The notes under the pieces were generated by a model that was not told the origin of the DNA, did no database searches, and worked only from the letters and a program-made list of their open reading frames with translations. This document shows, piece by piece, positions 1-64,000 of a stretch of DNA of 64,000 nt. Numbering within the stretch: position 1 is the first letter of the stretch; every line of letters starts with the position of its first letter. Position numbers and translations under genes: made by a program. Source of the stretch: Thermoplasmata archaeon (GTDB lineage Archaea > Thermoplasmatota > Thermoplasmata > Methanomassiliicoccales > Methanomethylophilaceae). The stretch covers positions 124,001 to 188,000 of the forward strand of contig SUTB01000001.1 in the NCBI GenBank assembly GCA_015063125.1, read 5' to 3'.

Positions 1-469
1 TGTTGAGCCTCCTGGTCGGAAAGGACATTATCTCGGATGTGACCATGAAGGATCTGACTGATCCTTTTCCCAACCACATGATCGGGAGGTCGAGGTCGTG
101 GACCACGGCATAATCGAACATCACCGATCCCAGATCGGACTGGGGCATGCCGTGCATCCTGGTGTTCTCGTAGAGCAGCCTAAGCTCTCTGATGCCTTCG
201 GCAGGATCCATATCGGAGTTGATTATCTCGACGACCCTGAGTTTGGCGTATCCTCTGTCGGATTTGAGGCAGTTCCCGCGGGACAGCTCGTCCCTCCAGT
301 AAAGGTAGTATGCTCTCTGTTGACGGTCCATCACGGAGTAGTCGGCGTTCCTGTGATTGCACCTAACGTATTCGCATTCCTCTCCGTGCCTGTCCCTGTA
401 CTCCTCGATCTGGGATAGAAGGTCGTTGACGTTGTATTCGCGTCTTTCCTCGTACGGATTGAATGCCAT
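1..469 (-). CDS. TerB-N-like domain protein, C-terminus cut by window edge
   Basis: The gene runs leftwards off the window; 156 codons from an ATG at 469 are present. The start is preceded by an AGGT Shine-Dalgarno-like element. The visible part has a charged N-terminus, then a stretch with a YYLYWRDELSRGN segment followed by GYAKLRVVEIIN. This spacing of an aromatic-rich WR..G motif and a Tyr/Glu/Asn-rich helix recalls the TerB-N domain found beside tellurite-resistance TerB domains in large cytoplasmic proteins of unknown function. The C-terminal half, which would confirm TerB, is outside the window. No membrane segment is seen. It is divergent from the UPF0371 gene, with an 88-base shared promoter region. 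The family call rests on motif resemblance only. Confidence 0.5.
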   Translation of the reverse strand, partial: MAFNPYEERREYNVNDLLSQIEEYRDRHGEECEYVRCNHRNADYSVMDRQQRAYYLYWRDELSRGNCLKSDRGYAKLRVVEIINSDMDPAEGIRELRLLYENTRMHGMPQSDLGSVMFDYAVVHDLDLPIMWLGKGSVRSFMVTSEIMSFPTRRLN

Positions 470-557
470 CAGAACTACCTGCCCCAGTATAGCTCTCAAT
501 CATAAAATAACTGTCAGTCCGTGCGTCTTTTATAGGATTCTGCCGTTATTTCTTTGC

Positions 558-2045
558 ATGAAGGTCGGTTTCGACAACGACATGTACCTCAAGACGCAGT
601 CCGAACATATCAGGGAACGCATCCAGAAGTTCGGAGGTAAGCTGTATCTCGAGTTTGGTGGCAAGCTTTTCGACGATTATCACGCATCAAGGGTCCTTCC
701 CGGTTTCATGCCCGACAGTAAGATCAGGATGCTCATGGAGTTCGGTCAGGATGCCGAGGCGATCGTGGTCATCAATGCCGAGGACATCGTCAAGAAGAAG
801 ATACGCAAGGACTTCAGCGTAGGATACGATTCCGAGGTGTTCAGGCTCGTGGACATGTTCCTCGACAGGGGCATCGGAGTGTGCGGTCTGGTCATCACGC
901 ATTTCAACGGACAGGCCGAGGCAGAGGCATTCCAGAAGAAAGCCGAGTCCAACGGTCTGAAGGTCTACAGGCACTACCTGATAGACGGATATCCCTCCAA
1001 TGTCGACCTCATCGCATCCGACGAAGGATTCGGAAAGGACGAGTTCGTCCCGACCACCAAACCGCTAGTCGTTGTCACCGCTCCCGGACCTGGAAGCGGA
1101 AAGATGGCTGTCTGCCTCTCGCAACTCTACAACGAGAAGAAGAGAGGCGTGTCCGCAGGATATGCGAAGTTCGAGACCTTCCCGATTTGGAATATCCCGC
1201 TGAAGCACCCGGTGAACATCGCCTATGAGGCGGCCACGGTGGACCTGGCGGATGTCAACATGATCGACCCGTTCCATCTGGAAGCATACGGAGAGACCAC
1301 GGTCAACTACAACAGGGACATCGAGATATTCCCCGTTGTGAACGCGATCCTCGAGGGCGTCTTGGGAAGCTCCCCCTATAAGTCCCCCACGGATATGGGA
1401 GTGAACATGGCGGGCAACTGTATCGTCGACGACGAGTTTGTCAGGAAAGCAGCGAACTATGAGATCATCAGGCGTTACTTCTCGACCCTCAGGGACCGCA
1501 GGGAGGGCAGAGCATCGGCAGAGACCCTTCTGAAGTCCGAGATCTACATGAAGAATGCCGGTATCACCCCGGAGTACCGCAAGACCGTAGCAACCGTCAG
1601 GCAGCTGATGACAGAGACGGAAAGGCCCATAGTCGCAGCAGAGTTGGATGACGGAAGGCTGGTCACTGGAAAGGCCACCCCGTTGACCACAGCATCCTCA
1701 TCGCTTCTTTTGAACATGCTAAAGGAGCTCGCGGGCATAGACGATTCCGTTACTCTGATTTCCAAGGAGGTCATCGAATCGGTCCACAGGCTGAAGGTCA
1801 ACAACCTCGGGTACAAGAACCCCCGCATGCATCTCGATGAGATGCTTGTAGCCCTTTCCATAATCGCAAGGACCGACAAGAACGCGGAGAAGGCATTCGC
1901 GATGCTCCCCCTGCTGAGGGGATGCGACGTGCACTCCTCGGTGATCCTTTCTGCTGTGGACGAGGGAGTCTACAAGAAGCTTGGAATGAGCACATCCAGC
2001 GAGCCTGAGCATCAGACCAAGTGTCTCTTCCACGAAAGTTTCTGA
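558..2045 (+). CDS. UPF0371 / DUF1846 family protein
   Basis: A 495-residue protein matching the whole length of the UPF0371 (DUF1846) family, which is common in Firmicutes and of unsettled function. Recognisable stretches are KFGGKLYLEFGGKL with DDYHASRVLPGF near residue 30, VVVTAPGPGSGKMAVCLSQLY near residue 175 (a nucleotide-loop-like GPGSGK), KFETFPIWNIPLKHPVN near residue 210 and MIDPFHLEAYG. The ATG at 558 is chosen because family homology begins there and a TATA-like TTTTATAG lies about 25-30 bases upstream; the longer in-frame extension to 357 is not protein-like. It stands alone, with a G/C hairpin just after its stop. The family is mainly bacterial, so transfer is plausible. Confidence 0.9.
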   Translation: MKVGFDNDMYLKTQSEHIRERIQKFGGKLYLEFGGKLFDDYHASRVLPGFMPDSKIRMLMEFGQDAEAIVVINAEDIVKKKIRKDFSVGYDSEVFRLVDMFLDRGIGVCGLVITHFNGQAEAEAFQKKAESNGLKVYRHYLIDGYPSNVDLIASDEGFGKDEFVPTTKPLVVVTAPGPGSGKMAVCLSQLYNEKKRGVSAGYAKFETFPIWNIPLKHPVNIAYEAATVDLADVNMIDPFHLEAYGETTVNYNRDIEIFPVVNAILEGVLGSSPYKSPTDMGVNMAGNCIVDDEFVRKAANYEIIRRYFSTLRDRREGRASAETLLKSEIYMKNAGITPEYRKTVATVRQLMTETERPIVAAELDDGRLVTGKATPLTTASSSLLLNMLKELAGIDDSVTLISKEVIESVHRLKVNNLGYKNPRMHLDEMLVALSIIARTDKNAEKAFAMLPLLRGCDVHSSVILSAVDEGVYKKLGMSTSSEPEHQTKCLFHESF

Positions 2046-2052
2046 GAAATAT

Positions 2053-2070
2053 GCGGGGGATTCCCCCCGC
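2053..2070. terminator. hairpin between convergent genes
   Basis: A 7-bp G/C stem (GCGGGGG, loop ATT, CCCCCGC) lies between the convergent stops of UPF0371 and the DUF362 gene. It can act in both directions. Confidence 0.6.
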
Positions 2071-2074
2071 TGAT

Positions 2075-2965
2075 TTACAGTTTTATCAATTCGTATTCGC
2101 GTGATCCGTAACCCATCTCTGCTGCATGCTCGATGGTGTGGAATCCGCTCTTGCTGTTGACTCTCTCCATGAAGTGTTCTTTTCCGGGGTCATCTGATGC
2201 CACGACGAGGTCCAGACAGGCCTGGTCGATGGCAACGGGGTCGAGAGATGATAATATCCCGATGTCCTTCATGCAAGGGGGTTCCGGGGTCGCAACGCAG
2301 TCGCAGTCCACGGATAGGTTCTTCATGACGTTGATGAAGGCCATGTTCCCGTTGAAGTACTTGACCACGGTTGATGCCGCTTCGGCCATACCCTCGCAGA
2401 ACGCAGGATCACTGGCATGGACGTCCCATCCTGCGACGGGATCGGTGGATTTTCCACAGGTGTGTATGAGGATCTTTCCTGTCTTCGAAGCACATCCGAT
2501 AGAGAGCTGTTTGAGTGCTCCGCCATATCCTCCGTTAGGGTGTCCCTTGAAGTGTGCCAGTACAAGCATGGAATCATAGTTCTTCAGGTTCTTTCCGACA
2601 TAGTTCTTCTTGAGCTGTTTGCCGGTGGGGATGTCGAATTCCACATCTGGTCCCTCGGCATCCATGAGGTCCACGTCGAAGTACTTGCTCCATCCGTGCT
2701 CCTCGAGGAGCTTCCTGTGGGAGTCCGTGTGGTCCCTGACGCCGACGAATCTGTCTCCGTAGGCCGTGTTGCACTCCACGACGCGACCGCCGATCTTGTC
2801 GATGACCGGCTTCCAGAACTCGGGTTTGAGGAAGTTGAAGTTTCCCTTCTCTCCGGAGTGGACCTTAACGGCCACCTTTCCCTTCAGTTCTATGTTCAAC
2901 GCCTCGTACATCTTCACTACGTTCTCGGGCGTGATTTCCTTCATGAAGTAGACTTTCGATTTCAT
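2075..2965 (-). CDS. DUF362 domain-containing protein
   Basis: A 296-residue cytoplasmic protein of the DUF362 family, often annotated as uncharacterised and sometimes fused to ferredoxin domains. Visible family features are an N-terminal K-V-A-V-K-V-H-S-G-E-K-G loop near residue 30, GHPNGGYGGALKQLSIG near residue 145 and ASKTGKILIHTCGK. Near the C-terminus is ATPEPPCMKDIGILSSLDPVA, where DPVA is typical of the family. No CxxCxxC ferredoxin motif is present. The ATG at 2965 is used because the upstream extension is not protein-like. It lies downstream of htpG on the same strand with 86 bases between them. The exact substrate is unknown. Confidence 0.85.
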   Translation of the reverse strand: MKSKVYFMKEITPENVVKMYEALNIELKGKVAVKVHSGEKGNFNFLKPEFWKPVIDKIGGRVVECNTAYGDRFVGVRDHTDSHRKLLEEHGWSKYFDVDLMDAEGPDVEFDIPTGKQLKKNYVGKNLKNYDSMLVLAHFKGHPNGGYGGALKQLSIGCASKTGKILIHTCGKSTDPVAGWDVHASDPAFCEGMAEAASTVVKYFNGNMAFINVMKNLSVDCDCVATPEPPCMKDIGILSSLDPVAIDQACLDLVVASDDPGKEHFMERVNSKSGFHTIEHAAEMGYGSREYELIKL

Positions 2966-3051
2966 ATGTGGCCTCCTTCGAACCGTTCGGTTCCAACGAG
3001 GTCTGGACTGAATTGTAGAAATAAAAAAGAAGGGGGAGGCCCCCATGAGTT

Positions 3052-4959
3052 TCAGAACAGTTTGAACACGTTCTCGGAGTAGTTCAGAAGGTCCTCTACA
3101 GGCATTCCGGCCAGGAGAAGCGCCTGATCGAGCATGATGGAGCACATCGCTTTGGCCTTGTCCTTGTCCTCAGCGTATGCTTTCTGCAGGGACTCGAATG
3201 CTGCATGGTTCGGATTGATCTCCAGAACACGTTTCGCCTTCACGCCTTCCTCCGGTGATCCCGGAAGGTTGGCGAAATACTTCTCCATCTCGAAGGATAC
3301 GTCCCCTTCGGAGCTCAGGCATACCGCATGAGTCTTCAGTTTCCTGGAGAGTTTGACGGAATCCACCTTGTCCCCGAGGGCCTCCTTTACGAAGTCCAGA
3401 AGCTCCTTGGATTCCTCCTCCTTTGCTTCTGCCTCCTTCTTCTCCTCCTCGGTACCCAGGTCGAGGCCGTTGCTGTTGATGTCGCAGAACTCCTTCTCAT
3501 TGTAGTTCCTGAGGGTCTTGAGCGTGAACTCATCCAGTTCCTCGGTCAGGCAGATGATGTCGTATCCCTTCTCGCGGACCTGTTCGGCCTGCGGGATCTG
3601 CTTGGCCCTGGAGACGCTCTCCGCGGATGCGTAGTAGATCTTGTCCTGCCCCTCCTTCATATCGGTGACGTATTCCTGGAGGGTGATGGGCTTGTCCTTC
3701 TCCACTGATGGGAACATGATGAGGTCCTTCAGCAGGTCGGCCTTTGCACCCCAATTCTCCACGATGCCGTACTTGAGCTGGGGTCCGAAGTTCCTGTGGA
3801 ATGCCTCATAGGTCTCCCTATCGTCCTTCAGGATCCTCTCCAGATCGTTCTTGATCTTCTTCTCCAGGTTGCTCCTGATCATACTGAGCTGACGATCGTG
3901 CTGGAGCATCTCCCTCGAGATGTTCAGGGAGAGGTCCGGTGAATCCACGACACCCCTGACGAACCTGAAGCAGTCTGGCAGCAGGTCCTTGCACTTGTCC
4001 ATGATCATGACTCCCGAGGAGTAAAGCTGCAGTCCGGGTTCAAATTCCCTGCTGTAGAAGTTGTAGGGTGCGACCTTGGGGATGAACAGCATCGCCTTGT
4101 AACTGACGGTTCCTTCCGCGTTGATGCGGATGACGGATATGGGTTCCTCATAGTCATGGAACTTCTCCTTGTAGAATTCCTTGCAGTCCTCGTCGGATAC
4201 GCTCGACTTGTCCCTCTGCCAGATGGGCACCATGCTGTTGACCACGGTGTCCTCCATGTGGGATCTCCATTCCTTCTTGGGGGTGCCGTCCTCATTCTTT
4301 TCGCCGGTCTCTTCCATCGCGCCCTTCTCGAGCTCCATGTGGATGGGCCAGCGGACATAGTCGGAATACTTCTTGATGAGGTCCTCCAGGGTATATTCGT
4401 CGAGGTACGAGCTGAACGTCTCATTCTCATCGTCCTCGCGGATATGCATGATGACATCGGTTCCGTGAGAGTCCCTCTCGCATTCCTTAATGGTATATCC
4501 GTCAGCGCCTTCGCTGGTCCATTTCCATGCCTTGTCCTCTCCGTATGCCTTGGAGATGACAGTTACCTTGTCGGAGACGAGGAACGAAGAGTAGAATCCG
4601 ACACCGAACTGGCCGATGATGTCCACATCCTTGCCTTCCTCAAGGTTCTTCTTGAAGTCCAGGGAACCGCTGTGGGCGATGACTCCGAGATTAGCATCCA
4701 TATCCTCTTTGGTCATCCCTATACCGTTATCGGATACGGTGACCGTTCCGGCGTCCCTGTCGATCGTGACGTCGATGCGGAAGTCTTCCCTTGCGACGGG
4801 AACGTCGGACTCCGTTATGGATTTGTAATGCAGCTTGTCGATGGCATCCGATGCGTTGGAGATGATCTCCCTGAGGAATATCTCCCTGTGCGTGTAGATG
4901 GAGTTGATCATCAGGTCGAGCAGCTGCTTCGATTCTGCCTTGAATTGTTTCTTTGCCAT
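3052..4959 (-). CDS. htpG: molecular chaperone HtpG (Hsp90)
   Basis: A 635-residue Hsp90-family ATPase chaperone of normal bacterial HtpG length. The N-terminal GHKL ATPase domain is intact: REIISNASDAIDKL (helix with the Mg-binding Asn), VSDNGIGMTKED, and GQFGVGFYSSFLV (lid and G-rich loop). The middle domain includes the LNISREMLQHDRQL catalytic-loop region, and an acidic, Lys/Glu-rich stretch precedes the C-terminal dimerisation domain. The ATG at 4959 follows an AGAGGT Shine-Dalgarno; a second ATG at 4980 is upstream but less well placed. An A/T-rich TATA region at 5010-5020 gives a leader of about 25 bases. HtpG is patchy in archaea and was probably acquired from bacteria. Confidence 0.97.
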   Translation of the reverse strand: MAKKQFKAESKQLLDLMINSIYTHREIFLREIISNASDAIDKLHYKSITESDVPVAREDFRIDVTIDRDAGTVTVSDNGIGMTKEDMDANLGVIAHSGSLDFKKNLEEGKDVDIIGQFGVGFYSSFLVSDKVTVISKAYGEDKAWKWTSEGADGYTIKECERDSHGTDVIMHIREDDENETFSSYLDEYTLEDLIKKYSDYVRWPIHMELEKGAMEETGEKNEDGTPKKEWRSHMEDTVVNSMVPIWQRDKSSVSDEDCKEFYKEKFHDYEEPISVIRINAEGTVSYKAMLFIPKVAPYNFYSREFEPGLQLYSSGVMIMDKCKDLLPDCFRFVRGVVDSPDLSLNISREMLQHDRQLSMIRSNLEKKIKNDLERILKDDRETYEAFHRNFGPQLKYGIVENWGAKADLLKDLIMFPSVEKDKPITLQEYVTDMKEGQDKIYYASAESVSRAKQIPQAEQVREKGYDIICLTEELDEFTLKTLRNYNEKEFCDINSNGLDLGTEEEKKEAEAKEEESKELLDFVKEALGDKVDSVKLSRKLKTHAVCLSSEGDVSFEMEKYFANLPGSPEEGVKAKRVLEINPNHAAFESLQKAYAEDKDKAKAMCSIMLDQALLLAGMPVEDLLNYSENVFKLF

Positions 4960-5084
4960 TTCAAGAACCTCTAGCTTCAATCTTCTGAGATGAAATAGAG
5001 TTAGAACTTCTATAAAAAAATTATTAAAAATGATTTGTCGTGAACTAATTGTTTTGGATTTTGGAAAGAATCAGCGAGTATTAT

Positions 5085-5170
5085 GGGCGGTTAGGAGGCT
5101 CTGAGCCCTTCTTCCAAAGGGGTCGACCTTTCGGGCCTCCGACATCATTCAGCTGATGTCAAGCTTTTTC
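5085..5170 (+). ncRNA. candidate small RNA ending in hairpin plus T-run
   Basis: A non-coding stretch upstream of the hydantoinase-type gene. GGAGGC (5094-5099) can pair with GCCTCC (5135-5140), enclosing a smaller AAAGG/CCTTT pairing. It is followed at once by GACATCA-N6-TGATGTC (5141-5160) and a TTTTT run at 5165-5169. This stem-loop followed by T residues looks like a transcript end. A good TATA element (TATAAAAA, 5011-5018) lies upstream. No open reading frame and no match to tRNA, SRP or RNase P signatures was seen. The element may instead be part of a longer leader. Confidence 0.4.
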
Positions 5171-5186
5171 TACGCCGATGGTTTAT

Positions 5187-5410
5187 GACCATTCGATAAC
5201 GATGGTCAAATGGCCTATCGTTATAGTCAGCCGGAATCCGCCTTGCGGACTACGGCAAAAGGTGGTACTAAACGTATTCTCACCTCCTGTCAGTCCCCCG
5301 GGGTCGACACCCTGATAGGACTTTACTCCGTTTGTACCGGACTGAAAGTCCGGGAACCGGCAGGAGATGAGTTTTTGAATGGGTATCTAGAAGTGAGTTC
5401 CAGAATTCAC
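5187..5410 (+). ncRNA. candidate structured RNA or long leader upstream of hydantoinase gene
   Basis: The 5187-5410 stretch holds five clean pairings in a row. They are GACCAT/ATGGTC (5187-5207), GCCG..TCCGC/GCGGA..CGGC (5230-5256), and the 9-bp TCCTGTCAG/CTGATAGGA with one G-U (5285-5320). The last two are CCGGACT-GAA-AGTCCGG (5337-5353) and GTGAGTT-CCAG-AATTCAC (5393-5410). CTCCTG (5284-5289) can alternatively pair with CAGGAG (5361-5366), so two competing folds exist. The reading frame through it is open but its translation is not protein-like. A TATA-like TTTATG at 5182-5187 could start it. It may be a free-standing RNA or a regulatory leader of the downstream gene. Confidence 0.45.
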
Positions 5411-5473
5411 TGTTACCACATAGTGCGCAATTATCCTCGATATGCTTTTAGGCCTTATCGGACATTCGTACCC

Positions 5474-7438
5474 ATGGTCCTAGGCTTGGGGATAGACACC
5501 GGAGGAACCTATACGGACTCCGTTGTCATCGACATCGATACGAAGGAGATAGTCTGCCGTTCCAAGGCCCTCACCACCCGCGATGATCTGATCAAGGGGA
5601 TAGTCTCTTCTCTCAAAGGCCTCTCCAAGACCGATGGGATCTCAATCGTTTCATTGTCATCCACCCTTGCCACGAATTCTATCGTCGAAGGGAAGAGCTG
5701 CCGTGTCGGACTGATAGTCCTGGGCAAGAAGTTCGGCCATACCGTGAACATAGCGAATTATGCATACATCGATGCGCAGCTGGACCTTAAGGGCAGGACT
5801 GTCAAGAAGCTCAACATGGATGAGGCCAAGGCTGCTGTAGAATCGATGCGTGGAAAGGTGGACGTCCTAGCTGTCGTAGGATACATGAGCGTCCGTAATC
5901 CGAGCCACGAAGATACCGTGAGGAATCTGGCGGAGAAGATGCTCGGGATCCCCGTCGTCTGTGCTCACGAGCTGACATCCAAATTAGGGTTCGAGCAGAG
6001 GGCCAATACTGCCATAATCAATGCGGGACTGATCCCGACGATCATCGATCTGATCAAGGCGGTGACGAAGGCTTTGGAGGATCTAGGAATCGACGCCCCT
6101 TTGATGATCGTCAAGGGCGACGGATCCATCATGAACACCAACACGGCGATCAGGAGACCCATTGAGACCATCATGTCCGGGCCAGCATCCAGTCTGACCA
6201 GCGCCATGGTCCATACAGGAATCCAGGATGCGCTCATCGCTGACATCGGAGGAACGACCACGGATCTGGGGATCATCCACGGCGGTTTCGTTCGCACTCT
6301 GGACACCGGCGCTCTGGTGGGCGGACACAGGACGAGGGTACGTGCAGCAGACGTCAGCACCTACGGAATGGGCGGTGACAGCCGTATCTCCGTAGAGAAG
6401 GGCAACATATCGCTGTCCGCAATACGCATCATCCCCGTCTGCATAGCCGCATCCAAATGGCCCAGCGTCAAGGAATGGGTCGATGGCTTGCAGTCATTGG
6501 ATCAATCTCCTTCGGATACCGTATCGGATTGCGAATTCTACACGAGGGCATCCAACACCGAGCTTTCGTATCTGACCGAGGCTGACAGGAAGTTCCTCAA
6601 GCTCATCGAAGAGAGGCCTTATTCCGTAAGAGAGGCATCAGAGGTGCTGGAGATCCCGTTCGAGAGATTCTGCCTGAGGGATCTGGAATCGGAGGGATAT
6701 GTCACACGCATAGGCATTACTCCAACGGACATATTGGCGGCCGAAGGGACCTACAAGGAGTACGATACCGAGGCATCGGTCAAGGCAGTATCTATGCTGG
6801 CATCGAAGTCGGGCATGTCCACGAATGTGTTCATCGAGTCCGCCAAGAAGGCTATCGTCAAGAAGATCGTCAGATGCATCATGGACCACATGATCAGGGC
6901 AGAGACCGGAAAGGATGAGCTGTCGAAAACGGATGAGGCCATCATTGAGGAGGTCCTCAGGGACTCATCGGAATACAACGTGGGGATGAAATTGAAGATG
7001 CCCATAGTCGGCATCGGCGCCCCAGTAGGTGCATGGCTGCCAGCCGTGTCGGAGATACTACAGACGGAACTGATCCTTCCTGATAACTACGATGTAGGGA
7101 ACGCCATAGGTGCCATCTCCAGTTCAGTCACCGAGACCGTAGAATTGACCGTGCGTGCAGGATTCCAGGATTTCTCCGAGGATCCGGAATGCACCGTCTA
7201 CAACGGTGAGGAGGCTTTCGATTTCCCTGAGAAGGATGAGGCAATAGATTTCGCTGTCCAGGAGGCAACGAGGATCGCCACTGCGAGAGCGATAGAATCC
7301 GGAGCCGCAGAGGTGAACATCGAGAGCAAAGTCGTCGAGATGCTCATAGACGTGGAAGGCAAGGGGAAGAAGGTGTTCCGCGGCGCCACCGTAATCGTCA
7401 GAGCATCGGGTAAACCGATGATGCACTGGTTCGACTAA
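5474..7438 (+). CDS. hydantoinase/oxoprolinase family protein (HyuA-like)
   Basis: A 654-residue protein of the ATP-dependent hydantoinase/oxoprolinase A family, which opens cyclic imide or lactam rings using an actin/Hsp70-like ATPase fold. The N-terminus MVLGLGIDTGGTYTDSV is the phosphate-1 loop. A second glycine-rich signature, DIGGTTTDLGIIHGG, lies near residue 255, and an MGGDS loop follows. There is a winged-helix-like insert (EERPYSVREASEVLEIP) near residue 380. The ATG at 5474 is chosen because family homology starts exactly there and a TATA-like GATATGCTTTTA lies about 25 bases upstream. No HyuB-type partner is adjacent, so the actual substrate cannot be inferred. Confidence 0.9.
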   Translation: MVLGLGIDTGGTYTDSVVIDIDTKEIVCRSKALTTRDDLIKGIVSSLKGLSKTDGISIVSLSSTLATNSIVEGKSCRVGLIVLGKKFGHTVNIANYAYIDAQLDLKGRTVKKLNMDEAKAAVESMRGKVDVLAVVGYMSVRNPSHEDTVRNLAEKMLGIPVVCAHELTSKLGFEQRANTAIINAGLIPTIIDLIKAVTKALEDLGIDAPLMIVKGDGSIMNTNTAIRRPIETIMSGPASSLTSAMVHTGIQDALIADIGGTTTDLGIIHGGFVRTLDTGALVGGHRTRVRAADVSTYGMGGDSRISVEKGNISLSAIRIIPVCIAASKWPSVKEWVDGLQSLDQSPSDTVSDCEFYTRASNTELSYLTEADRKFLKLIEERPYSVREASEVLEIPFERFCLRDLESEGYVTRIGITPTDILAAEGTYKEYDTEASVKAVSMLASKSGMSTNVFIESAKKAIVKKIVRCIMDHMIRAETGKDELSKTDEAIIEEVLRDSSEYNVGMKLKMPIVGIGAPVGAWLPAVSEILQTELILPDNYDVGNAIGAISSSVTETVELTVRAGFQDFSEDPECTVYNGEEAFDFPEKDEAIDFAVQEATRIATARAIESGAAEVNIESKVVEMLIDVEGKGKKVFRGATVIVRASGKPMMHWFD

Positions 7439-7481
7439 ATTTATTAATCGGGACTCTTTCGCGCTCTCCAGAGGCCCAAAT

Positions 7482-8663
7482 ATGAAGCTGAGTGACGGAG
7501 CGTTGATTGTTCTAATCATAATGCTCAGCATGTTCGCTCCGCTGGCCACCGATATGTTCCTGCCGGCTCTTGATGAGATGGTGGAATATTTCGAGACCGA
7601 CGAGGCCACCTTCAGCATGACGATGTACATGTTCATGCTATTCCTCGCCATCGGTGTCCTTTTCCTGGGCCCTGTCAGCGACAAATATGGGAGAAGATCC
7701 GTTCTAATCGGTTCTTTGGCACTGTTCATTGCATCCAGTTTTCTGTGCAGTGTCGTGAACTCCATCGTCCTTATGATTCTGTTCAGAATGCTGCAGGCTG
7801 TAGGTGCCGGAGGAGCGATGGCAACGTCCGTCGCGCTCATCAGGGATTGCTTTGACGGCGAGAGGAGATCGAAGGTCCTTACCATCGTTGCTGTGATCGG
7901 AGTTTTGGGTCCGGTCATCGCGCCGGTTCTCGGTCAGGTCATGATATGGGCAATGGATTGGAGGGCCACGTTCTGGGCGCCAGCCATCGTGGCATTGATA
8001 TGTGTGCTCATGGCCCTGATGCTGCCCTCGGAGATCCCGACTGAGAGATACAAGGGATCGATCATGGGTTCCGTGAAGACCATGGTCCCCATCCTGAAGA
8101 ACGGGGACTTCAGAAGATTCACGATAATGATGAACATGTTCGCCTTCGGAATCCTGGCCTACGTATCCGTTTCCGAATATATCTACAAGGAGAAGGGATT
8201 CGATGTCGGCGATGCTTACTCATTCTATCTTGCGGGAGCGATGATCATGGGAGTAGTTCTCATGCTGATCATCGAGAGGTTCAGAATGAGCAACAAGACT
8301 CATATCGCGGTCATGTTCGCACTCATCGTCATAGCTACGGCGATCCTCTGGTTGCTCGGAGCCGAGAGCCCGCTCTTATTCTTCGCAGGAATAGTTCCCT
8401 TCATCGCCGCATCATCGATCGCTCGTTCCTTCGGTTTCAACATACTTCTGGCGCAGGACGTTGGTAACTCTGGAGCGATATCCTCCGTACTGAATTTCAT
8501 CCACTTCCTGTTCGCGACCGCAGGGATGATCGTGGTGGTCAACCTGCCCTTCGGTTCTTACATCGAGAGCGTCGCATTCTGCTTCACCCTGTTCTTAGTG
8601 GTATATGCAGTCCTCTGGGCTGTCATGAAGATAAGGGGCACTACGCTCAAAGGATTAGAATGA
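7482..8663 (+). CDS. MFS transporter, Bcr/CflA-type drug exporter
   Basis: A 393-residue inner-membrane protein with about 12 hydrophobic segments, the usual length for the DHA1 drug:proton antiporter group. The N-terminus has APLATDMFLPALDEM in the first helix, typical of the Bcr/CflA branch. The loop after helix 2 reads GPVSDKYGRRSVL, the MFS motif A. RMLQAVGAGGAMATSVALIRD in helices 4-5 matches the family. A TATA-like TTTATTAAT lies just after the preceding stop and an AGAGG Shine-Dalgarno precedes the ATG at 7482. It is probably expressed alone; the exported compound is unknown. Confidence 0.9.
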   Translation: MKLSDGALIVLIIMLSMFAPLATDMFLPALDEMVEYFETDEATFSMTMYMFMLFLAIGVLFLGPVSDKYGRRSVLIGSLALFIASSFLCSVVNSIVLMILFRMLQAVGAGGAMATSVALIRDCFDGERRSKVLTIVAVIGVLGPVIAPVLGQVMIWAMDWRATFWAPAIVALICVLMALMLPSEIPTERYKGSIMGSVKTMVPILKNGDFRRFTIMMNMFAFGILAYVSVSEYIYKEKGFDVGDAYSFYLAGAMIMGVVLMLIIERFRMSNKTHIAVMFALIVIATAILWLLGAESPLLFFAGIVPFIAASSIARSFGFNILLAQDVGNSGAISSVLNFIHFLFATAGMIVVVNLPFGSYIESVAFCFTLFLVVYAVLWAVMKIRGTTLKGLE

Positions 8664-8667
8664 AAAT

Positions 8668-8681
8668 GGGGCGGTTGCCCC
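8668..8681. terminator. hairpin with T-run between convergent genes
   Basis: GGGGC-GGTT-GCCCC is followed by GTTTTG, between the convergent stops of the MFS gene and top6A. It is likely bidirectional. Confidence 0.65.
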
Positions 8682-8688
8682 GTTTTGA

Positions 8689-9780
8689 TCAGAGTATGCC
8701 CATGTCCGTGAGCTTCTCTGGAAGGTACGTTCCGGTGGCGTACTCCAGACCGTACTTGGCCAGCGCTTGCTGCTCAGCCTTCTTGCCCATGTGGAGCATG
8801 GCCTGAATCTCGTTCACCCAGTATTCGTCTGCAAACCTGGGGTCGGAGAGCTCTGCGTTGAGCGCACCGATATCCTTGTCGGATAGCTTGTCGGTCGGCA
8901 GGTCGTAGTTGAGGATGTCCGACGGAGTGATTCCGATGAACTGTGCCGTCGGCGTCGCCAGATACTCTGAGATGTGTGCTGTCTTGATCGCACCATATGC
9001 TACCGATGCATAGATCCTGAATGACCAGGGATCTCCGTCGGTGAACACGGTGACGGGGAGGTTGTATTCCTCGTTGAGTCTCTTGATAAGACGCCTGGTG
9101 GACCTTGCTGGCTGACCGGAGAGGTGCACAAGGGCGCAGTTGTACTGCTCTGGGAACCCGTTCTCGATGAGACGGGCGAACATTCCTCCTGTCTCGATCG
9201 CCATGATGAACTTCACGTTCCCGGGCTTGATCTTGAATGTGTCTTCCTCGACCTTGTAAGGCACCGCGAATCCCGTCTCGGGGACATCGTCGATGCAGTT
9301 GTTGGTCTTCCAAGTTCCCTTGGTGGTTATCGTGGTGAAGTTGAGGTCACCGTAGACGTGGGCTCCGGATTCCTCGGGACGGAGCTTGAAGTCCTCCCTC
9401 ATGCATCCTGTGATTGTCTCCAGATCCTCTGCCAGCAGGTTGCTCTCATCCTGCGTGTGGAACTTGGCGTTATGCCATCCCTCGGAGATGTAGTACATTT
9501 CCCTTAAGGTGGATGACTTTCCCTCCCTGATCATCTCGTTGATGAAATCCGTGGTGTAGGCGGTCCTGAGCATGGAGACCGCTCCCTGCACAGTCTTGGC
9601 GGTACGTGCGGTCTTCAGGTCACCGTATGTCCAGACGTTGTGCCTGGAATCGAACTCGATGTTCTTCTTCGACCTCATGGGGAGGTTCATGGCGGGGATG
9701 TCTCCGTTGTCCAGCTGATCGTAGATGTTGGAGATGACGCCGGTGAGGCTGTCAAGTGCAACTTTCTGTCTGTCATTCAT
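8689..9780 (-). CDS. top6A: DNA topoisomerase VI subunit A
   Basis: A 363-residue catalytic subunit of the type IIB topoisomerase (Spo11 homologue). It makes the double-strand break using a Tyr that becomes covalently bound to DNA. The catalytic TLREMYYIS motif is near residue 100; the second Tyr of YY is the expected nucleophile. The TOPRIM domain has FIMAIETGGMFARLIENGF (catalytic Glu) and VFTDGDPWSFRIY (DxD, Mg binding). The ATG at 9780 overlaps the end of top6B by 8 bases (ATGAATGA), showing translational coupling; the longer upstream frame lies within top6B and is not real. Confidence 0.98.
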   Translation of the reverse strand: MNDRQKVALDSLTGVISNIYDQLDNGDIPAMNLPMRSKKNIEFDSRHNVWTYGDLKTARTAKTVQGAVSMLRTAYTTDFINEMIREGKSSTLREMYYISEGWHNAKFHTQDESNLLAEDLETITGCMREDFKLRPEESGAHVYGDLNFTTITTKGTWKTNNCIDDVPETGFAVPYKVEEDTFKIKPGNVKFIMAIETGGMFARLIENGFPEQYNCALVHLSGQPARSTRRLIKRLNEEYNLPVTVFTDGDPWSFRIYASVAYGAIKTAHISEYLATPTAQFIGITPSDILNYDLPTDKLSDKDIGALNAELSDPRFADEYWVNEIQAMLHMGKKAEQQALAKYGLEYATGTYLPEKLTDMGIL

Positions 9781-11803
9781 CGTCAAGGTCTTCCGCCTCC
9801 TGTGTCTCCTCCTCGTCATCGGACACGAGGTCATCCTCCGAGGTCTGGACGATGTCCAGTCCCTTTATTCCCCAGTCTCCCGGGAGCATTTCCGCACCCA
9901 TCACGATCACCGGGTTGAGTCCGGAGAAGTAGATGTCGTCTGCATCGAAGGTGTCCGCCATCTCGCCTGCGAGCTCGAAAGATATCTTGGTGGATGTGGA
10001 CGGGGCCAGATCCTTGATCTCCCAGTTGGCCTTGCCCTCTTCGTTCATGTCAAGGAAGTACTCTCCCGAGAACAGCGATAGGTTGACGGCCTCTTTCGGG
10101 ACCTGTGCGTGCAACCTTATGCTGCGGGGTTGTGTAGTGTAATTGTAAACTGTGTAGGTGATGGTGCGGAGCTTCTTGTTCTCCTTCTTCACCTCGGGCT
10201 CCACCCAGACCACGTTCATGATCTTGGTGATGGTCCTGCTGAGATCGGGAACGGGCTTGTTCAGATGGTCCGCTACCTTCTTCGCCATGTCGGGCAGGAT
10301 CTCCTGCACGATCTCGAACTTGGCATGGGTCTTGTTCTTCCTCTCCTGCTTGTTCAGATGGCTCTTGAGGTTCCTGGCGCATAGTCTGAGCGCCAGTCCT
10401 ATCTCGCTCTGCAGCTCGGGGAACGAAGCCACAGCCTCCTTTCCCTCGGATGTGAACGGAACCTTCGTGGATGCAACATGAACAAGGATGATGGCGGGAC
10501 CGTACGGGATTCCCTTTCCACCTCTCTGCTCCAGTCCGTACCTCCTCCAGTCCATGTCGGAAATCGCCTTCGTTATGGCGCAGTCTCCCTGTTTGAACAG
10601 CAGCGGGACGCGGTTCGCGAACCTATAGATCTGAACCTGACCGTCCGAGGGGATATCTCCGCCGTAGACGATTCCTGCTTCTACTACGAACGGGTTTCCG
10701 TTCACGGCCTTCGGAGAACGTGTGACGGGTGTAGCGTAGTATTCGGGCCTCAGTCCGTCCAGGACGTGCATCAGACCCTTCTTGATCAGCGTGTCCCCGA
10801 TAGGCGACAGGCAATCCGTCGGCGGGGCCATGATCTTGACCTTGGTGATCGCATCGAGGATGGCGATGGCCTCCTCCCTTGTGAGCTTGTCCGGCTTCTT
10901 GTCCGGATCCACTTTAGCGATTTCGAATATCTCGGTCGCGAGCCTGTCCGTAATCCTGGAGAAGTCGTTCTTCAGGAAGGCCTTGAGTGTCTTCTGCTGC
11001 GTGTTGGCGGCATACTTGAACAGGTCTCCTATCTCCATGCCCTCCGGGTGGGGCTTGATCTCCTTGGGTCTCGGAGGCATGATGTCAGTGGCCCTCTCGA
11101 ACACGGTCTTGGTGTTGTCGGGGTCGTAGAATGTGATCTGGGCATGGGGGTTGACGATAGCGGTCTCCTTCAGGTATTCGAAAATCGACTGCTTTCCGGT
11201 GATGTACCTTCCCTTGGTCGTGTACTCGATCTTGGTACCGTGTTCCTTTCCTTCCCATGTGAATGCCCTATCGTTGGTGATGACCGGTCTGTTGGTCTTC
11301 GTGTCGATGAAGATGTCCATCTCCCAGGCAACCTCGTCCTTACCCTCGATCTTGGATATGGCATGGGCGGGTTTGCCGGTGGTGATGTTTCCGTACATGA
11401 TCGTAGCGGAAATTCCGATACCCTGCTGTCCTCTGGACTGCCTCAGAGCATGGAATCTGGAACCGTACAGGAGCCTTCCGAATACGTTGGGCATAGCCTT
11501 GTGGGTGATACCTGTACCGTTATCCTCGATGGAGACCCTGTAGTCCTCGTCGTTGAGCCTCTCGATCCTGACCGTAACCTCCGGCAGGATGTTGGCTTCC
11601 TCACAGTTATCCAACGAGTTGTCGACAGCTTCCTTGATTCCCATGAGCAGGGACTTAGACCTTGAATCGAATCCGAGGATCTGTTTGTTCTTCTCGAAGA
11701 ATTCGGTGACCGAGATCTCCTGCTGCTTCGATTCCAATTTGTGCGCGGTGACCGTCTTTTCCTTCGGTGCGGCTTTCTTAGTAACATCTTCGTTCGAGGG
11801 CAT
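9773..11803 (-). CDS. top6B: DNA topoisomerase VI subunit B
   Basis: A 676-residue ATPase subunit that gates the DNA passage reaction. The GHKL domain is complete: MGIKEAVDNSLDNCEE (N-box), VSIEDNGTGIT, and the QSRGQQGIGISATIMYG lid and G-loop. An H2TH and transducer region follow, with the switch lysine likely in the LNKQERKNKTHAKF segment. The C-terminal extension with Ig-like character ends in a very acidic tail (SEDDLVSDDEEETQEAEDLDDE in part). It is first in a two-gene operon with top6A. The start is the ATG at 11803; the Lys-rich first 25 residues are probably disordered. Confidence 0.98.
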   Translation of the reverse strand: MPSNEDVTKKAAPKEKTVTAHKLESKQQEISVTEFFEKNKQILGFDSRSKSLLMGIKEAVDNSLDNCEEANILPEVTVRIERLNDEDYRVSIEDNGTGITHKAMPNVFGRLLYGSRFHALRQSRGQQGIGISATIMYGNITTGKPAHAISKIEGKDEVAWEMDIFIDTKTNRPVITNDRAFTWEGKEHGTKIEYTTKGRYITGKQSIFEYLKETAIVNPHAQITFYDPDNTKTVFERATDIMPPRPKEIKPHPEGMEIGDLFKYAANTQQKTLKAFLKNDFSRITDRLATEIFEIAKVDPDKKPDKLTREEAIAILDAITKVKIMAPPTDCLSPIGDTLIKKGLMHVLDGLRPEYYATPVTRSPKAVNGNPFVVEAGIVYGGDIPSDGQVQIYRFANRVPLLFKQGDCAITKAISDMDWRRYGLEQRGGKGIPYGPAIILVHVASTKVPFTSEGKEAVASFPELQSEIGLALRLCARNLKSHLNKQERKNKTHAKFEIVQEILPDMAKKVADHLNKPVPDLSRTITKIMNVVWVEPEVKKENKKLRTITYTVYNYTTQPRSIRLHAQVPKEAVNLSLFSGEYFLDMNEEGKANWEIKDLAPSTSTKISFELAGEMADTFDADDIYFSGLNPVIVMGAEMLPGDWGIKGLDIVQTSEDDLVSDDEEETQEAEDLDDE

Positions 11804-11891
11804 CCGCTGGAGTGATGCTTATTCAATGTTAAAACGGTTCGCCTTGGTCATCTCCGAATGAACGATGGCATCTTAACAAAATATGTGTTAA

Positions 11892-11909
11892 CCCCCGCCT
11901 AAGCGGGGG
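11892..11909 (-). terminator. hairpin downstream of zinc-ribbon membrane gene
   Basis: CCCCCGC-CTAA-GCGGGGG directly follows the stop of the gene at 11918-13033 in its direction of transcription. Short A/T-rich sequence (GTTAACACATATTTTG in minus-strand sense) follows. Confidence 0.55.
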
Positions 11910-11917
11910 AATGAGTT

Positions 11918-13033
11918 TCACTCGTCGTCCTCGTCGAAGTCAGCGCCGCAGTAGGGGCATCTCTTCGCATTAGCAGGGACGACCTTTCCACACTCCGAGC
12001 ACTCGAAGGTCTCGTCCGAGACATCCACGGTTCCGTCCGCGTGCTCGATCTCGGCCTCGTCCTTCTCGTCGAATACCGCACCGCACTTGGGGCACATCTT
12101 GGCATCCATGGGGACTTCTGTTCCGCACTCCGAGCACTCGAAGAAGTCCTTCTTGTGGAGGACCTTGATCTCTTCGGGGACCTCGATGGGGGTTCCGCAC
12201 TTCCTGCAGTTTATCTCTCCGGGGAGGACCATCGCGCCACATTTCTTGCACTTGCCGTATCCCTGGGGGTACAGCCTTCCCTCGGCCTCCATCTTCTTGC
12301 GGGCCTTCATCGCGCTCCTTCTCATGAGCTCGGAGAAGATCAGCATCACATAGAACACGGCACCGATGTAGGCCAGCATCTCGACAGCACCCATGAAACA
12401 GGCGCTGCGGATCTTGTCGGGCGTTATTCCGGTGTTCACCAGCTTCACGTAGATATACGAGTACTGGTCCTTGGTCACGTCCTTCTTGTAACCGACGTAG
12501 ATGCAGTTGTAGTCATCCTCGACGAGCTTCACTTTCTGCTTGTATTTGCCGTCAGCATAGTCGAAGTCTGTGTATTCCTTGACATTGTCCGAATTGTTGT
12601 ACGGCCTTCCGAAGGACATCACGGTGATCGTGCTTACCTCCACGACCGGGGACAGATCCTTGTTGTACGATTCGATGACGATGTATCCGTCATCGTAGTA
12701 GACGTCTAGGATCTCCGCTTCGGCCAGAGCAGTGGATTTGGATTCCATGTCCTTGAACGAATCCGAGTACGCGAACGTACCGACTATCAGCATTACGACT
12801 ATGAAGACCGCACCTATGACGGCCTTGATTTTGGGGGACGTGACGCCCATCATGTGGGGGACCATATACAGGAAAACCGCCACAATGAGGAATCCTAAGC
12901 ATTCCGCTCCCATCCCGAAACCTGTCAGGATCGCGCTCAGAGCGAACGCACAGGCAATGGATGCCCACTGCTTCTTGGTGAGTCCCTTGAACTCATCCAG
13001 CAGAGACACCTTGGCTTCAGCGTATTCTGTCAT
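11918..13033 (-). CDS. membrane protein with three C-terminal zinc ribbons
   Basis: A 371-residue protein of unknown function. The first 85 residues hold about three hydrophobic segments. A soluble region of roughly 110 residues follows, then another one or two membrane segments near 205-230. After a basic stretch there are three zinc ribbons: CKKCG..CRKCG near 260, FECSECG..CPKCG near 305, and FECSECG..CPYCG near 350. It ends in an acidic tail. The layout suggests a membrane-anchored protein with a cytoplasmic ribbon array, but no enzymatic motif is visible. It is divergent from the next gene, which also starts with a zinc ribbon, so the two may be related in role. Confidence 0.8.
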   Translation of the reverse strand: MTEYAEAKVSLLDEFKGLTKKQWASIACAFALSAILTGFGMGAECLGFLIVAVFLYMVPHMMGVTSPKIKAVIGAVFIVVMLIVGTFAYSDSFKDMESKSTALAEAEILDVYYDDGYIVIESYNKDLSPVVEVSTITVMSFGRPYNNSDNVKEYTDFDYADGKYKQKVKLVEDDYNCIYVGYKKDVTKDQYSYIYVKLVNTGITPDKIRSACFMGAVEMLAYIGAVFYVMLIFSELMRRSAMKARKKMEAEGRLYPQGYGKCKKCGAMVLPGEINCRKCGTPIEVPEEIKVLHKKDFFECSECGTEVPMDAKMCPKCGAVFDEKDEAEIEHADGTVDVSDETFECSECGKVVPANAKRCPYCGADFDEDDE

Positions 13034-13101
13034 TGCCTACTGTTATCGAACACCGAATAATAAGGGTATTCTTTTTTAGTGGGGATGGGGTAAGGTGTCG
13101 C

Positions 13102-15114
13102 ATGACCATCCTCTTGACAAAATGCCCTCATTGCGACTCCAATTTCATGCTCCTCAACACCGAGATGAGCAAGGGAGAGTGTGTGGCCTGCGGAAAGGAA
13201 CAGGCGTTCAACGAGAAGGAGATCTCGGAAGCCGAGACCAGGCGCGATAGCCTGTCGGAGCAGTACATCGGACGCCTGGAGAAGGCATACGGCGATAAGG
13301 ACAGGGAGAAGATGTCATCCCTAGCCGAAGAGGTGGCCAACGCAGGGATATCGTCATGGTACGCATGGTTCTGCGTAGGATGGTCTGACCTGCAGGAAGG
13401 CAGGACAGGTCCAGCATTCGACGATTTCAAGCTCGCGGCATTGTTCCTGGACGAGGAGAACTTCGACGAGTTCTACGAGCTCGCGATGGACGCCGTGCTG
13501 GAATCCATAGAGGATGCTGCCAGGGAGGATAAGGACTGGAGCACCGAGGATACGACCCTGGTGGATTTCACAGGAGCTCTGTTCGAACGCTTCGAGCATC
13601 TCTGTGAGCAGGACTTCATGTGCGATCTCATCCTGAGGCTGGGCACCCTGTCGGATTCCATCGAGACCGCAAGGATGGGTGCATCTCTGATAAAGGAGAT
13701 CATGATGATAGTCATGGACTACATGTCCGGCAACCTGTTCGTGGAGGACCGTCAGAATCTTCTCAACAACGCGAAATCCAGCATCGATTCCGTGGACGAG
13801 GCGATGCAGGCGAAGGCACAGGACGGCTCGATGGCACCCAACACCGTGAAGATCTGGGGATCCGGATTCTCGGAGTTCCTCCAGATGCTGATCGACGGAG
13901 GGGACAAGATCGTTGCCCAATACTCCGACGAGGAGATGTTCTCCCTCTGCGAGTACTGGGGAGTGAACGATTACGAGGCGGTCTTCGGACTGCTGCAGAA
14001 TGCCTTCGAGTTCCATCTCGGATTCATGATGTCCGGCAAGCGCAACAAGGGCATACAGAAGAAGAGGGACAAGGCGCTGTCAGATTACGAGACGGCATTC
14101 AGGAAACCCCTCGACGAGGGACTTACCTCGGAGATGGAGGAAGGTGCTTTGGACTATGACAGGATCTGCCCCGATTGCGGCAAGTACCTGATAGCGGACG
14201 AGGACGGAGTGATCAAGTGCGAGTGTGGATTCAAGAGCAGGATCGCGACCGCAGATATCGATGACCTCCCGGAGAACGTCCCTGAACTGGTGATGATGGG
14301 CAGGAAGGCATTCCTGGACAGGGATCCCAAGATGCTCAATAACATCGGGGAGAGGATCCTGGAGTTTGATGAGAACAATTGGTACGGTTTCGTCTCATTG
14401 GCTTCGTCATGCGCGATCGACGGCCAGATAGGGGAATCGATAATGCTTTTCACACAGGCATCAGAGCACCTCGACCAGAAGGACAGGAAGGAGTTCAGGG
14501 ACTGTCTGCTCGACATACTGAGCGAATCCATAATGAGCGGTGACCCCGACCCCATGTCCATGATGTTCATGCATGTGCTGTTCGAAGCTCTGGACCGTTC
14601 CCCCGCCAAGGACTGCAACATATCCCTCGCCCTCGTGGACAGGGTATCCAAAGCATCCTTCGATGATTCCGTGAAGGGATTCCAGGCATCGATGATGGTC
14701 AACCCGGTATTCTCCTTCGAGATCATGCATTCCACCAGTCTGAGGCACCTCAAGGAGACCTGCTCAAAGCTCTTGGATCTGGTAGATGCCATCAGGGCAG
14801 GCAACGATTCGATCAAGAAGGACAGCAGCAACCTCAAGCAGGATGTATCAGACTACGTCAGGACCTACAACGATCTGCTGAGGCACATGTTGTCATCCAT
14901 AGATGGCCGCACCGCAGGAATGAATGACGAGAAGATAGGATATCTAGCAGGACATTGGGCGGCCAGCATGGACGCATATTCGGACATGGCCAGCAAGGTC
15001 AACGAGGCGATGTTCGAGGACGACGATGCGCCGTACAATCCCAAATCTAACCCCATCATGAAGGCGAAGCATGCTATCGACCGCTTCCTGGACGATTACC
15101 TGATGAGCTCCTGA
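13102..15114 (+). CDS. uncharacterised zinc-ribbon protein, mostly helical
   Basis: A 670-residue protein I cannot assign. It begins with a zinc ribbon (CPHC at residues 8-11, CVAC at 28-31). A second ribbon-like unit (ICPDCGKYLI..IKCECGF) lies near residue 355. The rest is predicted helical and acidic, with repeat-like blocks recalling TPR-type segments (for example ENNWYGFVSLASSCAIDGQIGESIMLFTQAS). No membrane segment is present. The ATG at 13102 follows an AAGGTG Shine-Dalgarno; the upstream frame overlaps the divergent promoter. Its neighbour on the other strand also carries zinc ribbons. Confidence 0.75.
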   Translation: MTILLTKCPHCDSNFMLLNTEMSKGECVACGKEQAFNEKEISEAETRRDSLSEQYIGRLEKAYGDKDREKMSSLAEEVANAGISSWYAWFCVGWSDLQEGRTGPAFDDFKLAALFLDEENFDEFYELAMDAVLESIEDAAREDKDWSTEDTTLVDFTGALFERFEHLCEQDFMCDLILRLGTLSDSIETARMGASLIKEIMMIVMDYMSGNLFVEDRQNLLNNAKSSIDSVDEAMQAKAQDGSMAPNTVKIWGSGFSEFLQMLIDGGDKIVAQYSDEEMFSLCEYWGVNDYEAVFGLLQNAFEFHLGFMMSGKRNKGIQKKRDKALSDYETAFRKPLDEGLTSEMEEGALDYDRICPDCGKYLIADEDGVIKCECGFKSRIATADIDDLPENVPELVMMGRKAFLDRDPKMLNNIGERILEFDENNWYGFVSLASSCAIDGQIGESIMLFTQASEHLDQKDRKEFRDCLLDILSESIMSGDPDPMSMMFMHVLFEALDRSPAKDCNISLALVDRVSKASFDDSVKGFQASMMVNPVFSFEIMHSTSLRHLKETCSKLLDLVDAIRAGNDSIKKDSSNLKQDVSDYVRTYNDLLRHMLSSIDGRTAGMNDEKIGYLAGHWAASMDAYSDMASKVNEAMFEDDDAPYNPKSNPIMKAKHAIDRFLDDYLMSS

Positions 15115-15151
15115 ACCTTAAATACGGGTTATACATCCCAACGGACAGTAC

Positions 15152-16258
15152 ATGGCGACCATCGAGGAGCAAATAAAGGAGTTGGAGGAGCAGATCTCCA
15201 AGACCAAATATAACAAGGCTACCGAAGGTCACATTGGAAAGCTCAAGGCGAAGATAGCACGTCTCAATGAGGAAGAGGAGAAGAGGCGTGCCTCCAAGGG
15301 TGGCAACACCAAAGGATTCTATGTCAAGAAGGCAGGTAATGCAACAGTTGCACTGGTAGGATTCCCGTCAGTGGGAAAGTCCACCCTTCTCAATCAGCTA
15401 ACCGGTGCCAAATCCGAGGTCGGGGCGTATCACTTCACAACACTGGATGTCGTTCCCGGAGTCATGGTTTACAACCATGCCAAGATCCAGATCCTGGATA
15501 TGCCTGGACTGATCAAGGACGCATCCCGCGGAAAGGGAAGGGGAAGGGAGGTCATCGCGGCCGCAAGATCCGCAGACGTCATCCTCCTGGTCGTCGATAT
15601 CTTCAATCCAAACATGAACGTCCTCTTCAAGGAACTTTACAACGCGGCCATTCGTCTCAACCAGACGAAGCCCGACGTGGTCATCAGCCGTTCTGACCAG
15701 GGAGGAATCCTGGTTAAGCCGACCGTGAAACTCACGAAGATCACACCGGAGATCATCAAGGATATGACCGCCGCATACGGGCATATCAACGCCACCGTCG
15801 TCGTCCGTGAGGACATCGACGTCGAGCAGATGCTGGATGTACTGGCGGGGAACAGGGTTTACATCAAGGCGATCATGGCGATTAACAAGGTCGACCTGGC
15901 GAAGCCCGGACAGCTCGAAGAGGTCCTTGAGATGCACAAGCAGTTCCGTTGCGTTCCTGTGTCGGCGGCAACCGGATACGGTATGGAGGAGCTGAAGCAG
16001 GCCATGTACGACACCATCGACATGATCCGCATATACCTGAAGCCTCAGGGGCAGGAAGCGGATCTGGAGGTCCCCCTCATCGTCAAGCGCGGCAACACGG
16101 TTGGGGACGTCTGCGAGCTGATCCACAGGGATTTTAAGAACAACTTCAGATATGCTATGGTCTGGGGGACGAGCGCCAAGTTCCCTGGTCAGACCGTGGG
16201 CCTCGACCACAAGGTCGCGGACAAGGACATCCTCTGCATCATCGTGAAGAGAACCTGA
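15152..16258 (+). CDS. DRG/Rbg family GTPase with C-terminal TGS domain
   Basis: A 368-residue translation-associated GTPase of the DRG (developmentally regulated GTP-binding) family, universal in archaea and eukaryotes. A coiled N-terminal helix (residues 1-45) precedes the G domain. G1 is GFPSVGKSTLLNQLTG, G2 the YHFTTLD region, G3 DMPGLIKDAS, and G4 NKVD with G5-type VSAATG further on; a DRG insert lies between G3 and G4. The C-terminal TGS domain ends in KVADKDILCIIVKRT. It has its own promoter (CTTAAATAC about 30 bases upstream of the ATG), leaving a short leader. Confidence 0.95.
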   Translation: MATIEEQIKELEEQISKTKYNKATEGHIGKLKAKIARLNEEEEKRRASKGGNTKGFYVKKAGNATVALVGFPSVGKSTLLNQLTGAKSEVGAYHFTTLDVVPGVMVYNHAKIQILDMPGLIKDASRGKGRGREVIAAARSADVILLVVDIFNPNMNVLFKELYNAAIRLNQTKPDVVISRSDQGGILVKPTVKLTKITPEIIKDMTAAYGHINATVVVREDIDVEQMLDVLAGNRVYIKAIMAINKVDLAKPGQLEEVLEMHKQFRCVPVSAATGYGMEELKQAMYDTIDMIRIYLKPQGQEADLEVPLIVKRGNTVGDVCELIHRDFKNNFRYAMVWGTSAKFPGQTVGLDHKVADKDILCIIVKRT

Positions 16259-16382
16259 TCCTGGTCCCGATTCCGTCCGTCGATGCTGGTATGTGCGGGG
16301 GCTGGGAGGAAGCTTTCAAAGGGTGCGCTGGCCTTATCGATGTTGAAATCGGATCGAAGATAAAGTCCATAGCAGCCACCGT

Positions 16383-17744
16383 TCACCGTTGTCCGTTCAG
16401 ATGTCTTGCGACCTGTCTGTCCGTATAAAGAGTTACAGCCAGGATGGAGAACGCACCGATCATGTGGCCGAAGACGAGGGCCCATGCGATCGCCGTCAGT
16501 TCCGTCTGCTGGATGGCGATCAGGTAGAATGTTATGAGGACAGCGTTCCTCCACAGGGCCATGATCAGGGACCTGTTGGGATGGCCCATGGCCTGCATGT
16601 ATCCGGAGCACAGCGGCGTGAATGCGAAGAACCCGATGTACAGGCACATGACCTTCAGCATCTCCACCATCTCGGGACGGTTGTCCAGCATCTCTCCCGA
16701 ATACGAGAAGATGTAGAGGCTCTGGTCTGGGAAGATCTCCAGGATTATTGCGAGGATGACCACAATAAGGATCCCCCTGGTGAAAGCGAACCTGAAGGAT
16801 TCCCTCATACGGCCAACATCTTTCTGGCCCAGAGCGGACGATGCCACGGGGACCAATGCGGAACCGATGGCTATCGCAGGGATCACGATCAGGTTCATAA
16901 GGTTGTCAGGGACCGAATACAGCGTCAAAGCGTGCGAACCTGCAGCGGACATCAGGACGATGAGGTTCAGGATGGCATCCATGAAGTACATCACCGTGTA
17001 CTCCAGCATCTGCGGAACGCCTGCTTTGAGGAGCATGCCCATGCATAGTCTGTCATATAGCAGATCCCTCTTCGAAATGGGAAGATAGGTCCTCTTGCTG
17101 ATCAGCAGAAGTATCCCTACTGCCAATGAGGCTATCGTGGATATGACAGTCGCAATCGCCGCACCCTGCAACCCCATGCCCATGGTGTAAATGAAAATCG
17201 GATCGAGGATAATGTTCAGGACTGCCTGGATGGCCATGAGGAGGGTGGAAAATTGGGTCGCGCCCTGTCCGTTCAGGATCCCGCCCACCACTCCGTTGAA
17301 GATGATGAACATCGTGAATACGGAGTAGGGCAGCATGTAGACGCATGTGAGCTCCAGTATGTTCTCCTTGCCCAGTATGGTGAGCAGTCCCGTCTGTCCG
17401 AAGACCATGATGGGCGTCATCACTATGCCGAATATGACTGCGAAAAGGATCGCCTGAACTGCGGAGCTCGATGCATCTCTCTTCCTTTCGGCACCGATCA
17501 TTCTCGAGATGACTGCCGATGCACCGACACCGAGGCCGCTTCCCAGGCCGACGAGAGTCATGTACACGGGCATGACCACTGCGATGGCGGACATCGCATC
17601 GTCGCCCAGTCCGGCGCACCACGCACGGTCCGCGAGAACGTTGGCCTGGGAGACCAGCAGGGATATGACGATGGGTATGGCCATCGCTACGACGGCTTTC
17701 CTGGGATTTCCCAGAAGAATCGATACCCTGTCCTCCGCGGTCAT
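16383..17744 (-). CDS. MATE family efflux transporter
   Basis: A 453-residue membrane protein with about 12 hydrophobic segments in two six-helix halves, the normal MATE length. Family features are IPIVISLLVSQANVLADRAWCAGLG in part near residue 25, the GLGSGLGVGASAVISRMIGA segment in helix 2-3 of the first half, and GMGLQGAAIATVISTI in the region before the second half. It exports cationic or drug-like compounds using a cation gradient; the ion cannot be told from the sequence. The ATG at 17744 is used. About 125 bases without recognisable features separate its stop from the DRG GTPase stop. Confidence 0.93.
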   Translation of the reverse strand: MTAEDRVSILLGNPRKAVVAMAIPIVISLLVSQANVLADRAWCAGLGDDAMSAIAVVMPVYMTLVGLGSGLGVGASAVISRMIGAERKRDASSSAVQAILFAVIFGIVMTPIMVFGQTGLLTILGKENILELTCVYMLPYSVFTMFIIFNGVVGGILNGQGATQFSTLLMAIQAVLNIILDPIFIYTMGMGLQGAAIATVISTIASLAVGILLLISKRTYLPISKRDLLYDRLCMGMLLKAGVPQMLEYTVMYFMDAILNLIVLMSAAGSHALTLYSVPDNLMNLIVIPAIAIGSALVPVASSALGQKDVGRMRESFRFAFTRGILIVVILAIILEIFPDQSLYIFSYSGEMLDNRPEMVEMLKVMCLYIGFFAFTPLCSGYMQAMGHPNRSLIMALWRNAVLITFYLIAIQQTELTAIAWALVFGHMIGAFSILAVTLYTDRQVARHLNGQR

Positions 17745-17789
17745 GGTTTAGCCATCAGGTATGTAATAGATAACGATTGGTAGAATTGG

Positions 17790-17806
17790 CCGGGGCTAGG
17801 CCCCGG
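17790..17806 (-). terminator. hairpin downstream of NhaC-type gene
   Basis: CCGGGGC-TAG-GCCCCGG lies 14 bases past the stop of the antiporter gene on its strand. Confidence 0.55.
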
Positions 17807-17819
17807 AAAATGTTTGTCA

Positions 17820-19559
17820 TCACTCCATTACTGGAGGCTCAACCCCTTCAGGGGTATCGACGAGCTTGACTCCTCTGTTCTGGTATTTCTTGATGAAGAG
17901 CAGTATGACGACCATGGTCACGATTCCGATGACGGTGACGATGGGGCTCTGCCAGAATCCAGCGATGAGGAAGAACACGAAGGATACTCCTGCGACCAGC
18001 AGTGCGTAGTAGACCTGGGTACCGACGTGGTTCAGGTGACTACACTGGGCTCCGGCCGACGACATGATGGTGGTGTCGGAAATGGGCGAGCAGTGGTCTC
18101 CGAAGACGGCTCCGGACAAGCAGGCACTGATTCCAACAATCATGAGGGTGGGGTCGTGGATGAACACCGCGTACACTATGGGAAGCAGGATACCGAAGGT
18201 TCCCCATGAGGTTCCGGTGGAGAACGCGATGAAACAGGCCAGCAGCATGAAGACTGCGGGCAGGAAGTTCATCAGGGCCTCAGCACCCTCTCCGACAAGG
18301 GAGTCGACGAACTCGGGCGCTCCGAGTCCGTATCTGGTAAGGCTGCAGATACACCATGCGAAGATTAGGATGGAGATCGCAGGGACCATGTTACGGAATC
18401 CGCGGGGGATGCACTCCATGGTCTGATCGAACGAGACCGTCCTCCTGCAGAGCACGTAAATGACTGTGAGGATCAGCGCGATGAGTGAACCGTATGCGAG
18501 AGCGGAGGATGCAGACGCGTCTCCGAAGGCTCCGAAGATGTCCATGTAGTAGTCCGAGCTGGGGTCGAAGAATCCGCCGGACCAGATGAGCATGATGATG
18601 CTCGCAGGGACCAGGAACAGGAAGATGGGAATGATGAGGTCTGCGACCCTTCCCTTGGGGTTGCCCTCTTCCACTTTCTCATTCTCGTAGGGTCTCTCCT
18701 CGGTTGTGAAGAGGTCACCCTTCTCTCTAGCGTTGGTCTCATGGACTTTCATCGGACCGAAGTCCAGGTCGATGAGGGCAATCGTGATGACCATCACGAT
18801 GGTGAACAGTGCGTAGAAGTTGTACTGGATTGATTCGATGAAGAGTCCGAATCCATCGGTTCCGTCCGGAAGATAGGAAGAAACCGCAGCCGCCCAAGAA
18901 CTGATGGGCGCGATGATACAGATGGGGGCAGCCATCGAGTCGATGAGGTATGCGAGCTTTGCACGGGAGATCTGGAATTTATCAGATACCGATCTCATGA
19001 CTTGACCGACTGTCAGACAGTTGAAGTAATCGTCCACGAAGATCAGGATTCCGAGGAAAGCGGTCATGAGCTGTGCTCCCTTGCGGCTCTTGATGTGGGA
19101 CAGGGCCCACTCTCCGTATGCGCGGCTTCCTCCGCTGATCAGCAGGAGGCATCCGATGATACCGAGGGCCACCAGGAAGAACAGGATTCCAGTATCGAGC
19201 GATCCCAGGAATCCCCAGGTGTCGTCGATGATCTCGATCTCCTCTCCAGTCACTGCATCGATGACAGTGTGTGAGGTGCTTCCATCCATGATGGAGATAA
19301 GCGTTGCTTCGAAGTTTCCGTCGCCGACGAATATTGCTGCCAGCACTATTCCGACGAACAGCGATGTATACACATCTTTCGTAGCCAATGCCAAGACGAT
19401 GGCGACAATTGGAGGCACGAGAGCCCAGAACGTTCCGTAGAACCTGTTCCCTCCCTCAATGGCCGGTGTTGTAACGAACGCTACCACAGCGATCGCTGCA
19501 ACGAGCAGGCTTATCACCAGCAGAAGCAATGGCTTGTGCTTTGTATTTGTCAAACTCAT
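17820..19559 (-). CDS. Na+/H+ antiporter, NhaC family
   Basis: A 579-residue membrane protein of the NhaC family with about 12-13 hydrophobic segments. Diagnostic stretches are ILIFVDDYFNCLTVGQVMRSVSD near residue 165 (in part), containing the paired Asp in a membrane helix, and ACLSGAVFGDHCSPISDTTIMSSAGAQ (in part) near residue 490. Both are hallmarks of the family. It likely exchanges Na+ for H+ or a metabolite, as NhaC relatives include malate/lactate exchangers. The ATG at 19559 is preferred over the one at 19565 because AGGTGA is then well spaced. Upstream lie a TATA-like ATTATAAAC and three 21-bp repeats. Confidence 0.92.
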   Translation of the reverse strand: MSLTNTKHKPLLLLVISLLVAAIAVVAFVTTPAIEGGNRFYGTFWALVPPIVAIVLALATKDVYTSLFVGIVLAAIFVGDGNFEATLISIMDGSTSHTVIDAVTGEEIEIIDDTWGFLGSLDTGILFFLVALGIIGCLLLISGGSRAYGEWALSHIKSRKGAQLMTAFLGILIFVDDYFNCLTVGQVMRSVSDKFQISRAKLAYLIDSMAAPICIIAPISSWAAAVSSYLPDGTDGFGLFIESIQYNFYALFTIVMVITIALIDLDFGPMKVHETNAREKGDLFTTEERPYENEKVEEGNPKGRVADLIIPIFLFLVPASIIMLIWSGGFFDPSSDYYMDIFGAFGDASASSALAYGSLIALILTVIYVLCRRTVSFDQTMECIPRGFRNMVPAISILIFAWCICSLTRYGLGAPEFVDSLVGEGAEALMNFLPAVFMLLACFIAFSTGTSWGTFGILLPIVYAVFIHDPTLMIVGISACLSGAVFGDHCSPISDTTIMSSAGAQCSHLNHVGTQVYYALLVAGVSFVFFLIAGFWQSPIVTVIGIVTMVVILLFIKKYQNRGVKLVDTPEGVEPPVME

Positions 19560-19615
19560 AGGCATTCACCTATAACGATTCGCGGATTCCTTTTTTGTTT
19601 ATAATGATAAAGGAC

Positions 19616-19678
19616 AATTATTCGAAATACGATAGTAATTATTCGAAAATCGGAATATATTATACGAAAAACTTCGAT
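19616..19678. repeat. three 21-bp direct repeats upstream of antiporter promoter
   Basis: Three tandem units of exactly 21 bp start at 19616, 19637 and 19658. The first 12 bases are AATTATTCGAAA, AATTATTCGAAA and TATTATACGAAA, and each unit also carries a second CGAT/TCGG-like element. The 21-bp period places each copy on the same face of the helix. They sit upstream of the antiporter TATA element, so they are best read as a cooperative regulator binding site. They are too few and too short for CRISPR. Confidence 0.7.
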
Positions 19679-19766
19679 AAAACCACGCATTCGGTCTGAA
19701 TGACATAACGGCGTATCGTATGTATTGGCAGCATTATCCATTGTGATGACTTCTAGAAGAAAAAGA

Positions 19767-19784
19767 CCGCACCCGAAGGTGCGG
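19767..19784 (-). terminator. hairpin downstream of thrS
   Basis: CCGCACC-CGAA-GGTGCGG lies 12 bases past the thrS stop. On the minus strand it is followed by TCTTTTTCTT, a strong terminator shape. Confidence 0.75.
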
Positions 19785-19795
19785 AATTAGTTTGA

Positions 19796-21550
19796 TCAAG
19801 CCCTGTCGGCGATCTCTTTCTGGAGGTCGGCGATGAAGTCATCGAGCTTGACGGTACCCTGGTCTCCTCCGTCCCTCTTCCTGACGGTGACTATGGTTCC
19901 GTCCTGGACCTCGTTCTCTCCGAGGACCAGCATGTAGGGGACCTTCTGGAGCTGAGCCTCACGGATCTTGTATCCGATCTTCTCGCCTCTGTTGTCCAGC
20001 TTTACCCTGATTCCGGCAGCCTTCAGCTTGGCAGCCACCTGCTCGGCATAGTCGAAGGACTTCTCGGAGACCGAGAGGACCCTGACCTGAACGGGTGCGA
20101 GCCAGGTGGGGAACTTTCCTCCGTAGTGCTCGATGAGGATTCCCATGAACCTGTCGATGGATCCGTAGATGACACGGTGGATCATGATGGGCCTGTGCTT
20201 CTCTCCGTCGGCTCCGATGTAGTTGATGTCGAACCTCTGGGGCAGCTGGAAGTCCAGCTGGATGGTTCCGCACTGCCAGGTCCTTCCGAGGGAGTCCTCG
20301 ACGTGGAAGTCGATCTTGGGTCCGTAGAACGCTCCGTCACCCTCGTGGATGGCGTACTCGCGTCCAAGCGAGTCCAGTGCCTTCTTGAGACCGTTGGTCG
20401 CCATCTCCCACTCCTCATCGGTTCCCATGGAGTTCTCGGGCCTGGTGGAGAGTTCGATGTGGTAGTTGAATCCGAATTTGGAATAGACCTCATCGACGAG
20501 CCTGACGACTCCTGCGATCTCGTCAGGGATCTGCTCGGGGGTCATGAAGATGTGTGCATCATCCTGGGTGAAGCATCTTACCCTGAACAGACCGTGGAGG
20601 GTTCCGGACCTCTCGTGCCTGTGCACGGTTCCGAGCTCTCCGAGCCTCAGGGGTAGCTCCTTGTAGGAGTGGTTCTCGTTCTTGTAGACGAGGATGCCTC
20701 CGGGGCAGTTCATCGGCTTGATGCAGTGGATCGCGTCATCGATGACAGTGGTGTACATGTTCTCCTTGTAGTGATCCCAGTGACCGGACCTCAGCCAAAG
20801 CTGCTGGTCCAGGATGAGCGGGGTGGAGATCTCGTAGTAGTTCTCGCGGGTGTGGAGCTCCCTCCAGTATTCGATGAGGGTGTTTCTGAGGACCATTCCC
20901 TTGGGGAGGTAGAACGGGAATCCCTGTCCCTCCTCCATGATGGTGAAGAGACCGAGCTCCTTTCCGAGCTTCCTGTGGTCTCTCTTCTTGGCCTCCTCGA
21001 GCATGGTGAGGTACTTGTCCAGCGCCTCCTTGGAATCCCATGCGGTACCGTAGATACGGGAGAGCATCTTGTTGTTCTCGTCGCCTCTCCAGTAGGCACC
21101 GGCTATGGATGTGAGCTTGAACGCTTTGACCGCTTTCGTGTATAGAGCGTGGGGTCCTGCACAGAGATCTACGAACTCGCCCTGCTTGTAGAAGCTGATG
21201 CTAGCATCCTGGGGTAGCTCGACCACGAGCTGGACCTTGTAGATCTCGCCTTTGGATTTCAGATAATCGATGGCTTCCTGCCTCGACATTGTGTATGTCT
21301 CGAGTTTCAGGTTCTCCTTTACGATCTTCTTCATCTCGGCCTCGATCTTCTCGAGGTCCTCGGGGACGAAACCGCCCTCCTTGTCGAAATCGTAGTAGAA
21401 TCCGTCTTCGATCGCAGGTCCAATCGCCAATTTGGTCCCGGGGTACAGCCTCTGCACCGCCTGGGCCATCACGTGGGCAGCCGTGTGCCTTATGACCTTC
21501 AGGTCATCTTCGCACTCGTTGACGCTGCCGTCGTTGTACAAAGCCTTCAT
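19796..21550 (-). CDS. thrS: threonyl-tRNA synthetase, bacterial type lacking the TGS domain
   Basis: A 584-residue class II synthetase that attaches Thr to tRNA-Thr. The bacterial-type N2 editing domain is present (RHTAAHVMAQAVQ with HxxxH near residue 22, and CAGPH near 135). It is followed by catalytic motif 2 (HRHERSGTLHGLFRVRCFTQDD in part), the zinc-binding MNCPGG Cys, and a C-terminal anticodon domain ending in QKEIADRA. The usual bacterial N-terminal TGS domain of about 60 residues is absent, and the archaeal-specific editing domain is absent too. The ATG at 21550 is preferred; a GTG at 21559 is in frame. The gene looks transferred from bacteria. Confidence 0.96.
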   Translation of the reverse strand: MKALYNDGSVNECEDDLKVIRHTAAHVMAQAVQRLYPGTKLAIGPAIEDGFYYDFDKEGGFVPEDLEKIEAEMKKIVKENLKLETYTMSRQEAIDYLKSKGEIYKVQLVVELPQDASISFYKQGEFVDLCAGPHALYTKAVKAFKLTSIAGAYWRGDENNKMLSRIYGTAWDSKEALDKYLTMLEEAKKRDHRKLGKELGLFTIMEEGQGFPFYLPKGMVLRNTLIEYWRELHTRENYYEISTPLILDQQLWLRSGHWDHYKENMYTTVIDDAIHCIKPMNCPGGILVYKNENHSYKELPLRLGELGTVHRHERSGTLHGLFRVRCFTQDDAHIFMTPEQIPDEIAGVVRLVDEVYSKFGFNYHIELSTRPENSMGTDEEWEMATNGLKKALDSLGREYAIHEGDGAFYGPKIDFHVEDSLGRTWQCGTIQLDFQLPQRFDINYIGADGEKHRPIMIHRVIYGSIDRFMGILIEHYGGKFPTWLAPVQVRVLSVSEKSFDYAEQVAAKLKAAGIRVKLDNRGEKIGYKIREAQLQKVPYMLVLGENEVQDGTIVTVRKRDGGDQGTVKLDDFIADLQKEIADRA

Positions 21551-21671
21551 TTCAATCACTATCGACCCGTCGACATACCTCGCCGGCTGGGATTTAATTT
21601 TGTAAGGGGTGGGTATGTTTCATTGTTTTTATATGTTGTTGGCGGGAGCGCCAGTATTGTGGAAGGTAGAA

Positions 21672-21709
21672 GATATAAATCCGCTAATGAAGATGGTTGC
21701 TTAGTCAAC
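21672..21709 (+). promoter_or_regulatory. TATA box with overlapping MarR-like operator
   Basis: A TATA element (GATATAAAT, 21672-21680) precedes the ABC exporter operon. GTTGCTTAGTCAAC at 21696-21709 covers the expected transcription start. The same 14-bp core, differing at one central base, lies at the same place in the ABC-2 exporter operon near 41,340. The position implies repression. The motif shape recalls operators of MarR-family repressors, but no such gene is in the window. Confidence 0.55.
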
Positions 21710-21726
21710 TATAGAGGGGCGATGGA

Positions 21727-23463
21727 CTGAAGAGTGTACTGAGATTCCTGAAACCTTCACACTGGGCACTGCTGGCCCTCATGACCGTAGTGATTTCCAC
21801 TCAGGTATTCTTCGACCTGGAGATCCCGGGATACATGGCCAGAATCACGGTCCTTCTCAGTCAGAGCAGCCCTGCCAATCTGATCATGGACGAGGGGCTC
21901 GCCATGATCGGATGCTCCATCGCCAGTGTGTTCTGTTCCGTCGCTGCCGGAGGCATCGCTGCATATGTCGCATCGGAGTTCGCGAAGATCCTCAGGAAGA
22001 AGCAGTTCGAGAAGGTACAATCCTTCTCGCCGGAGGAGATGGGCAGATTCAACATCTACAGTCTCATAACCCGTTCGACCAATGATGTCACCCAGGTTCA
22101 GCTGGCCATGGGCAGGACATCCAAGCTTATCGTCATGGTCCCGGTGATGACATACATAGCGTTGAGCAAGGTGGCTACCGGAAGCTGGGAATGGACCGAG
22201 GTCACAGCTGTCGGAATCACCGCCATCATCATCGTCCAGATCTTCATGCTTTACTACGTAATACCGCGCTACAGGAAGGTCCAGGGATACACCGACGAGA
22301 TGAACAGGACCGTGAGGGAAGGTCTCTCCGGAGTGAGGGTCATCCGTGCCTTCAACGCAGAGGATTATCAGAACAGGAAGGCCGATGACGCTAACGATGA
22401 ACTCACAGAGAACAATCTCTACGCATCCCGTCTGCTGGCGTTCACCCGCCCTTTCAACGGTGTGGTCCAAAACATACTGACCGTGGCCATATACATGCTG
22501 GGCGCAGGGATCATATTAGCCGCTTCGGCCGATGACGCGCTCATAGTGTTCTCGAATATGATCGTATTCTCCTCGTACATCATGTACGTCGTATCCGCCT
22601 TCATCCTTCTGGCCCATGTCGCGATGGGATTGCCCAGAGCTATCATCTGCGGAAGGAGGGTCAGAGAAGTCATCGATACCGACACCACAATCCTGAACGG
22701 AACCGTCACCGAATCAGAGGATACCGATGTTTGCATCTCGTTCAAGGATGTCGCGTTCGCCTATCCTGGCAGCAAGGCAGAGGCTCTTTCCGGCATATCG
22801 TTCGATGTGCGCAGGGGAGAGACCGTCGCAGTCATAGGACAGACCGGTTCAGGAAAGACCTCGCTGGTCAATCTGGTCCCCCGCATGTTCGACGCCACCT
22901 CAGGCAAGGTGGTGATCGATGGCATCGATGTCAAGGACTATGATCTGGACGTTCTCCGTTCGAAGATCGGTTACGCAACCCAGAAACCAATGCTCTTCTC
23001 GGGAACGGCGAGATTCAACATCGGATACGGCAGATCTGATTGTTCCGACGATGAGATGATGGCCGCAGCCCGCGTGGCATGCATAGACACATTCCTGCAA
23101 TCGAAGGAAGGATTGGATACAGTCGTAGAGCAGATGGGAAGCAACCTCTCGGGCGGACAGAGGCAGAGGATATCCATCGCCAGAGCGGTCTGCAAGCGTC
23201 CTGAGATCTACATCTTCGACGATACCTTCTCCGCATTGGATTTCAAGACGGACGCTCAGGTCCGCAGGAACCTGAAGAAGGAGACTTCAGGTTCCACCAT
23301 ACTCATCGTATCGCAAAGGATAGGGACGATAGCCGATGCCGACAGGATAATAGTCCTTTCCGACGGAAAGATGGTCGGTAACGGCAAGCACGAACAACTC
23401 ATGAAGGATTGCGATATCTACAGGGAGATGGCCAGGATCCAGGACTACGAGGTGATGGAATGA
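21727..23463 (+). CDS. ABC exporter half-transporter, first of a pair
   Basis: A roughly 578-residue type I ABC exporter subunit: an N-terminal six-helix membrane domain, then an ATPase domain. Walker A is GQTGSGKTSLVN, the signature NLSGGQRQRISIARA, and Walker B IYIFDDTFSALD. The residue after Walker B is Asp rather than Glu, so this half carries a degenerate ATP site, as in heterodimeric exporters. The start is uncertain: homology (LKSVLRFLKPSHWALLAL) needs a CTG at 21727 placed 7 bases after AGGGG, while the first in-frame ATG (21781) would remove the first membrane segment. Its stop overlaps the next gene. Confidence 0.9.
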   Translation: MKSVLRFLKPSHWALLALMTVVISTQVFFDLEIPGYMARITVLLSQSSPANLIMDEGLAMIGCSIASVFCSVAAGGIAAYVASEFAKILRKKQFEKVQSFSPEEMGRFNIYSLITRSTNDVTQVQLAMGRTSKLIVMVPVMTYIALSKVATGSWEWTEVTAVGITAIIIVQIFMLYYVIPRYRKVQGYTDEMNRTVREGLSGVRVIRAFNAEDYQNRKADDANDELTENNLYASRLLAFTRPFNGVVQNILTVAIYMLGAGIILAASADDALIVFSNMIVFSSYIMYVVSAFILLAHVAMGLPRAIICGRRVREVIDTDTTILNGTVTESEDTDVCISFKDVAFAYPGSKAEALSGISFDVRRGETVAVIGQTGSGKTSLVNLVPRMFDATSGKVVIDGIDVKDYDLDVLRSKIGYATQKPMLFSGTARFNIGYGRSDCSDDEMMAAARVACIDTFLQSKEGLDTVVEQMGSNLSGGQRQRISIARAVCKRPEIYIFDDTFSALDFKTDAQVRRNLKKETSGSTILIVSQRIGTIADADRIIVLSDGKMVGNGKHEQLMKDCDIYREMARIQDYEVME

Positions 23464-25226
23464 TGGATTCCAAGAAGCCTGAGAATTTCACCGAGGCCTG
23501 GAAGGACATCTTCAGATACATCAAGCGCTACAAGTATCTGTTCGTGGTGACCGCTGCGCTGTCCGCGATATCTTCCGGACTTGCCTTGCTCGGTCCCTAT
23601 TACATCAGCGACATGACCAACCTCATCAAGGAAGGGCTAGAGACCGTGATGGATTATGATTCCGTCATATCCATCGGTTACCTGCTGATCACGATCTACG
23701 TGGTCAGCGGGTTGCTGAACTTCTTCGAGAACTATCTGATGGCCACAGTGTCTCAGAGATGCGCACAGATGTTCCGCAGGGACATCTCAAGGAAGATGAA
23801 CAGGATCCCCCTCAGGTACTTCGACCAGTCATCGAAAGGGGATGTGATGAGCCGTGTCACCAATGATGTGGACACGCTCGGTATGTCTATGAACCAATGC
23901 ATAGGGTCTTTGGTGACCGCCATAACGACTCTGAGCATGGCATTCATCCTGATGGTGTTCCTGGACATCCATCTTACCATACTCTCAGTGGCGATAGCCG
24001 TTGTCGGTTTCATCCTGGTGAAGACCATCGCCAAACGCACCCAGAAATACTTCAGGTCGCAGCAGAAGAACCTCGGTGCCATGAACGGACTTGTCGAAGA
24101 GCAGTACACTGGGCATGCTGTAGTCACCATCTACGCAGGCCAGAAGGAGGCCATGGACAGGTTCAACAAGATCAACGACGAGCTTGGGCACACCGCTTTC
24201 AGGTCCCAGTTCCTGGGAAGCGTCTCAGCATATCTCAGCGGTCTGATCAGCAATGTGGCCTACGTACTGATCTGTGTCGCCGGGGCGCTGCTGTATATGA
24301 ACGGAACGATAACCTTCGGAGTCATCGTGGCGTTCATGATCTACGTCAAGATGTTCACCAGCGCCTTCTCTCAGATTTCCAATGCCATCGTCAGCATGCA
24401 GTCCGTAGCGGCAGCGGCGGAGAGGGTGTTCATATTCCTGGGCTATGACGAGATGCCTCAGGAGAGGGAGGTTGTGGACATATCGGGCATCAAAGGAAAG
24501 GTGGAGTTCAGGGATGTCAGCTTCGGTTACGATGAGAAGAAGGTGATCAACAATCTGTCCCTTTCTGTGGAATCCGGGCAGAAGGTTGCCATAGTCGGAC
24601 CTACCGGTGCTGGTAAGACCACTCTCATAAACCTCCTTATGAGGTTCTACGAGGTAGATTCTGGAGAGATACTGATCGATGGCATACCTGTCAAGGAGAT
24701 GACCAGGGAACAGGTCAGGAGCCTGTTCGGAATGGTTCTTCAGGAGACATGGACGTTTGAAGGGACGTTGAGGGAGAACATCGTGTTCAATGCCGAAGGC
24801 ATAACCGACAATAAGCTCGATGAGGTATGCAAGGCCGTCGGCCTCAATCACCTGGTCGCATCGTTGCCGCAAGGTTACGACACGAAGATGGGTGATGCGG
24901 AATCAATATCGGTGGGCCAGAAGCAGCAGATCGCCATCGCAAGGGCGATGATCGGCGATCCCAAGATGATAATTCTCGATGAGGCGACTAGCTCTGTGGA
25001 TCCGCTGACCGAGAAGCTCATCAAACAGGCCACCGACCGCATGATGGATAACAGGACGTCATTCGTCATTGCCCACAGGTTATCCACCATCGTGGATGCC
25101 GATCTGATCCTTGTCGTCAGGGACGGAGAGATCGTCGAGACCGGCAGGCATGAAGAGCTGTTGAAGAAGGGCGGATTCTACAAGGACCTCTTCATCAGCC
25201 AGTTCGATGTGGCCGACACAGCATGA
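23463..25226 (+). CDS. ABC exporter half-transporter, second of a pair
   Basis: A 587-residue partner subunit with a six-helix membrane domain and an ATPase domain: Walker A GPTGAGKTTLINLL, Walker B MIILDEATSSVD with the normal catalytic Glu. The signature is degenerate: SISVGQKQQIAIARA in place of LSGGQ. With the first subunit lacking the Glu and this one lacking a canonical LSGGQ, the pair forms one active and one degenerate site, as in LmrCD/TM287-288-type multidrug exporters. The ATG at 23463 shares a base with the preceding TGA and follows GAGGTGA; the ATG at 23460 is also possible. Confidence 0.93.
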   Translation: MDSKKPENFTEAWKDIFRYIKRYKYLFVVTAALSAISSGLALLGPYYISDMTNLIKEGLETVMDYDSVISIGYLLITIYVVSGLLNFFENYLMATVSQRCAQMFRRDISRKMNRIPLRYFDQSSKGDVMSRVTNDVDTLGMSMNQCIGSLVTAITTLSMAFILMVFLDIHLTILSVAIAVVGFILVKTIAKRTQKYFRSQQKNLGAMNGLVEEQYTGHAVVTIYAGQKEAMDRFNKINDELGHTAFRSQFLGSVSAYLSGLISNVAYVLICVAGALLYMNGTITFGVIVAFMIYVKMFTSAFSQISNAIVSMQSVAAAAERVFIFLGYDEMPQEREVVDISGIKGKVEFRDVSFGYDEKKVINNLSLSVESGQKVAIVGPTGAGKTTLINLLMRFYEVDSGEILIDGIPVKEMTREQVRSLFGMVLQETWTFEGTLRENIVFNAEGITDNKLDEVCKAVGLNHLVASLPQGYDTKMGDAESISVGQKQQIAIARAMIGDPKMIILDEATSSVDPLTEKLIKQATDRMMDNRTSFVIAHRLSTIVDADLILVVRDGEIVETGRHEELLKKGGFYKDLFISQFDVADTA

Positions 25227-25305
25227 TAGGCTTCCGATTCAACTGTACTCGATAATCTATGATTATCAGAAATAGGTTAATCTATGCTCATGCTGATACG
25301 GAACC

Positions 25306-25749
25306 ATGGATCCGTTCATGATATCCTGCATAATACTGATCGCAGGTGCAGCGTTCCTCGTGTATGAGGTGTTCGCACCAGGCGGCTTCTGCGTGATCCC
25401 GGGAGTGGTCCTGTTGGTCCTCGGTGTGGTCGGTCTTTTCTGGCCGGACATCCTGATGAGCATCTGGTCTCCCGTGATCGCATTGGTCGTAGCGATACCC
25501 GTGACTCTAATCACGCTCAAGGCTTACCAATACCTGGCGAAACCGGAGCCTCCGTCGACAACGGTTGCGGAATCTCTGGTCGGTAAGACGGGAGTGGTCA
25601 CGGTGGCCACGGAGATGGGAAATATGAAGGGCAAGGTCAGGATCAGCGGCGATCTCTGGTCAGCGACATCCGACGAGCCCATCGAGGAAGGAACGGAAGT
25701 AGTAGTCGAGAGTAGCGAAGGCGTGCATGTCCACGTCCGCAGAGCATGA
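25306..25749 (+). CDS. NfeD-like membrane protein
   Basis: A 147-residue short NfeD homologue: two to three hydrophobic segments in the first 80 residues and a C-terminal OB-like domain (VGKTGVVTVATEMG.. GTEVVVESSEGVHVHVRRA). It lacks the protease domain of long NfeD forms. It is directly upstream of an SPFH/stomatin gene (9 bases), the classic conserved pair of membrane microdomain proteins. The start at 25306 is the first ATG; a TATA-like AGGTTAATCTA lies just upstream. Confidence 0.9.
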   Translation: MDPFMISCIILIAGAAFLVYEVFAPGGFCVIPGVVLLVLGVVGLFWPDILMSIWSPVIALVVAIPVTLITLKAYQYLAKPEPPSTTVAESLVGKTGVVTVATEMGNMKGKVRISGDLWSATSDEPIEEGTEVVVESSEGVHVHVRRA

Positions 25750-25758
25750 GGTGTTCAA

Positions 25759-26826
25759 ATGGATGAGATGATAATGATCATGACAGCGGTGGTGATCATC
25801 GCTGTGGTGCTCGTAATATCGAGCGGAATCAAGATCGTCAGGCCCTACGAACAAGCCATCTATATGAGGCTCGGAAAGTTCGTCAGGGTTCTGAACCAGG
25901 GACTGAATGTGGTATTCCCGCTTATCAACGAGGTCGTCAAGATGGATCTCCGTACCGAGGTCCTGGACGTTCCCAAGCAGGAAGTCATCACGAAGGACAA
26001 CTCCCCCGTGGAGGTAGATGCGGTCATTTACATCAAGGTGACCGATCCCAAGAACGCATATTTCGAGGTCTCCAACTACAGATTCGCAACCGTCAATCTG
26101 GCACAGACTACCCTGAGGTCCATCATCGGAGACATGGAGCTCGATGAGATCCTGTCCTCGAGAGAGAAGATCAACGTCAGCCTCAGAGACATCCTCGATG
26201 AGAACACCGACAAGTGGGGGGTCAAGATCGAGGCCGTCGAGATCAGGGAAGTCAACCCCGCCAGGAAGGTCAAGGACTCCATGGAGGAGCAGACCTCGGC
26301 GGAGAGGAAGAGGCGTGCAGCCATCCTCGAGGCGGACGGACAGAAGAGGGCGGCCATCCTGGAAGCCGAGGGAAAGAAGAGGTCCCGTATCCTCGAGGCA
26401 GAGGGTCTGAGGCAGTCCATGATCCTCGAGGCAGAGGGAAAGAGGCTGGCAACCATCCTGGAGGGACAGGGAGAGGCCCAGAAGCTGAGGATCCTCTCAG
26501 TCGGAGCCGCGACCATGGATTCCAAGGCCATGTCCGTGCTTTCCATGCAGACCCTTCAGAAGGTCGGAGAGGGAGAGTCCTCGAAGATATTCTTCCCCAT
26601 GGAAGTCACCAAGCTGGTCGAGGGCGTATCCGAATACCTGGGCACCGCCAAGAACGTTCCTGACAGGGAAGTCTCTGATGTGGATTCCATCCGCAAGGCG
26701 GTCGGGGATCCCGACGATGTGCTCGGACCCATCCCGTCGATGGAGGATATCGCTGCAGAATCTTCAAAGGCCAGTGCCGAAGCCGCCAAGATGGAGGACG
26801 ATGTCCTCCCTGACGACAAAATCTGA
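25759..26826 (+). CDS. SPFH domain protein (stomatin/slipin type)
   Basis: A 355-residue membrane-anchored scaffold protein. A single N-terminal hydrophobic segment (residues 5-24) is followed by the SPFH domain: KIVRPYEQAIYMRLGKFVR near 30, VITKDNSPVEVDAVIY near 75, and WGVKIEAVEIREVNPARKV near 155. A long helical region then has repeated A-I-L-E-A-(D/E)-G blocks (residues 185-235), the expected coiled coil. The C-terminal 50 residues are acidic. GAGGTG precedes the ATG. With NfeD upstream it likely organises membrane patches and controls protease access. Confidence 0.95.
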   Translation: MDEMIMIMTAVVIIAVVLVISSGIKIVRPYEQAIYMRLGKFVRVLNQGLNVVFPLINEVVKMDLRTEVLDVPKQEVITKDNSPVEVDAVIYIKVTDPKNAYFEVSNYRFATVNLAQTTLRSIIGDMELDEILSSREKINVSLRDILDENTDKWGVKIEAVEIREVNPARKVKDSMEEQTSAERKRRAAILEADGQKRAAILEAEGKKRSRILEAEGLRQSMILEAEGKRLATILEGQGEAQKLRILSVGAATMDSKAMSVLSMQTLQKVGEGESSKIFFPMEVTKLVEGVSEYLGTAKNVPDREVSDVDSIRKAVGDPDDVLGPIPSMEDIAAESSKASAEAAKMEDDVLPDDKI

Positions 26827-26833
26827 AAAACAA

Positions 26834-26848
26834 GGGGGCCATGCCCCC
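26834..26848 (+). terminator. hairpin with T-rich tail after SPFH gene
   Basis: GGGGGC-CAT-GCCCCC is followed by TCTTTC, eight bases past the SPFH stop. Confidence 0.65.
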
Positions 26849-26894
26849 TCTTTCGATTATAGTCCTTTTATACTCCTCTGATGTTGCTCGGAAC

Positions 26895-28139
26895 ATGATT
26901 CAGTGTCCGCGCGGTACTAGGGATTTCCTCCCGGATGAGATGGAGAAACGCAGGTTCTATGAGAACAGGCTCAGGCATACTGCGCAGACCTTCGGATTCA
27001 GGGAGATTGAGACGCCCATTTTCGAAGACGCTGAATTGTTCATATTGAGGTCGGGACCCAATGTTCTGAAGGAGCTCTATGCTTTCAAGGACAAGGGTGA
27101 CAGGGACATAGCGCTCCGTCCCGAGATGACAGCTCCTGCGATCAGGATGTTCGTCAACGGTATGAGCAACGACCCCAAACCGATCAAGATATTCTACTTC
27201 GGACAGTGCTTCAGGTACGAGAGGCCTCAGAGCGGAAGGTACAGGGAGTTCTTCCAGTTCGGTGCTGAGCTCATCGGTTCGGCTACACCCGAGACCGATG
27301 CAGAGGTCATCTGCATGGCAGCCGCCATGATCAAGCAGCTCGGTCTGAAGGATTACAAGATACACATCGGACACATCGGAGTTCTGAGGCAAGCAATAGC
27401 GGATGCCGGAGTCCCCAAGGAGAGAACGGCAGAGGTCCTGCAGAAGCTGGACAAGAAGCTTTACGACGAGGCCCGTCCTCTGCTCGAGGATATGGGTGTC
27501 GCATCCGACGTCATCGATTCCATCTTCACGCTGACTGAGACGGTCGGAGGAATCGAGGTCCTGTCCAAGGTCCCCGGAGAGGCTGGAGATTATCTGAGAC
27601 AGGTCACATCGTACATGCATGCCATGGGAGTTGACAACTTCGATATCGATCTCGGAGTGGTCCGTGGTCTCGATTATTACACTGGAATGGTCTTCGAGGC
27701 AGAGGCGCCCGCTCTCGGAGCGGAGAAGCAGATCTGCGGAGGAGGCTCGTACACGCTCTCAGAGCTGTTCGGAGGAGAGAAGGTATTCTCCACCGGATTC
27801 GCCATCGGATTCGACAGGATCCTTCTGGCCATCGAGAAGGAGGGTCAGGCCTACGAGCCCAAAGGAATCAGTGCTTACGTCGTGCCCGTATCCGACGAGG
27901 TCAGGATAAGATCGGCCGAAATCGTCTCCATGCTTCGTGCAGCCGGTGTCCCTTCGGACATCGACATCATGGGACGTAAGATGGGCAAAGCCCTGAAGTA
28001 CGCATCGGATGTCAGGGCAAAGTATGCTGTCATCGTCGGTGCAAAGGAACTCGAGGAGGACTCAGTGACCCTCAGGGACATGGTTACCGGAGAGCAGAAA
28101 TTGGTGAAGATCTCAGAGCTCACATCGAGCATCCAGTGA
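26895..28139 (+). CDS. hisS: histidyl-tRNA synthetase
   Basis: A 414-residue class II synthetase of normal length. It starts with IQCPRGTRDFLPDE, the universal HisRS N-terminus. Motif 2 is the YFGQCFRYERPQSGRYREFFQFG region (in part) and the histidine-A loop reads GLDYYTGMVFE. The C-terminal anticodon domain begins near AYVVPVSDEV. The ATG at 26895 is chosen because homology starts there and a TATA element (TTTTATACT, 26866-26874) lies about 25 bases upstream, giving a very short leader. The last 27 bases overlap the 3' end of rnhA on the other strand. Confidence 0.97.
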   Translation: MIQCPRGTRDFLPDEMEKRRFYENRLRHTAQTFGFREIETPIFEDAELFILRSGPNVLKELYAFKDKGDRDIALRPEMTAPAIRMFVNGMSNDPKPIKIFYFGQCFRYERPQSGRYREFFQFGAELIGSATPETDAEVICMAAAMIKQLGLKDYKIHIGHIGVLRQAIADAGVPKERTAEVLQKLDKKLYDEARPLLEDMGVASDVIDSIFTLTETVGGIEVLSKVPGEAGDYLRQVTSYMHAMGVDNFDIDLGVVRGLDYYTGMVFEAEAPALGAEKQICGGGSYTLSELFGGEKVFSTGFAIGFDRILLAIEKEGQAYEPKGISAYVVPVSDEVRIRSAEIVSMLRAAGVPSDIDIMGRKMGKALKYASDVRAKYAVIVGAKELEEDSVTLRDMVTGEQKLVKISELTSSIQ

Positions 28140-28538
28140 TCGGTGTCTGTCCATTTCCTCATTCAGGAGGAAATCGGCGCGAGGGATAAGTTCTTCGGAT
28201 CTGCGAACGTTGCGGAATCTGACCTTGGGTATCATCGAACACAGGTTCTTTGCATCCTCGTAGAGTGCTTTCATGTCGGGGCTTTTGACCTTGTACTCCC
28301 CGTTCATCTGCTTGATAACCAGTTGGGAGTCCATGACGAATTCTGCTTCCGTCCCCTTGTAATCGAGTACCTTGGCGATACCTGCGATCAATCCGCGGTA
28401 CTCAGCATAATTGTTGGTGTGGGTGCCTAGGTATTCGGCATGCTCGTGCACGACCTCCCCATCCTCTACGACAACAATCGCATAGGCGGATTTGCCGGGA
28501 TTGCCTCTCGATCCTCCGTCGGAATAGACGGTGAACAT
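28113..28538 (-). CDS. rnhA: ribonuclease HI
   Basis: A 141-residue RNase H fold enzyme that cuts RNA in RNA-DNA hybrids. Catalytic residues are visible: Asp in YSDGGSRGNPG (residues 6-14), Glu in NYAEYRGLI near 48, and Asp in VMDSQLVIKQM near 72. The C-terminus RADFLLNEEMD supplies the last acidic residue (AD). Length is as for short archaeal/bacterial type 1 enzymes. The ATG at 28538 overlaps the panD stop (TGATG), so the two are translationally coupled. Confidence 0.93.
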   Translation of the reverse strand: MFTVYSDGGSRGNPGKSAYAIVVVEDGEVVHEHAEYLGTHTNNYAEYRGLIAGIAKVLDYKGTEAEFVMDSQLVIKQMNGEYKVKSPDMKALYEDAKNLCSMIPKVRFRNVRRSEELIPRADFLLNEEMDRHRSLDARCEL

Positions 28539-28876
28539 CAATACACCAGTTCCCTTGAGATCTTGTTGGTTCCATCCACGAGAAGGACATGGGCCCTGAT
28601 AGGTTCGTCGGTGAGCTCGAATCCCATGATGATCACCTTGTCGCCCTCTTTGCACAGATGTGCCGAGGCACCGTTGATGGCGATGATGCCCGATCCCCTC
28701 TTTCCGGGGAGGATATAAGTCTCGAAGCGGTTGCCGTTGTTCACATCGGCGACCAGTACCTTCTCTCCGTTCCACATGCCGGATTTCTCGACGAGATTCT
28801 CGTCGATGGTGATGCTTCCTTCATAATCTAGACGTGTCTCTGTGACTGTCGCCCTGTGAATCTTGCTGCGGAGCAT
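28538..28876 (-). CDS. panD: aspartate 1-decarboxylase proenzyme
   Basis: A 112-residue pyruvoyl-dependent enzyme making beta-alanine from Asp for pantothenate/CoA synthesis. The N-terminus MLRSKIHRATVTE is the standard PanD start. The self-cleavage site is Gly-Ser in YEGSITID at residues 22-29, leaving a Ser-derived pyruvoyl group. NGASAHLCKEGD with the conserved Asn/Ala/Ala-His region is also present. An in-frame ATG at 28885 adds three residues, but the 28876 start matches the family. Most archaea make beta-alanine with a different enzyme, so this bacterial-type panD is likely acquired. Confidence 0.93.
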   Translation of the reverse strand: MLRSKIHRATVTETRLDYEGSITIDENLVEKSGMWNGEKVLVADVNNGNRFETYILPGKRGSGIIAINGASAHLCKEGDKVIIMGFELTDEPIRAHVLLVDGTNKISRELVY

Positions 28877-28991
28877 CCAACGCATGATACCTCGATAGTC
28901 TGTTGTGATTTATCAATGTCGCGTTACAGTGTTACTTTTGAGTTCAAAATTATTAATAACTAGTATATTTTTTCCTCCAATCAGTGATAAT

Positions 28992-30116
28992 ATGAAAACC
29001 AAATTCACAGCGATGGCCATGGTGGCCGTTATCATGCTAGCATCCGTATCCGTGATAATCTCATGCGATGATTCGGATGCGGCATTTACAGTCAAGGACG
29101 GAGAGGGAACGGAATTCACGCTCAATGGGCCTGTCGATCACATAATGACCATAGGCGTCGGCGCTACAGCCACAGCCATCGGAGTGGGTGCACTTGGTAA
29201 GATTGTGGTGTGCGACTCATACTCAAAGACCAACAGCAGTTCCGTGTTCGATAAACTCAGGGAGTATATCGAGGATGGCAAGATAGCCGCCAACGGTAAC
29301 ATATATAGCAGCGGAAAGGCCCAGTTGGAGGCCGATATCGTCGATGCCGCGGAACCCACCAAGGGGAAGTTCGACAAAGAGAAGGATGTCGTCATAGCTG
29401 TCGTCTCTCCATCGTACAAGGTCAACCTAGCCTTCCTGGATACATATGGTTTCAAGAACGTTCTCTATTGGGATAGCAGCGTGAAGACCTACGATGACAT
29501 CATCGCATTCGTAGAGACTATCTCCATGGTATGCAACGGCAAAGTGGATGACAATGCCAAGAAGATGAGCCTCGTGGCGGACACGATCTCCGAAACGCTG
29601 TCCAATGTGAACAAGGCACCGAAGGAGGCATTCTACATCACCTATTCGAGTAACGCATACAAAGTCGGGAACACAAGTTCCCTGACGACGATAATGATCG
29701 AGGCGGCCGGCGGAAAGGTCGTCACCAAGGATGATTCCAAGACCGCCAGCACGATAGAGGTCAGCCTTCCTTTGTTGAAGGAGACCTATCCGGACGTCAT
29801 AATCTTCGCGGACAGTCAGATCGCCAGCAGCCAGGAGCATATGAACTATCTGAGGGGTATATTCGGCAATAATCAGACGATCGTCGCATTGGACGGCATA
29901 TGGAACAACTTCTCCATCGAGAGCGCCACGGGCGTCTGGACCATGGCCTGCGCCATGTACCCCGATCTGTTCAGCGGTGACGTCCCCGAGGCCGGAGGCT
30001 CCACCGACACCACGATGATGTACATAATCGCCGGTGCCGTAGCGGTCGTTATTATACTGGCTGTCGCATTCTTCTTCATGAGGTCCTCAGGTAAGGCCTC
30101 GAAGAGGAATGACTGA
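28992..30116 (+). CDS. surface-anchored metal-complex binding protein, ABC system 1
   Basis: A 374-residue FecB/BtuF-type solute-binding protein. An N-terminal signal segment (residues 5-24) is followed by a Troponin-like two-lobe binding fold: TIGVGATATAIGVGALGKIVVCD near 55, YWDSSVKTYDDIIAFV near 155 and a final IWNNFSIESATGVWTMA. The C-terminal hydrophobic segment (about 342-365) followed by KASKR is a membrane anchor, typical of archaeal binding proteins exposed outside the cell. It overlaps the permease gene (TGATG). A TATA element (GTATATTTTTT) about 25 bases upstream gives a nearly leaderless mRNA. The ligand may be an iron-siderophore, haem or corrinoid. Confidence 0.88.
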   Translation: MKTKFTAMAMVAVIMLASVSVIISCDDSDAAFTVKDGEGTEFTLNGPVDHIMTIGVGATATAIGVGALGKIVVCDSYSKTNSSSVFDKLREYIEDGKIAANGNIYSSGKAQLEADIVDAAEPTKGKFDKEKDVVIAVVSPSYKVNLAFLDTYGFKNVLYWDSSVKTYDDIIAFVETISMVCNGKVDDNAKKMSLVADTISETLSNVNKAPKEAFYITYSSNAYKVGNTSSLTTIMIEAAGGKVVTKDDSKTASTIEVSLPLLKETYPDVIIFADSQIASSQEHMNYLRGIFGNNQTIVALDGIWNNFSIESATGVWTMACAMYPDLFSGDVPEAGGSTDTTMMYIIAGAVAVVIILAVAFFFMRSSGKASKRND

Positions 30117-31150
30117 TGAACGGGACCAAACTATTCAGGACCAAAGGGTTCGCCATCACTTTGGTGGCGACCCTGGCCCTTACCGTTTTCTGTGTGCTCC
30201 TCGACCTGTCTTGGGTCTCGGAGGGCAACTCATACACCTTCCAGGAAGTCATAGACACCCTTATGGGAAAGGGAACCTGGTCCCAGAATATCATCATATT
30301 GGGCATCAACGCACCCAGGGTGGCCATAGGCATCTTCGTGGGTGCCGGACTTGCGGTCACGGGAGCGGCCATGCAGGCGGTGTTCAAGAACCCCCTCGCA
30401 TCACCCTACATCCTCGGTCTGTCCTCGGGAGCATCTCTCGGGGCCGCGATCAGCATGCTCTTCGTCATACCGTTCATACCGGTCGCCATAACTACCCCTG
30501 TGCTCGCATTCGTCACATGTTTCCTCACGATGGTCCTGGTGTACACCATGGCCCGCACCGGGAACGTGGTCAGGACCGAGACGCTCATCCTATCGGGAGT
30601 GGCCGTCTCGGCGTTGCTTTCAGCACTGGTGTCTTTCCTCACGTTCATCTCCGGCGAGAAGCTGGAGGGCATAGTGTTCTGGTCCATGGGTAACCTTGGC
30701 AACGCCGACTGGGGCGAGATAGCCTTCGCTGCACCGATCATCACGGTCGCATCTGCATTGCTGATAACGCAGGCCAAGAACCTGAACGTCCTCATGCTCG
30801 GGGACGCCCACGCCATGGACCTGGGGGTCGACGTCAGGAAGACCAGGCTGTTCATCCTCATACTGACGACGGTGGTCGTCGCGGCAGCGGTGTCGTTCGT
30901 CGGTGTCATAGGATTCATAGGTCTGGTGATCCCGCACATCCTAAGGATCCTGCTGGGCCCGGACAACAGGGTCATCATGCCTCTGGCGATGGTCGCCGGA
31001 TCATGCTTCATTTTGATATGCGACTATCTGACTCACGTCATAGTGCCGTATTACGGCACGCTGCCTATCGGAGTGGTCACATCGCTGATCGGAGCTCCAT
31101 TGTTCATCTACCTGCTCATCAGGAGGAAGAAGGAGGTGGGCTGGAATTGA
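30116..31150 (+). CDS. FecCD-type ABC permease, system 1
   Basis: A 344-residue membrane permease of the FecCD/BtuC family with about 10 hydrophobic segments; it would function as a homodimer because only one permease gene is present. Family features are APRVAIGIFVGAGLAVTGAAMQ (in part) near residue 65, NPLASPYILGLSSGASLGAA near 90, and VGVIGFIGLVIPHILRILLG near 265. The last is the segment that contacts the ATPase. Its ATG shares a base with the stop of the binding-protein gene, and its end overlaps the ATPase gene. Confidence 0.95.
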   Translation: MNGTKLFRTKGFAITLVATLALTVFCVLLDLSWVSEGNSYTFQEVIDTLMGKGTWSQNIIILGINAPRVAIGIFVGAGLAVTGAAMQAVFKNPLASPYILGLSSGASLGAAISMLFVIPFIPVAITTPVLAFVTCFLTMVLVYTMARTGNVVRTETLILSGVAVSALLSALVSFLTFISGEKLEGIVFWSMGNLGNADWGEIAFAAPIITVASALLITQAKNLNVLMLGDAHAMDLGVDVRKTRLFILILTTVVVAAAVSFVGVIGFIGLVIPHILRILLGPDNRVIMPLAMVAGSCFILICDYLTHVIVPYYGTLPIGVVTSLIGAPLFIYLLIRRKKEVGWN

Positions 31151-31935
31151 CGCTGGAGACCAGAGGGCTGTCGTACACGTACTCCAAGCGGCCGGTCCTT
31201 GAGGATGTGGACCTCCAGGTCAGGGAGGGGGAGATCATCGGGATCCTCGGGCCGAACGGCTGCGGGAAGACCACTCTGCTCAAGAACCTAAACAAGAACC
31301 TGTCGCCGCAGACTGGATGCGTCCTGCTGGACGGCGAGGATCTAGAGGACATCTCCAAGAAGGACATCGCGAAGAAGGTGGCCGTGGTCCCGCAGACCAA
31401 CGAGGTCAGGTTCTCGTTCACGGTCAGGGACATCGTTTCCATGGGCAGGATGCCGTTCCAAGGTCTCATGGAGGGGATGTCGACCAACGATGAGGAGATC
31501 GTGGATGCGGCTTTGGAGCGCGTGGACCTGTCCGATTTCGCCGACAGGCACATCAATGTCATGAGCGGAGGGGAGAGGCAGAGGGTTATAATCGCTAGAG
31601 CCCTCGCTCAGACGCCGCAGATTCTGCTGATGGATGAACCGACTCTGCATTTGGACATCAACACGCAGTTCGATGTATTGGATCTTGTCAGGGACCTTTC
31701 CAAGAATGACGGCCTCACCGTGGTCATCGTGTCTCACGATCTGGGGATGGTCGCAAGGTACTGCGACCGTGTCCTCCTGATCAAGGACCACACGATCTTG
31801 GCGATAGGCACGCCGGAGGAGGTCCTCACCCCCGAGAACATGGCCGACGTGTTCGGAGTAGATGCGGAACTGGTGTTCGATGACAAGACCAACGAGAACA
31901 CGGTGTTCCTGCACGGTTCGGTGAAGAGAAGGTAA
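31147..31935 (+). CDS. FecE/BtuD-type ABC ATPase, system 1
   Basis: A 262-residue cytoplasmic ATPase that powers importer system 1. Walker A is GPNGCGKTTLLKNL, the signature NVMSGGERQRVIIARA, Walker B ILLMDEPTLHLD, and the switch His lies in VIVSHD. The start is a TTG at 31147 that overlaps the permease stop (TTGA); it follows a strong GGAGGTG eight bases upstream, and no ATG lies nearby in frame. The His in the D-loop position (LHLD) is common in this family. Confidence 0.95.
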   Translation: MTLETRGLSYTYSKRPVLEDVDLQVREGEIIGILGPNGCGKTTLLKNLNKNLSPQTGCVLLDGEDLEDISKKDIAKKVAVVPQTNEVRFSFTVRDIVSMGRMPFQGLMEGMSTNDEEIVDAALERVDLSDFADRHINVMSGGERQRVIIARALAQTPQILLMDEPTLHLDINTQFDVLDLVRDLSKNDGLTVVIVSHDLGMVARYCDRVLLIKDHTILAIGTPEEVLTPENMADVFGVDAELVFDDKTNENTVFLHGSVKRR

Positions 31936-31958
31936 TCCCTTCACCCGATCCTAATGAT

Positions 31959-31974
31959 CGTGGGGAGCCCCACG
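31959..31974 (+). terminator. hairpin after importer system 1
   Basis: CGTGGGGAGCCCCACG, a near-perfect inverted repeat 24 bases past the ATPase stop, followed by an A-rich rather than T-rich tract. It may be a terminator or an mRNA-end stabiliser. Confidence 0.45.
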
Positions 31975-32035
31975 AAACAAATCGTATGGATAACTGCTTC
32001 AGAACGATGGAAATTTTGATGGAATAGAAGATGAG

Positions 32036-32108
32036 CGCCCTGGACGGAATTTGAATCCGTGTCGAAGCCTCGACAGGGCTTCATGATAGGCCGCTACACT
32101 ACCAGGGC
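32036..32108 (-). tRNA. tRNA-Asp (GTC)
   Basis: A complete 73-nt cloverleaf on the minus strand. The acceptor stem is GCCCTGG/CCAGGGC with discriminator G, the normal Asp identity base. The D arm contains AGCGGCC. The anticodon stem is AAGCC/GGCTT with loop CTGTCGA, giving anticodon GTC. The T arm is ACGGA-TTCAAAT-TCCGT. CCA is not encoded. Upstream on the minus strand are two A/T-rich TATA candidates (TTATATATG and ATTATACAC). No intron is present. Confidence 0.96.
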
Positions 32109-32219
32109 AACATTCCAGTGTATAATGGGCACATATATAACTCTTGGGGATAAGCGATGTCTGCCATCCAGCATCCCCGGCTGAGAGCGTTTATAACCGT
32201 ATTCCCCGATGCTCGTTGC

Positions 32220-32621
32220 ATGCCTTTAGGGGATCCGCACGGAGCTAATTTCGAGTACACGGTGGAAGGTCTGCCGGAATCGATCCACGTATGCACGATA
32301 CCGGCGAAGGACATCTCAAGGGCCGTGGGTTTCTATGTAGACATACTTTCTATGGAGTTGCTCTCGAAAGATGATGATCAGGCGTTCCTCGTCAGAGGCA
32401 ACTGCAGGATCATTCTCAAGAGGTCCGATGCAACCGGCATCGATACCGGCCTGTACTTCGGAGTCGATTCTCCATACAACACCCGCAGGCGTTTGATAGA
32501 CGAAGGTGTGGTGTTCGCGTAGGAACCCAAACGCGGACCGTTCGGCACATTCTGTTCGATAAAGGATGACGATGCCAACATCATCCATCTCATCGAGACG
32601 GGTGCTGAATTCAAGAATTGA
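32220..32621 (+). CDS. VOC (glyoxalase-like) protein with an in-frame amber codon, probably pyrrolysine
   Basis: A 133-residue VOC-fold protein if the TAG at 32520-32522 (codon 101) is read through; 100 residues if not. Before the TAG: IPAKDISRAVGFYVDIL, the usual first strand and helix. After it: GPFGTFCSIKDDDANIIHLIE, the standard last strands of the second half, including the C-terminal Glu that is a metal ligand in glyoxalases. The reading frame then ends in TGA followed by a hairpin. Start: ATG at 32220, about 25 bases after TATA-like GTTTATAACC; an ATG at 32157 is upstream of that. Stopping at TAG would remove the last strand, so decoding, probably as pyrrolysine, is the better reading. 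Confidence 0.8.
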
Positions 32622-32628
32622 GAAGAAT

Positions 32629-32642
32629 GGGGCCGAAGCCCC
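32629..32642. terminator. hairpin between VOC gene and sufB
   Basis: GGGGC-CGAA-GCCCC lies between the convergent stops and can serve both. Confidence 0.55.
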
Positions 32643-32656
32643 TTGATAGTTTAGTT

Positions 32657-33862
32657 TCAGTCGCCGACGTTAGCTGCAGCGATGGCTTCGTCGAGCTCCT
32701 TCTGGAGCTCTGGGGGAAGACCGTTGATCGATCCTCCTGAGAGGAATCCTTTGACGATCATGCTGACGGCCTCATCCTCGCTGAGCCCTCTGGACATCAG
32801 GTACTCGATCTGGTCCCTTGCAACCTTACCTACAGCAGCTTCATGAGTCATCTCGACATCTGCGACGTGTGCCTCGAGCTCCGGGATGGCCAGAGTTGTT
32901 CCGCCGTCTTTGAGGATGATGCTCCTGCATTCCAGATGTCCCTTGGCCTCTGGAGCGTTTCCGACCATGCGTCCGCGGGCGCACATCCTTCCGCCCATGG
33001 AGATGGATCTGCTCATGATCTCGGCCCTGGACTTCCTTCCGTTGAGGTAGACCATTCCGCCGGTATCGATGTCCGAGCTCTCATGTGCGATGCACATCGT
33101 GTTGTATGTCGCGGACGAGTTATCTCCCAGTGTTGCCACAGGGAAGCTCTGGAGCGATCCCACGGGGTTGAGGATGACGTAGTTGTTTGTGTAGTGCGAG
33201 TTCTTCCCGACTATGGTGTTGGTCCTCGGACGTACACCGGTGGTCTTTCCCCAGCTGTGGATCATGCTGAATGTGAGGTCGGCGTTGTCCCCGATGTATA
33301 TCTCGGAAACACCGACGTGAAGTGAATCGTCCGCATGGTGGGCGGTGGAGCATCCGGTGATCATCTCCAGGGATGCATTGTCCTCGACGATGACGATGTT
33401 GTGGACGTGCTGTGTGGCCCTGTTGGTGTTGAGGAGCATGCAGGTCTGCAGAGGATACTTGATGTGGTATCCGGACTTCACCCTGACGAAGTATCCGTCA
33501 CCGTCTTCGAGATAGGTCGTGGCCGTGTACTTGTCCTTGGTAGGGTCCATGGCTTTCCAGTAGTGGTCCCTGAGGCCGTCGTACTTTTCCAGAGCCTCCT
33601 TGACCGTTGATATTTCAAGTCCTTCCTGGACCTTCGGAGAGCAGTGGCTGGGCTTGTTGTCGATGAACATCAGTGTTCCGGAGCGTGCGATCTCGTCAGC
33701 GACGATTCCGACATTCTCCATGTACCTCTTGTAATCCGACGTCTTCAGGTCATCGACCACAACCTGTTCATTGGCCTCGACATCGTAGTGCTCCAAATCC
33801 AGATCCTTTCCGTACGCTGCCTTCTTGTTGAGCGCTTCCTTCACTGTCTGACTCTCTGGCAT
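32657..33862 (-). CDS. sufB: SufB/SufD family Fe-S cluster scaffold
   Basis: A 401-residue SufBD-family protein, the scaffold on which Fe-S clusters are built. The beta-helix core carries TGCSTAHHADDSLHVGVSEI and MIHSWG. Near 270, MVYLNGRKSRAEIMSRSISMGG is present in part. The C-terminus EMTHEAAVGKVARDQIEYLMSRGLSE holds the conserved His-Glu region (HEA). It is the single SufB/D partner of sufC, as in many archaea with a minimal SufBC system. The ATG at 33862 is used rather than the GTG at 33871 that overlaps the sufC stop. It lies directly downstream of sufC. Confidence 0.93.
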   Translation of the reverse strand: MPESQTVKEALNKKAAYGKDLDLEHYDVEANEQVVVDDLKTSDYKRYMENVGIVADEIARSGTLMFIDNKPSHCSPKVQEGLEISTVKEALEKYDGLRDHYWKAMDPTKDKYTATTYLEDGDGYFVRVKSGYHIKYPLQTCMLLNTNRATQHVHNIVIVEDNASLEMITGCSTAHHADDSLHVGVSEIYIGDNADLTFSMIHSWGKTTGVRPRTNTIVGKNSHYTNNYVILNPVGSLQSFPVATLGDNSSATYNTMCIAHESSDIDTGGMVYLNGRKSRAEIMSRSISMGGRMCARGRMVGNAPEAKGHLECRSIILKDGGTTLAIPELEAHVADVEMTHEAAVGKVARDQIEYLMSRGLSEDEAVSMIVKGFLSGGSINGLPPELQKELDEAIAAANVGD

Positions 33863-33867
33863 CCGAA

Positions 33868-34584
33868 TCACTCTCCGTATCCGTGGACCCTGATCTCCTT
33901 CAGGAGCTCCATCGGGTCTCCAACGCGGTCGATAACTCCGTCCCTCATGACGTAGCCATACTTCGCACCGATGTAGTCCATGATCTGCCCAGTGTGTGTT
34001 ATGACCAGTGATGAGACGTGTCTTCCGTTTGAATCCTTTCCCTCTTCCAGCAGGTCGTGGACCTTCCGTCCGATCAGGTCTATGGATTCCAGGTCGACTC
34101 CGGATTCCGGTTCGTCCAGGAGCAGGAGCCCCGGGCTCTGCGCTGTGAGCTGGAGGAGCTCTGATCTCTTGATCTCTCCTCCGGAGAATCCTACGTTGAC
34201 CTCTCTCTCCATGAACTTCTCCATCCTGAACCTGTCAGCTTCGGAGATGGCTTTCTCGGGATTGTCAGCTGTGGCCTTGAGAAGGTCGCCGAGCTTGACC
34301 CCGTAGATGTTCGGAGGTCTCTGCATCATCATGCCTATGCCGAGCTTGGCGCGCTCATCGACCGGGAGCTCTGTGATGTTCTTCCCTTTGAAGATGATCT
34401 CTCCCTGCGTGACCGTCACCGTGCTGTAGCCCATAATGCTGGCCAGAAGGGTGGATTTCCCTGATCCGTTGGGACCGAAGAGAACGCTGGTCTCACCCTC
34501 TTTGACTGTGAGGTTAACGCCTTTGAGGATCTTCCTTCCGCCTGCTTCCACATGGAGGTCGACGATCTTCAGCATGTCTGTCAT
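33868..34584 (-). CDS. sufC: SufC Fe-S cluster assembly ATPase
   Basis: A 238-residue ABC-type ATPase without membrane partner that drives the SufB scaffold. Walker A is GPNGSGKSTLLASI, the signature GFSGGEIKRSELLQL, Walker B LLLLDEPESGVDLES, and the switch His lies in LVITHTG. The E-SGVD stretch and the GGEIKRSE signature are typical of SufC rather than of transporters. AAGGTG precedes the ATG at 34584 and a CATATATATTGC TATA region lies about 40 bases upstream. It heads a two-gene operon with sufB. Confidence 0.96.
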   Translation of the reverse strand: MTDMLKIVDLHVEAGGRKILKGVNLTVKEGETSVLFGPNGSGKSTLLASIMGYSTVTVTQGEIIFKGKNITELPVDERAKLGIGMMMQRPPNIYGVKLGDLLKATADNPEKAISEADRFRMEKFMEREVNVGFSGGEIKRSELLQLTAQSPGLLLLDEPESGVDLESIDLIGRKVHDLLEEGKDSNGRHVSSLVITHTGQIMDYIGAKYGYVMRDGVIDRVGDPMELLKEIRVHGYGE

Positions 34585-34754
34585 GGATACACCTTGAATG
34601 TCTGTGCGATTGCGTTTTCATATATATTGCGTGCGCCCGCACCTACGAATGTTAAGAAGTTTTAACGCTGTTATTAAGCGTTCGGCTAGGGTTTCCAGCA
34701 ATCGGAGGTTTTCGCCCGATAATCCTTAATAAAGTCGTGGACGATGGGGAAATC

Positions 34755-35336
34755 ATGAAAGTCATCGCCATCAACGGAAGTCCGCGCCCTATCGGCAACA
34801 CCAGCAACATCCTCAATGAGGTGCAGGATATGTTCGGCAGGGAAGGCATCGAGATGGAGGTAATCCACATCTACGAGTATCAACTCGTGAACTGCAACGT
34901 TTGTCTCACCTGCGAAATACGCGGCGATGGCAGGTGCATGGATGAGGACGATGGCTTCAACGGGATCCTCAATAAAATGAGGGCAGCAGATGGTATCCTG
35001 ATGGCATCCCCCACCTACGCGGGAGCCTGTCCAAGCGTCCTTCAGACTTTCATGGAGAGGGCGGCATTGGTATTCGAGAAGGGAGATCTGGGTCTCAAAG
35101 GAAAAGTGGGTGGTGCTTTCTCAGTCTGCGCCCATGACGGAGGATCCTTGGTTTACAATCAGATGGTGGATTTCATGCTCCGCAACGGCATGGTCGTCTG
35201 TGGTTCGAATCCCCTGCCGATAGTCCATGCCTTGAATTCTCCTCAATACGAGGATGACAAGCAGGGGATGAAGGGGGTCTGCGCCCTGGTAGGGGGCATG
35301 ACCGACCTCATCCTGCGTTTGAACGGTTACCGCTGA
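34755..35336 (+). CDS. iron-sulfur flavoprotein / NADPH-dependent FMN reductase-like
   Basis: A 193-residue flavodoxin-fold protein. The FMN phosphate loop is INGSPRPIGNTSNIL (residues 5-19). CNVCLTCEIRGDGRCMDEDD near residue 50 gives four Cys in the compact arrangement that holds a [4Fe-4S] cluster in iron-sulfur flavoproteins of methanogens. ASPTYAGACPSVLQTFMERA near 88 lines the flavin site. It probably transfers electrons from ferredoxin or NAD(P)H. The ATG at 34755 is preferred over the GTG at 34737; a TATA-like CTTAATAAAG lies upstream. It converges on the next gene with no gap. Confidence 0.88.
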   Translation: MKVIAINGSPRPIGNTSNILNEVQDMFGREGIEMEVIHIYEYQLVNCNVCLTCEIRGDGRCMDEDDGFNGILNKMRAADGILMASPTYAGACPSVLQTFMERAALVFEKGDLGLKGKVGGAFSVCAHDGGSLVYNQMVDFMLRNGMVVCGSNPLPIVHALNSPQYEDDKQGMKGVCALVGGMTDLILRLNGYR

Positions 35337-36059
35337 TCAGAAGAAATACCAGCCGCAACCTTCTGCCACGGAGATCTTGGCGACAGCTTCCATTCTGTCG
35401 ACTGGTCCTCCGTAGCGGTTTATAAAGACCTTTCCCTCTTTCGGAAGGGCATCCCTCAGGATCTCGACTTCCTTCAGGAGAGCCTCGGCATCCTTGGGTG
35501 TGAAGATCTTGTGCGACTTGGACGATTCGGGTGCTGAAGCCGTTATGGGGCAGTTGTATTTGGCAGCGATCTCGGGGAGTTTGCTGGTGTCGGGTCCGAA
35601 CGCTCCGATGCATCCGCGTCCCTTGTCCCATGACAGCGGGCATTTGGCGCACATCTCGTTCATCTCATCGAACTCCAGCTGATCCCAGCCTGTGATGATG
35701 TCGTCTTTGCTGGCGACTTTCAGAACGGCCTGTTTCTTGTCCTCGGGGAGACCCTCCATGGCAATCCATCCGGTGCAGACCTTCTTGGAAAGAGGCTGGA
35801 GAAGTGCGATGTCCTCGTCCTTCTTGACCTTGCTCATGTAAACAGCATCGGTTTCCTCGTTGATCCTGTTCCTTTTGATGAAGGCATCCCAGTCACCGAC
35901 AGCTTTCTTGGCTGTTTCGAGATCGACGATGTCCTCGTACTGCAAGATATCCTCAAAGCCCTCTGTCTTGTCAACATGGGCTCTGATTATTGTGGACCTA
36001 AGTTCTCTGCATGATGCGCTCTTCGCTTCCATTTCACAGATGCCGATATTGATTCCCAT
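35337..36059 (-). CDS. uncharacterised protein with a compact Cys motif, divergent from nif-like operon
   Basis: A 240-residue soluble protein I do not recognise. The middle holds CAKCPLSWDKGRGCIGAFGPD (in part), three closely spaced Cys (CxxC and a third 11 residues on) that could bind a metal or Fe-S cluster. The N-terminus GINIGICEMEAKSASCRELRS also carries two Cys. The remainder is mixed alpha/beta with no membrane segment. It is divergently transcribed from the NifH-NifD fusion gene across a 171-base region with repeated CCATCCAAC sites, so co-regulation is possible. The start is the ATG at 36059. Confidence 0.7.
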   Translation of the reverse strand: MGINIGICEMEAKSASCRELRSTIIRAHVDKTEGFEDILQYEDIVDLETAKKAVGDWDAFIKRNRINEETDAVYMSKVKKDEDIALLQPLSKKVCTGWIAMEGLPEDKKQAVLKVASKDDIITGWDQLEFDEMNEMCAKCPLSWDKGRGCIGAFGPDTSKLPEIAAKYNCPITASAPESSKSHKIFTPKDAEALLKEVEILRDALPKEGKVFINRYGGPVDRMEAVAKISVAEGCGWYFF

Positions 36060-36154
36060 CGTGCTCGCCCAGCATGATATCGGTGACCAATAATATAGAT
36101 TATCCGTATCATCATGAGCAATGTCCTATCTAGGAATATTTGTCCATCAGAAAC

Positions 36155-36202
36155 CCATCCAACAGATTTGTAATTTGATGGTTGTACCATCCAACTTATA
36201 TC
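36155..36202 (+). promoter_or_regulatory. promoter and operator region of the nif-like operon
   Basis: Two CCATCCAAC copies (36155-36163 and 36187-36195) are spaced 32 bp apart. The second belongs to ATGGTTGTACCATCCAA (36178-36194), which matches 13 of 17 positions of the perfect palindrome at 57,453. It directly abuts a TATA element (TTATATC, 36196-36202). Transcription would start near 36,225, just before the ATG at 36231, so the mRNA is almost leaderless. Confidence 0.55.
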
Positions 36203-36230
36203 CATGTTAGATTATTCTATTCAGGATACT

Positions 36231-38375
36231 ATGTATCAGCTAGCACTTTACGGAAAGGGAGGTATTGGCAAATCCACCATGGCAGCCAACATTTCCGTCG
36301 CTCTCGCCAAGAAAGGAAGTAAGGTCATGCAGGTCGGATGCGATCCGAAACATGATTCCACCAGATTGCTCTTAGGCGGAAAGGCGCAGCCTACGGTGCT
36401 TGAGTATGTAAGGAACACACCAATCGGGAAGAGAGATCTGAACGATCTCATAATGGAAGGCACCGAGGGTGTATTATGCACCGAGGCTGGGGGACCGGAA
36501 CCTGGAATAGGGTGTGCAGGGCGCGGAATCCTCACAACATTCGACACTCTGAAAAAGCTCGGCGCTGACTCCTTGGACGTGGATATGAAGATCTATGACG
36601 TCCTGGGGGATGTTGTCTGCGGAGGTTTCGCAGTTCCGCTGAGAGGCGAATATGCGGATGGTATAATCCTGGTAACATCCGGGGAATTCATGGCGATGTA
36701 CGCCGCGAACAACATCATGAAAGGGCTGGCCAATTTTGACACGGGCTCCCCGCGCCTGATAGGTATCCTACTGAACTCCAGAGGGGTCGATGGGGAGGAA
36801 GAGCTCGTCAAGAGGTTCGCAGCCGCCACCGGTACGGAGGTCATCGCCGTCATGCCTCGTGACAATCTGTTCGCAGAGGCCGAGGGACAGGGCCACACAG
36901 TCAGGGAGATATTCCCCGAATCGGAGATCTCCAAATCGATAGATCTGGTTGCCCAGCGTATCATCGATGTTTCCGAGGGAAAGGTATCCTGCGTCTACCC
37001 GCATCCTCTCAACGATGACCAGTTATCGGATCTCGCGGCCGGAAGGGAGATACGCCCAGGAGAGCCCGGGACGATTCGAGATCCCTGCGGCGGATGCACA
37101 CGGTGCAAGAGGTCCATCAGGGACTCACGCATCATGATGTCGTGCGCCGCATACGGTGCGCTGGCAGCATACATGAAGTTAAGCGATTACGCAGTGGTGC
37201 TCCACGGTCCGGAGAGCTGTCTGTATTTCATGGACACGTCCCGCAGCAAGGCCATCCTGGAGCTATATGGTAGGGATGTTTTCAAGACGGATCCCACACA
37301 TCATCTGAGGTGCACCATGATGGATGATGCCGTATCGATTTTTGGCGGAGTCAAGTATCTGGAGAAGGCTCTCAATGACACAATTGCCGAGGGTCACAGG
37401 AAGATAGCTGTGGTCACCACATGCATGCCCGGAATCATCGGCGATGACTGCATAAGCGTCATCGACAGGATGATGAAGGAGAATCCGGGTGTGGACATCC
37501 AGTATGTTCCGGCGGACGGAGACATCGCTGGGGAGTACACCGATGGTTTCATGATGGCGGTATCGAACATACTCCAGTCCGTAGACCTCGATGTCAAGCC
37601 GGAGAAGGGATTGGTTAACATCATCGCCACATCGTTCTACGATGTCCAGACCAAGAGGAACAGGGAGGATCTGGAAGAGATGCTGGGCAGGTTCGGATTG
37701 AGGATCAACTGCAACCTATTGGACGAGACGACTTCCGAAAAGGTCGTTGGATTCTGCAGGGCTTCTTTCGACATGCTTCTTAACGATACCGCGAACAATA
37801 GGGAGCTGTACGAACTGGTCCGTGAGAGGACCGGAAGGGACCTGTTCCCTATTCCTCTGCCCGTCGGGCTTTACGATTACGAGGATTGGATGTCCCGCCT
37901 AGGCGATCAATTAGATATGATGGATACTGCCAAGTCCGAGATTGAGAGGGTGCAGGCGATCTACGATGTGTTCGTGGAGGAGCACCGCCCTCGTTTCGAG
38001 GGCAAGAAGATCATAATCCTCAACAAGCTGTCATTCAATGTCGATTGGCTGATCGACCTGCTCATTGATCTGGGAGCTGACCTGGTGAAGGTAGCTGTCC
38101 AGGTTTCCGGAAGGAAGAAGAAGGCCGAACTGGTGTCCAGGCATCTGGACATCATAACGCAGGATTATGATTCTGAGAAGATGAAGGAGGACCTGAAGGT
38201 CCTGAGGCCCGACCTGATAATATCGGACATCGCCAGACCTGATGACGGCATACGCTTTGCCAGGGTCGGAAAGATAGGTATCGGGCTCAGGCCGGTCCTG
38301 GACTATGTTCAGTATCTTGAGAACATAATGCGCCTTCCAGTCATGGAGGGATGGAAGAGGGGTGAGATGAGATGA
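36231..38375 (+). CDS. fused NifH-NifD-like nitrogenase-superfamily reductase
   Basis: A 714-residue single polypeptide joining two subunits that are normally separate. Residues 1-250 are NifH-like: P-loop GKGGIGKS (8-15) and the [4Fe-4S] ligands Cys95 (GIGCAGRG) and Cys130 (DVLGDVVCGGF). After a linker with CGGCTRC (Cys286/289/292), residues 300-714 are NifD/NifK-like. Cys305, Cys330 (HGPESC) and Cys398 (TTCMPGIIGDD) sit where cluster ligands are in NifD and BchN. No nitrogenase cofactor His/Cys context is evident, so this is a group IV/V-type reductase (tetrapyrrole or related), not a nitrogenase. The start at 36231 fits the NifH N-terminus and the TATA position; 36204 is also in frame. It overlaps the next gene (ATGAGATGA). 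Confidence 0.9.
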   Translation: MYQLALYGKGGIGKSTMAANISVALAKKGSKVMQVGCDPKHDSTRLLLGGKAQPTVLEYVRNTPIGKRDLNDLIMEGTEGVLCTEAGGPEPGIGCAGRGILTTFDTLKKLGADSLDVDMKIYDVLGDVVCGGFAVPLRGEYADGIILVTSGEFMAMYAANNIMKGLANFDTGSPRLIGILLNSRGVDGEEELVKRFAAATGTEVIAVMPRDNLFAEAEGQGHTVREIFPESEISKSIDLVAQRIIDVSEGKVSCVYPHPLNDDQLSDLAAGREIRPGEPGTIRDPCGGCTRCKRSIRDSRIMMSCAAYGALAAYMKLSDYAVVLHGPESCLYFMDTSRSKAILELYGRDVFKTDPTHHLRCTMMDDAVSIFGGVKYLEKALNDTIAEGHRKIAVVTTCMPGIIGDDCISVIDRMMKENPGVDIQYVPADGDIAGEYTDGFMMAVSNILQSVDLDVKPEKGLVNIIATSFYDVQTKRNREDLEEMLGRFGLRINCNLLDETTSEKVVGFCRASFDMLLNDTANNRELYELVRERTGRDLFPIPLPVGLYDYEDWMSRLGDQLDMMDTAKSEIERVQAIYDVFVEEHRPRFEGKKIIILNKLSFNVDWLIDLLIDLGADLVKVAVQVSGRKKKAELVSRHLDIITQDYDSEKMKEDLKVLRPDLIISDIARPDDGIRFARVGKIGIGLRPVLDYVQYLENIMRLPVMEGWKRGEMR

Positions 38376-39646
38376 AGCGCACTCTGCCGGATGGATTCGT
38401 GGGTGCTGTGATGGCCGTAGAGAGCATATCCGATGCGTTGGCGATGCTTCACGGGCCAGGAGGATGCAGGGTTAGGTTCATGGTGTACTCCAGCGCTGTT
38501 TTCCCAAGGATGAGGCTGGAGGAGCATGACGATTACTTCATTCCCTATTTCTATGGTTACCCCAGGGTTCCTGCCACATATCTTGACGAATACGATTTCA
38601 TAAACGGGGCCTATTATAAGCTGGAGGAAGGGCTTCCGATCATAGATTCCAAGAAACCCGGACTGGTGGTCATTATTAATTCTCCGGGAGCCGGGCTCAT
38701 CGGAGACAACCATGAGAGGGCAATACGCGAGGCCGGAATGGAGGACCGTGCGATCTGGATGGACGAGGCTCTAGTCTCGATGCCGGTCACTCAGGGTTAC
38801 GACCATACCCTCCACGAGATAATGGAGCATCTGGATCCGAAGAAAGGGGAGACGGTGAAGGACACCGTCAATATCCTGGGCATGACCGTCCTGGACAAGG
38901 ATTGGGAGAGCGCTTTGGACGAGTTCAAGGAGAACATCGAGTCCATGGGTCTCAAGGTCAGGAGCATTCCAGGAGCAGGAGCGGACCTGCAGTCCCTGAG
39001 GGAATCAGTGGATTCCGAGTACTGCGTGGTCGTATGTAAGGAGGCATGCCACGACCTGTGCGAATTCTACAGATCAACGGGCCTAAAGATCATCGAGTCC
39101 GATGCCGGCGCTCCAGTAGGCTTCGACGCCACCGAGGCTTGGTACAAGACCATCGCTGAGGCAACCGGCAAGGACGCGTCCGTACCTTTGATGAGGATCG
39201 CCAAGGCCAGGGACAAGATCTATCGCAAGTTCGTAGGGATGAAGTACAATGCTCTACGTATCAAGGGACTGAGGTTCTCCATTGCGGGAATCGCCTCCGT
39301 AATAAGGCCCATGACGATGTGGCTCTATGATTATCTGGCACTGGCGCCGATTGCTGTAGATGCGGATCCTGGTTCCGACGAGGGCGAGATCGCCAAGATA
39401 AAGGAATTCCTGGCGAGCATCGACTATGGGGATTCGTTCGGGAAGGAGCCTTTGGTCGGTTCCGATGTGGTCCTCAGCGAAGGTATCACCGCACTGACGA
39501 TGAAACTCAACGGTGAGTGCAAGATTGGAATCCCGATCGGCCACTCCTCTATGGGATTGGATGATGTGATCCCCAGGCCAATCTACGGGATCCAGGGCGC
39601 CATGTACATCCTGGACGAGATCCTTCACGGCGTTCGCAATTCATGA
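38372..39646 (+). CDS. NifK/NifD-like partner subunit
   Basis: A 424-residue nitrogenase-superfamily subunit encoded in overlap with the fusion gene. AMLHGPGGCRVR places Cys32 at the first or second cluster-ligand position. The motif that is CPxGxIGDD in partners reads NSPGAGLIGDN, with Ser in place of the third Cys. With three Cys in the fused partner and one here, a single [4Fe-4S] cluster at the interface is the likely arrangement, as in protochlorophyllide reductase, rather than a full P-cluster. CfbD of the F430 pathway is a homodimer, so a second diverged subunit argues for a different enzyme. The substrate is unknown. Confidence 0.85.
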   Translation: MKRTLPDGFVGAVMAVESISDALAMLHGPGGCRVRFMVYSSAVFPRMRLEEHDDYFIPYFYGYPRVPATYLDEYDFINGAYYKLEEGLPIIDSKKPGLVVIINSPGAGLIGDNHERAIREAGMEDRAIWMDEALVSMPVTQGYDHTLHEIMEHLDPKKGETVKDTVNILGMTVLDKDWESALDEFKENIESMGLKVRSIPGAGADLQSLRESVDSEYCVVVCKEACHDLCEFYRSTGLKIIESDAGAPVGFDATEAWYKTIAEATGKDASVPLMRIAKARDKIYRKFVGMKYNALRIKGLRFSIAGIASVIRPMTMWLYDYLALAPIAVDADPGSDEGEIAKIKEFLASIDYGDSFGKEPLVGSDVVLSEGITALTMKLNGECKIGIPIGHSSMGLDDVIPRPIYGIQGAMYILDEILHGVRNS

Positions 39647-39653
39647 GAAAGAT

Positions 39654-39671
39654 CCGGGGTATTCCCCCCGG
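39654..39671. terminator. hairpin between convergent nif-like and ABC-2 operons
   Basis: CCGGGG-N6-CCCCGG is followed by TAAATATTTT on the plus strand. It lies between convergent stops. Confidence 0.55.
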
Positions 39672-39680
39672 TAAATATTT

Positions 39681-40469
39681 TCAGAACTTCCTGGTCTTCA
39701 GCAGGTAATAGTTCAATACGAACAGCGCCACCCCGAACGCGAATATCACGATCAGCGATATCCATGGGAAGTCTGGAAGGTACTCTGGCAGACACGCAGC
39801 CCTTATGCAAAGGCTGCTGTGGGTCAGGGGCAGGCAGTACAGGATCACCTGGAAGACGGTGTCCAGTGACGATACCGAGAAGAAGGTACCGCACAGGAAT
39901 GTCATCGGCAGGATGATCAGGCTGTTGAACGTTGCCATGGACTGATGCGACTTGGCCAGCAACGCTCCGGCGATTCCCAGCAGGGAGAACACCTCGCAGC
40001 TCAGAATCACAGAAACGATTGCGAGCGGAGTGAGCTGGAGTTCGGGCGCCAGGAACAGGCCCAGAGCGTACATCAGGAAGCATCCGATCATTCCCCTGAT
40101 CAGGCCCAGTACGCTCTTTCCGAACACTATGGCGGAAAGGCTCACAGGGCACATCATCATCTCATCGAAGCTCTTGTAATACAACCTCTGGACGTTCAGC
40201 CTCGTGGATGTGGAGGCGAACGAGGACGATAGCGACGAGAGTGCCATGATTCCGGGGATGACGAAAGCGACGTAGGATGCGCCTATGTCCGTTTCTCCGG
40301 TCCTGAGTCCGTAACCGAAAGCTATCAGATAGAGCAGCGGGCTCATGATGGTCATGATGACTATGTTCGCGACGTTGTGCTTCAGGAACATCAGGTCGGA
40401 CCATGCTATGTGGTAGACCTGGTGGAAGAACCCGTTGTACCTTTTGTATCCGTTGACGGTCTCGCTCAT
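39681..40469 (-). CDS. ABC-2 type permease (drug/antibiotic exporter)
   Basis: A 262-residue membrane protein with six hydrophobic segments, the usual size of an ABC-2 permease of the NodJ/DrrB type. Typical features are an N-terminal soluble helix, ASYVAFVIPGIMALSSLSSSF near residue 65, and LPMTFLCGTFFSVSSLD near 190. PLTHSSLCIRAACL is the conserved PLTH motif before the last helix. It overlaps the ATPase gene by four bases (ATGA), so the two are coupled and form a one-ATPase, one-permease exporter. Confidence 0.93.
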   Translation of the reverse strand: MSETVNGYKRYNGFFHQVYHIAWSDLMFLKHNVANIVIMTIMSPLLYLIAFGYGLRTGETDIGASYVAFVIPGIMALSSLSSSFASTSTRLNVQRLYYKSFDEMMMCPVSLSAIVFGKSVLGLIRGMIGCFLMYALGLFLAPELQLTPLAIVSVILSCEVFSLLGIAGALLAKSHQSMATFNSLIILPMTFLCGTFFSVSSLDTVFQVILYCLPLTHSSLCIRAACLPEYLPDFPWISLIVIFAFGVALFVLNYYLLKTRKF

Positions 40470-41323
40470 TTCTGATCACCTACCGATTTACCGGTCAATT
40501 CCACGAAGACGTCCTCCAGGTTCGTTTTCCTTATCGTCGCATCCTCCAGTTTGTTGTCGGACACGTATTGCTGTGCTTCGGCCATCGTCTTGAAGTACCT
40601 GTACTCGGTCTTCTCGTTGACCAGATTCTCGACGGCCAGTTTCCCTGTGTCCTCAATCAGTTTGCTTGGGGCATCCAGGGCGATGATCTTTCCGCGGTCT
40701 ATGATTCCCACACGGTCGCAGAGTGCCTGGGCCTCCTCGATATAGTGGGTTGTGAGTACGATGGTCGTGCCGGTCTGGTTGAGCCTCTTCACCACATCCC
40801 AAAGCAGGCGCCTGGCGTTGATGTCAAGTCCTGATGTGGGTTCATCCAGGAAGAGCACCTTCGGCTGGTGGAGCATCGCGCAGACGATGGCGGCCCTCTT
40901 CTTCCATCCTCCGGAGAGCGAATCGACGGGTTTGTCGAGGTATTCTTCGAGTCCGAAGTACTCAGTCAGCTCATTGATCCTTTCGTTCCTCTCCTGATTG
41001 CCCATTCCATGGTACATCGCATGGGAGATCATGTTCTCGCGGATACTCAGGTCCTTGTCCAGGGAGACCTGTTGCTGGATGACTCCCATATACTGCTTCG
41101 CCTTGACCGGATCCTTCATGACATCCACGCCGTTCACCAGGACCTTCCCCGATGTGAGGTTGGTAAGAGTGGAGACACACCTGACGGTGGTGGTCTTACC
41201 AGCACCGTTGGGGCCGAGGAATCCGAAGAGCTCCCCCTCGTGGACCGTGAAGGATATGCCGTCCACGGCTGTCTTCTCACCGAATCTCTTGGTGAGGTTT
41301 TCTATCTCGATAATCTCTGACAT
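40466..41323 (-). CDS. ABC-2 type exporter ATPase
   Basis: A 285-residue DrrA/CcmA-type ATPase. Walker A is GPNGAGKTTTVRCV, the signature DSLSGGWKKRAAIVCA (Trp in place of the usual Gln is frequent in this group), Walker B VLFLDEPTSGLD, and the switch His lies in LTTHY. The C-terminal extension with YFKTMAEAQQYVSDNK and a final FVELTGKSVGD is typical of drug exporter ATPases. The ATG at 41323 is used; an ATG at 41332 adds three residues. The transcription start region is covered by a palindromic operator. Confidence 0.94.
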   Translation of the reverse strand: MSEIIEIENLTKRFGEKTAVDGISFTVHEGELFGFLGPNGAGKTTTVRCVSTLTNLTSGKVLVNGVDVMKDPVKAKQYMGVIQQQVSLDKDLSIRENMISHAMYHGMGNQERNERINELTEYFGLEEYLDKPVDSLSGGWKKRAAIVCAMLHQPKVLFLDEPTSGLDINARRLLWDVVKRLNQTGTTIVLTTHYIEEAQALCDRVGIIDRGKIIALDAPSKLIEDTGKLAVENLVNEKTEYRYFKTMAEAQQYVSDNKLEDATIRKTNLEDVFVELTGKSVGDQK

Positions 41324-41331
41324 TGATATCA

Positions 41332-41374
41332 TCAGTTGCTAAGTCAACTGACAATAGGAGTCGTCGTATATTAG
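41332..41374 (-). promoter_or_regulatory. palindromic operator and TATA box of ABC-2 exporter operon
   Basis: A palindrome TCAGTTG-CTAAGT-CAACTGA at 41332-41351 lies just upstream of the first start codon, and a TATA element (CTAATATACG in minus sense, about 41364-41374) lies 15-20 bases further up. The core GTTGCTAAGTCAAC matches the site at 21,696 except at the centre. Its place over the expected transcription start implies repression. Confidence 0.55.
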
Positions 41375-41400
41375 GGTAATGCTCAAAAAAGATTGGAATA

Positions 41401-41442
41401 GTTGGATGGGTAGACCTAGGGGTGCAGGGTATATCATCCAAC
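41401..41442. promoter_or_regulatory. inverted GTTGGATG/CATCCAAC pair upstream of system 2
   Basis: GTTGGATG at 41401-41408 and its exact complement CATCCAAC at 41435-41442 have a 34-bp centre spacing. The half-sites equal those of the island palindrome but are far apart. They lie about 200 bases before the binding-protein gene of system 2; a TATA element (TTTATATATCC, near 41,540) follows. Regulatory use is inferred from the motif only. Confidence 0.35.
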
Positions 41443-41587
41443 TATTTGAAACATATAGTAAACCCGTAGGGGGTATCGGTATTTAGTAACACCAAAAACT
41501 TTGAAAATATTATCACCGCTTAATATGGATGTTATGTCCTTTATATATCCAGCATATGAATAATCGTCACCATCCACCTTATCTACT

Positions 41588-41620
41588 ATGAGCAACTTCT
41601 TTCGCCTACACACCCTGTAA
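41588..41620 (+). other. possible 10-residue upstream reading frame before system 2
   Basis: An ATG at 41588 opens a 10-codon frame (MSNFFRLHTL) ending in TAA at 41618-41620. The AAGGAGG ribosome site of the next gene follows at once. It lies downstream of the expected transcription start near 41,570. There is no ribosome site of its own, so translation is uncertain. Confidence 0.25.
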
Positions 41621-41656
41621 GGAAAGGAGGGCGACAACATAACCAAGAATTCAACA

Positions 41657-42787
41657 ATGATCGTAATCGCGGTTATCGCCATCGCGATAATAGGAGTAGG
41701 CGCATACTTCGCTTTTGCACAGCAAAATCCCGATCCAGAACCAACCGGGATCACAATCGTGGACGGCTCAGGAGCCACCATTACGCTCGATGAACCCCTG
41801 ACATCATGCACCATCGTATCGACAAACCCTGCGATGGCCATGAAGATCCTCGGTCTGACGGACAAAGTGGACAATATAATATTCTACACAGAGAACAAGT
41901 CACAACAGTATTACGAGGCGGGATTCACGAAAATCGACATGAGTTCTGACAAGCCTTCCGCCAAGACGATGTCCAACATCGAGTACCTTCAGCAGAAGGG
42001 GGTCAAGTACATCATCGAACCTGTCAGCAGTAACACGTTGTCTGCAGCGGCAGAGGCCGCATGCGCCAATGCCAACATCACCACCATCAAGTTGGACTGT
42101 TTCGGAGAGACGATGCTGGAGGATATGGAGAAGATGGCAACCCTGTTCGGTAACACCAATGAGATCAAGAAAGCTTATTCCGCTTACAAGGAGCTCAGGA
42201 ACAAGGTCATCCAGCCCGTCGTCTCCCAGAAGACTGTGGATTCCGACCTCTTCCTGTTCTACTTCTTGGGACTCGGGGCATTCTACAACGAGACCGGGGA
42301 GCTGAGCAAGACAGTGGAGAAGATCTATGGCAAAAACGCCACCAGGCTCATAGAGGGACTCAATCCCACGAGCCCGACCACCAAGGCTCCCGAGACGGAA
42401 GGAATCTTCGCATCCCTCACCGTCATCAACGAGGAGACGCCCATCAAACTGCTCCTCCTGAGAGGTTCTGCTGGGGACCAGGCAGAGCAGCTGTTTTCCA
42501 AGTGGAATTCTAAGTCCATCCATGTTTACAAGTTCGATTACATCGATGGATCGGACAGCAATGTCTTCGCAATCGAGAGCGACCTTCTCTCCGGGCCCAT
42601 GGACTACATCGCTTATGCCGCAATCGGGAAGATCGTCGGAATGGATCTGGACTTCACCGTCTCGGATCTCGTCGATGAATACAAGCAGTTGTACGGTTTC
42701 GGACCCAATACGGAGACCTACATCTGGGAGTTCCAGTTCGACGAGAACGGAGACCTCGCGGAAGTAATGCCTTCGAGCATCGATTGA
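41657..42787 (+). CDS. metal-complex binding protein, ABC system 2
   Basis: A FecB/BtuF-type solute-binding protein of 376 residues from the ATG at 41657. An N-terminal hydrophobic segment (about residues 1-20) acts as signal/anchor, then a short Pro-rich linker, then the binding fold: AMAMKILGLTDKVDNIIFY near 55, IEYLQQKGVKYIIEP near 105. No C-terminal anchor or dockerin unit is present. The start is unclear. A strong AAGGAGG at 41624-41630 lies 26 bases from this ATG, but 8 bases from an in-frame ATA at 41639 that would give six more residues, including a Lys before the membrane segment as in its paralogues. A hairpin follows the stop. Confidence 0.85.
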   Translation: MIVIAVIAIAIIGVGAYFAFAQQNPDPEPTGITIVDGSGATITLDEPLTSCTIVSTNPAMAMKILGLTDKVDNIIFYTENKSQQYYEAGFTKIDMSSDKPSAKTMSNIEYLQQKGVKYIIEPVSSNTLSAAAEAACANANITTIKLDCFGETMLEDMEKMATLFGNTNEIKKAYSAYKELRNKVIQPVVSQKTVDSDLFLFYFLGLGAFYNETGELSKTVEKIYGKNATRLIEGLNPTSPTTKAPETEGIFASLTVINEETPIKLLLLRGSAGDQAEQLFSKWNSKSIHVYKFDYIDGSDSNVFAIESDLLSGPMDYIAYAAIGKIVGMDLDFTVSDLVDEYKQLYGFGPNTETYIWEFQFDENGDLAEVMPSSID

Positions 42788-42798
42788 AGGATCAAAAA

Positions 42799-42820
42799 GG
42801 ATGGGGGTCATACCCCATCC
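42799..42820 (+). terminator. hairpin between system 2 binding-protein and permease genes
   Basis: GGATGGGG-N6-CCCCATCC is followed by AAACCGTTTT. It may end part of the transcription, leaving more binding-protein than permease mRNA; a TATA-like GGAATATACA (42840-42849) then restarts transcription. Confidence 0.6.
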
Positions 42821-42906
42821 AAACCGTTTTATCAAACTGTCGGAATATACAACCAATTCACACAATCCCTGACCCGACTGGTCGGGATGAAGTACGGACC
42901 GATAAC

Positions 42907-44070
42907 ATGGCTGAGGATAAGAAGGTCGAACTCTCCCGCATAATTCGCAACAAGATAGATGCGGATACCTTCGAGGGGAAGTACGATGCATCGATCCGTA
43001 AGAAGATCCTGTTCCTTTTAGCTCTGATCGCGGCATCCATCGTCACGTTCATAGCGGCCATATGCCTCGGTTCCGTGGACATCCCTCTGGGAGACCTGTT
43101 CTGCGTTTTCTTCCATCCGCTCCTGCCCGATCTCGTGCCCGAGCCGTCGCAGGATTACTACTATTCATTCGTCTATGACGGAAGGATGCCAAGGGCCATA
43201 CTGGTCATTCTGACCGGAGTCAGCCTGGGTGCCGCAGGAATGATGATGCAGGCGGTCCTGCGCAATCCGCTGGTCAGCCCATTCACCCTCGGGGTATCCA
43301 CAGCGGCATCGTTCGGAGCGGCCATCGCTATATTGCTGGGGGACGCCGTGTTCGGCCTCACTTTCATGGGCACCAACTTCCACCTGCTGGGCACATCTTT
43401 CACATACGGAAGCCTGCTCAGGGTGCTGTTCGCGTTCCTGACGGCTTTGGCCAGCATAGCACTGGTCATAATGATGTCCAGGAGAGGATCGTCATCCAGG
43501 TCGCTCCTGATCCTGTCGGGAGTAGTGGTGAGCTACCTTTTCCAAGCCGGAATCATGTCCACCAAGTACTTCTCGGACGACGATCAGCTGAGGGAGATCA
43601 CGCTTTGGATCATGGGGACCATGGCCAACAGCTCATGGGGGATAGACCTGATAATATTCCCGGTAATCGTGGCGTGTCTGATCTATCTGTTCAAGCAGTC
43701 CATGGACCTCAACGCATTGTCCGCAGGGGACGAAGTGGCTAGCTCTCTGGGAGTCGATGTGGAGAAGCTGAGGAAGAGAGGGTTGATAGTGTGCACCCTC
43801 ATGTCGGCCGTGTGTCTTGCATTCACCGGAGTCATCGGGTTCATAGGTCTGATGGCACCGCACATCTGCAGGATAATAATAGGCAACGACGCGAGGTACC
43901 TGATGCCCGCATCCGCTCTGATGGGGGTGGTCGTGCTCTCGTTGTCCGACCTGTTCTGCAGGCTCATAATCCGTCCGGGCGAGCTGCCGGTCGGCATCTT
44001 CCTCTACCTCATCGGAGGAGCATTCTTCATATGGCTGGTCACCAACAGGAAATGGGGGTCGAGACTGTGA
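42907..44070 (+). CDS. FecCD-type ABC permease, system 2
   Basis: A 387-residue permease with a 45-residue charged N-terminal extension before about ten membrane segments. Family features are GRMPRAILVILTGVSLGAAGMMMQ (in part), NPLVSPFTLGVSTAASFGAA near residue 125, and GVIGFIGLMAPHICRIIIGND near 310. A single permease gene implies a homodimer. The ATG at 42907 is chosen; the upstream frame covers the promoter. A CCCGAC-TG-GTCGGG inverted repeat lies between the TATA element and the start. Its stop overlaps the ATPase start (GTGA). Confidence 0.93.
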   Translation: MAEDKKVELSRIIRNKIDADTFEGKYDASIRKKILFLLALIAASIVTFIAAICLGSVDIPLGDLFCVFFHPLLPDLVPEPSQDYYYSFVYDGRMPRAILVILTGVSLGAAGMMMQAVLRNPLVSPFTLGVSTAASFGAAIAILLGDAVFGLTFMGTNFHLLGTSFTYGSLLRVLFAFLTALASIALVIMMSRRGSSSRSLLILSGVVVSYLFQAGIMSTKYFSDDDQLREITLWIMGTMANSSWGIDLIIFPVIVACLIYLFKQSMDLNALSAGDEVASSLGVDVEKLRKRGLIVCTLMSAVCLAFTGVIGFIGLMAPHICRIIIGNDARYLMPASALMGVVVLSLSDLFCRLIIRPGELPVGIFLYLIGGAFFIWLVTNRKWGSRL

Positions 44071-44846
44071 AGCTGACCGTGGAAGGGCTGTCGCAGGGAT
44101 ACCAGGGCAAGGTGATCATCCATGACATCGACATGGAGGCCAACTCGGGAGAGGTGGTGACGGTCCTCGGACCGAACGGTGCCGGCAAGTCCACCATGAT
44201 CAAGACGATATGCAACGTCCTGTCCCCGATGGCCGGAAGGGTATGCATCGACGGCAGGGACATCACCGACATCGATAAGAGGGAGTATGCCAAGATCATC
44301 GGCTATGTCCCCCAGACGGCGGTGTTCTTCGGCAGCGCCACCGTTTATGACAATGTCCTCATAGGCCGCAGGCCGTACGTGCAGTGGTCATATTCCTCAG
44401 AGGATATCGCCATGGCCGCCAACGCCATGATCCGCATGAAGATCGATGACCTGTACGACAGGCCCATCCACAGACTATCCGGAGGACAGCGTCAGAGGGT
44501 CACGCTCGCTCGTGCTCTCGCCCAGGCACCGTCGTTCTATGTGTTCGATGAGCCCACTAGCGCTCTGGACCTCAGGAACCAGTTGGACACCCTCAAGGTC
44601 ATGCGCCAGGTTATCAATGACACCAATGCTTGCATGATCATCGCCATGCACGATCTCAATCTCGCCTACAGGTACTCCGACAAGGTCCTGGTCCTGAAGG
44701 ATGGGGAGGTCTACGACTTCGGCGAGACCGAGAAGGTAATCACTCCCGAGATGATCAAGGACGTCTACGGTGTGGATTCAGAGATCGTCGAGGGATCCAA
44801 GGGTAAGTTCATCCATTCCTACGATTCGGATCTGGACGATTTATGA
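44067..44846 (+). CDS. FecE/BtuD-type ABC ATPase, system 2
   Basis: A 259-residue ATPase for importer system 2. Walker A is GPNGAGKSTMIKTI, the signature RLSGGQRQRVTLARA, Walker B FYVFDEPTSALD, and the switch His lies in IAMHD. The start is a GTG at 44067 that overlaps the permease stop; the reading frame upstream lies inside the permease gene. The 3' end overlaps the ferredoxin gene on the other strand by six bases. Confidence 0.94.
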   Translation: MKLTVEGLSQGYQGKVIIHDIDMEANSGEVVTVLGPNGAGKSTMIKTICNVLSPMAGRVCIDGRDITDIDKREYAKIIGYVPQTAVFFGSATVYDNVLIGRRPYVQWSYSSEDIAMAANAMIRMKIDDLYDRPIHRLSGGQRQRVTLARALAQAPSFYVFDEPTSALDLRNQLDTLKVMRQVINDTNACMIIAMHDLNLAYRYSDKVLVLKDGEVYDFGETEKVITPEMIKDVYGVDSEIVEGSKGKFIHSYDSDLDDL

Positions 44847-45470
44847 TAGCTCGGAGATGATCTCTCCAGCCTTGGAGATGACTGTCTCGGTAACGGGTAT
44901 GCTCTTTCCGGACATCTCCATCGCTGCCTTCACCGTTCTGGTCATGGCGCTGCAGCAGGGGACCTCCATCCTGATGACCATGACCTTTTCGATCGGTCTG
45001 TTACGGAATATCTCCACAAGCTTGTCGAATCTCGCCCTGTCATCCAGCTTCGTGCATCCTATGACCATGGGGTCGTCATTGACGAACTTCTTCTGGAAGT
45101 TCTCGACCTTGAACGCAGTGCAGTCAGCAGCTACTATAAGGGTGCCCTTAAGGAAATCGGCCATCGGGGAAACAAGTGCGAGCTGTATGGGCCATTGGAC
45201 ACCGGGTACGGACATCATGTTGGGTGAGCTCATCATAGGCAAGTTTCCTAAACCGGGCGATACAGGGATCGTCTGCTTCGGAGCATCCTCGACGAAGGAT
45301 ATCGCATCCTGAGGGCAGGCCGGCAGGCAGTCACCCATGCCGTCGCAGAAGTTAGGTCTCACAAGTTTCGCTTTGCCATCGACGAGAGCTAGAGCACCCT
45401 CGTGGCACGCTTCCACGCAAAGCCCGCATCCATTACATTTGGATTCATCTATCTTTATCGTCTTGGCCAT
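44841..45470 (-). CDS. two-[4Fe-4S] ferredoxin domain protein
   Basis: A 209-residue soluble electron-transfer protein. The N-terminus carries two cluster motifs: CNGCGLCVEACHEGA (residues 13-27) and a longer-spaced CDGMGDCLPACPQDA (42-56). The remaining 150 residues form an alpha/beta domain with AADCTAFKV near 118, VIGCTKLDD near 140 and EVPCCSAMTRTV near 175. The latter Cys could bind another cofactor. This ferredoxin-plus-domain architecture recurs in anaerobes, but its partner enzyme is not known to me. In this setting it could feed electrons to the nif-like reductase. It stands alone between two importer operons. Confidence 0.85.
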   Translation of the reverse strand: MAKTIKIDESKCNGCGLCVEACHEGALALVDGKAKLVRPNFCDGMGDCLPACPQDAISFVEDAPKQTIPVSPGLGNLPMMSSPNMMSVPGVQWPIQLALVSPMADFLKGTLIVAADCTAFKVENFQKKFVNDDPMVIGCTKLDDRARFDKLVEIFRNRPIEKVMVIRMEVPCCSAMTRTVKAAMEMSGKSIPVTETVISKAGEIISELS

Positions 45471-45527
45471 GCCCTCAGTAGTGTGATCTGACCATTAAAT
45501 CGTTATCTTTCACAGAATGGTTTTATA

Positions 45528-45544
45528 TCGGATTATTCCTCCAA
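45528..45544 (+). promoter_or_regulatory. operator-like site overlapping start region of system 3 ATPase gene
   Basis: TCGGATTATTCCTCCAA matches 12 of 17 positions of the perfect palindrome at 57,453. It follows a TATA element (TTTTATAT, 45521-45528) directly and ends eight bases before the ATG at 45552, which is near the expected transcription start. A bound protein would block initiation. Confidence 0.4.
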
Positions 45545-45551
45545 CTATAGT

Positions 45552-46370
45552 ATGGAATTGAGGTTCAACGGAATGGGTTTTTCGTACTCCAGCGTTCCTG
45601 TGCTGGAAAATGTGTGCCTTGACCTTAGTCAGCCACAGTTCATCTCAATCATCGGCCCGAACGGGGTCGGTAAATCCACCCTCATCCATTGCATCAACAA
45701 GATCCTCTCACCGACCGTCGGTACCGTTGTTCTTGATGACAAGGAGATCTCGGAATACAACCAGAAGGAGATCGCCCAGCACGTGGGTTATGTTCCTTAC
45801 ACATCTTCGGATACATTCCCTCTCAGCGTCGTGGATACAGTTCTGCTGGGAAGGCATCCTCATGCAGGATGGAAAACCACCGACGAGGATCTTGAGATCG
45901 TATACAAGACACTCAAACAGCTGGAGATCGAAGACCTCGCTATGCGTAATTTCAACGAGCTTTCGGCCGGACAGCACCAGAAGGTGATGCTCGCCCGCGG
46001 ACTGGTCCAAAGACCCGACGTTCTCCTGCTCGATGAACCGACATCCAATCTCGATATCAAGCATCAGCTGGGAATCTCTAAGCTGTTAAAGCATCTGTCA
46101 AGAGAAGAGAGCATCATGGTCATTATGATCAGTCACGATCTCAACATCGCCTCGAAATATTCTGACAACGTCATAATGATGCATCACGGAGGCATCTATG
46201 CGGTGGGAACACCGCAGGAAGTTCTGACCTGTGAGAACATCAAGGAAGTGTACGGTGTGGACTGTACGATCATAGATGACGAGGGCACCCCTCATCTGAT
46301 AATGCATGACGACGGTTCACTGGAAGCACCTCTGTGTCAGGATGCGGTCTGTAGGATAACGACCAGTTGA
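45552..46370 (+). CDS. FecE/BtuD-type ABC ATPase, system 3
   Basis: A 272-residue ATPase. Walker A is GPNGVGKSTLIHCI, the signature ELSAGQHQKVMLARG, Walker B VLLLDEPTSNLD, and the switch His lies in MISHDLN. LGRHPHAGWKTTDEDLEIVY is nearly identical to the system 4 ATPase, showing recent duplication. The C-terminus carries an extra tail with Cys residues (APLCQDAVCRITTS). It is transcribed as a separate unit about 100 bases before its binding-protein gene, and its mRNA is nearly leaderless. Confidence 0.94.
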   Translation: MELRFNGMGFSYSSVPVLENVCLDLSQPQFISIIGPNGVGKSTLIHCINKILSPTVGTVVLDDKEISEYNQKEIAQHVGYVPYTSSDTFPLSVVDTVLLGRHPHAGWKTTDEDLEIVYKTLKQLEIEDLAMRNFNELSAGQHQKVMLARGLVQRPDVLLLDEPTSNLDIKHQLGISKLLKHLSREESIMVIMISHDLNIASKYSDNVIMMHHGGIYAVGTPQEVLTCENIKEVYGVDCTIIDDEGTPHLIMHDDGSLEAPLCQDAVCRITTS

Positions 46371-46408
46371 TGTGGTTGTACATTCTCGCCAATAATAAAT
46401 ATGACTTA

Positions 46409-46445
46409 ATGGTTGATACATCCAGCAAACGGATAATACATCCAA
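46409..46445 (+). promoter_or_regulatory. two operator-like repeats upstream of system 3 binding protein
   Basis: ATGGTTGATACATCCAG (46409-46425) and ACGGATAATACATCCAA (46429-46445) each match 13 of 17 positions of the palindrome at 57,453, with 20-bp spacing. A looser third copy, GTGGTTGTACATTC, starts at 46372. A TATA-like AATAATAAATATG (46391-46403) lies just before the pair, so they cover the expected start of transcription. Confidence 0.5.
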
Positions 46446-46471
46446 TTACCGAATTGCTTTGAAGTGATAAA

Positions 46472-47836
46472 ATGGCAGCATTATCAAAGAATGCTATCAT
46501 CGCGATTGTTGCCGTCGCTGTAATTGCGATCGCAGGAATATCTGCGGCCGTCATTATGAGCGGCCAGCCCTCATCACCCACAGTGCTTGTGGATGCAGAT
46601 CTGAAGGTTTTGGGTAACGCAAACGGTGATAAGGTTCTCGATGACAAGGACGTTTCCGAGATTGAGAAGATTATTAAGAGTGAAGGAACAGCTGACAAGT
46701 ACCCCCTTGCCGACGCCAACAACGACGGCGTCATCGACAGCGATGATGTGGACTTTGTGAAAGCCATTCTGAATTACAAAGACGGCGATGCTCAGGTACC
46801 CGTTTGGCATGTGAACTATCACGACAACGGTAAGGGAGTCATGGCAATGGAGATCGTCCAGACCATGTACCCGATCACATCCACGATCGCTACCGGTTCT
46901 GCTAACGGACTTATGATGCTCCAGCTCATGGACATCGTAAGCGAGGTCAAGGGAGCCTGTTACTCCTCCTCTTCCGCGGACAAGGCCCTGTTCGACACCA
47001 CCTATCTCGACAAGAGCAAGTGTGTCAACCTGGGAAGCAACACCGGAGCCATCACATTCGAGGATGGAAAGGCCGGTTCCTCAGACGTCATCAAGGAGCA
47101 GAACGTGACAGCTCTGATCACTGATTGGAACAAGACCTACATCGAGAACGAGGCAGATTTCGAGAAGGGTGGAGTCGATGTTGTAAGGATTGCAGCAGCA
47201 GCCGTAGATTCTGAGGCCTATACCCACACCATTCTCCTTTTGGGATTCCTCTTCCAGAAGGAAGACAGGGCCAAGAGCCTGCTGGCGCTCTACGATGAGT
47301 GCGGTAAGCTTATCGTGAAGTACAAGGGCGACGGAAGTCTCAAGGGATGCGCATCATCTATGGCAGACCCTACCAAGTATGCTTATGTCTCTTCCCCCAG
47401 TTCCGATTATACTGAGGTTCTGATCGCAGCTGGTCTGTCCTTTGGATTGCCCGGAATCGATTTCGGCGGCAAGACATCATACAACACTTGGACCAACCTC
47501 GACATCTACAACACCGAGAAGAATCACTGGGATTACACCATCCACATCAGGACGAACATCAACTATGGTGGAACAATCAACGAGGCAACCCTGAAAGGAT
47601 ACACTGATGCATTCTGCAAGTACTGGGAGTACACCGACGGAGAGCACCAGTACCTGATATCCGGAGTTATGCCCGTACCTGTGAGGGTTCTGTTCGTCGA
47701 GAGCATCTTCAACGATGGTCTGACTGTCGATAAGGTCAACGAGCTCCATGAGAAGTTCGTGAAGAACTTCTTCATCAAGTCCGACCTGGACATTTCCGAG
47801 ATGAAGTTCTTCGTTGACGGATCGACCCTTTACTGA
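46472..47836 (+). CDS. dockerin-bearing metal-complex binding protein, ABC system 3
   Basis: A 454-residue surface protein. An N-terminal hydrophobic segment (residues 8-28) anchors it. Residues 42-105 form a dockerin-like unit with two calcium-loop repeats: NANGDKVLDDKDV and DANNDGVIDSDDV, each followed by a helix. The FecB/BtuF-like binding fold follows (SANGLMMLQLMDIV near 150, VDVVRIAAAAVDSE near 235). Loops with D-x-N-x-D-G spacing have all the expected ligand positions. A domain that normally docks onto cohesins is unusual on a transporter binding protein. A good AAGTGAT ribosome site precedes the ATG; a strong hairpin follows the stop. Confidence 0.88.
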   Translation: MAALSKNAIIAIVAVAVIAIAGISAAVIMSGQPSSPTVLVDADLKVLGNANGDKVLDDKDVSEIEKIIKSEGTADKYPLADANNDGVIDSDDVDFVKAILNYKDGDAQVPVWHVNYHDNGKGVMAMEIVQTMYPITSTIATGSANGLMMLQLMDIVSEVKGACYSSSSADKALFDTTYLDKSKCVNLGSNTGAITFEDGKAGSSDVIKEQNVTALITDWNKTYIENEADFEKGGVDVVRIAAAAVDSEAYTHTILLLGFLFQKEDRAKSLLALYDECGKLIVKYKGDGSLKGCASSMADPTKYAYVSSPSSDYTEVLIAAGLSFGLPGIDFGGKTSYNTWTNLDIYNTEKNHWDYTIHIRTNINYGGTINEATLKGYTDAFCKYWEYTDGEHQYLISGVMPVPVRVLFVESIFNDGLTVDKVNELHEKFVKNFFIKSDLDISEMKFFVDGSTLY

Positions 47837-47856
47837 AACTATTGCTAAACTCATTA

Positions 47857-47884
47857 CCGGGATCCCTGCTCAGCAGGGTCCCGG
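47857..47884 (+). terminator. intercistronic hairpin after system 3 binding-protein gene
   Basis: CCGGGATCCCTGC-TCA-GCAGGGTCCCGG forms a 12-bp stem with one bulge, with no T-run after it. It lies 21 bases after the stop and before the permease genes. It is more likely to stabilise the upstream mRNA or attenuate than to end transcription fully. Confidence 0.5.
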
Positions 47885-47909
47885 AACATTCAGGTGTGTT
47901 GATTGAAAA

Positions 47910-48974
47910 ATGGATTCCGATGAACTACGTGTCAAATACGCCAAGGAGCGTCGCAAGAAGTATGCCTTCATTCTGGTATGCGTCGCCTTGGCTGTGGCCG
48001 TAACGTTCATTTCGTTGGCAGTGGGAACCAGGAATCTATCTGTGGAGCAGGTTTTTGATTTAGTTATCAACCATCTCAAGGGCGACGTCAGCCCTGAGGA
48101 TGCATACGATGACAGGATCATATGGGAATACAGGATTCCTCGCGCATTCCTGGCGGTAATCGCAGGATGCATACTGGCGATCGCCGGAACTGTCATGCAG
48201 AGTGTCATGAAGAATCCGTTGGCCGATCCGTATACAACAGGAGTATCTTCTGGTGCAGTGTTCGGAATGGCCATCGCTGCAGTATTGGGTTTCAGGATCG
48301 GTAACGGTTTTGTCGGAGAATACGCGACCGTGCTCAACGCGATAGTATTCGCGATGGTCCCTGTCGCAGTCATAATCATCATGTCCCCGTTCTTCCGCAA
48401 ATCACCATCGACATTGATTCTCGCTGGAGTAGCCACTTCGTACCTGTTCAGTTCACTTACGGCACTCCTGTTGGTATCGACTAGTTCTGAGAACCTTGCG
48501 CACGTCTACCATTGGGAGATAGGAAACCTTGCAGAGCTAGGCTGGACACCTGTCTACGTTCTGTTCGTGGTGCTGCTGGTAGGAGCAGGCATCCTTTGGC
48601 CTATGGCCAATAAGCTGAACCTCATGTCGTTGGATGACAAGGACGCTAAAGCCTTGGGTCTTGACGGCAAGAACCTTCGCATAATCTGTTTGACAGTCCT
48701 GTCATTCATGACAGCATGCTTGATCGCATTCACAGGAATAATCGGTTTTGTAGGATTGGTTATTCCCCACATCGTAAGGCTGATTCTGGGCTCCGATAAC
48801 AAATTCATAATACCCGCCGCAATGGCATTCGGAGCATTCTTCCTTCTTGCCTGCGATTGTCTGGCAAGATGGATGGACCTCGGTGCAACTATTCCGATTG
48901 GAGTGGTCACTTCATTCATCGGCGCACCGATTTTCCTGTTCCTCATCATAAGGGAAAAGAAGGAGGTGTGGTGA
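47910..48974 (+). CDS. FecCD-type ABC permease A, system 3
   Basis: A 354-residue permease with about ten membrane segments. YRIPRAFLAVIAGCILAIAGTVMQ (in part), NPLADPYTTGVSSGAVFGMA near residue 105, and FTGIIGFVGLVIPHIVRLILG (in part) near 275 identify the family. It pairs with a second permease gene directly downstream, so a heterodimeric channel is likely, unlike systems 1 and 2. The C-terminus IREKKEVW is almost identical to that of the system 4 permease A, and both genes end GTGTGGTGA. Confidence 0.94.
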   Translation: MDSDELRVKYAKERRKKYAFILVCVALAVAVTFISLAVGTRNLSVEQVFDLVINHLKGDVSPEDAYDDRIIWEYRIPRAFLAVIAGCILAIAGTVMQSVMKNPLADPYTTGVSSGAVFGMAIAAVLGFRIGNGFVGEYATVLNAIVFAMVPVAVIIIMSPFFRKSPSTLILAGVATSYLFSSLTALLLVSTSSENLAHVYHWEIGNLAELGWTPVYVLFVVLLVGAGILWPMANKLNLMSLDDKDAKALGLDGKNLRIICLTVLSFMTACLIAFTGIIGFVGLVIPHIVRLILGSDNKFIIPAAMAFGAFFLLACDCLARWMDLGATIPIGVVTSFIGAPIFLFLIIREKKEVW

Positions 48975-50090
48975 ATGAATCTGAAGGCTCTGAAACCTGT
49001 GAAGGATACTCCGCCGGAAGCTCCCGTGGAGGAACACATCAAAGGATACAGGGCAAAGGAGCACCGCAGATTGGTCTACCTGATGATCCTCATAGTCATA
49101 ATCGCTGCTCTGAGCATCTATTCAGCGACCATCGAGACCATGACGATAACATACGAAGAGGTCTTGGAGATTCTCAGGAAGACCCTTACCGGAACCCCTT
49201 ACGACAGCCGTATGGAGGAAGTCAAGGCCTCAATCATATTGGACCGCAGTATGCCCAGGACGGTGGCCGCAATCCTCGTCGGTATCTCATTGGCAGTTTC
49301 CGGAGCCATGATGCAATCCATCACCAGGAACCCCTTGACGGATTCATACACCATCGGTATATCATCAGCCGCGATGCTCGGAGTGACTATCGGGATCGTA
49401 TACGGCGTTTGCATTATCCCTGTGTTCACAGGAAACGCAGGCAACATCGTCAATGCCTTCCTGTTCGCATTGATACCTGCCGCAGTAATCACTGTGATCG
49501 CATCTTTCAAGAAGATGAGTCCAACCATGATGGTCCTGATCGGTATCGGTATAATGTACATGTTCAACGCGTTCTCCACATTCATCAAGTTCAATGCGGA
49601 TCCTGATGCTCTCCAGGAGATCTACGAGTGGAGCATCGGAACACTGGCCACCGTCATCGGATGGGATTTCGCTGTCCCACTCCTAGCAGGTACCGTTCTG
49701 ATATTGGTCATCGGCATAATCCTGGCCAATCACATCAACGTCATGGCCTCAGGAGACTCTATGGCTAAGGCATTGGGAGTCAGACCGATCCTGACTAGGG
49801 TCGTCTGTTTTGTTAGCATCTCCATCGCCACGGGTATCTGTGTTTGCTACACAGGAACAATCGGTTTTGTAGGTCTGGTGGCCCCGCATATCGCAAGGCT
49901 ATTCGTCGGAAGCGACAACAAGATCCTGATACCTACATCAGCCGTTCTGGGGGCATTCATGATAATCTGTGCCGATATCCTTGTCAGAAGGATACCCGGC
50001 GGTCTGCCAGCAGGAGTCATAACGGCATTGATCGGTGCTCCGATCTTCCTGTACATCCTGTATAAGCAGAGAAAGAATGCAGCGTTCTGA
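48975..50090 (+). CDS. FecCD-type ABC permease B, system 3
   Basis: A 371-residue permease with a 35-residue charged N-terminal tail and about ten membrane segments. Family features are DRSMPRTVAAILVGISLAVSGAMMQ (in part), NPLTDSYTIGISSAAMLGV near residue 115, and YTGTIGFVGLVAPHIARLFVG (in part) near 290. The ATG immediately follows the TGA of permease A and uses the GAGGTG inside that gene, so the two are coupled. It converges on cobN with 21 bases between stops. Confidence 0.94.
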   Translation: MNLKALKPVKDTPPEAPVEEHIKGYRAKEHRRLVYLMILIVIIAALSIYSATIETMTITYEEVLEILRKTLTGTPYDSRMEEVKASIILDRSMPRTVAAILVGISLAVSGAMMQSITRNPLTDSYTIGISSAAMLGVTIGIVYGVCIIPVFTGNAGNIVNAFLFALIPAAVITVIASFKKMSPTMMVLIGIGIMYMFNAFSTFIKFNADPDALQEIYEWSIGTLATVIGWDFAVPLLAGTVLILVIGIILANHINVMASGDSMAKALGVRPILTRVVCFVSISIATGICVCYTGTIGFVGLVAPHIARLFVGSDNKILIPTSAVLGAFMIICADILVRRIPGGLPAGVITALIGAPIFLYILYKQRKNAAF

Positions 50091-50111
50091 AGATCGGTCA
50101 CCGGAAGGACC

Positions 50112-53100
50112 TCATCTACCCTTGCTGTCAGTCAGCTCCTCGATGATCTCTTCATTCTCCAGATAGATGTCCGATAACTCCTTGAGGAGGTCGTCGGAAG
50201 CATCCCACATCTTCCTGTCGTACGCTTCCATAAGGATGTCGATCATATCGCGCATGGCATATGGGTTGGCCTCATTGATCCACTCCCTGACGTCTTCTTT
50301 GACGATGTAATCCTTTGCGAGACGGTCGTACATCCAGTTCTCGATGATATCCGATGTCGCATCCCATGCGAAGATGTATTCGAACATGTGCTTGATCTCG
50401 GTCGCGCCTCTGAAGCCGTGTACACGCAGCCCCTGTTCGTATTTCGGATTCAGGACCTTGCTGCGGAATATGAATTTGGATTCCTCCTCGATGGTGCGGA
50501 ATACAGGTCTGGAAGTGTCGGCAGAGCAACCGATCACGGACATGGGCCTCTTACCCGTGACGGATTCCACCGCGGCATTGAATCCACCGAGGTACATGAA
50601 GACATCATCGTTGTCGAACATGTCGTACTCGCGACTGGTGCTGTTCTTGACGGTCACTTCTATCTTCGCCATCCTGTTCCTGAACAATCCCTCGTCCAGT
50701 ACTCCGTTGTTCCTTATTCCGTAGCGGTAGCCGCCCACACCTATGTAGTAGTCCCCGATCTCCTTTCTTTCATCCCAGCAGGAGTTCCTGATGAGGACGT
50801 TCACTCCGGCCCCGTACTGTCCCGGTGCGGAACTGAATATGCGGGAGAGGGATCTAGACCTTGCCTCGTCCTCCGGGATTCCGTCGGCAATCATCTTCGA
50901 CAGGTCCTCGCGGTAGTTGGCCCTGATGTGGTTGCTCTCCTCGTCTTCATCCAATTCGGCCACCATCTCTACGGCCCTGTCGATCATGGCCGTCAAGTTG
51001 GGGAAAGCGTCCCTGAAGAGTCCGCTGACCCTTACAGTGACATCGACCCTGGGTCTCCCCAGCTCTTCCAACGGTATTATCTCGAGTCCGGTCACACAAT
51101 CGCCGGTTCCTGCCCACACTGGGCGTACGCCGAGTAGCCATAGCACATAGCCGACATCGTCGCCCCCCGTCTTGAGGGTGTCAGTCGCCCACAGCACTAT
51201 GCCTATGCTGTCCGGATAGCGGCCGTTGTCATCCAGGAAGCGCTGTATCATTTGGTCCGCCATGGTGCATCCGATCTTCCAGCTGGCCTGTGAAGGGATA
51301 CCATCCGGATCGAGCCCGTAGAAGTTCTTCCCTGTGGGAAGTATCTGCGCCCTCCCTCTGGTGGGGCAGCCCGACGGTCCCGGGGGAACATATCCCCCGT
51401 CCAACCCATGGAGGAGGCTATCGATCTCATATGTGGTCTTCCTGATGTTCGGATAGAGTTCTCCGCAGATGAAGGTTGCAACCGAGTGCAGGTTTCCGTT
51501 GCCGCTGAATTCCGAATCGATGATCTCGGAACACGCGGTATGTTCCCAATCTACCGATGTGCATCTCTCTATGAATTGCATGGTGAGATTGGCGATATCC
51601 TCAGCGACCTCCCCGTTGAACCTGTTCGTCAAGGGATCGATGTCCGAGGCGTGATCCTGCAATTGGATCAGGTCATAGCCCTTGGCTTCCGCGATGGATC
51701 TGGGAAGCGAAGGCACTGAATCGTTTGGGAGCCTGGTCAGACAGTATATCATCTCTAGCATGCGCTCTGATTCCGGGACCTTGCCGAATATGTGCAGACC
51801 GTCCTTGATGATGTTCTCCTTGACCCCTTCGACGTAGTCGTAAAGACGGACGATCGATTCATCGATCTCCTCTGAGGTCGAGTCATCCCTGATCCCGGCC
51901 TCGCTCTCAAGGTTCAGTTGCTTTATGAGCTCCAAGACGTTGCTCCTGTACGCCTCCATCTGAACCTGTTGGTTGCTGCCCCTCATCCGCATGAAGGACT
52001 GAATCGCCACCTCCAGTTCGCTGAGTTCGTCGTATGAGCCCGCTCTCATGAGCGCAGGTATGAGATGGTCTACCAATGCCGCATAGCTCCTGCGCTTGGC
52101 CTGGATCCCTTCTCCGGGGTTGCAGATGACATAGATGTAAAGATTGGGGAGCTGGGAGAGGACATAGTCGCAGGCGCAATCCTCGGACAGTCCCACTGAT
52201 TTTCCAGGCAGCCACTCCAGTGTCCCATGTGTTCCCACATGGATGATGGCATCCGCCTTGAACTCGTCCTTCAGCCACCTGTAGAAGGATAGGTACTGAT
52301 GGGGAATGGAGCAGTTGTGATTGTGATAAGTCGCCTGCACGTCCTTTCCGCGAGCAGGTTGGAAACTTAGCATGACATTGCCGTTGATGACTCCAGGCAC
52401 GGCGATGCGCTTTTTGCTGGTGAGGATCTCTCCCGGCGGTTCGCCCCAATCCCTGATCATGCCTCCCCTCTCCCTTTCGCAGAGGGTGGAGAACCATCTC
52501 TCATAGGATTCAGGCTCGATGATTGCGCAGGCCCTCGACAGGAGGTCATTCTCATTCGTCCATTCGATGTCGTTGGTAACCTAGCTCATCACTCTGTCAG
52601 AAAGGTCCTTGCGGTCATCTGGAACCCAATCCAGCTTGTACCCTGCCTCAGACATCCTCTTGAGGAGATTGGATATGCTTTCGAAGGTGTCAAGGCCGGC
52701 AGCGCTCCCTCCGTTCGATATCTGGGGAGGGTACATGTAGAAGAGGATGGCGACCTTTTTCCTGTCGTTGGGGATGTGTCTGAGCCTGCCCCATCTGATG
52801 GCCATCTCGACGACGTCCTTGGTGCGCTGTTCTATGGGGACATGCTTGATCCCGTCCGTTTCATGAACGGTAGAACAGTGCGGTACTGTGATTATCTGAC
52901 CGTCGAATTCGGGGAAGGCCACATCGTACGCAATTTCTGCGGTGGTAAGGCCGAATATGCTCCCCCTCCATTCAGATTCCGATTTGACCAGCATTGGTGA
53001 TTGCAGAATGGGGACATCCAGTCTTTCCAAGAATGGATAGTCGGGAAGCGGTGAGTTGAATTTGGCTTCAGTCACAACGGAGGACGATATCGTATTGATA

Positions 53101-53843
53101 GCTACATCGATCAGGGGTTTTCCGTCTTCCATCAGATACTTGTCTATGATGTTCCTGATGCCAATCGATTGCGATTCTTCCTTTTCTGCGTATGTGAAGA
53201 AAACCGTGAGCGGATAACCGCCCTGTTTCTCGATGGAATCCATCAATGAGTCAATAGTGGCGAGATCCATCCCGTTCCAGCGCCTCTGGCTCATGAATAT
53301 TCCGACAACTGTTTTGCTGTGGTCGATCTACGGTATGTGAGTCTCGAAAGACACGTCTGTGCAACCTGGTTTGTACACGCCCTGTCCGGGAGGAATCTGG
53401 GGTTCGGGTAGCTCGTTTTTCTCTCCCGCGATATTGTTCAGTATCCAGAAGCCGATGCCCCTGAAATTGGACGAGCCTCCAAGAAGGGCATAGTTGTAAA
53501 GGATCTCGTAGTCCGGATCCGGATAGGGGAACGTGCCCCTATGCTCATCGGCCCTTTCGCGGCTGGCGTTGAAGATGAATGTCGGTATCGACATCCTGGA
53601 GGCTTTCTTCAGGGCGATGCTGTAATTCTTGAAATATTCCAGATTCCCGGATACCCATATGTAGAGGAAATCAGTAGAATCTAAGGAATCCAGGAAGGAG
53701 GACAGAGTATCGGGATTGTTGTCTATATCTCCGTAGTCGTAATCTTCCACAGATATGTCATATCCCTCGTTCTGCAGTTGCCTGATGGAATTTGCAAGAT
53801 ATGAACCGTCACGGATTCTGACGGATACGATTGTTAACTTCAT
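50112..53843 (-). CDS. cobN: CobN/BchH-type chelatase large subunit with two in-frame amber codons
   Basis: A 1243-codon gene if TAG at codons 172 (53328-53330) and 421 (52581-52583) is decoded. It would be the metal- and tetrapyrrole-binding subunit of a chelatase driven by AAA+ partners. HVGTHGTLEWLPGKSVGLS near residue 560 and PSGCPTRGRAQILPTG near 800 are CobN hallmarks. Both ambers fall inside conserved sequence: around codon 172 the sequence THIP-TAG-IDHSK aligns without gaps to YVRNLDPSK of the second CobN in this window, and around codon 421 RVMS-TAG-VTND aligns to IMLNGLTND. All segments share one frame, so pyrrolysine insertion is far more likely than decay. It is last in the operon after the system 4 binding protein and permeases. 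Confidence 0.9.
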
Positions 53844-53859
53844 AGCGACACCCCGCGCC

Positions 53860-54927
53860 TCATTGTCCCCAGGCGTTCCTCTTCTGTCTGATGAGTATGA
53901 GCAGGAACAGCGGACCTCCTACCAGAGAAGTGATGATTCCTACAGGGAGACCGGTCGGGATGATTATACGTGAGACCACATCCGCAGCGATCAGCATGAA
54001 TGCGCCTATGCAGGCGGATGCCGGGATGAGTATCTTGGCATTGGAACCCACGAATATCCTTGACACGTGAGGGGCGACCAGACCGACGAAGCCTATGGTA
54101 CCTGAATAGCATACCGCTATTGCAGCTGAAATAGAAACCACGACCATCATGATTAAGCGTATTCTCTGCGGATTCACTCCGAGGGATATCGCGAGCTTAT
54201 CGCTGGTGGACATGACGTTGATGCTGTTCGCCAGATACATCGAGATCACGACGATGAGAATCGTCGTTAACAAAAGGGGGATGATAGAATCCCAACCCGC
54301 TTTTCCCAAGGTACCGACAGTCCAGGAATAGATGATGGCGATACTCTCATCCGTACCGGTATAACGGAATAACGTGGATACGGATGTGAAGAAGTACATC
54401 AGGGCAATTCCTATGAGAACGATCGTCGTCGAGGAGATTTTCTTGAATGCCGAGATCAGCAGTATCGCGGAGCACGGGATGAGTGCGAATATGAAGGCCA
54501 TGGTCATCATGCCGACGCCGGATACGCTCTCGGGAATCAGGGATATGCCGAAGATCACATACAGAGTGACTCCCAGCAGCGCTCCTGACGATATTCCGGT
54601 GGTATACGGATCGGCCAGAGGATTCCTTATCGTGGACTGCATCAGGCAACCGCAGACCCCTAGTATTGCGCCTATCAGGACTCCTGCGAGACCGCGGGGA
54701 ATCAGATTATCCCATACGATGAAATCGAGGAGCTCTTCCTTGTTGGTGCTCGGCAGGATGTTATTAAGGCGGTTGTGGATCACCGTTAAAGCTTCCTCGA
54801 AGGATATGCTATATTGGGTGACGCATATTGAATAGGTCGTGATGACTATGGTAATGAGGATTACTGCGACTATCAATAACAGATGTTTCTTCGTAAGGGC
54901 CCTGTAGATAGATGTCAGAGGATTCAT
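53860..54927 (-). CDS. FecCD-type ABC permease B, system 4
   Basis: A 355-residue permease with about ten membrane segments. DNLIPRGLAGVLIGAILGVCGCLMQ (in part), NPLADPYTTGISSGALLGV near residue 100, and YSGTIGFVGLVAPHVSRIFVG (in part) near 270 define it. The ATG at 54927 shares its first base with the stop of permease A and follows AGAGGTG; two in-frame GTG codons just upstream are not needed. It is 16 bases upstream of cobN. It resembles system 3 permease B. Confidence 0.94.
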   Translation of the reverse strand: MNPLTSIYRALTKKHLLLIVAVILITIVITTYSICVTQYSISFEEALTVIHNRLNNILPSTNKEELLDFIVWDNLIPRGLAGVLIGAILGVCGCLMQSTIRNPLADPYTTGISSGALLGVTLYVIFGISLIPESVSGVGMMTMAFIFALIPCSAILLISAFKKISSTTIVLIGIALMYFFTSVSTLFRYTGTDESIAIIYSWTVGTLGKAGWDSIIPLLLTTILIVVISMYLANSINVMSTSDKLAISLGVNPQRIRLIMMVVVSISAAIAVCYSGTIGFVGLVAPHVSRIFVGSNAKILIPASACIGAFMLIAADVVSRIIIPTGLPVGIITSLVGGPLFLLILIRQKRNAWGQ

Positions 54928-56024
54928 CACCACACCTCTTTCTTCTGCCTTATGATCAGGTAGAGGAATATCGGCGAACCGACGAATGAAAGGATGACGC
55001 CTACAGGTATGGCATCCAACGGAGATATCAGTCTTGCCGCTATATCTGCGGATATGAGAAAAACAGCCCCCAGGGCCATGGATGCCGGGATAACGAATTT
55101 GTTGTCAGAATCGATTAGTATGCGGATGATGTGCGGGACCACAAGTCCGACAAATCCTATTATTCCGCAGTAACTGACAATTGATGCCACCATTAGAGAG
55201 ATGATGAAAAGGCAGACCACGCGCATCATGTCCGCATCCATACCAAGGCTTTTCGCACTAGCATCTCCTAGGGTTAGCACGTTGAGCTTGGATGAGAGCA
55301 TAATCAACGCTATCGATCCTACAATGTTCACCGATGCCAAGATTGGGAAATCATTCCAGGTCAGGTTGTTACTGAGGGATCCTATCTGCCAGCGATATAC
55401 GTTGGCCAGGGTCTCTGAATCGGTCATCATCATCAGGATCGTAGTCAGAGAGTTGAAGATGTAAGATATGGCCACTCCAGCTAGGATCAGTGTCGTAGGG
55501 GACGCACCAATCCTTTGGTTCAAAACGATGATCAGAAGCATCGGTACGACTGCGAAGATGAATGCGTTTAGGACACCTCCAGTATCGCCCAGAATTGTTC
55601 CGGAGCCTATCTCCAGTCCCACTATTATGGCAATGGCCATTCCGAAACAGGCCCCAGAGGATATTCCTGTGGTGTATGGGTCTGCCAGAGGATTCTTCAT
55701 GACTGACTGCATGACCGCACCGCCCGCGGCCAATCCTGCTCCTGCAATTATTCCAATCAGAGCGCGGGGCAACCTCAGATTCCAAACGACATAATCATCG
55801 ATGAAATCGATTGTACCTGTTTCATATTTATGACCCATGAGATGGTCTATCAAAAGTGAATAGACTCTGGCGAAATCGATATCCGAGCCGCCTATGTAGA
55901 TTGAAAAACCAAGTAAGAATATCGACAGGATGATGCACAAGACGATAAGGACGATTTTTCTGACTATGTAGGTCCCGTACTCGTCTCTGAATGATGTATG
56001 TTCAGTGTCTGCATTCTCGTTCAT
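54927..56024 (-). CDS. FecCD-type ABC permease A, system 4
   Basis: A 365-residue permease with about ten membrane segments and a short charged N-terminus. LRLPRALIGIIAGAGLAAGGAVMQ (in part), NPLADPYTTGISSGACFGMA near residue 115, and YCGIIGFVGLVVPHIIRILID (in part) near 285 are family motifs. It forms a heterodimer candidate with the overlapping downstream permease B. The gene follows a hairpin after the binding-protein gene. AGTGATTGA precedes the ATG at 56024. Confidence 0.94.
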   Translation of the reverse strand: MNENADTEHTSFRDEYGTYIVRKIVLIVLCIILSIFLLGFSIYIGGSDIDFARVYSLLIDHLMGHKYETGTIDFIDDYVVWNLRLPRALIGIIAGAGLAAGGAVMQSVMKNPLADPYTTGISSGACFGMAIAIIVGLEIGSGTILGDTGGVLNAFIFAVVPMLLIIVLNQRIGASPTTLILAGVAISYIFNSLTTILMMMTDSETLANVYRWQIGSLSNNLTWNDFPILASVNIVGSIALIMLSSKLNVLTLGDASAKSLGMDADMMRVVCLFIISLMVASIVSYCGIIGFVGLVVPHIIRILIDSDNKFVIPASMALGAVFLISADIAARLISPLDAIPVGVILSFVGSPIFLYLIIRQKKEVW

Positions 56025-56042
56025 TCAATCACTGTAGAAGAT

Positions 56043-56060
56043 CCAGGGCAGATGCCCTGG
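56043..56060 (-). terminator. intercistronic hairpin after system 4 binding-protein gene
   Basis: CCAGGGC-N4-GCCCTGG lies just past the binding-protein stop and before permease A. It mirrors the hairpin at the same place in system 3, so differential expression inside both operons is likely. Confidence 0.55.
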
Positions 56061-56069
56061 AAAAATGTT

Positions 56070-57407
56070 TCAAGCTATAGTGTTCTCCACCATTTCTTTT
56101 GTTATGTAGAAAATCTTTCCTTCCAGGTTGATGTCGACTGGATAGAACTTCTCCATAAACTCCTTGTTGAGCTTGTCTGCCCACTCCATGGTGAACAGGT
56201 CAGGATACAGCAAGGCTGCGGTGTAAACGACACGCAGGATGATGGGTGCATCACCGGGGATGATGTAGACTTTACCTTCCTTGTAGCAGTCCATCTGTTT
56301 GAGGAGTGCGAACTGGTTCTCCCACATATCGACGATGTTGATGTCTCCGGAGTACCATCCGCCAGTACGGATTGCGACGAACTTGTCCACATCCAGGTCG
56401 TAAATCCATGTGTCTCCCTCGTTGAAGTAGGCACCGGATGCGTACGTACTGATCTCTGCCAGTTTTTCATCCGACAGTGCATAGTTGGCGCCGGCCTGAA
56501 TCATTACATCCTTGTAGTCGGAGTTTCCACCAGAGATCCATGCTCTGGGGTATCCAGCGTTTGCAGTCAGGACCGAATACTTCTCGTCGTCCTTGAGCTT
56601 GCTAGTCTTTTTCTGAATCTCGTCCATGGTCTTCTGCGTCCAGTCAGCGATTTCACGGCATGCGGTATCCGTCTGGAAGAGGAATCCGATCATGAGGAGC
56701 TGTGACTGGAAGCTCTTTGCGTCTACACAGGCAGCGTTGAGCCTCACGACATCGATTCCCATCTCGACCAGCAGAGGTTCCTCGTTCTTCAAGGTGGAGG
56801 CAGTGCGGTCCAGAAGCATACAAGTAACACCATAGTCCTTCTGCACCTGGGATGCGAGATCCATGTTAATCTTGGTAGTGGAGGTACCAATCTGAGTGCA
56901 GTTGACGAAGGAGGGGAACAGGGCTTTGTTCGGAGGGGATGAGGTCGTGTAGCATATTCCGTGGATGTTATCCTCGATGTGAGCATAGCTGTACATCAGG
57001 AGCATGTTCGCGGATCCGGTAGCGATGGCCGATTTCACGGGCCATTTAACGCTGACGACGTAATCCTGGATGGAATGTGTGCTCACTACGTTAACCGAAC
57101 AGCTTTCGCCTTTGATGATCTTGTTTGTCAAAGCGACATCATCTGAGTTAACCTTGCCGTCGTATGTCGCGTCGGCATAAGGGTAGTCGGCAAAATCTTT
57201 CTTTCCGTCAATAATGTCTTCAATGAGTTTTACGTCATTGTTGTCAATCTTGTAATCACCGTCAGCGTTACCGTAAACCATCAGGGCGCCATCGATCTTG
57301 TAGGCTCCTCCATGGTTGTTGTTGCCATACATGACAACTACGGCCGCGGCTACTATCACGGCGACAATAACCACGACAGCGACTACCGTTGAGACTTTTT
57401 TGTCCAT
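56070..57407 (-). CDS. dockerin-bearing metal-complex binding protein, ABC system 4
   Basis: A 445-residue surface protein built like the system 3 protein. A membrane anchor spans residues 6-27. A dockerin-like unit at about residues 40-100 has calcium-loop repeats NADGDYKIDNNDV and DATYDGKVNSDDV. A FecB/BtuF-like fold follows (SANMLLMYSYAHIEDNIHGI in part near 130, VDVVRLNAACVDAK in related form near 215). The second loop has Tyr where Asn/Asp is usual, so calcium binding may be weaker. AGGTGA precedes the ATG at 57407. The gene leads an operon of two permeases and cobN, and is divergent from the system 4 ATPase gene. Confidence 0.88.
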   Translation of the reverse strand: MDKKVSTVVAVVVIVAVIVAAAVVVMYGNNNHGGAYKIDGALMVYGNADGDYKIDNNDVKLIEDIIDGKKDFADYPYADATYDGKVNSDDVALTNKIIKGESCSVNVVSTHSIQDYVVSVKWPVKSAIATGSANMLLMYSYAHIEDNIHGICYTTSSPPNKALFPSFVNCTQIGTSTTKINMDLASQVQKDYGVTCMLLDRTASTLKNEEPLLVEMGIDVVRLNAACVDAKSFQSQLLMIGFLFQTDTACREIADWTQKTMDEIQKKTSKLKDDEKYSVLTANAGYPRAWISGGNSDYKDVMIQAGANYALSDEKLAEISTYASGAYFNEGDTWIYDLDVDKFVAIRTGGWYSGDINIVDMWENQFALLKQMDCYKEGKVYIIPGDAPIILRVVYTAALLYPDLFTMEWADKLNKEFMEKFYPVDINLEGKIFYITKEMVENTIA

Positions 57408-57440
57408 AGGTATTCACCTGTCTCTATGGAATACAATATC

Positions 57441-57483
57441 GAGTATATATCATTGGATGTTACATCCAATTGTTCATATATTT
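57441..57483. promoter_or_regulatory. perfect 19-bp palindromic operator between two divergent TATA boxes
   Basis: ATTGGATGTTACATCCAAT at 57452-57470 is a perfect inverted repeat with nine-base arms and a single central base. It sits directly between a leftward TATA element (GATATATACT in minus sense, 57442-57451) and a rightward one (TCATATATTT, 57474-57483). One bound dimer would touch both promoters, controlling the leftward binding-protein/permease/cobN operon and the rightward ATPase gene. Confidence 0.7.
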
Positions 57484-57521
57484 CGATAATGGTATTGGGG
57501 ATGTCAAAAGGTTGATTGCCT

Positions 57522-58346
57522 ATGGAAATAGATGCGAACAAGATGTTTTTCGGCTACACGGACCTGGATGTTCTGAAGGACATCAGCTTGAACATCACCG
57601 GCCCACAGCTGGTCAGCATTCTGGGTCCGAATGGTGTCGGCAAATCCACACTCATCCATTGCATCAACAAGATCCTGTCTCCAAGCGGAGGGACCATACT
57701 TCTTGATTCGAAAGACGTTAAGGATTACAATTACAAGGAAATGGCAAAGAAAATCGGGTACGTGCCCTACACCTCGCCGGATACATTTCCCTTAACCGTG
57801 GTGGACACTGTTCTTTTGGGTAGGCACCCTCACGCGGGGTGGAAGACCACCGACGAAGATCTAGACATCGTATATGATACTTTGAAGATGTTGGGCATCG
57901 ACGATCTGGCCATGAGGCCCTTCAATGAACTCTCCGCAGGCCAGCATCAGCGCGTTATTTTGGCAAGGGGATTAGTCCAGAGGCCGCAAATTCTTCTATT
58001 GGACGAACCAACTTCGAATCTGGACATCAAACACCAGTTGGGGATATCAAGGATGCTTAGGGATCTGTCCCGCCAAGAGAAGATTCTCGTGATAATGATA
58101 AGTCACGACATTAACATCGCGGCCAAGTATTCGGACAGCATCATCCTGATGCACGAGGGGTCCATCTTCGCGGTCGGTAAGCCCAAGGATGTAATTACCG
58201 AGGAGAACATTCTCACCGTATACGGGGTCAAGTGCAAGATCATCGACGACAACGGCAGTCCTCATCTCATCATGAGCGACGGTTTTGACGACACCTTGCC
58301 GGAGAACCCCGATTCCTCATGTGATGGATTCTCTCATTGTTGCTGA
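57522..58346 (+). CDS. FecE/BtuD-type ABC ATPase, system 4
   Basis: A 274-residue ATPase closely similar to the system 3 ATPase over its whole length. Walker A is GPNGVGKSTLIHCI, the signature ELSAGQHQRVILARG, Walker B ILLLDEPTSNLD, and the switch His lies in MISHDIN. The tail after the ATPase fold ends in SSCDGFSHCC, a Cys/His cluster that could bind a metal. The ATG at 57522 is preferred (AGGTTGA spaced six bases); a TTG at 57516 is in frame. It is about 100 bases before the BchI-type gene, which has its own promoter. Confidence 0.94.
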   Translation: MEIDANKMFFGYTDLDVLKDISLNITGPQLVSILGPNGVGKSTLIHCINKILSPSGGTILLDSKDVKDYNYKEMAKKIGYVPYTSPDTFPLTVVDTVLLGRHPHAGWKTTDEDLDIVYDTLKMLGIDDLAMRPFNELSAGQHQRVILARGLVQRPQILLLDEPTSNLDIKHQLGISRMLRDLSRQEKILVIMISHDINIAAKYSDSIILMHEGSIFAVGKPKDVITEENILTVYGVKCKIIDDNGSPHLIMSDGFDDTLPENPDSSCDGFSHCC

Positions 58347-58389
58347 TGTCATCGACATAACACTTTTCCAGCAGTATGCAGCCAAACAG

Positions 58390-58406
58390 TTGGTTTATAA
58401 TACCAA
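58390..58406 (+). promoter_or_regulatory. operator-like inverted repeat overlapping TATA box of chelatase operon
   Basis: TTGGTTTATAATACCAA is an inverted repeat with five-base arms. It encloses the TATA element (TTTATAAT) and lies about 45 bases before the ATG of the BchI-type gene. The outer TTGG/CCAA matches the island palindrome. A bound protein would compete with TBP. Confidence 0.45.
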
Positions 58407-58449
58407 TTATATCCGAGGTCGTTGTTACAGTCAATCACCAGGTGTAATC

Positions 58450-59475
58450 ATGGAGAAACTCCTATTCCCGTTCGTATCGATCGTAGGCCAAGAGGACATG
58501 AAGAGGGCTCTCCTCCTCAACATGGTGGACCCCGGAATCGGCGGTGCGCTCATCAAAGGAGAGAAGGGTACCGCCAAGTCGACCACCGTCCGTTCGTTGG
58601 CGCAGATACTTCCCTACAGGGACACTGTTGAAGGTTGTATCTTCAACTGCGATCCTTCCAGGCCTGACAGGCTATGTCCCTATTGCGCAGAGAAGCTGGC
58701 AAAAGGAGAGAAACTTGTCCCTGAACAGGTCCAGATGAGGGTCGTGGAGCTTCCCTTGAGTGCGACCGAAGACCGTGTCGCGGGAACCCTGGACATCGAG
58801 CACGTACTGAAGACCGGCGAGAAGAAGTTCGAGCCCGGAGTCCTGGCGCAGGCCAACGGGAACCTGCTGTACGTGGACGAGGTCAATCTTTTGGACGATC
58901 ACATCGTAGATCTCCTCCTGGACTCCGCAGCCATGGGAGTCAACTACATCGAGAGGGAGGGCGTGTCCTTCTCCCATCCGTCGCGTTTCATCCTCGTGGG
59001 AACCATGAATCCCGAAGAGGGAGAGCTCAGGCCCCAGCTCCTGGACAGATTCGGATTATCCGTGGACGTCAAGGGTGACAAGGACATGGAGATGCGCATG
59101 GAGGTCGTGAAGCGCAGGGTCGCTTTCGATGCCGACCCCGCGAAGTACACTGCGGAGTGCAAGGCGGAGACCGATGCCATGCGCGAAAAGATCACCAAGG
59201 CGAGGGAGCTCCTTCCCAAGGTCGTGACCGACGATTCCATCATCAGGGCGATCGTATCCATCACCACCTCGTTCGGGATCGACGGCCACAGGGCCGACAT
59301 CACCATGATGAAGGCCGCCAAGGCCAATGCGGCCCTGGACGGCAGGACCGATGTAAACAAGGACGATATCAGGGCCGTGGCGGCACTCGTCCTCTCCCAC
59401 CGCATGAGGCGCAGACCCTTCGAGGAGGCCGCATTCGATACAGAGGAGCTCGAGAGATGCCTCCAGTCGATCTGA
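58450..59475 (+). CDS. BchI/ChlI-type chelatase AAA+ subunit
   Basis: A 341-residue AAA+ ATPase of the magnesium-chelatase I-subunit type. Walker A is GEKGTAKSTTVRSL near residue 35. A Cys-bearing insert (FNCDPSRPDRLCPYCAEKL) near 65 resembles inserts in archaeal and CobN-associated members. Walker B is YVDEVNLLDD and sensor 1 is GTMNPEEGELRPQLLDRFG. It would form a hexamer with the BchD-type subunit and energise the CobN-type subunit. AGGTG precedes the ATG at 58450. It overlaps the next gene by 19 bases. Confidence 0.94.
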   Translation: MEKLLFPFVSIVGQEDMKRALLLNMVDPGIGGALIKGEKGTAKSTTVRSLAQILPYRDTVEGCIFNCDPSRPDRLCPYCAEKLAKGEKLVPEQVQMRVVELPLSATEDRVAGTLDIEHVLKTGEKKFEPGVLAQANGNLLYVDEVNLLDDHIVDLLLDSAAMGVNYIEREGVSFSHPSRFILVGTMNPEEGELRPQLLDRFGLSVDVKGDKDMEMRMEVVKRRVAFDADPAKYTAECKAETDAMREKITKARELLPKVVTDDSIIRAIVSITTSFGIDGHRADITMMKAAKANAALDGRTDVNKDDIRAVAALVLSHRMRRRPFEEAAFDTEELERCLQSI

Positions 59476-61346
59476 GGTCCTTCCCATTCTCAGCAGTCCT
59501 CGGCATGGAGGACGCCAAGAGGGCCATGCAGTGCATGCTGGTCAATCCCAACATAAGGACGGTCATGATCAGGGGCGGACAGGGTTCCGCCAAGACCGTA
59601 CTCGCAAGGTCCGTGGGACGTATCTGCGGTAAGAACATAATCAACGTTCCCGTGAACGTATCCGAGGAGCAGCTCTTCGGAGGGATGGACATCGACGCCA
59701 CCATCAAGGAGGGCAAGGCCGTCATGCAGCCCGGGCTCCTGTCCAGGGCCGACGGGAACATCGTCTACGTCGATGACGTGAACCTCATGGACCAGAGGAT
59801 ACTGATGTCCCTCCTGAATTCTGTCATCGAAGGCAGGGTTGTTCTGGAGAGGGAAGGCGTCTCCGCGGAATACACCGTGGACACCATGCTGATAGCAACC
59901 ATGAATCCCAACGATTCCGATGTGAGCTCGCATGTCCTGGATCGCTTCGATCTCTGTGCATATGCCGCATTCCCCCAGGAGGATGACAGGAAGGCGGAGA
60001 TCCTCAGGCGTAACATGGACTTCCAGAAGGATCCCGCATCATTCGTCTCACTTTACAAAGAAGAAGAGGATCAGCTCATCTCCAACATCGTGAGGGCGCA
60101 GAAGATCCTGCCCCTGGTCTCGATGTCCGATGATCTGATGGGAGTATCAGTCGAACTTGCGATGAAGGTGCTGGCCGATGGTTACCGCGGCGACATATGC
60201 ATGGTCAACACGGCCAAGGCGCTCGCGGCGCTCAACGGCCGCGACGAGGTCATGAAGAAGGACGTCGAAGAGGCGGCAATGCTCTGTTTGGCACACAGGC
60301 GCAACTATGTGCAGGAGCCTCCGCCGCAGCCGCCCGAACCTCCGGAGGAGGAACAGGACGATCAGGATGAGGAACCGCCCGAGGATCAGGATCAGAACGA
60401 CCAGCAGGAGCCCGAGCCCCCGGAGGAACAGGACGATCGGCAGCAGGACCCCCCTCCGGAGCCGCCGGATATGGATTTCCAGCAGTTGCTGGATGACATG
60501 GTCTTCGAGATAGGGGAGCAGTTCAGAGTGGTCGATTACCTCAACGACGGTCCGAGGAAGGTCTCGAAGACATCCGCCAAGAAGGGTCGCAGGATGATGG
60601 TCGAGAGCTCGGACTCCTCCGGACGCTATGCAAGGTCAAGGATCCCGGTTGACAAGACTCACGACATCGCATTCGACGCCACTGTCAGAGCAGCGGCCCC
60701 TTTCCAGAAGGGGAGGGAACACGAGGGGCTGACCATCAACATCCAGAAACAGGACATCAGGGAGAAGGTCCGCGAGATGCGTGCAGGATGCACCATACTG
60801 TTCCTGGTGGATGCCAGCGGTTCCCTGGGGGTCAGGAAGAGGATGACCGCCGTGAAGGGCGCAGTCCTATCCATGCTCAGGGACAGCTATGTGAAGAGGG
60901 ACAGGATCGGAATGATGGCCTTCAGGCGCGATTCTGCCGAGTTGGTCCTTCCTCCGACAAGGTCGGTGGAGTACAGCTATAGGAAACTGGAGGAGATGCC
61001 GACCGGCGGGAAGACCCCGCTGGCCCAGGCCCTCATCACCGTCAACGATTACATGACATCCTATTCCCGCTCCCATGTCGGAGAGATGTGCTACATCGTC
61101 ATCATCACGGACGGACGCGCGAATGTCGCGTTGAGCGAGGGCGCCAATGCCAACGACGAGGTCCTGAAGCTCGCCGAGGACATGGCGATCCCGCAGGTCA
61201 AGTGGATCGTCATCGATGCGAGTGCGGGATTCATACGGTTCGACAACGCCGAGAAGCTCGCTCAGGCACTAGAGGGAACTTACTTCAGGCTAGAGGACCT
61301 CAACGCGGACAGGCTTGCGGAGAGCGTGAGAGCGGTCATCCGCTGA
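59457..61346 (+). CDS. BchD/ChlD-type chelatase subunit (AAA+ plus vWA)
   Basis: A 629-residue protein with three parts. Residues 1-280 are an AAA+ domain with an intact Walker A (GGQGSAKTVLARS), Walker B (VYVDDVNLMD) and sensor ATMNPNDSD. Residues 285-340 are a very Pro/Glu/Asp/Gln-rich linker (PPPQPPEPPEEEQDDQD and more), typical of BchD. Residues 445-629 are a vWA domain with MIDAS motif LVDASGSLG and later TGGKTPLAQAL. The D subunit bridges BchI and CobN-type subunits. The ATG at 59457 lies inside the BchI-type gene, so the two are coupled. Confidence 0.94.
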   Translation: MPPVDLRSFPFSAVLGMEDAKRAMQCMLVNPNIRTVMIRGGQGSAKTVLARSVGRICGKNIINVPVNVSEEQLFGGMDIDATIKEGKAVMQPGLLSRADGNIVYVDDVNLMDQRILMSLLNSVIEGRVVLEREGVSAEYTVDTMLIATMNPNDSDVSSHVLDRFDLCAYAAFPQEDDRKAEILRRNMDFQKDPASFVSLYKEEEDQLISNIVRAQKILPLVSMSDDLMGVSVELAMKVLADGYRGDICMVNTAKALAALNGRDEVMKKDVEEAAMLCLAHRRNYVQEPPPQPPEPPEEEQDDQDEEPPEDQDQNDQQEPEPPEEQDDRQQDPPPEPPDMDFQQLLDDMVFEIGEQFRVVDYLNDGPRKVSKTSAKKGRRMMVESSDSSGRYARSRIPVDKTHDIAFDATVRAAAPFQKGREHEGLTINIQKQDIREKVREMRAGCTILFLVDASGSLGVRKRMTAVKGAVLSMLRDSYVKRDRIGMMAFRRDSAELVLPPTRSVEYSYRKLEEMPTGGKTPLAQALITVNDYMTSYSRSHVGEMCYIVIITDGRANVALSEGANANDEVLKLAEDMAIPQVKWIVIDASAGFIRFDNAEKLAQALEGTYFRLEDLNADRLAESVRAVIR

Positions 61347-61442
61347 CGGAAGAACCAACCAACAAATACCTATGAAGTGAATCATCCTCTCAGACGAGAT
61401 GGATGTAGAATCCAATATGACCGGGCAGGGAGGTGCGGACAG

Positions 61443-64000
61443 GTGCGGTATGTCAATATCTCGATAGGGACCAATGACAGTTTCCTAACGAACAAGGCGG
61501 TGCAGGAGGTCTGCGCCGCGGGTTACGACATCGAGTACCGCAACTACGACAGTGCGGATCTCGACGAGGACCCGCTGTGCCTGGCCGAAGCGGTCGAATT
61601 CATCTCCGGGGCCGATTTCGTCACCATCAAGGTCCACGGGGACACATCCTACTGCAAGAAGTTCGACAAGCTCCAGGGTGCCATCGAGCTCCATCATGTG
61701 TGCATGCACCTGAGCTGTACGGACGACTGTGTCACCGAGGCCTTCAGGAAGCACTTCATCGGTACCGACGAAGAGTACGATCTCGTGATGAGGTATACGG
61801 TCCTGGGAGGGGATAAGAACTACGCCTCACTGATGATGTGGGCGCTCAGGAGGTTCGATGGCCAGGATGTCGAGGTCCCCGACCCCATCCGTCCGATCAC
61901 AGAGGGGATATACTACCCCGGGCTGGAGGACACGTCGTTCTCGGAGTACGTGAGGAACCTCGATCCGTCGAAGCCCAACATCGGGATATTCTTCTATCAG
62001 AAGCAGTGGATCAACTCTAACATCGACAACATCGACTGTCTAATCCGTGCGGTGGAGGAACTGGGAGGGAACCCCGTCGCCATGTTCTTCAACACCTACG
62101 ACAACAAGGTGGACGGTTCCAAGGGGATCAAGAGGCTTCTGGAGGAGGAACTCACCATCGATGGGAAGCCAGTTCTAGATGCTGCGATCAACACGATGAG
62201 CTTCAGTCAGACGCTCATCGCCACCCCTGGTGTGGGAGACCAGGTCTGCGAGGACAACTTCTATCTGAGGTACGGTGTCCCTATTATCCAAGCCATGACT
62301 CTCACGGCCACGGAGGAGCACTGGCGCTCCCACTTGGAGGGATTGAATCCTGCAGAGGTTGCCTATGATGTCGTCCATCCGGAATTCGACGGACAGATCA
62401 TCGGTGTTCCCAGCGCCAGCACAGAATCATCCTCCAAGGGAGTCTACTATTACAAGGGGATTAAGGACAGAGCCTATAGATTGGCCGACATGGCGATCAT
62501 GTGGGCGAAGCTGCGCCACATCCAGAACAAGGATAGAAAGGTCGCGATCCTTCTCTATCAGTATCCGCCGAAGAACGCGGATGCCGGAGGGGCCGCAGGT
62601 CTGGATACATTCGGCAGCGTCGTGAACATTCTAAGGAGGATGAAGGAGGATGGATACGATGTAGGGAACCACATCCCGGAGGATTCCAGAGAGTTGGTCG
62701 AGATCATGCTCAACGGTCTGACCAATGATACGGAATGGATCTCCAAGGAGGAGGTGGAGAAGCGCTCTCTGGACCTGATAACCCCGGATAAGTACGACGG
62801 ATGGTACCAGGAGTTATCAGAAACGGTGCAGGAGCACATCGAGAAGGACTGGGGAAAGCCTACCGGTGAATTCTATACGGTCGGTAAAGACATCATCGTC
62901 CCCGGAACGATATTCGGGAACATCCTTGTCGGATTCCAGCCCGACAGGGGCAGGGACATTCAGGCGAACTACCACGATCCCAATGTCCTGCACCCCCATC
63001 AGTATTACGCTTACTACAAATGGCTGAGGAACGACTTCGGGGCCAACGCGGTGATTCACGTGGGCACCCACGGTACCCTGGAGTGGCTTCCGGGCAAATC
63101 GGTGGCGCTCAGCGGGGACTGTTGTCCCGATTACATCCAAACCTCGCTGCCGGACATCTACCCTTATGTGATAGGCAACCCCGGAGAGGGGGTTCAGGCC
63201 AAGAGGAGGGCCGCGGCGGTCATCATCGACCACATGATCCCCACCATGACCCGTGCCGGAGGCTACGATGACATCCTCGAACTGGAAGGCATCCTCCAGA
63301 ACTTCATGGCCGCAAAGACGCAGCAGCAGGACCAGAACCTGCCGTTGATAAGGTCGAAGCTCAGGGAGGTCCTGGCGAGGATGGACATGTACAACGACCT
63401 CAGGCTGGAGCCCGACTGTTCCGACGGGGAGCTCGACGATAAGTTCGACGACCTCTACGATTACGTCGTAGACATCAAGGAGAACCTGATCAAGGATGGA
63501 TTGCACATCCTCGGCGACGTCTCACAGGGCAGGAGGATGGAGGAGGACGTGTACAGTCTTGTCCGTGTGGACAACGGCGAGATACCGTCGCTCAGGAAGG
63601 CGATAGCCTCCGCGAAAGGATATGACATCCTCGACATCCAGAACCATGCTTCCGAGATCGATGAGAGGACTGGACTGATGAAAGGGCAGATACTGGAGGA
63701 TGTGGAGACTACGATGGAGACCATGATCTCCGAGATGATGGGATTCGGATTCGACAAGCAGCGTTGTATGTCCCTGGCGGATGGATACGGAAGTCCGGAG
63801 GACATGATGAAGGTCATATCATTCATCTGTGACGAGCTCCACCCCAATCTTCTGAAGATGGGCAAGGAGGTGGACAGTGTCATGGAGGCTCTCCAGGGAA
63901 GGTTCATCGAGCCCGGTCCATCGGGATGCCCGACCAGAGGAAGGGCGCAGATCCTGCCCACTGGAAGGAACTTCTATTCGATAGATCCGGACGCGGTCCC
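61443..64000 (+). CDS. cobN: second CobN/BchH-type chelatase large subunit, C-terminus cut by window edge
   Basis: 852 codons are visible and the frame stays open to the right edge, so the protein is a full CobN type of which the last third is missing. It starts with a GTG at 61443, eight bases after GGAGGTG; no in-frame ATG lies nearby. HVGTHGTLEWLPGKSVALS near residue 540 and PSGCPTRGRAQILPTG near 830 match CobN. I read every codon and saw no TAG, unlike the paralogue at 50,112. It is third in an operon after the BchI- and BchD-type genes, 96 bases apart, forming a complete three-subunit chelatase. Typical archaea insert cobalt early with CbiX/CbiK, so the metal and ring remain open. Confidence 0.93.
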   Translation, partial: MRYVNISIGTNDSFLTNKAVQEVCAAGYDIEYRNYDSADLDEDPLCLAEAVEFISGADFVTIKVHGDTSYCKKFDKLQGAIELHHVCMHLSCTDDCVTEAFRKHFIGTDEEYDLVMRYTVLGGDKNYASLMMWALRRFDGQDVEVPDPIRPITEGIYYPGLEDTSFSEYVRNLDPSKPNIGIFFYQKQWINSNIDNIDCLIRAVEELGGNPVAMFFNTYDNKVDGSKGIKRLLEEELTIDGKPVLDAAINTMSFSQTLIATPGVGDQVCEDNFYLRYGVPIIQAMTLTATEEHWRSHLEGLNPAEVAYDVVHPEFDGQIIGVPSASTESSSKGVYYYKGIKDRAYRLADMAIMWAKLRHIQNKDRKVAILLYQYPPKNADAGGAAGLDTFGSVVNILRRMKEDGYDVGNHIPEDSRELVEIMLNGLTNDTEWISKEEVEKRSLDLITPDKYDGWYQELSETVQEHIEKDWGKPTGEFYTVGKDIIVPGTIFGNILVGFQPDRGRDIQANYHDPNVLHPHQYYAYYKWLRNDFGANAVIHVGTHGTLEWLPGKSVALSGDCCPDYIQTSLPDIYPYVIGNPGEGVQAKRRAAAVIIDHMIPTMTRAGGYDDILELEGILQNFMAAKTQQQDQNLPLIRSKLREVLARMDMYNDLRLEPDCSDGELDDKFDDLYDYVVDIKENLIKDGLHILGDVSQGRRMEEDVYSLVRVDNGEIPSLRKAIASAKGYDILDIQNHASEIDERTGLMKGQILEDVETTMETMISEMMGFGFDKQRCMSLADGYGSPEDMMKVISFICDELHPNLLKMGKEVDSVMEALQGRFIEPGPSGCPTRGRAQILPTGRNFYSIDPDAV

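Follow-up and report, generated by a model that had tools for sequence, protein, structure and literature searches.

Archaeal Lrp dimers are described as recognising imperfect palindromes of 13–17 bp with AT-rich centres, which occur in clusters two or three helical turns apart; for Ptr2, LysM and Ss-LrpB, the same account places the activating dimer site just upstream of the BRE (PMC2995911). The promoter of the Ss-LrpB gene of Sulfolobus solfataricus contains three such sites with a 15-bp palindromic consensus, to which three dimers bind cooperatively; autoregulation and DNA wrapping are reported, and porDAB and permeases are among the targets that it activates (PMC4046817). The MsvR box of methanogens, given as TTCGTAN4TACGAA, is an inverted repeat of CGAA half-sites located upstream of TATA (PMC3729527). 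Among the open-licence PubMed Central papers listed, we found no prior description of Lrp control in the archaeal order studied here.

The window (the whole 64-kb stretch of DNA that was analysed) contains three repeat units whose starts and 21-bp separation are exactly those given in the preliminary description. Units 1 and 2 have AATTATTCGAAA in common, unit 3 is TATTATACGAAA and agrees with it at 10 of 12 positions, and on the gene (minus) strand the repeat core reads TTTCGWATAAT. The array is placed between the end of thrS and the TATA-like element of an NhaC-family gene, both genes being on the minus strand, and it is because of this orientation that the array lies upstream of the antiporter gene, as had been proposed. 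The features of the locus are as follows.

17820..19565, minus strand: NhaC-family transporter gene, the presumed target (Pfam PF03553, 7.6e-44)
19598..19605, minus strand: predicted TATA-like element ATTATAAA, a consensus match only
19616, 19637 and 19658: starts of the three repeat units, period exactly 21 bp, read from the sequence
19620..19634, minus strand: predicted promoter-proximal operator, centre 19627, gene-strand 17-mer CTATCGTATTTCGAATA, left half-site degenerate
19641..19655, minus strand: predicted middle operator, centre 19648, ATTCCGATTTTCGAATA
19662..19676, minus strand: predicted distal operator, centre 19669, TCGAAGTTTTTCGTATA
19759..19784, minus strand: terminator-like hairpin with a trailing T run, just beyond the end of thrS, identified by reading the sequence
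19796..21559, minus strand: thrS, the upstream neighbour (TIGR00418, 4.2e-220)

The hairpin and T run after thrS suggest that the antiporter gene has a promoter of its own, and the centre of the TATA-like element is 26 bp downstream of the centre of the proximal operator. The product of 17820–19565 is also matched by the NCBIfam Tet(35), NhaC and ArcD models, in all cases below their cut-offs.

The three 21-bp-spaced repeats are genuine and do not arise by chance. The motif TTATWCGAA is confined to the three array positions when both strands of the window are searched, and a comparable triple repeat (three 10-mer copies with at most one mismatch between any two and a constant period of 12–60) was found in none of 400 versions of the intergenic region shuffled by dinucleotides. 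The same scan of the rest of the window gave a single other case, at 26389 with a period of 33. Tandem Repeats Finder reports at 26308–26472 a 33-bp tandem repeat of five copies with 71% matches; its period is divisible by three, and it is probably an 11-residue protein repeat. At a score of at least 30, the array itself is absent from the output of that program, presumably because its copies diverge outside the conserved 10–12 bases. The preliminary description had advised looking for the same iterons elsewhere in the genome. A second pair of units at 21-bp spacing with up to three mismatches was found nowhere beyond the array in the 1.65-Mb genome; related operators do occur, including a triplet at the lrp promoter.

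Each repeat is the better-kept half, together with its flank, of a palindrome of 15 bp that is degenerate here, CTACGAAWWTCGTAG. From 74 near-perfect sites in congeners, a set free of this species and of all antiporter promoters, we built a symmetric matrix and ran it on 13 antiporter promoters. The three best sites of the promoter studied here are centred at -104, -83 and -62 with scores of 8.5, 10.5 and 3.2, respectively. Only the middle site, which differs from TACGAWWWTCGTA by two mismatches, passes p 0.05 (p(max) 0.047 against 300 shuffles), and its counterpart in the same-species genome has a p of 0.067; the distal site has a p(max) of 0.127, and the proximal site (0.73) is not significant alone and is counted as an operator because it is exactly 21 bp from the next. 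As the sites are individually weak, the operator claim rests on their spacing. The triplet score at period 21, 22.3, is the best in the window at any period of 15–60; apart from triplets overlapping the array, the runner-up at period 21 reaches 4.1, and other periods give 6.8 at best. None of 5000 shuffles reached 22.3 at period 21, and one of 5000 did so at any period of 15–60. In this genome, the 13-bp operator with up to two mismatches has 74 matches per strand compared to 53 for the control, an excess so small that the array can be neither found nor judged by single sites.

The promoters of orthologous antiporter genes hold TACGAnnnTCGTA-like palindromes. A match to the antiporter gene is present in 14 of the 31 genus genomes; one of the 14 homologues (L007) is without upstream sequence, leaving 13 assessable promoters, and 12 of these have a site scoring at least 10, as does the homologue L018. 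The 12 include this species and its same-species genome, and L005 was judged through its matching contig L019. No operator was found by the matrix in the promoter of the homologue L008. Counting weak partners, the operators are spaced 21/21 bp here, 20/22 in L002, 41 in L003, 42 in L004, 20 in L006, 50 in L099 and L100, 31 in L101, 30/21 in L009 and 21 in L010 and L019. The result that would have refuted the preliminary description, a lack of conservation of the 21-bp period upstream of orthologous antiporter genes, was not obtained: the sites are 20–22, 30–31, 41–42 or 50 bp apart, at whole helical turns, although not always at 21 bp. The antiporter homologue of genome G046 (L101) has one in-frame TGA and may for that reason be a pseudogene or contain a sequencing error. 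The gene gave no match in 16 genomes drawn from the order's other families. Among the best 80 of 578 homologue loci in named genomes, nearly all are titled as Clostridia-type or other gut bacteria (46–55% identity), and L018 and L019, which are titled Methanomethylophilaceae, show 59–60% identity; L018–L020 were the loci examined more closely. The patchy occurrence in the genus and the closeness to clostridial homologues suggest that the antiporter gene was acquired horizontally.

The operator extends well beyond the antiporter. With up to one mismatch, CTACGAAWWTCGTAG is present in 30 of the 31 genus genomes, with 188 matches in total against seven for a reversed-pattern control (both strands, palindromes counted twice). 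A broader sample of 120 genomes from the order gave matches in 25 of 26 genomes of the genus (control 7 of 26), in 40 of 49 from other genera of the family (control 8 of 49) and in 13 of 45 from other families, where the control (12 of 45) places them at background. We conclude from these counts that the operator, as defined by the CTACGAAWWTCGTAG pattern, belongs to the family Methanomethylophilaceae. Since many matches fall within open frames, they cannot all be promoter sites; in genome G005 (L239, 1485–1530), two near-perfect operators 31 bp apart are located within a predicted 917-residue open frame. Among the matches listed, most of which were read together with their adjacent genes, 68 loci have a candidate downstream gene, and 47 of these match one of 12 representative proteins, which were named by Pfam and NCBIfam models. 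The counts, in which one locus is counted twice and same-species copies are included, form a partial target list:

Hsp70: 12
malic enzyme: 6
AMP-forming acyl-CoA synthetase: 5
PaaK-type CoA ligase: 4
thioredoxin-reductase-like protein: 4
PAS protein: 4
antiporter: 4
AgcS symporter: 3
acetate-CoA ligase alpha subunit: 2
HTH_3 gene: 2
aspartate dehydrogenase: 1
Lrp: 1

In the genome studied here, near-perfect sites precede the Hsp70, PaaK-type and HTH_3 genes, and one-mismatch sites are located by agcS, a MATE gene and others.

Pairs in which one site scores at least 15 and its partner at least 7 occur at 20–21, 31–33, 41–42, 48, 50–53, 59–65 and 71 bp (55 pairs, at 46 of 95 loci; the set leaves out L188–L190, which are from the same species, and L206, which is the same promoter as L125). 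The phase statistic peaks at 0.669 for 10.2 bp, a value reached by none of 5000 uniform draws under a null that ignores shared ancestry; using each distinct distance once, it is 0.56 at 10.2 bp, related promoters not being independent. By these distances, paired sites throughout the predicted regulon are separated by whole helical turns.

The most likely regulator of the array is the only Lrp/AsnC protein of the genome, as judged by sequence. PF01037 is matched by one protein in this genome (gene L103) and is present in all 31 genus genomes. The candidate has an AsnC-type HTH and a ligand-binding domain, and its best NCBIfam match is LysM (NF040947) at 121.6 bits, whereas the equivalog model requires more than 180 bits. 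Directly beside the lrp gene is a dapA-like gene, which was named by reading the sequence rather than by a model match. The lrp promoter of this genome holds three sites at exactly 21 bp with a triplet score of 17.8, reached by none of 300 shuffles, the next best period being 24 with a score of -2.9. These sites are degenerate, with a TTACGGATT core. The 21-bp triplet is also found at the lrp promoters of G042 (same species), G003, G009, G012 and G007; G013, G024 and G022 from the same clade have no clear 21-bp triplet there, and in the second clade of the genus most lrp promoters lack one too. In G003, one nearly perfect site is located 68 bp upstream of the start. A site scoring at least 10 is present in 26 of 30 promoters of lrp orthologues compared to none of 16 paralogue promoters, and in two of 694 overlapping tiles of the window, both of which contain the array. 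The promoter counts leave out L120, which has almost no upstream sequence, and the lrp gene of G017, and they carry a small circularity, one of the 74 training sites (L206) being the G003 lrp promoter, itself among the 26. In the second clade, many of the scores of at least 10 come from a GC-richer TCTGCGGAATCCGCAGA-type palindrome and not from the exact operator. This palindrome is conserved about 110–155 bp upstream in second-clade lrp promoters (for example, L122, L257, L262 and L264) and may be an operator variant or something different.

We therefore propose, with a probability of roughly 75%, that the array is a triplet of degenerate CTACGAAWWTCGTAG operators with a spacing of two turns, which lie immediately before the core promoter of the NhaC-family gene and are bound by the LysM-like Lrp. 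At the level of sequence, this proposal is supported by the array, its match to the family-wide operator, the helical phasing, the conservation at orthologous promoters and the similar triplet at lrp.

It is conceivable, although we think it unlikely, that genuine operators are recognised by another transcription factor, one that controls lrp as well. Any regulator conserved in the family would fit the distribution of the operator, and in this species a near-perfect site lies 38 bp before the HTH_3 gene; against this, the geometry of the sites, their spacing and the triplet at the lrp promoter fit Lrp. The HTH_3 protein was rejected as the regulator, as only two of 30 promoters of its gene (28 nearer-orthologue loci and two paralogue loci) have a site, both from this species. 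The HTH_3 gene adjoins a hisA-like gene, and its near-perfect operator is seen only in this species (L165 near 1500; L272/L273).

The preliminary description had favoured a regulator responsive to Na+ or pH acting on antiporter-specific iterons, a reading for which the NhaC-family gene behind the array and the two-turn spacing could be cited. We now give it very little credence: congeners have the same operator before metabolic, chaperone and redox genes (CoA-ligase, malic-enzyme, amino-acid-symporter, Hsp70 and other genes) and before lrp, and the models that the transporter matches below cut-off include an arginine/ornithine antiporter. Still less credence is due to a chance likeness of AT-rich promoter DNA or to an RNA element in the leader. 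The weak scores of the individual sites would fit chance, but none of the 400 and none of the 5000 shuffles reproduced the arrangement, the sites recur in orthologues, and the array lies upstream of the TATA-like element. An RNA leader element was also rejected in an Rfam search, which gave no match at E up to 1 in 19000–20300. A replication origin or plasmid-type iterons, also raised at the outset on the strength of three direct repeats in AT-rich DNA, has a negligible probability, since there are only three copies, the sites are conserved at the promoters of orthologous genes and occur at ordinary promoters, of the two Cdc6 genes found, one (C1:41329) is on a different contig and the other (C4:322023) some 178 kb away from the array (C4:143616), and the GC-skew check for an origin gave a 4-kb profile without a sign switch at the array.

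Cooperative binding of a regulator, as originally suggested, is supported: the best reading of the array is that it is bound in this way at sites sharing one helical face. On that face, three dimers of Lrp (or a higher oligomer) would cooperate and probably wrap the DNA of the array, and the dimer nearest TATA would help or hinder the recruitment of TBP/TFB, depending on amino-acid supply. The binding of Lrp to the array and its cooperativity are inferred, and the signal would be an amino acid, possibly lysine. In nine of 11 antiporter promoters, a TATA-like 8-mer that ranks first, alone or tied, is centred 26–28 bp from the nearest operator centre (four of the nine are tied, and L009 is also weak); L006 and L018 gave no clear TATA-like call. 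This placement suggests activation, which is our first choice over repression by analogy with Ptr2, LysM and Ss-LrpB, for which an activating dimer site just upstream of the BRE is reported. The third site of the lrp promoter is nearer to TATA (about 16–18 bp) and would suit autorepression, and at five malic-enzyme loci the operator is 23–26 bp before the predicted start codon, which would suit repression. Lrp is likely to be a dual regulator.

A broader picture, to which we assign a little less than an even chance, is that across Methanomethylophilaceae one LysM-like Lrp runs a feast/famine regulon that links lysine synthesis with CoA ligases, malic enzyme, an Hsp70 and Na+-coupled transport, acting through one palindrome placed at intervals of whole helical turns. 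The patchy, clostridial-like antiporter gene would then have come under native control in this species as a triplet of weak sites evolved in place of a single strong one. If the proposal of an Lrp triplet is right, a family with members from the rumen gains a defined operator, a candidate regulator and a set of candidate targets, and the natural series of operator arrays with differing helical spacings could inform how archaeal Lrp proteins activate or repress.

Compared with archaeal Lrp operators in general, the array has palindromes of the expected length (13–17 bp) with AT-rich centres, the third site being weak, and the expected cluster spacing (21/21 bp here, phased pairs throughout the regulon); a like site is present at the regulator's own promoter, which is usual but not universal for Lrp proteins, and the genome encodes an Lrp/AsnC protein. 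LysM of Sulfolobus acts on lysWXJK and is the best NCBIfam match of our candidate, whose gene adjoins a dapA-like gene; the candidate falls below the LysM equivalog cut-off. The Ptr2 site of Methanocaldococcus jannaschii is GGACGATTTTCGTCC and shares a ACGATTTTCGT core with the operator described here; the Ptr2 targets fdxA, rb2 and rbr are unlike those listed above, and the candidate Lrp may not be its orthologue. MsvR boxes are similar in that their CGAA half-sites are inverted and stand before TATA within an AT-rich stretch, but they differ in geometry; MsvR was rejected as the regulator on this ground and because this genome gave no match to V4R (PF02830) at E 0.001. The closest match in architecture and spacing, going by the published description, is the three-site operator of Ss-LrpB, from which our predicted operator differs in consensus (TTGCAAAATTTGCAA compared to CTACGAAWWTCGTAG) and in lineage. 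The novelty lies in the sequence of the operator, in its occurrence throughout the family and in the list of targets; the architecture is of the known archaeal Lrp kind.
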